Positions 1-34,308 of a stretch of 34,308 bases of DNA are shown here, in pieces. The notes under the pieces were generated by a model. The model was not told where the DNA came from. It did no database searches and saw only the letters and a program-made list of their open reading frames with translations. The position numbers were made by a program, and so were the translations under genes. Origin of the DNA: an uncultured Planctomycetaceae bacterium (GTDB lineage: Bacteria; Planctomycetota; Planctomycetia; Planctomycetales; Planctomycetaceae); NCBI GenBank assembly GCA_903858815.1, contig CAIOKE010000048.1:1-34308 (forward strand), written 5' to 3'. Each line of letters starts with the position of its first letter. Positions within the stretch are counted from its first letter, which is position 1.

Positions 1-195
1 ATGGCGAACACGTTGGAGGGGTACCGCACGGGAATCCTCAACTGGTACGACTACCCGATCTCCAGCGGACCAATGGAGGGAATCAACAATAAGATCGGAT
101 CCCTGCAACGTATGGCTTATGGGTACAGAGACAAGGAGTACTTCATAGCAAAACTCTATGCACTGCACCTCGCCAAATTCTCACTCATCGGTTAA
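1..195 (+). CDS. ISL3-family transposase, C-terminal fragment (cut by window edge)
   Basis: This is the C-terminal end of a DDE transposase of the ISL3 (IS204/IS1001/IS1096/IS1165) family. The visible 64 residues contain the hallmark segment WYDYPISSGPMEGINNKIG followed by RMAYGYRD. The glutamate in MEGINNK corresponds to the last acidic residue of the catalytic DDE triad. The protein continues upstream of the window, because full ISL3 transposases are about 400 residues, so the ATG at position 1 is probably an internal methionine. The gene ends 40 bases before the inverted-repeat end, the normal arrangement for this family. Whether the element is active cannot be judged from this fragment. 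Confidence 0.85.
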   Translation: MANTLEGYRTGILNWYDYPISSGPMEGINNKIGSLQRMAYGYRDKEYFIAKLYALHLAKFSLIG

Positions 196-212
196 TCACT
201 GGAAAAACACGG

Positions 213-235
213 CGCACGTAATTTTGCGTAGAGCC
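213..235. repeat. Right terminal inverted repeat of the ISL3 element
   Basis: Read from the outside inward on the minus strand this is GGCTCTACGCAAAATTACGT followed by GCG, matching the conserved GGCTCT...AAATTACG pattern of ISL3-family ends. It lies directly downstream of the transposase stop. The inner boundary is approximate because the left repeat is not available for alignment. Confidence 0.75.
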
Positions 236-591
236 AAAAAATCCACACCTACATCTGGTGGCAGGACGAACCGTTCTACCGTTCCATCCTGCTTGAAGAA
301 CACCAGGTCAGGCATCTGAAAACGGGGACAAACGTATTGGCGGTCTACGCCAATGATCAATATACCCCGGATTCACCGGATCATTATGCGGCAATCGATG
401 TGCGGATTGAGGCGATCACGAGTTCCAACAGCGAGAAACTTGCGCTGGCATTACTGGAGATCCTACCCCACAAGGATCGGGAGGCGCTTAAGGGAGCCTC
501 AAATGGAGGGTACCACTATTTCGGCAGTGCAAAAATCTTTGCCCAGATGGGCAAAGCATTCGCAGAAGCCCTGATGCCTTTTCAGAAATGA
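236..591 (+). pseudogene. Sialate O-acetylesterase-like SGNH hydrolase, 3' remnant truncated by IS insertion
   Basis: An open frame continues from the insertion-sequence end at 236 to a TGA at 589-591, giving about 117 residues without an upstream start. It reads IHTYIWWQDEPFYRSIL, then LKTGTNVLAVYANDQY, then DREALKGASNGGYHYFGSA, and ends KIFAQMGKAFAEAL. The tail resembles the C-terminal end of planctomycete sialate O-acetylesterase-like SGNH proteins, where the GGYHYxGSAK segment carries the late histidine block and is followed by an amphipathic helix. The N-terminal part, including the nucleophile block, is missing because the insertion sequence replaced or displaced it. A TTG at 337 could start a short product, but nothing suggests that product would be functional. 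The family call is from recalled pattern and is moderately secure; loss of the 5' part is direct. Confidence 0.65.
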
Positions 592-772
592 ACGTTCAGA
601 GCACAGCCATCCGTCCACGGTACCCCTCGTGCGACCGACACCTCGGCGACTCCGGCGTTCGCCAAAGGCCCATTTTCAAAATCGCACCATAAAGACGAAC
701 TCGATGTGTGACTCACTCCACATCTCTTCATGCGTAGTCGACACGCGACTGGCCGGTGAATTGTTCAGCGAA

Positions 773-2056
773 TCACCTGCTTCCAATCGCGTACAGCGTT
801 CTGTCAGATCGGATAAACAATCTTCCGTTGGCCAGAGAGGGAGTTGACCAGAATCGAACGCTGTCTGCGGCTGGAAGCACATTTTTTGCTACCACGTCCA
901 GCACTCGCCCCGGTTTCAGAACGAAAGTCTGGCCGCGGGAATCCAGACAGTAAATGTTGCCATCATGCGACCATGGAGACGCCCAGAATTCAGCGGCGTC
1001 CGGGATACGGCCCTGCGCCACAACGCCTCCCGTGACTGCATCCACGATCGTTGCTTTACCCCCGCGTCCGTCCAGCAGAAAAATGAATCCGTCGACGATT
1101 ACCGGGGACGCTCGATTTGGGCCAAAATCGCCGGATTTCCACGCAACCAGAACGGACGAATCCATATTGCGAGCGGTTGCCAGTTGTTCATCGGTTCCGC
1201 TGCGAATCGCAAAGCAACTTGTTCCGCCACGGCCACTGCGTCCCACGACAAGTAAGTCACCGCTGGCCGCAGGCGTCGCGTTAAGTCCGCCATTGCCAAT
1301 GTTGACTTCCCAAAGCAGGCCTCCGGTGCTCGGATCGTACGACCTCACGACAGCACCGCCTGTTACCAACTCCCGACGATGACTGTTCGCCCAGATGATC
1401 GCAGAACCCCAGTTCGAACGCTCGTCACGGGGTTGACGCCAGACTTCAACGCCAGTGCCGATGTCGATTGCGATCACAAAGGACGACTGCTCGTTGTCGA
1501 TCTGTACAAAGACTTTCCCATCCAGAATCGTTGGCGAACTGGACGTGCCCCAGTCCTGCGCCATGGGATGAACGCCCAGGTCCTTCTTCCAGATCAATGC
1601 TCCATCAAGGTCGTAACAGAACATTCCCATCATGCCAAAGTACGCAACGACATATCGTCCATCACTGACCGGCGTTTCAGACGCGTACGTGTTGTCTCGA
1701 TGTGTTTGCAGCCTCGGCTTACCTTCAAGTGCCGTGCGGCTCCAGAGTACTTTTCCTGTTTGCGCATCGAGACAGAGCAGCTCCCAGCGATAATCGCTCG
1801 ATGAGCTTTGTGGCCCGTCTGTGATTGCCGTCGTCACAAAAACTCTGCCTTTGACCACAATTGAACTGGACCACCCAGCGCCTGGGATCTCTGCCTGCCA
1901 CAGAACGTTTTCCAAAGCCCCCCATTTCGCCGGGACAGCGGGATCATTGATGACGCCGTTGCCATCAGGCCCGCGAAACTGCAGCCAGTCCGCTGCAAAA
2001 CCCACTGATGAACAGGTCAGAAAGACAGAAAACAAAACAAGACGTGATTGAAGCAT
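773..2056 (-). CDS. Exported PQQ-like beta-propeller repeat protein
   Basis: This 427-residue protein begins with a Sec signal peptide (MLQSRLVLFSVFLTCSSVGFA, cleavage before ADWLQF). The mature part opens with WLQFRGPDGNGV, the usual first strand of planctomycete PQQ_2/BamB-like propellers. Repeats of the type LLCLDAQTGKVLW, VIAIDIGTGVEVW and SYDPSTGGLLWEVNIG are the W-motif blades of a PQQ-type propeller, and the length fits one closed ring. No catalytic residues for a true quinoprotein dehydrogenase are evident, so a binding or scaffold role at the cell surface or periplasm is more likely than PQQ-dependent oxidation. The start at 2056 is preceded by a perfect AGGAGGT. The gene is alone on its strand apart from the DUF6288 gene about 435 bases upstream. 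Its substrate is unknown. Confidence 0.88.
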   Translation of the reverse strand: MLQSRLVLFSVFLTCSSVGFAADWLQFRGPDGNGVINDPAVPAKWGALENVLWQAEIPGAGWSSSIVVKGRVFVTTAITDGPQSSSSDYRWELLCLDAQTGKVLWSRTALEGKPRLQTHRDNTYASETPVSDGRYVVAYFGMMGMFCYDLDGALIWKKDLGVHPMAQDWGTSSSPTILDGKVFVQIDNEQSSFVIAIDIGTGVEVWRQPRDERSNWGSAIIWANSHRRELVTGGAVVRSYDPSTGGLLWEVNIGNGGLNATPAASGDLLVVGRSGRGGTSCFAIRSGTDEQLATARNMDSSVLVAWKSGDFGPNRASPVIVDGFIFLLDGRGGKATIVDAVTGGVVAQGRIPDAAEFWASPWSHDGNIYCLDSRGQTFVLKPGRVLDVVAKNVLPAADSVRFWSTPSLANGRLFIRSDRTLYAIGSR

Positions 2057-2060
2057 CCGT

Positions 2061-2067
2061 ACCTCCT
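2061..2067 (-). promoter_or_regulatory. Perfect Shine-Dalgarno AGGAGGT of the PQQ propeller gene
   Basis: The plus strand reads acctcct here, giving AGGAGGT on the coding strand four bases before the ATG at 2056. It fixes that start. Most other genes in this window have weak or no Shine-Dalgarno sequence, so this one is noticeably strong, though its spacing is short. Confidence 0.75.
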
Positions 2068-2491
2068 GATGCTCATGTGATCCATATCGAAATCAGCGTC
2101 TCGAAAGTTTATCCAATGGGGACCTGCTGACAACCATCGACAACCCGGGAACTGGATTGGCACCAGCCAGACGGCATCGTGTCGTCTCTGCCGTGAGACA
2201 GAACGTCTGGTCTTCGCGCTGATCCTGGCCCGTGCTGAAGTGATTTCCCGCGGCAGCCTGAAGACTCTATCACCCACAAAAAGGGCCGAATGCACTTCCT
2301 ACCGTCAGAGGCAGCGCTCCCACAATTTCGCCTTGCGACAGCCCGACAAAACTTCATTTCACGATCAATACCCGCAGATTCATCATCACTCTGGGCAGGT
2401 CTTTGTCCGCCGGAGCCTGCCAATCCTTAAGCCCTTCCGGGATTCAATTGGAGGGGGCAGGAAGACACCCTGTGGCAGACCGAATGAAAGG
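2068..2491. other. Intergenic region with no recognised gene
   Basis: About 420 bases lie between the end of the DUF6288 gene and the start of the PQQ propeller gene, both on the minus strand. Short open frames exist on both strands, but their translations are rich in Arg, Ser and Cys with no recognisable motif. It presumably holds the promoter of the propeller gene; I see no clear sigma-70 boxes, hairpin terminator or repeats. Confidence 0.5.
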
Positions 2492-4915
2492 TCACTTCCT
2501 GAGCGATTTCAGGGATCGTAACTCAGGATGGTCATCAGCAGACTGAATTTTTCTGATTGTATCGCGTACCGCACTTGCCTTCTGACGACTCAGATTCCGC
2601 GGGAAATTCACTTCGCCCTGCTCGAAACTGATCGCAGCTTTCTCCAGTTGCGGAATGACAACCTTTGCAGCGGCGCCGTACTTATCAAATACCGCCAGGA
2701 TGTCAGCGGTCCGATGTTCACTGGCCCAGGGATTCTGGGTTGTCAGATAATCAGCGGCAGCCTGCATTCCCTCTTCAACCCGATGTAACGCCAGCACCCT
2801 CAAACCGTTGAGTCTCACGCCATCCGCAAACATTTCGCCGCTGGGAGCCGGTTCTTTCACGGCTTCAAGTATGGCAGGCAGCAAGGGCTGGATCTGCTGG
2901 TAACTCAGACGACCATAGACCTCACTGACCTCGCTGCGAGCCCGTCCATCTTCATTCTGCAGGCCCTGAGCGATGGCCGTCATCAGTTGTGCGTCGCCAA
3001 TGTCCTGAAGCGACTGCAGGCGCGGCAGCAGGGTTCCAAATACGGCAAACGCAACAAAACGCTGCTCCATACCCCGTGGGTCATCCTCGCCCGGTCGTCG
3101 GGCAATCATTTGCAGCAAGTCCGGCAGCGAGTCAAGGGCGGGCGTTCCAATCGCGGAAAGCGCTGATGCTGCACGCACACGAAGCCATAAGTCTTTATGT
3201 TTGAGCAGAGTGCGCAGTGCTGGAACGGCGGACGCCGCATCGCCACGCATACTTTCCAGTGCCTGACAGGCCCCAAGCTGCCCCTCAGGACTTCCTGTTT
3301 GAAGCAGTTCGATAATTTCAGTCAGGGGCGGGTTCCTTCGCAGCGAGATCTCCAGTGCAGCTCGCTCACGCACAATCGGTGACCATGAACTGAGTCGCTC
3401 CAGCAGTTGTTCGTCAGACAGAGCACCATAGAAGCTTCGGCGATCTCTGTTATCCCAGCCTCGGCCATCCGCCACAATTTTCGAGGCTGCTTCAGCGGAC
3501 AACAGCCGGATCGATGACGGACTGCTGCCTGTGATGCGAAGCTTTTTCAGCGGTAGCGCGTAACCAAGCAGATAGGCTCCCGTCGCATCCCAGCCATGGT
3601 AACTGTCGAAGTCGTTCTCCGGTGGCCCCTGGTGCGTAAAGGAACCGTCCCAGCGTCGAGCAAGGTCATGATACCAACCACCAAATTCCTGCATCCACGC
3701 CCCCGTTGCAGAGGGACCGGCCAGACCAATCGCAGGCAGGGACCAAAGCAGATTGAAGAAATTCCCGGTATGTCCACAATCACGCTCACTGCCATGTGAT
3801 GCAAGGGCCATCTGAGTAAAGTAGCCCGCGCTCGATGACTCACCAAGCTGATTGAACAGAACGGCTGCCATCCCGCACTTCCCATTGTCCTCGTGCGTCT
3901 CTGTCCACGCTGCGTGATCACCGTACGGGATTGCCCCCTTGCCCGTATAGAAACGCAGCAGTCGGACACTGCGATCGATCGCCCGACTCAGCTCTGCATC
4001 ATTCACACCCGCTTCTCGGGCAAGCACCAGCCCAATCGTCAGCGGCAAACCCGGCGAATTCATCATTCCATAACCCTGCAACCGGCCATCCGGCAGCGCC
4101 AGCGTATGTCCCCACGAACCAACGGCGCTCTGCCCAATCGAAGCCTCCATCGCAAGACGCCTCAAGCCCGGCAACACGGCGGTGTCCTGCGTCGATATGA
4201 CGTACTCCGCCAGAAAAATCATCATGTACCCATAATACCATGTCTTGAAATCGTCCGCCCGAAACTCGGCTGCCCACCGAGCTTCGCGCTGAACCAACGG
4301 CATCGATGCGTCAACTCCACCTGACAGCAACGCCAACGCATTCAGAGATCGCGGTATGGGATCGATCTCATTCGCATAGTCCGCCCGCGCCATCCGCGAC
4401 ATCAGGGAACTGAGCCCCCGTGCGAGAATCCGTTGGGATTTTGAACACTCATAGGGCGCTGTTCCGCTGAACGAACCCAGAGTCGGCAATCGGATGACCA
4501 CGTCTTCCGTCGTCCCGGCTCGCCACCGCGTGACTGGAAGAAGGCCCTCACCCGATTCAGACTCCGCAGCACCAATCGCAAGACCGAATTCCGTGCGCGG
4601 ATCACTCAAAAACGGTTTCCCCCCAACCCCTGTCAGTACGTCGCCAACCGCTATGACCCCGGCGGCCGGAGAACCAGAATCAACCTCTGTGATCAGAATC
4701 TGGCGAGCATCCTTCGTGACAAGCTTGTCCGAAAACATCCAGCCTCGCAACCCGGTTGGGCCAAGGTTCCAGTCATGCTTCGCTTCGGCAGGACGGACAT
4801 CGCCGTGCAGAAGATCCGGGACCTTCTGTTTGACTTCTTCAACTGCTGCTGTGGCCGAAACGAAAATGCTAAGCCATGCCGCCAGACCAATCGGAATCCG
4901 CAAACTCTGACTCAT
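2492..4915 (-). CDS. DUF6288 protein with PDZ and HEAT-repeat domains
   Basis: An exported 807-residue protein of unknown function. The open frame continues 141 codons further upstream, but the start was placed at 4915 because MSQSLRIPIGLAAWLSIFVS is a clear signal peptide and the upstream translation is Ser/Arg/Cys-rich like a non-coding frame. Residues 30-60 (VPDLLHGDVRPAEAKHDWNL, then GPTGLRGWMF) are the characteristic opening of the planctomycete DUF6288 family. A PDZ domain follows at about 55-145 (ITEVDSGSPAAGVIAVGDVL, then GVGGKPF). A long helical central region runs from PRSLNALALL to the Y/W-rich AWTETHEDNGKCGMAAVLF and may form an alpha/alpha toroid. From about residue 550 there are HEAT-like repeats (SAVPALRTLLKHKDLWLRVR). 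The length fits the family. It is probably a peptide- or polymer-binding periplasmic protein, and its function is not established. Confidence 0.82.
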   Translation of the reverse strand: MSQSLRIPIGLAAWLSIFVSATAAVEEVKQKVPDLLHGDVRPAEAKHDWNLGPTGLRGWMFSDKLVTKDARQILITEVDSGSPAAGVIAVGDVLTGVGGKPFLSDPRTEFGLAIGAAESESGEGLLPVTRWRAGTTEDVVIRLPTLGSFSGTAPYECSKSQRILARGLSSLMSRMARADYANEIDPIPRSLNALALLSGGVDASMPLVQREARWAAEFRADDFKTWYYGYMMIFLAEYVISTQDTAVLPGLRRLAMEASIGQSAVGSWGHTLALPDGRLQGYGMMNSPGLPLTIGLVLAREAGVNDAELSRAIDRSVRLLRFYTGKGAIPYGDHAAWTETHEDNGKCGMAAVLFNQLGESSSAGYFTQMALASHGSERDCGHTGNFFNLLWSLPAIGLAGPSATGAWMQEFGGWYHDLARRWDGSFTHQGPPENDFDSYHGWDATGAYLLGYALPLKKLRITGSSPSSIRLLSAEAASKIVADGRGWDNRDRRSFYGALSDEQLLERLSSWSPIVRERAALEISLRRNPPLTEIIELLQTGSPEGQLGACQALESMRGDAASAVPALRTLLKHKDLWLRVRAASALSAIGTPALDSLPDLLQMIARRPGEDDPRGMEQRFVAFAVFGTLLPRLQSLQDIGDAQLMTAIAQGLQNEDGRARSEVSEVYGRLSYQQIQPLLPAILEAVKEPAPSGEMFADGVRLNGLRVLALHRVEEGMQAAADYLTTQNPWASEHRTADILAVFDKYGAAAKVVIPQLEKAAISFEQGEVNFPRNLSRQKASAVRDTIRKIQSADDHPELRSLKSLRK

Positions 4916-5006
4916 CGCAAGTGTTTCCCAACGGCAAACCACGCTCTGCAGGTACAGACAAAATCGCAGTTTTCTTGCAGGTTCATCACCCGCGATCACG
5001 ACTTCG

Positions 5007-5351
5007 TCAGACATGCAGAAAAGCAAACAGACCCATGCACGTGAGGCAGGTCTTCTTCCACGAATCATACAAGTCCTGCGTACAACCGGCACCGAGTTCA
5101 TCGACAATTCCACAGATTTCAATGTCAGCCACAGGCGCAAGCAGCGTTCTGATCGCTTGTCTTCCCAGCTGCAGTCCAACGGTCCAACTCGGCGGAAATT
5201 CAAGTTGCTTGCGCAGCATCGTGATACCCGCGTTCCCGCAACGAACGACACAGCACTGACAATTCTCACAAAGGCACCCCGAAACTCCCTCGACTTCGAA
5301 ATCCTGACATACGACCACGAGAACCCCTCGCTCAACACAAATCGATCCCAT
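5007..5351 (-). CDS. Small cysteine-rich hypothetical protein
   Basis: A 114-residue open frame that I do not recognise. It carries 12 cysteines, six of them in the dense segment GCLCENCQCCVVRC near residue 30 and four in the C-terminal third (EICG, AGCT, KTCLTC). The pattern suggests a metal-binding or iron-sulfur fold. Support for coding: the ATG at 5351 is preceded by AGGGAGAGT, a usable Shine-Dalgarno site; codons show a purine-rich first position; and the hydrophobic/charged alternation looks protein-like, unlike the overlapping frame that extends the DUF6288 gene upstream. It lies 91 bases upstream of the DUF6288 start on the same strand, so the two may be co-transcribed. No signal peptide or membrane segment is evident. 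It could still be spurious. Confidence 0.45.
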   Translation of the reverse strand: MGSICVERGVLVVVCQDFEVEGVSGCLCENCQCCVVRCGNAGITMLRKQLEFPPSWTVGLQLGRQAIRTLLAPVADIEICGIVDELGAGCTQDLYDSWKKTCLTCMGLFAFLHV

Positions 5352-6113
5352 ACTCTCCCTGTTCTGAGAGTCCTGATGGAACTGAGTCCATCACGCGGGC
5401 TGAAACAAGAGCTGGGAACAGATTCTTAACGGTGCGATAACCCTGCCACGGAAACTGCCAACGTGTACCAGACAGATTGCCACATTGTCTCAGACTGTCG
5501 CCAGACTTTGAAAACCGCTGCCACACTGTCGTTGCACTTCGCAGCCGGCAGCCACAGCCGAAGTTCGGGGTGTTCAGCCGACTGCAGGACTCAGGCTGCA
5601 GGTCATCATGTTCGCCGCCGCAACTCCGGCAGGCAGCAGGACCATGTTTCGTTCGCGCTGTCGACTGGCAGAACCACAGCATTTCGAACCCTGATCAGGA
5701 TCCTGACAGGCGAACACCGAAATTCAATATATCTGAACCCAAAACCGGTGAAGGTTCACAGCGAGATTCCCCATTGATTGCAGGCCGACAGATCAGCATC
5801 AGGCCGTGGTTCAAATATCAGCACATGGCCCATTCTGATCCCTGCGCTGGGAAGGACACAACGAGTCAACACACACTCGGAAAACTGTGGAGAACACAGA
5901 GCTGGTGCAAACAGAATCCGAAGCCTCCTGCTCCCAGTCTCCCAGCCGGTCTCTGTGAGTCGCAGCCCCACGAGTCGTGAAAATCGTTTGGGCCCCTGAC
6001 TCTCACAGACGCAACTTGACAGGGACAGGTCGCTGACCCAGAATCGAGGGCTATCGCCGAGGCATTCCATACTCTTCGCGTCCGCACGTTTTACGCAATC
6101 AGTGTCTCACCTC
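5352..6113. other. Divergent intergenic region, no recognised gene
   Basis: About 760 bases separate the minus-strand cysteine-rich/DUF6288 genes from the plus-strand HTTM gene. Frames of up to 167 codons exist on both strands, but their products are Ser/Arg/Pro/Gln-rich with no motif, signal peptide or start context. The region should contain divergent promoters; none can be assigned with confidence. Confidence 0.5.
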
Positions 6114-7529
6114 ATGCTCAAAGCACTCAAGAACCTACTCCGGCAGCTCTTCGGTATTGATGTGCGCTGTCTGGCAGTCTTGAGAATTGCCATAGCAGCT
6201 CTGCTGCTGACGGATCTGGGCTTTCGCTGGCCCTTCCTCGTCGAATGCTGCACCGATGATGGTTTCCTGCCGCGAGAACTTGTGCTTGAACCGGATTCGT
6301 GGATGTCACTGCAGATGCTGGATGGTTCGGCTGCATTTCAGGCTGCTCATTTCATCGCGGCCGGCTTCTGCTCGCTGATGCTGCTGATTGGTTTTAAGAC
6401 GCGGCCAGCACTGGTGTGCTGCTGGCTGCTGACAATTTCTCTGCATGCACGAAACGGGTTCCTGCTGGATGCCGGAGATGACCTGCTGCGATCACTGATG
6501 TTCTGGAGTTTGTTCCTACCCATGGGCGCGCGATATTCCATTGACGCACGCGGCAGAGATTCAAAGAAACAGGAAATCGTCGTGTCCCCGGCCAGCGCTG
6601 CACTACTGCTGCAGTTCGCCTGCCTCTACTTCTTTGCGGGCTGGTTCAAGACCGATCAGGGCTGGTCAGACGGTACCGCCATTGAGATGGCACTTGGGCA
6701 GACCCAGTGGATTCGCCCGGCCGGACATTTTCTGAGGCAGTATCCGGAGTTACTGCGATACCTTACCCATGCGGTCGTTTGGTTTGAAATTCTGGCACCA
6801 CTCCTGCTGTTCGTTCCGTTCAGAACCAGGAAGATACGAATGCTGGTTATTCCCGCCTTCTGGTTGTTTCAGGTCAGCCTTGCCTCAACCTTTTGGCTGC
6901 ATCTTTTCCCACTGATTACAGCCGCTGCGACCATTCCTTTTCTGTCATCGATACTTTGGCCATTTCCCACTCTGGCATCGCAGCAGTCGACAGAAAAACT
7001 CCAAACATCAGCACTGCGGACTCACCCATGGCAGATTCTTTGGTGCTCAGGGCTGGCTGCTCTGGCCTCTGCAGTCATTGCTGTCCAGGTTGCATATTTC
7101 GGACAAAGCCTGCTGCCGACAGTGGAACGAGTGGCCTCGCTGATCGGGTGGAACGCGGTGTGGTCTATGTATTCAAAGACCCCGCAGTTTTCGTATCGTT
7201 TTTCAGCCGAGGCGACTTTGCAGGATGGAGAAACGGTCGATCTGATCCATTCAGACGTAGCGGGCGGTGATCGACTGAGAGTGCAGAGATTCCATCAGTC
7301 GTATCGCGCTCGATATTTTCTGGAAACGACCAGCAGCGCAAGGCCACAGTTTCCCACACGGTACCTCACGTATCTTGTCTATCTCTGGAATCAGGATCAT
7401 TCCCCCGACCGGCATGTGGTCCGAGGCCGCATCGTGGGCACAGCCCAGCGAATCCGATCAGACGAACCTGCTGAAACAACCGTTCTGCTGGACGTGGGAT
7501 TCAGCGCTCTGCCCCCGGATCATGGTTGA
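6114..7529 (+). CDS. HTTM domain membrane protein (vitamin K-dependent gamma-carboxylase-like)
   Basis: A 471-residue integral membrane protein with the HTTM fold, the four-helix membrane domain shared with vitamin K-dependent gamma-carboxylase. Typical segments are FGIDVRCLAVLRIAIAALLL (first helix), LLIGFKTRPALVCCWLLTIS (second), LLRSLMFWSLFLPMGARYSI (third) and LLLQFACLYFFAGWFKTDQG (fourth). Further helices follow near FEILAPLLLFVPF and WQILWCSGLAALASAVIAVQ, then a soluble C-terminal part of about 120 residues. The start was taken as the ATG at 6114 because family members begin close to this first helix; an in-frame GTG at 6102 would add four residues. Function in bacteria is largely unknown, and carboxylase activity should not be assumed. 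It is followed by a 265-base gap and then the DUF1592 operon, so it is probably transcribed separately. Confidence 0.85.
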   Translation: MLKALKNLLRQLFGIDVRCLAVLRIAIAALLLTDLGFRWPFLVECCTDDGFLPRELVLEPDSWMSLQMLDGSAAFQAAHFIAAGFCSLMLLIGFKTRPALVCCWLLTISLHARNGFLLDAGDDLLRSLMFWSLFLPMGARYSIDARGRDSKKQEIVVSPASAALLLQFACLYFFAGWFKTDQGWSDGTAIEMALGQTQWIRPAGHFLRQYPELLRYLTHAVVWFEILAPLLLFVPFRTRKIRMLVIPAFWLFQVSLASTFWLHLFPLITAAATIPFLSSILWPFPTLASQQSTEKLQTSALRTHPWQILWCSGLAALASAVIAVQVAYFGQSLLPTVERVASLIGWNAVWSMYSKTPQFSYRFSAEATLQDGETVDLIHSDVAGGDRLRVQRFHQSYRARYFLETTSSARPQFPTRYLTYLVYLWNQDHSPDRHVVRGRIVGTAQRIRSDEPAETTVLLDVGFSALPPDHG

Positions 7530-7794
7530 GTTCTCTTTTGTCTCCTGCCGGAGGCACCGTGGACGTACCTTGAGTCGTTCAAAAGTACGCGAAACGGGGA
7601 CAATTCTGCCCCGGTGTAGCTGGTGTGATTGCTTGTACGCCGCAGGTTTTACCAAAGCCAGCGACAACGAATGGAATGTCCCTAGTGGCTGCTATTTGCC
7701 TTTGTCGACGTTTTTGTGTTTGTCAGATGGCTCTGGAATCCACATACTGTGACCATTCGACGCTGCAGTTTTCGGATCTACTTCGGGCGATGTG

Positions 7795-9717
7795 ATGCGG
7801 TTTCCCCTGAATCGTGCTGTTTCCTTCGTTCTTCGGGCTATCCCTTGCTGTCTGTTGCTGCTGCCGGCATCGCAGGCCAGCGCTGATGAGATCTCAGCGG
7901 ACGAAGCGAAGCTTCAGGCCGAGGCCCGCGGGGTTTTCAAGCAGCAGGTAACACCGTTCATACGGAAATACTGCACCGGGTGTCACGGCAGCCGTCCAGA
8001 GGCGGGCATTAATCTGGATTCTGCACTGCAGGACCCTTCCGCCACGTCTTCGTTTCTGCATTTTCAGAAAGCTGCATCCAGCGTGAAGGTGCACGACATG
8101 CCACCCGAGCATGCGGACAAGCAGCCTTCGGACGAGGAGCGTCAGCAATTCCTTGAGGCGATCCGCTGCCTCAAATACATGGCTCCTCGCGATCCAGGCC
8201 CATTCGTCATCCGACGTCTCAGCAGGATCGAATACGGCAGGACTCTCCGTGTTCTGTACGGCGTTGATGAATCGATCACTGCCGGTCTTCCTGATGAAGT
8301 TCCGGGGGAGGGCTATCTGAATTCGATCTCGCCGATGCAGTCTGAACTGTACCTGGAAATAGCCAATCGCGTTGTCAATCAGGTGCTTCCTCCGGAATGC
8401 CGCAAGCAGACTCGACGGCCACATCCAGTTCTTGGCCGAGTACCCGGGCGTCGGGATGATCCCAGAGCCATGGCGCGGGGTGTCGCCAGAAATCTTGCGC
8501 GGGGTGCCTACCGGCGACCGGCGACAGATGCTGAGATTGATGTGCTGGTGGGTATTTTTGATCTGGGTCGGCAGAATGGGCTGAGCTACACAGAGTCTTT
8601 GATCCTGATGTGGAAAGGTATTCTGGTCTCACCTCAGTTTCTTTTCATTACCCCGGCGACGCCGCTTGCATCGACCGGCACGATTGCTCCGCTGGATGAC
8701 TACCAATTGGCATCGCGGTTGTCCTATCTGCTCTGGTCTGAGCCGCCGGATGCCGTCTTGTCCGGATTGGCGGACCGTGGACAGTTGCAGCAGCCTGAGG
8801 TATTCAGGGCGCAGGTGCAGCGTTTGTTGTCTGATACCCGGTTGAGCGCCCTGTTTGACGGTTTTGGTGCACAGTGGCTGGGATTGAGCGGGTTGAAGGA
8901 CCAGGTATTTGATCCACAGGTGTATCCTCAGATGACTCCCACACTTCGTCAAGCAATGCTTGATGAAGCAAGACTGTTTTTCCTCAGTGTGGTGCAGGAG
9001 AATCAGACGGTTTTTCAATTCGTTGACAGTGACTACACCTTCGTCAATCAGTCTTTGGCCGAAATCTATGGCCTGTCGCAGCCTGTCTCTGGTTCAGCGA
9101 TGCGTCGTGTAAAACTGCAGGACCCCAACCGAGGCGGGGTGCTGGGCATGCCAGCAGTACTGGCCAGCACTTCGTTTTCCACTCGCACAAGCCCGGTGCG
9201 TCGTGGTGTCTGGGTACTGGAACAGATTCTTGGAGAGCGAGTTCCGCCTCCGCCTCCTGATGTGCCCCAGCTGCAGGCTCAGGATCAAACCAGCCGAAAA
9301 GATCTGACGCTGCGTGAGTTGACGCAATTGCATCAGTCTCAGGCGTCATGCACAAACTGCCACAAAGTGCTTGATCCAATTGGGTTTGGTCTTGAGAACT
9401 TTGACGGCATTGGACGCTGGCGTCAGACGGACGCGTCGGGAGTGCTCATTGATTCAGCCGGGGTCCTGCCAACCGGCCAGTCCTTTTCGACTCCGGCCCA
9501 GCTCAAGCAAGTGTTGTCCAGTCGTCGTGACGATATTGCTCGCAACGTGATTGAGCGATTGACTGCTTATGCCGTCGGCCGTCCCCTTGAAGGCTATGAC
9601 GAATTAGTGATTGATCGTCTGATGGAAAAGATCGGCAAAGATGGTTACCGAATGCGGACGATGATCACGGAGATCGTGTGCAGTGACTTATTCACTTATC
9701 GGCGGGTTCAGCAGTAG
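7795..9717 (+). CDS. DUF1592/DUF1588/DUF1585 planctomycete cytochrome c-like protein
   Basis: An exported 640-residue protein with a Sec signal peptide ending near SQASADE. Order of parts: a cytochrome c motif CTGCH at residues 60-64 (haem attachment expected); a DUF1587 segment at about 135-200 ([17 protein letters not shown]); DUF1595 at about 225-290 ([20 protein letters not shown]); DUF1592 from 300 ([20 protein letters not shown]); DUF1588 from 445 ([20 protein letters not shown]); a second CxxCH at 519-523 ([20 protein letters not shown]); and C-terminal DUF1585. The spacer between DUF1587 and DUF1595 is short compared with the roughly 800-residue family members I recall. Starts GTG 7792 and ATG 7795 are adjacent and ATG was chosen. 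It is followed after 12 bases by the DUF1552 gene, its usual partner. The pair is presumed to act in the periplasm; the reaction is unknown. Confidence 0.92.
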
Positions 9718-9720
9718 GAG
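9716..9720 (+). promoter_or_regulatory. Shine-Dalgarno AGGAG of the DUF1552 gene, overlapping the upstream stop
   Basis: AGGAG overlaps the TAG stop of the DUF1592 gene and sits nine bases before the ATG at 9730, or six before a GTG at 9727. The overlap implies translation of the second gene from the same messenger as the first. Confidence 0.65.
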
Positions 9721-9729
9721 ATTTCTGTG

Positions 9730-11103
9730 ATGGGTCAAAGTGCACTGATTGCTCGTCGCTCGGTTTTGCGTGGAGCTGGTGTTGCATTGGGGCTGCCATG
9801 GCTTTCGTCATCTGCGTCTGCAGCCAGTGCGTTGCCCTCCAGACCTCCTGTACGGCTGGGATTCATGTATATGCCTCACGGGGTGATCATGGACCAGTTC
9901 TGGCCAAAGTCGGCCAGCGAGTTTCTGACTTCGCCACCACCTGCTCTGCAGTCATTGCAGCCGATTCTTGATCAATGTCTGATGATCAAGGGCATATCCG
10001 GGGTGCCGATTTCTCCATTTAATGGGGCCCCACACGCGCTGGAGCTATCAACATGGCTGACGGCAACGCTGCCCGATGCAGACACTCGTGGTCGCGTCAA
10101 TATTGCGATCTCGGCTGATCAGATCATGGCAAACTACGTCGGACCACAGACATTGTTGCCATCATTGGAACTGGCGACGATGCCACAGACCTGGAAGGAG
10201 AACCAGGAAGGGCTGCACGAAGCGTATTATTCCCACTGCAGTTACCGGTCTCCGACGCAGCCTGTTCCTGCAGAAATCGATCCACGGAATGTGCTGAATC
10301 GACTGTTTGGACGCCGTGACAATCCTGGTCAGATGGTTCGAGCGAATCCCCTGGATCGCCAGATGCTTGATCGAGTCCTTGGGGGGGCTCGCGATCTCCG
10401 TCGCACTCTGGGACGCAACGATCAAATGAAACTGGATGAGTATCTTGACAGTGTGCGCGCTGTGGAACGGCGGGTGGCGGCAATCGAATCGCGGCAGCAG
10501 GCGGCTGCACAGGAAAAATCCGGACGGCGCAAAGACAGTTCAACGGCTGCAGCCCCGATTGAAATCCGCATTCCTGAAGGTGACAAACGAAGTGAGTATA
10601 TGCAGGTCATGTGCGACCTGACTGTGCTGGCTTTCCAGACAGACACCACGCGAGTCAGCACGTACATTGGATCAACCCCGAATGGCGTTTCCTATCCGGA
10701 ACTTGGTTTCACGAATCAGCATCATTCCCAGACGCACCATGAAAATCGTGAAGAGATGGTCAGTAAGGTGGCCGCCATCACGAAGTTCAACATCGATCAA
10801 TTTGCCTATATGGTAAAGAAAATGGCAGGACTGCCGGAAGGTGATGGCACGCTGCTGGACAACTGCATCATGCTGTGGGGGTCGGGGTTGGAGGACGGAA
10901 ACCGTCATACACGACAGAATCTTCCCTTTATCATCGCTGGTCGCGGCGGCGGAACACTGAATACAGGACGCTTCCTGTCAGATGTCAGTGGAAATCAGGG
11001 CGACCTGCTGACAACTCTGTTGTCATGTGCGGGAGTTCCCCTGGACCGTCCCATCGGGATTGCCACGAAAGAAATTTCCGAGATGCGCGTTGCGGGGAAA
11101 TAA
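9730..11103 (+). CDS. DUF1552 family protein, Tat-exported
   Basis: A 457-residue protein of the planctomycete DUF1552 family. The N-terminus [20 protein letters not shown] contains a twin-arginine motif followed by a hydrophobic stretch ending in SSASAASA, so it is likely exported folded. Family signatures visible are [18 protein letters not shown] near the mature start, the helical [20 protein letters not shown], and the C-terminal [20 protein letters not shown], which resembles the metal-binding DGN/H end of alkaline-phosphatase-like folds as also seen in DUF1501. The AGGAG before the start and the 12-base gap show co-expression with the DUF1592 protein. Its chemistry is not established; a hydrolase-like fold is inference. 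GTG at 9727 is an alternative start. Confidence 0.9.
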
Positions 11104-11660
11104 GACCGCCAGAGGCAGCATGGTTGATATTGGTCAGCCGGTGTCAGCCCAGCTTGCGGTGCTGGTTATCCTGCTGACCTTGCGGCAGCCTGACCTCGCA
11201 CCACAGTTTCAGGCGTCGCAATCGCGGGTTCACGCTGCCGTCCTTGCTGAACCTGCGTCTGCGCCTCTGTTTCAACACCGCTTCACAACTTGCAACGTTG
11301 CCGACCAAAAAGGCAGTTGCCATCGGCCCCTGCCCACTCGGCCCCTGCCGGTGTGCCCACAGTTCGCATCAATAAGCTCTTCCCACATGCTCCCTCCTTT
11401 GGCACGCAGGCCCCTTCCACAATCCAAAGAACCTCCTGAGGCAATCTATTCATTCCCCTCCCCTTCGGTGTGATGTGTACCCAACGGGGTGAAATCGGTG
11501 TGGTGCACGTCGGGTACGTTAGGGGAAGAGGGGAGTGGGGCCTGGGTTGGGACCCTCGAACGTAAGGTGGTTGGCGACAGGCAGGAAATGCACCAGACAG
11601 GGCATGACCAGCGAAAGCAGGAACCAAAACCCGCTTCGATTCGGATTTCGGGACAGGTGA
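11104..11660. other. Convergent intergenic region, no recognised gene
   Basis: About 555 bases lie between the converging DUF1552 gene and psd. The plus strand has a C-rich part (11300-11470) followed by a G-rich part (11510-11580). The frames are short and look non-coding. No clear hairpin-plus-T terminator is visible for either gene, although both should terminate here. Confidence 0.5.
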
Positions 11661-12551
11661 TCAGCGAGCAACAGCCATGTGATCACCCTGCCGAGCGTAG
11701 ACTTCTCGGTGCTGGCTGGATTGTTCCAGCAGGTCTGCGTCGAACTGCACTCGACCTCGCTCGAAAATGGTGATCGTTGATGACCCACCAAAGCGAAAAT
11801 ATCCTTTTTCATCGCCCTTCGCCGCGGTTTTTCCCGCTGCAAAGGTCTGACAGATCGTGCCAACGCAGGTTGCACCAATCTCCAGCAACAGGACTGTGCC
11901 CAGATGCGGAGTCTGCAGTTCCGTGATGCAACGTTTGTTCTGTGCAAGAATCCGAATGTTCTGCCGAAGTGCGACAGGGTTCACAGAAAACAGCGGTCCC
12001 TGGATCATTCGTGTGCCCTGCGGCGTTCCGTCCACCGGAAAGTGAAACCGATGGTAGTCTACAGGGCAGAGGCGTGACAGCAGCAAACTGCCACCAGCGT
12101 AGCGTTCGGTCAGCGCTGAGTTCTGCAGCAATTCGCCAAGGCTGAAGTTTTGCCCCTTTACAAACAATCCCTGAGAACGAGACAGGTCCGGAATGCACAG
12201 ATGACGCCCGTCCGCAGGAAACACCACAACTTTGGGATCCGGATTCACCGGGCGTGCATCGACCTTCAACTGTCGAAAAAAGAACTCATTGAATGTCTGA
12301 AACTGATCAGGGGCCATTCGAAACTCGCTGACGTCCAGCGCGTACTGCCGAATGAAAGGTGCAATCAGACGCTTCGACGCTGGTTGATCCATTCGCCAGC
12401 CATACCATCTGGAAAACAGCGCTCGCTTAACCAGCACGTGCAGCGAGACTCGGCCAGCGACTGTCCCATAGGCCCAGCGCAACGATCGCTCGCCGTAGAT
12501 CTTCTCAACGAGGTTCCTTTTCTGGTATCGATCGTAGTAAACGACGTCCAT
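11661..12551 (-). CDS. psd: Phosphatidylserine decarboxylase proenzyme
   Basis: It decarboxylates phosphatidylserine to phosphatidylethanolamine, the last step of PE synthesis, using a pyruvoyl group made by self-cleavage. In the 296-residue protein the essential elements are present: FPADGRH with Asp114, CPVDYHRFHFPVDG with His167/His170, and FRFGGSSTI with the Gly-Ser cleavage site (Gly256-Ser257) near the C-terminus, which yields a large beta and a small alpha chain. The length fits the family. The start was placed at 12551 (MDVVYYDRYQKRNLVEKIYG), because this is the usual N-terminal region; the 26 codons open upstream look unrelated. It is the last gene of a minus-strand lipid operon behind a desaturase and a hydroxylase-family gene. 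The GGSS form of the cleavage motif differs from the LGST of E. coli but is found in other branches. Confidence 0.93.
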   Translation of the reverse strand: MDVVYYDRYQKRNLVEKIYGERSLRWAYGTVAGRVSLHVLVKRALFSRWYGWRMDQPASKRLIAPFIRQYALDVSEFRMAPDQFQTFNEFFFRQLKVDARPVNPDPKVVVFPADGRHLCIPDLSRSQGLFVKGQNFSLGELLQNSALTERYAGGSLLLSRLCPVDYHRFHFPVDGTPQGTRMIQGPLFSVNPVALRQNIRILAQNKRCITELQTPHLGTVLLLEIGATCVGTICQTFAAGKTAAKGDEKGYFRFGGSSTITIFERGRVQFDADLLEQSSQHREVYARQGDHMAVAR

Positions 12552-12663
12552 GCTGCTTTCACAGGTCAAATTGAACAGGTTGCAAACAATCTGGCGAACA
12601 GGATTGTGCCCGGGTTTCGCATTGCACACATTTCAGCCTGAAAGACCATCGTTCGTCAATTCG

Positions 12664-13893
12664 TCAGGTTGAGGAACTGGTGGGATTCTGCTTTCGGAAT
12701 GACAACAGCTTCCGGAAAGGATACAGGAACTGGCTCAACCAACCGCTGGGCACATCACGTGATCCACAAAGTCCATACTCTGCCGGCCACCGTCCGGGCA
12801 TATACCACGTCCCGAACAGTCGATCCCAGATCGGAGTGTGCACGCAAAAATTCTTATTGATGGCCTCCGGTTCAGCCGCATGATGCCAGTGATGAAAACA
12901 GGGTGTTGCAATCCAGCGCTGAACCGCGGCAAACTGCCAATGCACGTTCGCATGAATAAATGTTGCCTGGATCACAACAATAACCACGTAAACTGCAATT
13001 GCCGGTTCGGAAAAGCCAAGTACGAACAACGGCAGATAGGTCAGGCTGCGTGTGGCCACGGCATCGACAAGGTGCAGACGTGAACCAGCAAGCCAGTCCA
13101 TTGCTTCTGCAGAGTGATGAACAGCATGGAATTTCCAGAGCAGCGGAATCTGATGAAACGCGCGGTGTACCCAGTACTGAGTCAGATCAGCAACCAGCAG
13201 GCACAGGACGGCCTGCAGGACAATCGGCAGGCTTGAAAGACTGTTGACCACGGCAGGGACGCGTGCCCAATCGAACAGAGTGATTGCAGGCTTCATCGTC
13301 AGCATCCCAAGCACCTGAACCAGGATGGAATTGAGGAAGAAGTACGACAGATCCGTGGTCCACTCTCTGCGGAACGTCGGTTGCCGAGGATGCAGAGCGA
13401 AGAATCGTTCAGTTGGAATGTAAACGGCCGAGTAGAGCATCAGGTTCAGCACAAACCAGTCGAGGCCCAGCCACGTATTCTGGATGTCACCACCGATCGA
13501 CACGGTGGAACCGCCCAGTGCAGCGGCCAGTAAAACAGCACCAATTCCCACAATCCCAAAGACCTTGTTCCGCCGCAGGCAGAGACTGATTGTTCCGAAA
13601 AGAAAAGACAAAACCAGCAGAATGTGAAGCAGTGCGCGAATCAGATCGACCGGATAATGCCCACGCAGCTGCACCACCGTCAAACCAGGAAAGCGAAAGC
13701 AGATGACAGCGCCAAACGCAGCGATACCCAGCACCGCCGAGATGATTCCACTGATCCAACCGCGTCCAAAAACTGTCGGCTCATGCGTCTCCAGGGCGAG
13801 CCGCGGGAAATCATCCGAGCTGGAATCTGCTGACTGTGGCATATCACCAGTCAGTGCAGGATCGGAATCGCTTGAGCTGTGATGCATAGTCAC
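12664..13893 (-). CDS. Fatty acid hydroxylase/sterol desaturase superfamily membrane protein
   Basis: A 409-residue integral membrane di-iron oxygenase candidate of the fatty-acid-hydroxylase superfamily, which includes sterol desaturases, lipid hydroxylases and alkylglycerol monooxygenase. The diagnostic histidine clusters are complete: H243RAFH247, H256AVHH260, H314ANVH318 and H334HWHH338. They lie after some six hydrophobic segments (for example ISAVLGIAAFGAVICF and LIRALLHILLVLSFLF). The first 40 residues are acidic and Ser-rich and probably cytoplasmic. The GTG at 13893 overlaps the stop of the upstream desaturase gene as GTGA, implying translational coupling; an ATG at 13887 is the alternative. 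The substrate cannot be read from sequence, but the position between a CarF-like desaturase and psd argues for a phospholipid or ether lipid. Confidence 0.9.
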   Translation of the reverse strand: MTMHHSSSDSDPALTGDMPQSADSSSDDFPRLALETHEPTVFGRGWISGIISAVLGIAAFGAVICFRFPGLTVVQLRGHYPVDLIRALLHILLVLSFLFGTISLCLRRNKVFGIVGIGAVLLAAALGGSTVSIGGDIQNTWLGLDWFVLNLMLYSAVYIPTERFFALHPRQPTFRREWTTDLSYFFLNSILVQVLGMLTMKPAITLFDWARVPAVVNSLSSLPIVLQAVLCLLVADLTQYWVHRAFHQIPLLWKFHAVHHSAEAMDWLAGSRLHLVDAVATRSLTYLPLFVLGFSEPAIAVYVVIVVIQATFIHANVHWQFAAVQRWIATPCFHHWHHAAEPEAINKNFCVHTPIWDRLFGTWYMPGRWPAEYGLCGSRDVPSGWLSQFLYPFRKLLSFRKQNPTSSST

Positions 13894-14639
13894 GACTGTT
13901 TCCCGCTGATGGACCGACCAAACTGATGCTCATCTGACCTTGCCTGCAGCCCCGTCACATGCGTAATCAGCCGTTCAAACCGCCTGAAGAACTGAATTGC
14001 CTGCAATGGTCGGTTACACCAACCAGTGGTGATGCAGTAGTTGGCGATCCAGGGCGGATTATGATGCCGCTGGTGGGCCGAATGGCTGAGAATTATCCCG
14101 AAATTCTGCAGATAACGAACCAGCAACGGCGCACGCCCCATATGCGCCCATTGATGGATCTGATTTGTCAGCATCCCGATTGAGGAACTTGACGTCAGAA
14201 AGAGTGCTGCCGTGTACGAAAATGGAGTTTTCAGGGGCATGAAGCAGCAAATCAGAAGGAACGGGATCGCCAGAAATGCAACATCGCCATTGGTGTCGAT
14301 GAATCTTCGCTGCAGAAAATCGCCTGGATTGATGTGATGAACTCGAAACGGATGCAGTAGTCGCTTGCCCAGAATGGGCATCGACTCACTGCCCCACGTA
14401 TCTGCAAACCAGTGAATAAGACCTGAAACGAAGTCAGCAAACAGCATTCCAGCGGGAATCGCCGTCAGCAGAGGCAACGAAAACTGATCGGGATGTTCAG
14501 TCAACCGCCAGATGGCCCCGACCGCCACCAGGAAGGCCGTGGCACAGGATGTGGCGTAGAACAATCTGGTCTCAACTGGAATGGGTAAATGCCCCGGCAG
14601 GACGGGAGCAGTACCTTCCTGTTGTCTGCCTGGTTCCAT
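13890..14639 (-). CDS. CarF/TMEM189-family lipid desaturase (plasmanylethanolamine desaturase-like)
   Basis: A 249-residue membrane protein of the lipid-desaturase family containing animal TMEM189/PEDS1, bacterial CarF (both make the vinyl-ether bond of plasmalogens) and plant FAD4. Signatures: FADFVSGLIHWFADTWGS (residues 67-84), HPFRVHHINP (96-105), FIDTNGD (113-119), NQIHQWAH (159-166), LSHSAHQRHH (184-193) and YCITTGWCNRPL (201-212). These supply the histidines for a di-iron site. Hydrophobic segments lie at about 26-45, 55-77, 120-135 and 140-157. At the position where TMEM189 and CarF have RHDF, this protein has QRRF, which recalls FAD4. The start was placed at ATG 14639; a TTG at 14690 would add 17 residues of no evident homology. 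It is the first gene of the operon with the hydroxylase-family gene and psd. Confidence 0.88.
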   Translation of the reverse strand: MEPGRQQEGTAPVLPGHLPIPVETRLFYATSCATAFLVAVGAIWRLTEHPDQFSLPLLTAIPAGMLFADFVSGLIHWFADTWGSESMPILGKRLLHPFRVHHINPGDFLQRRFIDTNGDVAFLAIPFLLICCFMPLKTPFSYTAALFLTSSSSIGMLTNQIHQWAHMGRAPLLVRYLQNFGIILSHSAHQRHHNPPWIANYCITTGWCNRPLQAIQFFRRFERLITHVTGLQARSDEHQFGRSISGKQS

Positions 14640-14919
14640 CGATCCATCCGGTGAAACTGTCGGTGCCCCCAAACCTACGTCGAGTACCAATTGTAGCGAG
14701 TGGGAAGATCATGAGTACATCCCGACTGCAAGTTTCGACGCAACGAACCAAAGTCAGCAGCAGCCACAAAAACCTGAGCAGAATGCGTGATATCCCCGCC
14801 CGCTTCAGTTCTAATAGTCCCATGAGAACCGAAGCATCGGTTGGCTCGTCGTCGTGCGAGCCTGCGGAAGTTGCCAACATCGAAGCTTTTATCACAACCC
14901 AGCGTTTTGAGAATCCCGC

Positions 14920-15393
14920 ATGTCGATCGACATCAGACCTTATCGAGGGGAAGATCTGGAAATCCTGCGGGTATTGACCGTTGCGGCATTCGACGGAGTG
15001 ACTCTTGAACAGAACGTCGAACACGCACTCGGAATTCTTGCGGGGCATGATTGGCGGTGGCGCAAGGCGCGTCACATCGATGATGATGCGACACTCTTCC
15101 CGAGTGGTATCTTTGTGGCGGAACATGACGGCATGGTCATCGGCTACATTTCCACTCGAATCGATCGTGAGTCCGGTAAAGGTCGGATCCCCAATCTTTT
15201 AGTCTCAGCAGAGTTTCGCGGACATGGCCTCGGCCGTCGTTTGATCGAGCATGCTCTACAGTATTTCCGCGGTGCGGGCCTCGAGTGGGCCGCCATCGAG
15301 ACGATGGAGCAAAACGAGGTGGGCAATCACCTGTATCGTTCCTGCGGCTTCGAGGAGGTTGCTCGCCAGATCCATTTTGCGAGGCGTCTGTAA
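14920..15393 (+). CDS. GNAT family N-acetyltransferase
   Basis: A 157-residue cytoplasmic protein covering one GNAT domain. The start SIDIRPYRGEDLEILRVLTV is the typical first strand and helix. IFVAEHDGMVIGYIS is the strand 2-3 hairpin. The acetyl-CoA pyrophosphate loop is LLVSAEFRGHGLGRRLIEHA (R-G-H-G-L-G). IETMEQNEVGNHLYRSCGFE is the C-terminal N-x2-LYxxxGF motif. The acceptor, whether protein or small molecule, is not predictable. It diverges from the lipid operon across a 280-base gap and converges on the small membrane protein gene, with 22 bases between the stops. Nothing indicates a functional tie to either neighbour. Confidence 0.92.
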   Translation: MSIDIRPYRGEDLEILRVLTVAAFDGVTLEQNVEHALGILAGHDWRWRKARHIDDDATLFPSGIFVAEHDGMVIGYISTRIDRESGKGRIPNLLVSAEFRGHGLGRRLIEHALQYFRGAGLEWAAIETMEQNEVGNHLYRSCGFEEVARQIHFARRL

Positions 15394-15415
15394 ACGCCTG
15401 CAATCTCCGTGGTAC

Positions 15416-15856
15416 TCACAGCTCACTCACCACCTGATTCGACCCTTGCTCTGCCCGGTGGCTTCTCAGGTGCAGGGCAACCATTAGTGTGCAATAGATC
15501 GCAATAAATGCCGTCTGCAGCCAATATGGGGCGGTGGACCGACCGTCCAGCACGTCTGCCAGTGCATCAGAAAGATTGACGGCACTCAGCCCCAGTACGG
15601 TAACAACGAGTGCCGTAAGAGCAGCCGGCACAGCAGCTCGATCGCGTGCCGCGTTCACGAACAGGCAAACGTACGAGACCACTGCAAAGGAAATGATTTT
15701 GTCCTGATATGCGTGAAATGGTACATCGTAGTAGATAAACAGGAGCGGGTACTTCAGCCCAAAGAAATGAGCCACTGACATGCAACAGAAATAGGCAACG
15801 CCAATCCAGAGCAGGATTCGCAGTGCCATCTGAGGCGTCTTGATGTAACCAGACAT
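15416..15856 (-). CDS. Small multi-pass membrane protein of unknown function
   Basis: A 146-residue protein I do not recognise. Four hydrophobic segments are visible: LRILLWIGVAYFCCMSVAHF (about 12-31), IISFAVVSYVCLFV (54-67), AALTALVVTVLGLSAVNL (78-95) and TAFIAIYCTLMVALHL (114-129). Between the first and second is a conserved-looking loop FGLKYPLLFIYYDVPFHAYQ. The start was set at the ATG at 15856 (MSGYIKTPQM) rather than ten codons upstream, because the extra residues add nothing and the first helix then begins at a normal distance. It is followed convergently by the GNAT gene and lies 155 bases from the divergent AlkD-like gene. Confidence 0.75.
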   Translation of the reverse strand: MSGYIKTPQMALRILLWIGVAYFCCMSVAHFFGLKYPLLFIYYDVPFHAYQDKIISFAVVSYVCLFVNAARDRAAVPAALTALVVTVLGLSAVNLSDALADVLDGRSTAPYWLQTAFIAIYCTLMVALHLRSHRAEQGSNQVVSEL

Positions 15857-16011
15857 GCTTGCTTTCCGCGTGGTGCAGGTGATCAAAAAAACGTGTGGGG
15901 TTCACTGAGAGATTTGCCCGGCCCCTGCCACTATGACTTGCCGAAGTGACCGGGGCGCGGGATGATAATAGAGCCTGCGGACGTCCACCGACTTTTTTGC
16001 GTGAAAATTCA

Positions 16012-16896
16012 ATGAAGAAGCGTGCAAAGACCACGAAATCCATCACAACTTCTCCAAAGGCAGCAAAGCGGACGCCCGCGAAGAAATCTCAGTCGGTCGC
16101 CCCTAAAAGCCCAAAGAAACCTGTCTCGGCCAGCAAGTCCTCAGCAACTACACAGACTTCCGGCCGGATGACGCTTGTCGAGGTGATGGCGATTCTTGAA
16201 TCCCTCGGCTCTGAACAGACGCGCCGGACATGGACACGTCACGGTGCCCCGGAACCGATGTTTGGAGTGCTGTTCGGTGAACTCTACAAGCTGATGAAGC
16301 GTATTGATGTCGATCATGAGCTGGCACAACAGTTATGGGCCACGGGTAATGTTGATGCTCGCAATCTGGCAATGAAAATCGCTGACCCGGCCATCATGAC
16401 ACCCGCCGAATTGACTCAGTGGGCAATTGAAAATCCAATGCGTATGTGCAATCTTTACATTGCCACTCTGGCTGCCGAGGGCCCGCATGCGAGGGTGTTA
16501 CTGAAAGATTGGCTGGGTTCTTCAAATGCCCTGCTGCTGGCCTCGGGCTGGACACTGCTCGGCAGGCTTTCGGACCTTGATCCATCGTTTTCTGAGCAGG
16601 AGCTGCTGCGCGGGATTGGTGAGATCGAAAAGTCCATTCACTCGGTGGCGAACGCAGTCCGCAGCGACATGAACAGAACTCTGATCACGATTGGTGGTCG
16701 CAGTCCGGCCCTGCGTAAGGCAGTGGTGGCGGCGGCTAAGCGAATTGGAAGCGTTAAGGTTGACCACGGCGATACCGCCTGCAAAACGCCGCAGATTGAA
16801 GAATCGCTGCGGAAGGCATGGGCCCGTTCTGAAGCGAAGTACGGCTCGCCAGCAGCTCACGAAAGGTCGATGAAGTCCATGCGACGCCGCTGCTGA
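16012..16896 (+). CDS. DNA alkylation repair (AlkD-like) HEAT-repeat protein with basic N-terminal tail
   Basis: A 294-residue protein. Residues 1-52 form a Lys/Ala/Ser/Pro-rich tail (KKRAKTTKS, PKSPKKPVSASK) like the tails of histone H1 and some bacterial nucleoid proteins. The rest is an AlkD/AlkC-type HEAT-like fold, with LGSEQTRRTWTRHGAPEPMF and GVLFGELYKLMKRI, the usual first helices, then LAQQLWATGNVDARNLAMKI and ADPAIMTPAELTQWA. The family removes or flips alkylated bases (3-methyladenine, 7-methylguanine) from DNA. The C-terminal part (SIHSVANAVRSDMNRTLITI, then HGDTACKTP) is also typical of family members from soil and marine bacteria. The start was put at ATG 16012, 22 codons inside the open frame, because the upstream residues lack a protein-like pattern. 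Catalytic competence is inferred, not shown. Confidence 0.82.
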   Translation: MKKRAKTTKSITTSPKAAKRTPAKKSQSVAPKSPKKPVSASKSSATTQTSGRMTLVEVMAILESLGSEQTRRTWTRHGAPEPMFGVLFGELYKLMKRIDVDHELAQQLWATGNVDARNLAMKIADPAIMTPAELTQWAIENPMRMCNLYIATLAAEGPHARVLLKDWLGSSNALLLASGWTLLGRLSDLDPSFSEQELLRGIGEIEKSIHSVANAVRSDMNRTLITIGGRSPALRKAVVAAAKRIGSVKVDHGDTACKTPQIEESLRKAWARSEAKYGSPAAHERSMKSMRRRC

Positions 16897-16936
16897 ACCG
16901 ATCGGAAAATCAGAACCTCGGCGAATTCTCAGGTCA

Positions 16937-17467
16937 TCACGGCGACTCAAAAGCTGTCATCCCTGGTCTCCGCTCCGGTGGAACCGTGCCGTCCTCGGTC
17001 GCTTCGTGCCAACCACTCCGGTACTCTCGTTCCGCCGGCAAACTCGGACGTTCTGACATGAAACCAATCGGGTATCGAGTGCCTATGGTGCGACCGTCGT
17101 CAGCATAGACAAACTCCAGCGTATGCCCTTTGATGATTTCACTGGCGGCTGCGCAGAGCGACACGGGCAGCACAAACAGTAGATCATAACCCGGAAAGGG
17201 AAGATAAAGCCCAGGGCCATATCTTGGCGCAAACTTTCGATGTACGCGGTAATGCTCCACATCGAACTGGCGGGTTTCTCCCGTGTCGCGGTTGACAAGG
17301 GTCGTCGTCGAGAAGGTTTCCGGAGGGCCAAACTGCCGATGAACAAGTGTCCGGGTCTCTGGTACGCCGTAAGGGATCCCACTGAGATGTACCTGCATCC
17401 CAAGGCAACCGGGCAAGGCACTGAACAGCAGGCAGAGGGCGAATGTTCGTACCAGTCGCAGACCCAC
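16937..17467 (-). CDS. Putative lipoprotein of unknown function
   Basis: A 176-residue protein with a lipoprotein signal: basic start, hydrophobic ALCLLFSALPGC, and a lipobox with Cys21 as the probable lipidated residue. The mature part is short and beta-rich (RTLVHRQFGPPETFSTTTLV, TRQFDVEHYRVHRKF) with a hydrophobic segment YDLLFVLPVSLCAAASEII in the middle and GHTLEFVYADDGRTIGTRYP after it, resembling planctomycete proteins that re-evaluate a small outer-surface domain. I do not recognise a family. The GTG at 17467 is the only reasonable start: no ATG precedes it in frame, and GGAAGGAAAC lies just upstream. It is convergent with the AlkD-like gene (40 bases) and downstream of the acyltransferase gene on the same strand. 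Confidence 0.75.
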   Translation of the reverse strand: MGLRLVRTFALCLLFSALPGCLGMQVHLSGIPYGVPETRTLVHRQFGPPETFSTTTLVNRDTGETRQFDVEHYRVHRKFAPRYGPGLYLPFPGYDLLFVLPVSLCAAASEIIKGHTLEFVYADDGRTIGTRYPIGFMSERPSLPAEREYRSGWHEATEDGTVPPERRPGMTAFESP

Positions 17468-17582
17468 GGGTGGCGTTTCCTTCCATGGTCACACGGTTAA
17501 CGTGCTTTCTCGCAAACCCCGTTTTTATCTACCCTCAATGATCTGCACAAGGCCACTTTCCCAGCAGCCAGAACTGCAGTTC

Positions 17583-18986
17583 CTAGGTACTTCTGCCGCC
17601 CAACAGACGGTAGCGAACTCGCTGGCGGATCGCTGCAGCCTGCTCATGGCTGAACAACACGGAGTGGTGAGTGGAGGAAACTTCCAGAGTGTTTCCACAT
17701 GTGGTCAGTCCCAGCATCATAGACGTCATAATCCCGGTGCCGGTGTAGCGGGAGTATCGCTGGAGCTGCCCGGAGGACAGTTCATCGCACAGAAAAGTGT
17801 TGAGATTCACATTGGAGACAAGTGCCGAAACGGGCACAAGTCCAGGACCGGCAATTCGATTCCCCCAGCGTGGCAGGCAGTCCCAGATATTTGACATGAA
17901 TTCCAGGTGCCGTTCGTAGAAACGGTAGACCCCCGAACGTTTGATCTGCTGAGTTTCGGCGGCCATCTGCCGCACAAAATCGGCAAACGACTGACCTCGC
18001 CGCCGACGTGGTCTCAGAGTATAGCCCCCCAGAATCTGACCGGATGCTTCGGGAACCGGAGGTATCGTTTCATGCCGCAGGTCAACAGGCGTGTACAGCC
18101 CGATGCGACGTCTCCAACCGGACCCGCAGACAGTCTCTTCGATAGCCTCGTGAGTGGCGGAAAGCAATAAATCGTGGACAGTGACACCGAAATCGCGAGC
18201 CGTCAGTCGGACGTCGCTCAGTGGCAGTAATTCGCTGTCAGTGTCTGGAACCAGCACATCTGGCTTCGCAAAGCATCGCGGAGCGCGCCACGAAATACAG
18301 CCACAGCAAATCTCCCGCAAAACTCGTGGGAGCGTCTTCCCCATTGAGCCATCACGATCGAAGTTGGGGATCAGTGTGGAGAGCTCTCGTGCGAATCCCG
18401 GCGGTGCTGCGTCAGTTGGCACCGCTCCTCGCAGATGCCGCAGAATGCATCTCGCCAGCGCTGTGGTCGCTCGAGAGTCCTGAATCACGTGACGATAAAT
18501 GATCAGCAGATACCAGCGATTCGCCCCTGTGGTAACGATATGGAACCGAAATGGACTGGAAGATTCCTCCGGAAACCTGCGATTCAATTCGGTCTGCAGC
18601 AAAGCATTTGTGAACTGTTCGGGCGGTTGCTGATCAGAGGTGTGAAAATCCAGTTGAATATACGACTGCGGTGACTGTTCGCTCAGACATCGGAAACTGC
18701 AACCGTCCCCGGAGAATTCAACCGGCCCTGGCAGAAACCACTGCACCGCAGAGTGTATCGCACTTCGAACCGAGGCAACGTCCGGCTGACCAGCAAGGGT
18801 GAGCAGATGCGCCGCGTTCAACGGATGGAAAGATTCCCATCGCAGCATCATTTTCTGCAGGCCGTTTAACGGTCTCCAGTGCCCACAGTCCGGGATCGCA
18901 ACCAACTCATCGCTCCGAATCGTCACTGCACTCTCATCCACCGTTTGGGCATCGAGCCTCGAATGCAGAAACTCATTCGATTTCAT
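17583..18986 (-). CDS. Stand-alone condensation-domain/acyltransferase-fold protein
   Basis: A 467-residue soluble protein resembling the chloramphenicol-acetyltransferase/condensation superfamily (non-ribosomal peptide condensation domains, PapA-type and wax-ester acyltransferases). Visible elements: PLNGLQKMMLRWESFHP at the start, YLLIIYRHVIQDSRATTALA at 159-178 containing the HxxxD motif His166-Asp170, YTPVDLRHETIPP in the second half, and LVPVSALVSNVNLNTF near the structural latch. The canonical form is HHxxxDG; here the first His is Arg and the final Gly is Ser. No carrier-protein or adenylation gene is nearby, so it may transfer an acyl chain to a small lipid or alcohol rather than form peptides. 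ATG 18986 is the natural start. No signal peptide is present, so it is cytoplasmic. Confidence 0.72.
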   Translation of the reverse strand: MKSNEFLHSRLDAQTVDESAVTIRSDELVAIPDCGHWRPLNGLQKMMLRWESFHPLNAAHLLTLAGQPDVASVRSAIHSAVQWFLPGPVEFSGDGCSFRCLSEQSPQSYIQLDFHTSDQQPPEQFTNALLQTELNRRFPEESSSPFRFHIVTTGANRWYLLIIYRHVIQDSRATTALARCILRHLRGAVPTDAAPPGFARELSTLIPNFDRDGSMGKTLPRVLREICCGCISWRAPRCFAKPDVLVPDTDSELLPLSDVRLTARDFGVTVHDLLLSATHEAIEETVCGSGWRRRIGLYTPVDLRHETIPPVPEASGQILGGYTLRPRRRRGQSFADFVRQMAAETQQIKRSGVYRFYERHLEFMSNIWDCLPRWGNRIAGPGLVPVSALVSNVNLNTFLCDELSSGQLQRYSRYTGTGIMTSMMLGLTTCGNTLEVSSTHHSVLFSHEQAAAIRQRVRYRLLGGRST

Positions 18987-19644
18987 GGGAAAAACAGGAT
19001 TTCCCAGTGCCGCACGTTCTAAACCACTGCCAGATGCCCGCCGTCCGCCGGACAGATTGAGGCTGTAGCGTCAGCAATTTAGCAAAAGTCAATCAGAATC
19101 CATCCTCGGACGACCTGAAGTGCAGAAAATTTGGGGACTGGTAAACTGGGGACGAAGCGGGAGGCCACAAAAACGGCGAATTTTGCTGATTTCGCAGGCA
19201 CAACGTGATTTGCAGTGGCAGGTGCGACAGGCATAGACAAATTTCACCCCGGGGGACGAGGCACAGGATGTGTGCCGGTCGCCGTCAATCATCGCATGAC
19301 GTCACAGCCAGGGAGCCCGTTCAGGATCCAGCCGGCAGCAGCAATCAACCCCGATCGCCGCTCCCGATGGTTCACATGATTCCCTCTCGCTCTGTCGCTC
19401 ACCTGCAACCTGAAGCACATCCCTCGGGCTGAACTCCACTGCAAGCTGCCGACACCGACGGAGGGCCCATGAATTGTGGTCTGTACCGGTTGAGATGCAA
19501 ACTCAGGTCAATACTGAGTTCTGCTGCCCTGCCCTGCCCTGCCCTGCTATCAACGGGTGGCATCGAGCAGTGGCACCGGCGGGTCGCCCACCGACATTCG
19601 ATGCAGCCGTATGGATCGAACAATTCTGGCCTGCTGCGGAACAG
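18987..19644. other. Intergenic region with TGCCC microsatellite, no recognised gene
   Basis: About 660 bases between two minus-strand genes. Short frames on both strands are not protein-like; one minus frame (19089-19292) has several cysteines but no support. The region includes a GGGGAC-containing stretch (19132-19153) and the pentamer array at 19525-19547. The promoter of the acyltransferase gene should lie near its upper end at 18987-19100. Confidence 0.5.
19525..19547 (+). repeat. Pentanucleotide TGCCC microsatellite, 4.6 copies
   Basis: Four perfect TGCCC units followed by TGC, beginning at 19525. Pentamer arrays of this kind are prone to slipped-strand length change. It lies about 100 bases beyond the sulfatase stop codon, so it does not interrupt a gene. 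Confidence 0.8.
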
Positions 19645-21021
19645 TCACTGACTATCTGCCGGCATCGGTGGCTGCCAGGGAACGGCTCCACCCCGCTGCA
19701 GATGCCTGCGCAGAGCAGCGTTCAGTCGGTTGACGATCGCCGGATGCTTTTCCACCAGATTCTGAGACTCCAGAGGGTCCTGCTGCAGGTTATAAAGTTC
19801 CAGAGGTGCGAATGGTGAGTTCTGCAGCAGCTTCCACGGCCCTTCACGAACCGCCTCGATTGTTTTTCCACCGTAGCGCAGTCCTCCTTCACGTCGCGTG
19901 AAAAACCATTGAGTGCGCAACTCCGGTTGCTGCTCGCCCAGGAGTGTCGGCAGGAAACTACGACCGTCCAATCCATTGGCGGGAGCGACGCCTGCGGCTG
20001 CAAACAGAGTCGGCAGAATGTCCATGGACATCACCGAGAAGTCCGTCTGACTGCCAGCCTGAATCCTCCCTGGCCATGTGATACACAGCGGTACCTTCAG
20101 CCCCCCCTCATAAACACTCTGTTTGCCATCCCGAAGCTGCCCGTTACCGGCCCCAACATCCAGTTGACCCCCATTGTCTGAGGTGAATACGACAATCGTG
20201 TTTTCCCACTGACCGTTAGCCTGCAGCGCAGAAATCACTCGACCGATTCCGGAATCCATGTGTTCAATTAATGCGACCAGTCCCGCACGCTTGTCTGAAA
20301 TACCGGGTTCCCGCTGCCGAACCCGATCCAGCCACTCCGCTGGTGGCTGAATCGGTGTGTGTGGAGCATTCCATGCGAGATACAGAAAAAAGGGAGGAGC
20401 ATCTTTGCGTTGGTGATTCAGGAACTGCACGGCCCAGTCGGCGAACAGGTCGGTCGCATGCCCGGCGGGGTCAATTTCTGCCTGTTCCAATCGCATATAA
20501 TTGTGATCGTGGCGACGATGCGTGTAGTAGTCATCCATCATGTCGCCAAGAAACCCATGAAAATGGTCGAAACCGCGTTCCAGTGGAGTATTCGGGGGTG
20601 CGAGGCCAAGGTGCCACTTGCCGATTATTGCGGTATGGTAGCCGGCTTTCCGGGCAGCGACCGGCAGCAGTTCAACAGTGGGCGACAGATACCCCCAGCT
20701 GTCGGCAGCATCCGTCCGGATGACTCCCGGGACACCCGTTGTCTCGGGATAACGACCACTGAGTAACGCTGCGCGAGTTGGGGAGCAGACGGGACTGTTT
20801 GCGTATGCATTACGGAATTTCATTCCTGCGGCAAACAACTGATTCAGAGCCGGAGTTCGCATATCCGGTGCTCCGCAGCACTGCAGATCCGCCGCACCGA
20901 GATCATCGGCGAGAATAACCACAAGATTTGGGCGAGTATCAGCGGCGGTCGTGGTGAGCGGTGAACAGAACAGGGGCAGCAGCAGACACAGAACCACAAT
21001 CGTCCAGGCGGTGTAAGGCAT
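19645..21021 (-). CDS. Exported formylglycine-dependent sulfatase
   Basis: A 458-residue arylsulfatase-family enzyme that hydrolyses sulfate esters in the periplasm or outside the cell. A signal peptide (MPYTAWTIVVLCLLLPLFCS, then TTAADTRPN) precedes the first strand LVVILADDLGAADLQCCG, with metal-ligand Asp39/Asp40. The modification motif CSPTR at residues 79-83 supplies the cysteine converted to formylglycine, and LLSGRYPETTG follows as usual. AIIGKWHLG, FLYLAWNAPHTPIQPP and VVFTSDNGGQ complete the active-site set. The C-terminal subdomain (REGPWKLLQNSPFAPLELYN) is normal. The start was moved to ATG 21021 because the upstream extension is not part of the family and the signal peptide begins here. 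The gene diverges from the DUF1549/DUF1553 operon across 384 bases. The substrate is unknown. Confidence 0.93.
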   Translation of the reverse strand: MPYTAWTIVVLCLLLPLFCSPLTTTAADTRPNLVVILADDLGAADLQCCGAPDMRTPALNQLFAAGMKFRNAYANSPVCSPTRAALLSGRYPETTGVPGVIRTDAADSWGYLSPTVELLPVAARKAGYHTAIIGKWHLGLAPPNTPLERGFDHFHGFLGDMMDDYYTHRRHDHNYMRLEQAEIDPAGHATDLFADWAVQFLNHQRKDAPPFFLYLAWNAPHTPIQPPAEWLDRVRQREPGISDKRAGLVALIEHMDSGIGRVISALQANGQWENTIVVFTSDNGGQLDVGAGNGQLRDGKQSVYEGGLKVPLCITWPGRIQAGSQTDFSVMSMDILPTLFAAAGVAPANGLDGRSFLPTLLGEQQPELRTQWFFTRREGGLRYGGKTIEAVREGPWKLLQNSPFAPLELYNLQQDPLESQNLVEKHPAIVNRLNAALRRHLQRGGAVPWQPPMPADSQ

Positions 21022-21405
21022 ACCAAATCTCTCTGCGGTTACAAAAACAAGCGGTGCTCGCCACGATGCTATCAGACCAGCGGTGACAGTTGAATCCGGT
21101 ACCTGACGGCCTGTCAGCAGAACTGTCATCGACGCTTGCGGAAGCTGCCGAGACGCCCGCCAAACCCACCAGCGTTGACATCGAATGCAGTAATTCGCTA
21201 AGTTTTTGCTTGTACTTCCGAGGTTCACACTTGATAGTGCATGAGTTGCAGCCCCTTGCACAGCCTACACTCTGCCCGCCCCGATACCAGCTCTTCACAA
21301 CCAAAATTGTCTGTCCATACCCGCGTTTCAGTGGACAGAGGTGATGACTTCCCTTCCTTCAGGATCCGTGCTGTGCTGCCGAAGCCGTCTGACCGCACGT
21401 TATCA
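21022..21405. other. Divergent promoter region between sulfatase and DUF1549 operon
   Basis: These 384 bases separate two genes that start in opposite directions, so they must hold both promoters. Both frames extend into the region, but the translations do not match the families. I see no palindromic operator or consensus boxes that I would stand behind. Confidence 0.45.
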
Positions 21406-23574
21406 ATGCAGCCGCTCATCGCTGCCGCGCTGACACTGGTACTGACATGGCCAGTCTGCGGGGAAGATCGTCGCCCGTGGAATTTCGAAAACGATATCGT
21501 TCCCATCCTGACACGCTTTCAGTGCAACATGTCCGGGTGTCATGGGAAGGCCGAAGGACAGGCCGGGTTTAAACTGTCGGTCTTCGGATTTGACCCGGAG
21601 GCCGACTACGCCGCGATCGCTCACGAGTCGCGCAATCGCCGCGTCTTTCCTGCTGCACCAGAGTTCAGTCTGCTGTTAAGAAAGGCTGCCGGGCAGATTC
21701 CACACGGAGGGGGCAAGCGGATCGATCCAGCACAAGTGGAATACGGTCGTCTGCGTGACTGGATCGCAGATGGCATGCCCTTTGGCACAGCGACGGACGC
21801 CCGGTTACTAAGCATCGTAGTCCAGCCCTCTGAGCGGCAGATGACTATGGGCCAGCAGCAGCAACTGACAGTAACCGCTGTGTGGAGTGACGGACGGCAG
21901 GAAGATGTCACACCGCTAGCGACATTTCAGACAAACAACGAGGCACTGGCAACCGTTGATGAGGATGGTCAGGTGCAGATCGGTCAGGTCCCCGGGACAG
22001 TTGCCATTATGGCTGGGTACCTCGGAAAAGTGGATGTTTTCGAGGCTTTGATCCCGCACGCCGAGCCTCTGGCTGCCGATGCAAAGCAGCATCTGCAGGC
22101 GATTGTTGAGTCTGCGCATGTGATCGACCAACCGGTCGCAGAGCGACTATTACAGCTGCAGATTGCTGCCGCGCCTGACTGCGACGATGCCACATGGTTC
22201 CGCCGAGTCTCGCTTGATCTGCTGGGAACGCTGCCAACGGCGTCTGAGACGCGTCAGTTTCTGTCGAATATCGACCCACAGCGACGGGCTCACGCGGTTG
22301 ACTCATTCCTGCAGCGACCAGAGTTCAGTGATTACTGGGCCATGAAGTGGGCCGACCTGCTGCGCGTGAATCGGCGAACGCTGGGTCGCAAGGGTGCCCA
22401 GGCCTACTATGGCTGGATCCATCGCAGCATCTCAGACAACCTGCCCCTTGATCAGTTCGCTCGCCAGCTGCTCACGGCCTCCGGGCCACTGCACAGCACG
22501 CCCGCCGCATACTTTTATAAATCTGTCAGCGACCCGCATGAAATGGTCAATTCGGTCTCTCAGGTCTTCCTTGGCATCCGCATGGAGTGTGCGCGCTGCC
22601 ATCATCATCCGTGGGATCGCTGGGGGCAGACCGATTATCACGGGATGCAGGCATTTTTTACTCAGGTGCAGTTCAAATCCAGTGGGGGCGGTCAATCGCT
22701 GGTGACTACTGCAACAACGGAAACGCGGCATCCGCGTACCTCACAACTGATTCATGCTCACGCACTCGACCAGCCAATGCCGGACGTCACTCCGATCGGC
22801 GATCGCCGGGAATTGCTCGCTGAATGGATCACGTCGCCCCGGAACCCATGGTTCGCGGCCAATCTGTCAAATCGTATCTGGGCTCATTTTATGGGGCGTG
22901 GGCTGGTTGAGCCTGTCGACGATTTTCGACTCACGAATCCGCCGACGAATCCTCGACTGCTGCAATCACTCAGCCAGCATCTGACAACGGTGCAATTTGA
23001 TCTGCGGCAGTTTGTCCGCACCATTGTGCTGTCAGAAACTTACCAGCGATCGACTCAGCCCCTGCCGAGCAATGCCGCGGACGAGCAGAATTATTCTCGC
23101 TATCCGATGAAGCGACTGGACGCCGAAGTCCTGCTGGACGCTGTGTCGCAGACCACCGGTGTCCCTGAGATCTTCCCGGGCATGCCCGCAGGGACTCGGG
23201 CCATTCAGGTCTGGGACAGTCACCTGCCGCACCAGTTTCTGGAACTGTTCGGTCGTCCGGTCCGAGAGACTGCGTGTGAATGCGAACGAGTCAGCGAGCC
23301 CACGGTGGCTCAGGTTCTGCACGTGTTGAATTCCCCGCAGATTGAAAGTCGCCTGAGACACGCAGACGGTCTTCTGGCCCGCTTGATAGATCGAGTGCCG
23401 GACCCGGAAGAACTGGTTGACGAGTTGTATCTGACGTTTTATGGACGGTATCCAGCATCTGAGGAACGGGCAGTCGCCGTCAAGCATCTGGAACAGAACT
23501 CGCAGCGAACCGAAGCGGTCGAAGATCTGGCATGGAGTCTGTTGAATTCCCCTGAGTTTCTGCTGAACCACTGA
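21406..23574 (+). CDS. DUF1549/DUF1553 planctomycete cytochrome-like protein with Big2 domain
   Basis: An exported 722-residue protein. The signal peptide MQPLIAAALTLVLTWPVCGE is followed by a cytochrome-like segment FQCNMSGCHGKAEGQAGFKL, where the cysteines are spaced C40-x4-C45-H46 instead of CxxCH, as in the subgroup with CNxxxCHG. An Ig-like Big2 domain covers about 134-215 (VVQPSERQMTMGQQQQLTVT). DUF1549 follows at about 235-445 (RRVSLDLLGTLPTASETRQF) and includes CARCHHHPWDRW at 395-406 with a standard CxxCH. DUF1553 runs from about 464 to the end (RNPWFAANLSNRIWAHFMGR). ATG 21406 was chosen because it begins the signal peptide. It is the first gene of a three-gene operon; its stop lies 28 bases before the DUF1501 start. 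The reaction is unknown. Confidence 0.92.
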   Translation: MQPLIAAALTLVLTWPVCGEDRRPWNFENDIVPILTRFQCNMSGCHGKAEGQAGFKLSVFGFDPEADYAAIAHESRNRRVFPAAPEFSLLLRKAAGQIPHGGGKRIDPAQVEYGRLRDWIADGMPFGTATDARLLSIVVQPSERQMTMGQQQQLTVTAVWSDGRQEDVTPLATFQTNNEALATVDEDGQVQIGQVPGTVAIMAGYLGKVDVFEALIPHAEPLAADAKQHLQAIVESAHVIDQPVAERLLQLQIAAAPDCDDATWFRRVSLDLLGTLPTASETRQFLSNIDPQRRAHAVDSFLQRPEFSDYWAMKWADLLRVNRRTLGRKGAQAYYGWIHRSISDNLPLDQFARQLLTASGPLHSTPAAYFYKSVSDPHEMVNSVSQVFLGIRMECARCHHHPWDRWGQTDYHGMQAFFTQVQFKSSGGGQSLVTTATTETRHPRTSQLIHAHALDQPMPDVTPIGDRRELLAEWITSPRNPWFAANLSNRIWAHFMGRGLVEPVDDFRLTNPPTNPRLLQSLSQHLTTVQFDLRQFVRTIVLSETYQRSTQPLPSNAADEQNYSRYPMKRLDAEVLLDAVSQTTGVPEIFPGMPAGTRAIQVWDSHLPHQFLELFGRPVRETACECERVSEPTVAQVLHVLNSPQIESRLRHADGLLARLIDRVPDPEELVDELYLTFYGRYPASEERAVAVKHLEQNSQRTEAVEDLAWSLLNSPEFLLNH

Positions 23575-23602
23575 GGTGCTGGGACCTGAGAAAGGGACTG
23601 CT

Positions 23603-24946
23603 GTGAACAAGCGAGCGTGGTGTGATGGCGTGACGCGACGGGACCTGCTGCATTTCGGAGCAGCGGGGATCGGATCGTGCGGAGTGACTCTGCCGGGGCT
23701 ACTGGCTGCCGACGAGGCAAATGCAGCGAGGGCACTTACCGCCAGTGACAAAAAGTCGCTGATCATCATTTTCCTGCAGGGTGGTCTGTCAACAATTGAT
23801 ACGTGGGACATGAAGCCCGCCGCCCCTCTCGAATTCCGCGGCGAGTTTCAGCCGATCAGTACCAATGTACCGGGTATTCAGGTGTGCGAACACCTGCCGC
23901 GGCTTGCGCAGCAGTTCGATAAATTTGCGTTGGTTCGATCGTTCACGAATCCAAATTCGGATCACGGCCCGGCCGACCATTATCTGCTGACGGGGTACCG
24001 TCCAGGACCGGGCTTTAACGGAGGTTTGAAGCCGAACAACCAGAAACCCGCTCATGGCGCGGTGATTTCCCGACAGCTGGGACCACGCGGTTCGGTCCCT
24101 CCGTATGTGTGTCTGCCGCGCATGCACAACAGCGGTGGATCTTCATATCTTGGATCATCGGCCGCGCCGTTTGTTGTGGATGCTGATCCGAACGCCCCCG
24201 GATTTACGGTCCCCGATCTGATGCCGCCTGTGACGGTACGTGCCGATCGGCTTGAGGCTCGACGAGACCTCGTCTCGAAGATTAACCGATTTCGTCAGTC
24301 TGCCGAGCTTGCCGCCAATCGCAAGGCCCTTGCCATGGACACGTTCCAGCAGAAGGCATTCGATCTGATGACGTCCGAGTCGACAAAATCAGCTTTTGAG
24401 ATCTCGGCTGAGCCAGATTCTCTGCGGGATGCATACGGACGGCATTCCCTCGGGCAATCGTGTCTGCTGGCGAGGCGATTGGTTGAAGCGGGAGTGCGAA
24501 CCGTGCTGATCGACCACACGAACTGGGATACGCACTACTCAAATTTCAGCGTGCTCAAGGATGACCTGCTGCCGCATCTTGACAGCGCCATGAGCACATT
24601 GTTTCTGGACCTGCATCAGCGTGGGCTGCTTGATGATACACTGGTACTTGTGACCGGCGAATTCGGCAGAACTCCGCGGATCAACAAGGATGCAGGCCGT
24701 GATCATTGGGGGCCCAGTACAGCGATCGCCATCGGTGGAGGTGGTATACGGGGCGGCAATGTCGTCGGAGCATCAGATGCCCGCGCGGAAAAGCCAGCAA
24801 CTGAACCGTGGGGGCCCGAGGATCTGGCCGCCACCATCTATCACGTGTTGGGAATTGATCCCAAAACTCTGTTCCACACGGCTGAGGGACGTCCGATACC
24901 AATCGTCCCGGGAACAGGCCGTGTCATACAGCCACTATTTGCCTGA
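23603..24946 (+). CDS. DUF1501 family protein, Tat-exported
   Basis: A 447-residue protein of the DUF1501 family, distantly related to alkaline phosphatases and sulfatases, nearly always encoded beside a DUF1549/DUF1553 gene in planctomycetes. The N-terminus has a twin-arginine motif GVTRRDLLHFGAAGIGS and then a cleavage-like region ending LLAADEA. The core contains IIIFLQGGLSTIDTWDMKP (metal-site strand), SDHGPADHYLLTGYRP, VLIDHTNWDTHYSNF and LVTGEFGRTPRINKDAGRDH, with the Asp/His residues expected of the family. The GTG at 23603 was preferred to GTG 23576 because AGAAAGGGA lies a few bases before it and the Tat motif then sits at a normal distance. It is followed after 60 bases by the PPC-domain gene. 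Enzyme activity has not been established for the family. Confidence 0.9.
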   Translation: MNKRAWCDGVTRRDLLHFGAAGIGSCGVTLPGLLAADEANAARALTASDKKSLIIIFLQGGLSTIDTWDMKPAAPLEFRGEFQPISTNVPGIQVCEHLPRLAQQFDKFALVRSFTNPNSDHGPADHYLLTGYRPGPGFNGGLKPNNQKPAHGAVISRQLGPRGSVPPYVCLPRMHNSGGSSYLGSSAAPFVVDADPNAPGFTVPDLMPPVTVRADRLEARRDLVSKINRFRQSAELAANRKALAMDTFQQKAFDLMTSESTKSAFEISAEPDSLRDAYGRHSLGQSCLLARRLVEAGVRTVLIDHTNWDTHYSNFSVLKDDLLPHLDSAMSTLFLDLHQRGLLDDTLVLVTGEFGRTPRINKDAGRDHWGPSTAIAIGGGGIRGGNVVGASDARAEKPATEPWGPEDLAATIYHVLGIDPKTLFHTAEGRPIPIVPGTGRVIQPLFA

Positions 24947-25006
24947 GTGTGCCTGAAATCTGCTCAAGGGGCGTATTCTCCAATCCGGACGGGGCGGGTG
25001 CAAAAG

Positions 25007-27409
25007 ATGCAGGGATTAAAGGTCTGCCTGTTGCTGTGTTTTTTCGCAGCCAATCCCGCAGGGCAATGTGTCCTCGCGGATGAGCCAACTGTCAGTTACG
25101 TGTTCCCTGCTGGCGGTCAGCGCGGGACAACCGTTCGTTTTCATGTTGGTGGACACTATCTGCACGATCGCTGTCGTTTTCAGATGGAGGGATCGGGAAT
25201 TACCACCGTCAGCAATCTGCAACGCACGGACGCGACAGTGTGGTTCGAGGGGCCTGTCATTCCACTGCAGGAGTCCCAGCAGAAAGAAGACTACCCAGTT
25301 GACCATGCGGGCTCTGTAACAATCGCAGCCGACGCAGAGACAGGAATTCGACGGTGGCGTGTCAGTACATCACAGGGCGTGACGCTGTCGCGACCGTTTG
25401 TTGTTGGCGAACTTCCGGAGATTGTGGAGCAGGAAATCGATGGCGCCCCGGTGCCGGTCTCTGTGCAGTTACCCGTAACCATCAATGGACGGATTTTCCC
25501 ACGGGAAGATATTGATATCTGGACGTTTCCTCTGCAGCAGGGGCAAGCGGTGACTTGTACGGTCCTCGCGGCTGGCCTTGAATCACCTTTGGACGCAAGA
25601 CTCTGGGTCACCGGTCCTGATGGCCGAATTCTGCTGCAGTCTGATGACTTTCATGGGACCGATCCGCGAATCGCTTTTATCGCGCCTGTGACCGGGCAAT
25701 TTCAGGTGCACCTGCAGGATGCGAATTTTGGTGGATTGCAGGACTATGTCTACCGACTTTCACTTGTCCCGGAACTGCAAGCCGACGGCATGTACCCGCT
25801 GGGTGGCAGGCGTCATTCAACTGTTGCATTTCAGCTTTACAATGGGCCACAGTTGCTGACTACAACGCAGGTCCTGATTGGTGGGAGCGAGCGAACACGG
25901 TATCAGTTGCCCGAGCATCACTTGTGGGCTGCAGTATCAGATCTGCCAGAGGTGATGGAGCCGGAAGATGACGAAAAAGTGGTTGCCGCAGCGACAGTGG
26001 AAATTGAGCAGATAGCTAATGGCAGGATTCGGAAGGCCGGTGAGCGAGATTGCTGGCAACTGAGTCTGGCAGCACAGGAAACCGTGATACTGGATTTGTT
26101 TGCCTCCAGACTGGGATCCCCGCTCGACAGTGTGCTGACCGTCCTTGATCCCGCCGGTAAGCCGATTGCGGAATCTGACGATCTGCCAAATGGCGTCACA
26201 GATTCTCAGTTGCGATTCACCGCCAGCCAGGCGGGGATTTGGACCGTGTGTGTGGCCGATCGTTTCGCGGACCGTGGCGGTGTGCAGTTTGGGTACCGGT
26301 TGATGATCCGCTCGGCCAACAGCGAGGCTCCGGGGTTTTCACTTGACCTGCCAGTTGATTCCCTGTCCCTGCCTCGCGGCGGAGAGGCGAAGTTGAAAAT
26401 CACGACAATTCGCACCGGGCAGTTTCAGGGAGCCATTGAGCTGATTCCGGAGAATCTGCCCGCGGGAGTGGCGGTTGAGGGCAATCTGATCAAGGCGGGA
26501 GGCAATGAAACGACGCTGATTCTGAAGGCGCCGAAGGATGCTGCCGTATCGCTGTCCCCTGTAACAATCCGCGGTCGCGAGTTGCGGGAAGCGACCGATG
26601 CGTCAGCGGCCGCTTCCTCGAAGGCACCGGATCCTGCGGATCCAAAGGCAAATGCGCTACTGCAGGCCACAGCCACGGTAAAGCGTCAGCGTCCGGACGA
26701 TGAGGCAGGAGAGAAACTGTGGCTATCGGTTTGTGTACCAACGCCGTTTCGGTTTGTCGGAGCATTCGAGACGAAGTATGCGCCGCGGGGTTCCATATTT
26801 GTTCGACGCTACCGAATCGAACGCGGTGATTACAAGGGCCCACTTACAGTGTCACTTGCCGAACGACAGACTCGGCATTTGCAGGGAGTCACCGGGCCGG
26901 TTGTGGTTGTTCCAGCGGAGGCAGACGAGTTTGAGTACCCGGTGCGATTGCCTCCATGGATGGAAATCGGTCGCACCAGTCGCACCTGCCTGATGGCCAC
27001 GGGATTCGTGGCGACCGAAGATGGGCAGATGCATTCGGTCAGCTATACATCATTCGAGCAGAATGATCAGGTCATTGTGCTGGTTGACCCTGGTCGCATG
27101 AACATCCGACTGGAGCGGGACTCACTACTGGTCAACCCAGGACGGGCTGTGCCCCTGTCAGTGCAGGTTTTTCAGGAGCCTGGTATCAGGGGCGACGTTC
27201 GCCTTGAGTTGATCATTCCCGCCCATATGCGAGGACTGAATTGTGAGCCCGTGACCGTACCGTCGAACAGGGATGCGGGGACATTGATGCTGCAGTTCAG
27301 CGAGGCTGTGCCGGGGCCCTTCAACATGCCGTTGACCGTACGCGCCACGACGGGGTCAGGCGTCCAGCAGCATTTCACGGAGGCGACATTGACGATCAAG
27401 GCTCGCTGA
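25007..27409 (+). CDS. Exported protein with two pre-peptidase C-terminal (PPC) domains
   Basis: An 800-residue secreted protein, third in the operon. Signal peptide MQGLKVCLLLCFFAANPAGQ, cleaved near VLADEP; the mature part starts with PTVSYVFPAGGQRGTTVRFH, the standard opening of these planctomycete proteins. PPC-type beta domains are at about 147-245 (GRIFPREDIDIWTFPLQQGQ) and 331-430 (GRIRKAGERDCWQLSLAAQE). The C-terminal half is more beta sandwich (LDLPVDSLSLPRGGEAKLKI; LEFRVGAFETKY-like region; TLMLQFSEAVPGPFNMPLTV). No catalytic motif is visible, so it is probably a binding or surface scaffold working with the DUF1549 and DUF1501 products. ATG 25007 was chosen over the start 20 codons upstream because it begins the signal peptide. 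The stop at 27409 is followed by a repeat-rich gap. Confidence 0.88.
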   Translation: MQGLKVCLLLCFFAANPAGQCVLADEPTVSYVFPAGGQRGTTVRFHVGGHYLHDRCRFQMEGSGITTVSNLQRTDATVWFEGPVIPLQESQQKEDYPVDHAGSVTIAADAETGIRRWRVSTSQGVTLSRPFVVGELPEIVEQEIDGAPVPVSVQLPVTINGRIFPREDIDIWTFPLQQGQAVTCTVLAAGLESPLDARLWVTGPDGRILLQSDDFHGTDPRIAFIAPVTGQFQVHLQDANFGGLQDYVYRLSLVPELQADGMYPLGGRRHSTVAFQLYNGPQLLTTTQVLIGGSERTRYQLPEHHLWAAVSDLPEVMEPEDDEKVVAAATVEIEQIANGRIRKAGERDCWQLSLAAQETVILDLFASRLGSPLDSVLTVLDPAGKPIAESDDLPNGVTDSQLRFTASQAGIWTVCVADRFADRGGVQFGYRLMIRSANSEAPGFSLDLPVDSLSLPRGGEAKLKITTIRTGQFQGAIELIPENLPAGVAVEGNLIKAGGNETTLILKAPKDAAVSLSPVTIRGRELREATDASAAASSKAPDPADPKANALLQATATVKRQRPDDEAGEKLWLSVCVPTPFRFVGAFETKYAPRGSIFVRRYRIERGDYKGPLTVSLAERQTRHLQGVTGPVVVVPAEADEFEYPVRLPPWMEIGRTSRTCLMATGFVATEDGQMHSVSYTSFEQNDQVIVLVDPGRMNIRLERDSLLVNPGRAVPLSVQVFQEPGIRGDVRLELIIPAHMRGLNCEPVTVPSNRDAGTLMLQFSEAVPGPFNMPLTVRATTGSGVQQHFTEATLTIKAR

Positions 27410-27573
27410 GACATGAGTGCCCCGGCAGGATCGAACAGACTTCCACGTTGCGGGTGAACAACGGGCTCTAAGTACAATGCTGTGCGCGGTGTTGCAATAA
27501 CGTCAGAGTGTTGGTGATTCTGCATTACCGAAGGACACGGTGGTCAGTGGTCATAGCACGCAAAGTCCCCCCT

Positions 27574-27601
27574 GGGAGGGCGAGGCTCCTGCCGAGCCGA
27601 A
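27574..27601 (+). repeat. 28-bp REP-like element, copy 1
   Basis: The unit starts GGGAGGGCGAGG and continues CTCCTGCCGAGCCGAA. It contains the inverted repeat GGCTC-ctgcc-GAGCC (27584-27598), so its transcript can form a small hairpin. The identical 28 bases recur at 27947-27974. I recall similar elements scattered through planctomycete intergenic DNA. Confidence 0.8.
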
Positions 27602-27642
27602 GTCAATTGTCAGTGTTCAGTTGTCGTTGCTCGCCGACAACC

Positions 27643-27695
27643 GTAGCCCGGGAATTCCTGACGCCGAGGACAAAATGTAGCCCGAGCATTCCTGA
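27643..27695 (+). repeat. Pair of imperfect 19-bp direct repeats
   Basis: GTAGCCCGGGAATTCCTGA at 27643-27661 and GTAGCCCGAGCATTCCTGA at 27677-27695 differ at two positions and lie 34 bases apart start to start. Related CATTCCTG tails appear at about 27790 and 33434. Confidence 0.75.
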
Positions 27696-27753
27696 TCGGC
27701 CCCCTCCATGAAAAAACACTGGAGATTTCGACGGTTACGAGAATTTCGTGACC

Positions 27754-27836
27754 GGGCTGAAGCCCAGACTACGACTTTTGTCCCTCGTGTCATTCCTGCC
27801 CCGCCGTCTTTTGCCCAGATATAGCCGCGAAGCGGC
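27754..27836. repeat. Two small palindromes
   Basis: GGGCTGAAGCCC at 27754-27765 is a GGGCT-ga-AGCCC hairpin. GCCGC-gaa-GCGGC at 27824-27836 is a second one. Neither is followed by a T run, so they look like repeat-element parts rather than intrinsic terminators. Confidence 0.6.
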
Positions 27837-27946
27837 GGACGTTTTCAGACGCTCGGCCGCTTCCCTGACTGCTAACCGCCAGGCATAAGTGGACCGTCAG
27901 CATTGTCACCGAGTCGGTGCTCGGTGGTCCCACGGAAGTCCCCTTC

Positions 27947-27974
27947 GGGAGGGCGAGGCTCCTGCCGAGCCGAA
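27947..27974 (+). repeat. 28-bp REP-like element, copy 2
   Basis: Identical to 27574-27601, 373 bases downstream in the same orientation, and again carrying GGCTC-ctgcc-GAGCC. In both copies the preceding bases include AAGTCCCC, so the similarity extends a little upstream with a small insertion. Confidence 0.8.
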
Positions 27975-28409
27975 CGCCCACCCCGCCGTAAAGGCGAGCC
28001 GTTAGCGCAAGCAGACGGGTGTAGTCGTTTGCGTCTGAGCGGTTGTGTTTTTCATTTCACGGAAGCCGTATCCACTGCATTTTCGCCAACCCCATTAGAC
28101 TGCAACCTGCAGGTGCACATTTAGTTTCTCGTTGATCCGGAAAAGGTCTCCGCTGACTGGTTGCCCGAGTGCTTTTTCGCTCCGGGTGTCTTCGGAAGAC
28201 ACGTCAAATTGAGTTTTCGCGAAATCGGCCGAGACCGGTTCAGTTCCGTACAGCCTTGTTGAGAGTCCAGCTCCTGATTCAACGGCGATCCAAACTTTTC
28301 AAAATGACCTCAAAACAGACGTGGCCTGGAGTACATTCGGGCCATGAAATTCATTATTCTGACGCTTCGTGAGGTTCTTCCTGCCTGACCGCCGGCGTCG
28401 TACGGCCCT

Positions 28410-28413
28410 GGAG
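28410..28413 (+). promoter_or_regulatory. GGAG ribosome-binding site of the redox fusion gene
   Basis: GGAG lies eight bases before the ATG at 28422, where the signal-anchor segment begins. This supports that start. Confidence 0.55.
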
Positions 28414-28421
28414 TTGATTGC

Positions 28422-31400
28422 ATGTCTGCTGTGACTAAGTTGTTGGGACTTGTGTTTTCGCTGCTGGTAGCAGTGATCGGTTTTGCCGATTGGCAACGCT
28501 TTGCGGCTCCAGGAAATACGACAAAGTTGGCACCGCAGGCGATCGTCGCAGCGGATTCGAAACCAGCAACGCCGGCTAAAGACACTCAGGAAATCTGCAG
28601 CGAGGTCTCGTCGACAGACTTTTCTGCTGCAGGCGCGGCGATCCCGGTCGTCATGCCATTTGATGAAAAAGCAGCTGGCACAGGTGTGCGTTATGTGCGA
28701 ATCGAGTTGCCGGGCAACCGCCGGATCCTGACACTGGCAGAAGTGGAAGTCTTCAGTGGTGGGAAAAACATCGCAGCCAGCGGTAAGGCAAGTCAGTCCA
28801 GCACCTACGGTGGGGCCGAGGCATCACGTGCGATTGATGGAAATAAAAACCCTGAATATGGCGGGGGAGGTCAGACCCACACATCAAACGACGGCGAGAA
28901 GAACGCGTGGTGGGAACTTGATCTGGGTCAGTCGGCCACAATCGATAAAATTTCCGTCTGGAATCGTGCCGGCTTTGAGGCACGACTGGCTGGATTCCGG
29001 TTGGTCCTGCTGAACAAGGACCGAAAAGAGGTCTTCGCAAAGAAAGACATCGAAGCGCCGCAGGTGATGGAGATCAACATCGCTTCCGGTGGTGCTGTTT
29101 CGTATCTGGGATTTGATGGAAAACCCGGAAAATCTCTCGGTCGCAAGCCCATGCTCGCAGCGGCAGGTGACGGCAACAGCACGGACGAAGACCTGCTTGT
29201 TGAGGTACCCGCAGATTACCGGGACGCGCTGCCGTTTTCGTTCAGGAAGACTGATGTTGTGGCATTACTTGGAAACGGTCTTGCAGACCGAATGCAGCAT
29301 GACGGCTGGTTGGAAACACTGCTGCAGTCACAATTGCAGGACCAGCAGATTCGCTTCCGGAACATGAGCACCAGTGGTGATCGCCCAAACTCGTACCCGC
29401 GCAGTTCTGGTCAGATTTCCATGACAGCCTATCTGCAACTGGTCCGCCCAACGGTGGTGCTGGCCTTCTTTGGCTATAACGAATCGTTTGACACCTCACC
29501 TGAGGACTATCAGAAACAGCTGGTGGAGTTTGTGCGCAGGACTCGAGCTGCGAAGCCTGACGGACAGCAGTTTCCGCGAATTGTGCTGTTTAGTCCCATC
29601 GGTTTTGAAGATACAAAAAGCCCGAATTTTCCGGATGGTCGAAGTCAGAATGTTCGACTTGCTGCGATTACTAAGGCCACAGCGGCAGCGGCCGAACAAT
29701 GCGGTGTGGCCTTTGTGGACCTGTTTCACCCGACATTGGAACTGTACGCAAAGTCCAGTCAGCCGTTGACGATCAACGGCGTGCACCTGACAACTGAAGG
29801 CAATCGTCAACTTGCCGAAGTGATAGCTCGCCAGCTTCTGGGAAAACCCGTCAGCTATTCGCCGTCGCTTGAGCCTCTTCGACAAGCGGTTCTGGACGTG
29901 AATCTGCATTGGTGGAACCGTTACCGTGCATCAGACGGGAACGACATCTGGGGTGGCCGTTCGACTTTGACCTTCGTGAACAATCAGAGCAATGCGGACG
30001 TCCTGCAGCCAGAGTTGTCGATGCTGGACGTCATGACAGCCAATCGTGACGCCGTCGTGTGGGCTCGTGCAGCCGGACGCGAACTTGTTGCAGACGACAG
30101 TAATGTGCCAAAACCAGTGCCCGTAATTTCCAATGTCGGCGGTGGCAGCCAGAGTTCCAGTGCTGAAAAGGAGGGGCGTCTTGAATACATCAGTGGGGAG
30201 GAAGGCCTGAAGAAAATGGCCGTGGCCGACGGCTTTGAGGCCAGTCTGTTTGCCGATGAAGCACGTTTCCCGCAGCTTGCAAACCCCGTTCAGATTCAAT
30301 TCGACACTCAGGACCGCCTCTGGGTCGCGGTCTGGCCGACGTATCCCAAGTGGGAACCACTGGGTGCTATGAATGATGCCCTGATCATTCTGCACGATGA
30401 CGATCATAACGGTGTGGCAGACCGAGTGACTGAGTTTGCTAAGGTACAGAATCCGCTGGGGTTTGAATTCTGGAACGGTGGAGTGATTGTGACCTGTCAG
30501 TCGGATCTGCTGTTTCTGAAAGATACCGACGGTGATGACGTGGCCGATGTGCGAACTCATCTGCTGCAGGGACTGGATTCTTCGGATACTCACCACGGGG
30601 CCAACAATCTGATTCTTGGACCAGACGGTGGAATCTATTGGCAAAGTGGGGTCTTTATGGTGCACAACCATGAGCATCCGTGGGGGCCATCGCTGCAGTC
30701 CACAGCCTCGGCTATGTACCGTTTTGATCCCCGTCGCCACACCATTGCCATGCATGCCGAAAACTCGCCAAATCCTCATGGCACATCGTTTGACTACTGG
30801 GGCTATCAGTATGCAACCGACGGCACTGGTGGTCGCGCGTTCCAGGTGCGTCCGGAGGGAAATGGATTCCGGATGCACGAACTGCTGAAAAAGGAAGTTC
30901 GTCCGGTGACTGCCAGTGAGGTGGTCAGCAGTGCCCATTTCCCCGATTCGATGCAGGGGGATTTCCTGATCTGTAACGTGATTGGATTTCTTGGGATCAA
31001 ACACTACGACCTTGTGCGGAATGGGGAAGCGGGCACCGTCTGGGGTGAACCTGCCGGTGGCGATCTGACGGTGACCGTAACCAACGCCGATGGCAGCACA
31101 ACGGTCGATAAGTCTCGCGGTCTGCTGATGAGTGGTGACAAGAATTTTCGTCCATCGGATGCGATTTTTGCTCCCGACGGATCGCTGTATGTCGCTGACT
31201 GGCATAACGCGATTATCGGCCACATGCAGCATAATGTTCGCGATCCGAATCGGGATCATGCGCATGGTCGAGTGTATCGAATTACGGCGGTCGGTCGTCC
31301 ATTGCAGACGTCACCAGCGATCGACGGCCAGCCGATTGTCGCTCTGCTGGAAAATCTGAAGTCGCCGATCGATGGTATTCGCCACAGAACACGAGTTGAG

Positions 31401-32645
31401 CTGAGTGAGCGGGATTCTCGGGAAGTGATTTCCGCAACTCGCGAATGGATCAAGCAGTTCGATCCGCAGAAACCGGAAGATGCCCACCATCTGCTGGAGG
31501 CATTATGGCTGCATCAGCAGCACAACGTGCGTGACTATCAGTTACTGGATCTGGTTCTGAATTCACCTGAACCAAATGCTCGAGTGGCCGCCAGCACGGT
31601 GCGACACTTCTGGGTCAACGTTGAGAAAACGATGCGCGGTGGAAAGATTGCAGACGCCGCAATGGCCTCGGCGAAAAAATCCGGGGTGCTCAGTGACACG
31701 CCGGAACTGACAACCATTCGCGTTGCCACGATCCCTGAAAAAATGATGTACGATGTCCGGGAACTGGCTGTGAAGCCCGGACGCAGGGTGCAGTTGACCT
31801 TTGCCAACTACGATTTCATGCCGCACAACATCATGCTGGTCAAACCTGGGAAAGCTGACGACGTAGGTCTCGCGGCGATAAACCTCGGCGCTAAGGGATT
31901 TGACGTTGGATTCGTACCGGACTCAACAGAGATTCTATGGCACAGCAAACTGGTGGATTTTGGTCAGGAAGAGGTGATTGAGTTCACAGCGCCGACTGAA
32001 GAGGGAGCCTACCCGTACCTGTGTTCATTCCCTGGCCATCATCGTTTGATGCGTGGTATGCTGTATGTGACCAACGACCTGCAGGACTTTCTGAAACGTA
32101 ACCCGCAGAACGAAATGCGGATTACCGAATGGAAGCATGCAGACTTCGAAAAAGATCTGACTCGCGTTGGACAGCATCGCAATTTCGAGGCAGGCAAGCA
32201 GTTGTTTTCGACTCTTGGCTGTGCACAATGCCATCGGATGAGTAAAGCTGATTCGGCGGCACAGGGACAGGCTCTTGGTCCAAATGTTGATGACTCCGTA
32301 AAGAAGTACAAGCAGGATGCCAGTGCTCTGCTGCGCGAGATCCTCGAGCCTTCTCGAAACATTGAAGACAAGTACCGTCAATTGGTGATCGCGCTGGAAG
32401 ATGGAACAACCCAGACCGGGGTCGTTGCTGAGGAAAACGATGAGACGCTGACACTGCTGTCAGGAAGTCCCCCGAAGCAGGTGAGTATTCCGAAGAGCTC
32501 GATTGACGATCAGGTGGCATCCAACGTGTCCATCATGCCAACGGCACTGCTGAATACGCTGGATCGGGAACAGATTCTGGACCTGCTGGCATATCTCCTT
32601 TCCGGAGGCGATGCCAAGGCACCGGCGTTCCACCACAATCACTGA
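28422..32645 (+). CDS. Giant exported redox fusion: discoidin, SGNH-like, PVC dehydrogenase propeller, azurin-like and cytochrome c domains
   Basis: A 1407-residue protein, anchored or exported by the N-terminal segment LLGLVFSLLVAVIGFADW. Order of parts: a discoidin/F5-8C-like domain at about 90-218 (VEVFSGGKNIAASGKASQSS); an SGNH-hydrolase-like domain at about 279-480, lacking the nucleophile (LLGNGLADRM where GDS is expected) and with NGVHLTTEG at the last block; a PVC-type membrane-bound dehydrogenase propeller at about 600-960 (ANPVQIQFDTQDRLWVAVWP, DTHHGANNLILGPDGGIYWQ); an alpha-helical linker; an azurin/auracyanin-like cupredoxin at about 1095-1220 with a full type-1 copper set His1135 (MPHNIM), Cys1201, His1206, Met1210 (CSFPGHHRLM); and a cytochrome c domain with GCAQCHRM, Cys1267/Cys1270/His1271. 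It is likely a periplasmic or surface oxidoreductase passing electrons through copper and haem. The VKOR gene follows with no gap. Confidence 0.9.
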   Translation: MSAVTKLLGLVFSLLVAVIGFADWQRFAAPGNTTKLAPQAIVAADSKPATPAKDTQEICSEVSSTDFSAAGAAIPVVMPFDEKAAGTGVRYVRIELPGNRRILTLAEVEVFSGGKNIAASGKASQSSTYGGAEASRAIDGNKNPEYGGGGQTHTSNDGEKNAWWELDLGQSATIDKISVWNRAGFEARLAGFRLVLLNKDRKEVFAKKDIEAPQVMEINIASGGAVSYLGFDGKPGKSLGRKPMLAAAGDGNSTDEDLLVEVPADYRDALPFSFRKTDVVALLGNGLADRMQHDGWLETLLQSQLQDQQIRFRNMSTSGDRPNSYPRSSGQISMTAYLQLVRPTVVLAFFGYNESFDTSPEDYQKQLVEFVRRTRAAKPDGQQFPRIVLFSPIGFEDTKSPNFPDGRSQNVRLAAITKATAAAAEQCGVAFVDLFHPTLELYAKSSQPLTINGVHLTTEGNRQLAEVIARQLLGKPVSYSPSLEPLRQAVLDVNLHWWNRYRASDGNDIWGGRSTLTFVNNQSNADVLQPELSMLDVMTANRDAVVWARAAGRELVADDSNVPKPVPVISNVGGGSQSSSAEKEGRLEYISGEEGLKKMAVADGFEASLFADEARFPQLANPVQIQFDTQDRLWVAVWPTYPKWEPLGAMNDALIILHDDDHNGVADRVTEFAKVQNPLGFEFWNGGVIVTCQSDLLFLKDTDGDDVADVRTHLLQGLDSSDTHHGANNLILGPDGGIYWQSGVFMVHNHEHPWGPSLQSTASAMYRFDPRRHTIAMHAENSPNPHGTSFDYWGYQYATDGTGGRAFQVRPEGNGFRMHELLKKEVRPVTASEVVSSAHFPDSMQGDFLICNVIGFLGIKHYDLVRNGEAGTVWGEPAGGDLTVTVTNADGSTTVDKSRGLLMSGDKNFRPSDAIFAPDGSLYVADWHNAIIGHMQHNVRDPNRDHAHGRVYRITAVGRPLQTSPAIDGQPIVALLENLKSPIDGIRHRTRVELSERDSREVISATREWIKQFDPQKPEDAHHLLEALWLHQQHNVRDYQLLDLVLNSPEPNARVAASTVRHFWVNVEKTMRGGKIADAAMASAKKSGVLSDTPELTTIRVATIPEKMMYDVRELAVKPGRRVQLTFANYDFMPHNIMLVKPGKADDVGLAAINLGAKGFDVGFVPDSTEILWHSKLVDFGQEEVIEFTAPTEEGAYPYLCSFPGHHRLMRGMLYVTNDLQDFLKRNPQNEMRITEWKHADFEKDLTRVGQHRNFEAGKQLFSTLGCAQCHRMSKADSAAQGQALGPNVDDSVKKYKQDASALLREILEPSRNIEDKYRQLVIALEDGTTQTGVVAEENDETLTLLSGSPPKQVSIPKSSIDDQVASNVSIMPTALLNTLDREQILDLLAYLLSGGDAKAPAFHHNH

Positions 32646-33248
32646 ATGTCTTTTTGGCCGCCCGATAACCGTGGTGGGTCAGCAGAACGCTGGCTCACCA
32701 CGGTGCTGGCCGTTATGGTCTGTAATACGGTTTACCTGACATGGCGTTTTGCTGCGCTGTACGCCGGTTGGGCGACTCCGGGAACCGGGTTGTGTTCGTG
32801 GTCTGCTGGGATTGATTGCGATCGAGTGCTGCAGACTCCTGAGGCTCGTGCGTTTATCGTTCCAAACGCGGTCCTTGGGCTGGGTTTCTATTCCACAGCC
32901 CTGCTCTGGTGGATCGCAGGACGCAGGTTGACTGCCACAAACAACCCTGTTGTGACCCGCGTTCTGGTGGTTGGATTGTCAACCGCATCGCTGGCAAGTC
33001 TCTGGTTCTGGCGTTTGCTGCTGCAACTGGAAGCCCTGTGTCCCGTTTGTCCGTGGAATCACGTTCTGACCTATGTCGCGCTAGGTTTTGCTGTACGACT
33101 GCTGATGAAGCAAAAGCGAGGAATGAGCAATGAGAATTCTGGACTGCTGGGAAAACTTGCCGCAGTCTGTGTGCTGTGGTTCCTGCTGTGCCTCGCAGGA
33201 TGGTTTGTCTTCGAATTCTTTGTCGAAAAAGCCACTTCTGCCCAGTGA
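32646..33248 (+). CDS. Vitamin K epoxide reductase (VKOR) family membrane protein
   Basis: A 200-residue membrane protein that in bacteria oxidises thiols (disulfide-bond formation, DsbB-like) using a quinone. All four key cysteines are present: the loop pair Cys50 and Cys58 (GLCSWSAGIDCDRVLQT) and the active CxxC Cys132-Cys135 (LCPVCPWNH). Helices lie at about 17-38, 72-91, 103-123, 136-153 and 170-193. VPNAVLGLGFYSTALLWW is the usual second-helix region with the G/Y motif. No thioredoxin domain is fused, so a separate periplasmic thiol carrier would be needed. The ATG directly follows the TGA of the preceding fusion gene with no gap, so the two are almost certainly co-transcribed and may be coupled. 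The stop is followed by a long non-coding repeat region. Confidence 0.9.
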   Translation: MSFWPPDNRGGSAERWLTTVLAVMVCNTVYLTWRFAALYAGWATPGTGLCSWSAGIDCDRVLQTPEARAFIVPNAVLGLGFYSTALLWWIAGRRLTATNNPVVTRVLVVGLSTASLASLWFWRLLLQLEALCPVCPWNHVLTYVALGFAVRLLMKQKRGMSNENSGLLGKLAAVCVLWFLLCLAGWFVFEFFVEKATSAQ

Positions 33249-33384
33249 CGGTAACCCTGACACGCCAGCAGCTCAGGTTTGAACGTGGATCAACTACTCC
33301 TGAGGCTGACAACAGAAACGTAGACTGAGCTTTAGCCCGGACCGACTCCCCACACCATACCTCAGAACACCCCGCTTTTTTGTA

Positions 33385-33433
33385 ACCCAGGGAAGTCAGT
33401 TTCAGGACTCACGCCGCCTTTTGTTCCCTGGGT
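33385..33433. repeat. 10-bp inverted repeat, ACCCAGGGAA / TTCCCTGGGT
   Basis: ACCCAGGGAA at 33385-33394 is matched exactly by its reverse complement at 33424-33433, with a 29-base loop. The right arm continues CATTCCTGTCCCG, which resembles the sequence at about 27775-27805, so this may be another member of the local repeat family. No T run follows, so terminator function is doubtful. Confidence 0.6.
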
Positions 33434-33574
33434 CATTCCTGTCCCGATTGGTCAACCGGATGAAATGCGTTTCTGACACATACACGTTTTGACTCAAGGC
33501 GGAATCCGACGGGCGACTTCGTTCGCGGCGAAGCCGTTTCTCACGACTTATCCTGAACAAGCGAGTTCAACCGC

Positions 33575-33606
33575 CCGGAACGGGAACCGGAACGGGAACC
33601 GGAATT
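33575..33606 (+). repeat. 12-bp tandem repeat CCGGAACGGGAA
   Basis: Two exact copies of CCGGAACGGGAA (33575-33586 and 33587-33598) followed by a partial CCGGAATT. A short simple repeat outside any gene. Confidence 0.8.
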
Positions 33607-34001
33607 GGCCGCATGAGGCCCCGCCGTCAAGCAATTCGAAGCAGGTAACGACGTGATTCGAGTCCTGCATTGCATGGCCGAAGTGGTTCATCCCTGCCAG
33701 GCTCTGACCACCCGGAACGCACTTCTCTCACGATCGGTCACGTTGAGATTTGGCAGCACGCCGCAAAGATACCGGATAAAAAACTCCTGAATCTGCAGGA
33801 TTTCTGGCGCGTCGTCGACTGTTGTCAAGTGCTGAGTCCTCGTCATGGCTGTGATCTGTTCCCTCTGAACCCGGCATATCCCCTTGCGAACCCGTAGGAG
33901 CTTTACGAATCAAGGGTCGCTTGTCGTGCCCAAACCGGAGTCGAATGTGTCCTTGTGTACGGGTGTGTCCCCGCCATCGCTCCCGGCATCGATGCACCAA
34001 C

Positions 34002-34308
34002 GGGGTGTGTCCCCACCGATGGGGGTGTCCCCACCGATGGGGGTGTCCCCACCGATGGGGGTGTCCCCACCAACGGGGGGTGGCCCCACCAACGCGGTGT
34101 GTCCCCACCAACGCGGTGTGTCCCCACCAGCGGGGTGTGTCCCCACCAACGGGGTGTGTCCCCACCAACGGGGGGTGTCCCCACCAACGGGGGGTGTCCC
34201 CACCAACGGGGGGTGGCCCCACCAGCGGGGTGTGTCCCCACCAGCGGGGTGTGTCCCCACCAGCGGGGTGTGTCCCCACCAGCGGGGTGTGTCCCCACCA
34301 GCGGGGTG
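34002..34308 (+). repeat. 19-bp tandem repeat array (at least 16 units), running off the window end
   Basis: The commonest unit is GGGGTGTGTCCCCACCAAC, with variants ending CCAGC or CCGAT and starting GCGG or GGGGGG. Sixteen units can be delimited from 34002 to 34302, three of them 18 bp, plus six bases of a seventeenth. Variants are clustered (GAT units first, AAC units in the middle, AGC units last), as expected from local duplication. The last four complete units (34227-34302) are identical. Each unit contains GGGG-tgtgt-CCCC, a small hairpin. No spacers are present, so it is not a CRISPR array. The true end lies outside the window. Confidence 0.92.

Follow-up and report, generated by a model that had tools for sequence, protein, structure and literature searches.

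Three adjacent genes on the minus strand of the window (the whole stretch of 34,308 nucleotides analysed here) raise the question of whether they form a single lipid pathway and, if so, whether this pathway makes plasmalogens, as proposed in a first-pass annotation. The first gene, DES, encodes a lipid desaturase of the Pfam family PF10520 (Lipid_desat; 7e-55, 186.2 bits for a cut-off of 26.4) and occupies positions 13890..14639, corresponding to 249 aa from the ATG at 14639; its longest ORF (13890-14690, minus strand) begins with a TTG at 14690 and has 266 aa, and the residue numbers given below refer to this ORF. The second, HYD (12664..13893, minus strand, 409 aa), encodes a membrane protein of the fatty-acid-hydroxylase/sterol-desaturase superfamily (FA_hydroxylase PF04116; 1.1e-30, 107.2 bits, cut-off 31); it starts with a GTG, and the ORF listing gives a further ATG two codons inside. 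The stop of DES and the start of HYD overlap on the minus strand by the four bases GTGA (13890..13893), common to both ORFs. The third, psd, encodes a phosphatidylserine decarboxylase (PS_Dcarbxylase PF02666; 2.1e-49, 168.3 bits, cut-off 22) and extends on the same strand over 11661..12551 from an ATG located 112 bases after the HYD stop, or over 11661-12629 from a GTG. The annotated identities and coordinates of the three genes, the overlap and the gap were all confirmed by the ORF listing and Pfam; the planctomycete host was likewise supported by the nearest relatives, and the oxygen-dependent di-iron lipid chemistry by family membership. A scan for promoters and terminators gave no signal above chance.

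If the three genes made plasmalogens, DES would be a genuine plasmanylethanolamine desaturase whose ninth position has drifted, HYD would be an ether-lipid monooxygenase or would make the alkyl precursor, and psd would provide phosphatidylethanolamine. Several features of DES agree with this scenario: it shares 37% identity with Myxococcus xanthus CarF over the best segment and retains eight histidines (H93, H118, H119, H179, H183, H206, H209, and H210). It also retains D97 and F115, which were invariant across 31 aligned sequences and whose equivalence to mouse D100 and F118 rests on their spacing to the histidines numbered in PMC8960569; according to the same paper, D100 is essential in mouse PEDS1 and F118A leaves 6%. 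The ninth histidine (H113 in CarF, H131 in mouse PEDS1) aligns in DES with an arginine, R128 (codon at 14307..14309, minus strand), in a column anchored by H113 of the M. xanthus ORF (L054). This histidine is essential in CarF (PMC9131029), and most of the activity of mouse PEDS1 depends on it (PMC8960569), so the assignment of DES to the plasmalogen-forming CarF/TMEM189 desaturases is not supported. The ninth histidine was absent from all 20 distinct HYD-paired desaturases examined, namely 19/19 in the main alignment (15 R, 4 C) and then G171 (1 Q), and it was kept in 57 of the 60 unpaired ones. PMC9131029 also indicates that arginine is the usual residue at this position in plants and that CarF homologues of plants and Alphaproteobacteria, which are devoid of the ninth histidine, failed to complement carF. 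Arginine or cysteine at this position does not strictly exclude vinyl-ether formation, since mouse H131A keeps 7.4 +/- 3.5% activity (PMC8960569).

The only NCBIfam model matched by DES was CarF (NF045946), with 186.8 bits for a cut-off of 500, compared to 570.9 bits for M. xanthus CarF used as a control. This cut-off appears narrow, since two planctomycete proteins of the H-type, which keep the ninth histidine, also scored below it (241.1 and 234.9 bits). In the tree, the paired DES and those located at contig ends formed one clade apart from CarF (support 96/90), and the same clade plus two Gemmataceae sisters had a support of 98/100. Judged from this phylogeny, DES belongs to a PF10520 clade separate from the plasmalogen-forming CarF. 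The search for AGPS or ElbD orthologues in seven DES-positive planctomycete genomes found none, which is a weak argument because most CarF-type planctomycetes tested are also devoid of AGPS. Indeed, among 17 H-type planctomycetes searched as a control at E 1e-30, AGPS was clear in one (G238), weak in four (124-129 bits) and not found in 12, such that 16 of the 17 had no strong match; at the same threshold there was nothing in 10 genomes without the ninth histidine, and FAR/acyltransferase (E 1e-20) was found in G238 only. We thus dropped ether-lipid genes as a discriminator.

At one locus (L024, genome G018), the strand that encodes DES also carries, 1.6 kb upstream of it, a BadF-type ATPase and an ORF containing the final 41 residues of DUF2229. 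We take these to be domains of the anaerobic plasmalogen enzyme, and they could favour vinyl ethers at that one locus. No ORF at the 19 other loci compared matched the ATPase; DUF2229 was found in one of eight genomes, again G018 (44 residues), where it shares a contig with the DES-HYD pair, and was not found in the genome of the window organism. Considering the loss of the ninth histidine, the model scores and the lack of linkage of psd (see below), we regard plasmalogen synthesis as an unlikely function of these genes.

The neighbourhood of DES was more informative. HYD adjoined DES in all 18 named members of the clade with an intact DES and enough flank; by title or NCBI rank, these loci were planctomycete (13), acidobacterial (L039, L045, and L053) or gemmatimonad (L041 and L047, with the reversed order HYD-DES), the records being mostly metagenome bins in which binning errors could blur phylum labels. 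The longest ORFs overlapped or were at most five bases apart in all 18 pairs. Further clade loci were either cut by contig ends (L035, L038) or broken, with a partial HYD (L097). In the order-level sample, which overlaps with the previous one because six of the 18 named loci were taken as the same contigs as same-order genomes, HYD was beside DES in 11 of the 14 PF10520-positive genomes (seven intact pairs and four with broken or partial genes); two of the remaining genomes were cut by a contig end and one encoded a divergent desaturase without HYD. The nine strongest HYD relatives among 170 genomes (at least 499.8 bits) were all beside DES. No HYD was found in the flank covered around any of 57 named H-type desaturases, nor around any of 17 from the phylum sample; the flanks reached 1.2 kb or more on each side for 48 of the former and 15 of the latter. 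On this comparative evidence, the adjacency of DES and HYD exceeds chance, since it recurs at 18 named loci from three phyla. The pairing is not obligatory, since HYD is missing within ~6 kb of one R-type desaturase (G243) and from the flanks of the two Gemmataceae sisters, which have Thr at the ninth position. We found no relatives of DES in viral contigs and plasmids, and no report of this gene pair in those parts of the literature that were accessible.

The situation was different for psd, which the first-pass annotation had placed in the same operon. We found no second copy of it in the genome of the window organism, and in the eight other DES-positive genomes searched it was always on a different contig from DES. 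A profile built from 11 psd sequences (leave-one-out recovery 11/11) matched nothing in the flank covered at the 18 named loci, nor in any of the 93 loci. The first-pass annotation would be refuted, by its own criterion, if related genomes did not keep the three genes together; this applies to psd, which was a neighbour in no relative examined, whereas the desaturase-hydroxylase link was supported. We thus rejected psd as a cassette partner; it looks like a chance neighbour. The sole recurrent candidate for a conserved third gene was a YegS/diacylglycerol-kinase-type lipid kinase present near the pair at 8 of 20 loci (Pfam confirmed all eight), with varying side and orientation; none was found among the 20 window ORFs compared, and we did not retain it as a cassette member, although we count its recurrence in favour of the two-gene reading given below. 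Several other recurrent neighbour clusters corresponded to antisense shadows of DES and HYD.

The distribution of HYD is broader than that of the pair. Within the order, 12 genomes with no PF10520 match encode HYD relatives, indicating that HYD has a role of its own. No partner was common to all 12 of these DES-less loci: a planctomycete-cytochrome gene (PSCyt1/PSCyt2/PSD1) occurred in four, all of one genus, and one gene cluster in five, its one checked member being DUF1501; we judged both to be background. These HYD relatives, together with the few DES relatives without HYD nearby, would fit a scenario in which each enzyme has a lipid substrate of its own and the genes stay together for shared regulation alone, for instance in response to oxygen or cold. 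The overlapping or near-touching ORFs of all 18 named pairs and the occurrence of the pair across three phyla and with either gene order argue against it, and we consider it improbable. A closer association, with DES and HYD as subunits of one complex in which HYD would serve DES as a scaffold or as its redox partner, would be consistent with the overlap of the reading frames and with the correlation of DES and HYD identities over 19 pairs (r = 0.70, as high in 0 of 2000 permutations, a correlation inflated by shared descent). However, the histidines of the HYD motifs (HX3H, HX2HH, and HX2HH) are invariant in all 27 aligned homologues, and HYD also occurs alone; we regard this arrangement as very improbable.

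With the predicted structure of DES (pLDDT 88.9), Foldseek returned nothing at E 0.001 or better, the best match being the Scs7p hydroxylase domain (E 0.074). Using VIA-align, this model gave a Z of 8.2 with Scs7p (rmsd 4.6, 195 aligned), a Z near 8 denoting a possibly common arrangement, and 5.2 with SCD1 (rmsd 4.6, 170 aligned). The HYD model (pLDDT 79.4) had no useful structural match, and sequence searches found no PDB relatives of DES at E 1 or of HYD at E 0.1.

The pair probably carries out a membrane-lipid modification other than plasmalogen synthesis. The reading that we favour, with somewhat better than even confidence, is that of a two-gene lipid-oxidation cassette in which a FAD4-like DES and HYD would act on the same membrane lipid, at near-headgroup carbons of one chain, with psd as an accidental neighbour supplying phosphatidylethanolamine to the whole cell. 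DES and HYD would be co-transcribed and translationally coupled integral-membrane di-iron oxygenases. DES would probably add a double bond to an acyl chain near the glycerol or headgroup, in the manner of plant FAD4, rather than form a vinyl ether, and HYD would hydroxylate a nearby carbon. HYD probably acts first or independently, since its relatives are also found without DES, which would then perform an optional second step.

A more specific version of this two-gene cassette, which we put forward only tentatively and hold to be rather doubtful, is a so far undescribed two-step modification encoded by a mobile cassette in three phyla: HYD would oxidise the chain at the carbon adjoining its polar end and the FAD4-like DES would introduce a double bond beside it, one example of a product being a 2-hydroxy-3-trans-enoyl membrane lipid. 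In that case, losing the ninth histidine would signal a substrate switch from alkyl-ether to acyl chains. The nearest precedent that we know of is the 2-hydroxy, delta-3-trans acyl chain of fungal ceramides, which is due to a different desaturase family. Should the pair make a new oxidised lipid, this compound might serve as a biomarker of the planctomycetes and of the other phyla with the pair. A bacterial PF10520 protein like DES matches only a plasmalogen-desaturase model of NCBIfam, which invites that name, and the ninth histidine should be checked before the name is transferred. The DES-HYD pair also offers a concrete gene pair for tracing PF10520 functions outside plants and animals.

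Among known systems, alkylglycerol monooxygenase (AGMO), which we take to be a member of the PF04116 superfamily, would share this superfamily with HYD. The ornithine-lipid hydroxylase OlsE (NF052566), the sole NCBIfam match of HYD, shares with it the PF04116 domain with histidine boxes, but HYD scored far under the cut-off (116.4 bits for 475) and has ~120 more residues than the model ahead of the matched part. DES resembles CarF/TMEM189/PEDS1 in Pfam family, size, eight catalytic histidines, D100/F118 equivalents and, by family, membrane di-iron chemistry; it differs from them by the missing ninth histidine, its separate clade and the adjoining PF04116 hydroxylase. Plant FAD4, the delta-3-trans desaturase of phosphatidylglycerol, is also a PF10520 protein, for which we know of no hydroxylase partner. 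Compared by description only, DES and FAD4 have in common the Pfam family, the eight histidines and the arginine usual in plants (PMC9131029). DES thus displays the combination that we used to recognise a FAD4-like protein, a PF10520 domain with eight histidines and without the ninth one specific to PEDS1.

Open reading frames and Pfam matches placed the three genes where the first-pass annotation, which read them as an ether- or vinyl-ether-lipid operon, had positioned them: a PF10520 lipid desaturase (DES) at 13890-14639, from an ATG, a PF04116 fatty-acid-hydroxylase-superfamily membrane protein (HYD) at 12664-13893, and the phosphatidylserine decarboxylase gene psd (PF02666) at 11661-12551, also from an ATG. 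GTGA is common to the DES stop and HYD start, and 112 bases separate the HYD end from the psd start. A 467-residue protein at 17583-18986 (-) scored exactly at the Pfam Condensation cut-off, with a sub-cut-off PapA_C match, and may be an acyltransferase close to the lipid genes. An HTTM-domain protein of putative vitamin K carboxylase type (6102-7529) is encoded 25 kb from one of the VKOR family (32646-33248).

The membership of psd in this operon was not borne out, since it is not a neighbour of DES-HYD in the relatives examined. Beyond this genome, 13 in the order are known to carry the desaturase; in the eight of them that were searched, psd and DES lay on different contigs, and the DES contig extended at least 4 kb past HYD every time. 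A profile built from 11 psd, each recovered when left out (11/11), found none in 93 loci, including 18 named DES-HYD loci, with flanks up to 5 kb. The window psd is the only PF02666 copy in its own genome and is therefore the general phosphatidylethanolamine enzyme there. The psd of G000 and G120 (L179, L178) match PF02666 positions 1-188, those of most relatives 4-197 or 5-197, and phmmer with the window psd recovers only 4 of the 11 compared; a different psd type may have been acquired.

The DES-HYD pair recurred. Just 14 of the 170 genomes examined from the order had a PF10520 match, and HYD adjoined the matching gene in 11. The pair is intact in seven of these (own genome, G120, G125, G128, G006, G018, G130) and has broken or partial frames in four (G118, G102, G121, G119). 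Contig ends truncated the DES locus in G057 and G059, and G026 carries a divergent desaturase without HYD alongside. DES is broken or partial at L027, L028/L097, L029 and L030 (G118, G121, G102, G119), which could be genuine decay or an artefact of sequencing or binning; HYD is intact in G118 and G102 and partial too in G121 and G119. The best 80 of 142 DES relatives from named genomes included 18 intact pairs. Record titles and NCBI ranks assign 13 of these to planctomycetes, three to acidobacteria (L039, L045, L053) and two to gemmatimonads (L041, L047). Six of the planctomycete loci (L031, L033, L034, L037, L042 and L043) match contigs of G120, G125, G128, G018, G130 and G006 in length and coordinates and are taken as those contigs, already counted above. 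In every one of the 18, the longest ORFs of the two genes either overlap or are separated by no more than 5 bases. The order is HYD-DES in the two gemmatimonads and DES-HYD in the remaining 16, and adjacency retained in both orders favours a functional link over frozen order. Our search of largely open-access literature found no description of this pairing, which may be reported elsewhere.

Some HYD relative occurred in 112 of the 170 genomes, mostly distant superfamily members; the nine strongest (at least 499.8 bits) all adjoin DES. A further 12 relatives (280-427 bits) come from genomes lacking a PF10520 match, with neither DES nor a common partner found in the stretches examined, and HYD therefore has a role independent of DES. 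DES of this type is nearly always accompanied by HYD. The exceptions are G243, which has Arg at the ninth histidine position and no HYD closer than about 6 kb, and two Gemmataceae sisters carrying Thr there, whose flanks hold no HYD.

That position corresponds to CarF H113 and mouse PEDS1 H131. Mouse H131A retains 7.4 +/- 3.5% activity, F118A 6% and D100A none (PMC8960569), PMC7149458 agrees on the histidines, and plant and alphaproteobacterial homologues do not complement carF (PMC9131029). The alignment, in which the window DES entered as a 266-residue ORF begun at a TTG upstream of the ATG, placed the column at residue 113 of the M. xanthus ORF (L054), a His, which confirms it. The window DES has Arg. 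His was absent from all 19 paired desaturases (window plus 18 named; 15 R, 4 C) and both contig-end members (R), and present in 57 of 60 unpaired ones, the others being the Gemmataceae (T) and L026 (S). HYD was absent from the examined flanks of all 57 (for 48, these reach 1.2 kb or more each way). A phylum sample (matches in 35 of 392 genomes; 30 loci examined) gave 17 H-type loci, some possibly of species already in the named set, with HYD at none (15 of them with flanks of 1.2 kb or longer in both directions); one new pair, with Gln (G171); nine loci with K, N or G and no HYD; and as R rows G243, without HYD, and the already counted window and G006. Planctomycetes thus hold both types, with pairing seen only in the one without the histidine.

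In a midpoint-rooted tree of 50 DES rows, some on long branches, paired and contig-end DES formed one clade (support 96/90), joined by the Gemmataceae sisters (98/100) and separate from CarF-like rows. Acidobacterial rows were dispersed among planctomycete rows in the HYD tree, as cassette transfer would give; the unpaired HYD L111 (G077, 3.4 kb contig) fell near paired ones. DES and HYD pairwise identities correlated over 19 pairs (r = 0.70, a value reached in none of 2000 permutations), with shared ancestry contributing.

Eight of 20 loci (L022, L025, L027, L032, L036, L044, L046, L048) carry a YegS/diacylglycerol-kinase-type lipid kinase, Pfam-confirmed in every case, close to the pair; its side and orientation vary. 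The window ORFs compared included none. A BadF-type ATPase (8719-9882) and an ORF ending in a DUF2229 tail (7905-8774) lie 1.6 kb upstream of the pair in G018 (L024), on the same strand; such domains occur in the anaerobic plasmalogen enzyme. They count against a non-plasmalogen reading, and we do not weigh them heavily: only part of the domain is matched, in one of eight genomes searched.

Ether-lipid genes were sought with M. xanthus (G170) AGPS, the adjoining FAR/acyltransferase and ElbD, identified by domain content and the operon layout described in PMC9131029; G170 itself was recovered. In seven DES-positive planctomycetes, AGPS gave only low-identity matches (about 22-31%) to other FAD-oxidase proteins (top scores 105 bits with blastp and 84 when searching the genomes), and ElbD matches, among those listed, covered about a third or less. 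Of 17 H-type planctomycetes, only G238 gave clear matches to both AGPS and the FAR/acyltransferase; four more gave weak AGPS matches. Since most H-type planctomycetes also lack clear AGPS, gene absence cannot decide; they either make ether lipids by another route or make none. G238 (L222, L227, L229, L205), with two AGPS copies at 44-46% identity to M. xanthus, a clear FAR/acyltransferase homologue and a CarF-family desaturase aligning His at the ninth position, is a good candidate for a planctomycete making real plasmalogens.

By family and histidine pattern, DES and HYD are predicted membrane di-iron enzymes. The HYD structure model gave no useful match, and the DES model bore no more than a loose resemblance to the Scs7p hydroxylase and SCD1. 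By analogy with the plant desaturase FAD4 and with PF04116 lipid hydroxylases, we infer a shared substrate, an order of steps and a position of oxidation, such that DES and HYD would oxidise one lipid sequentially near its polar end.
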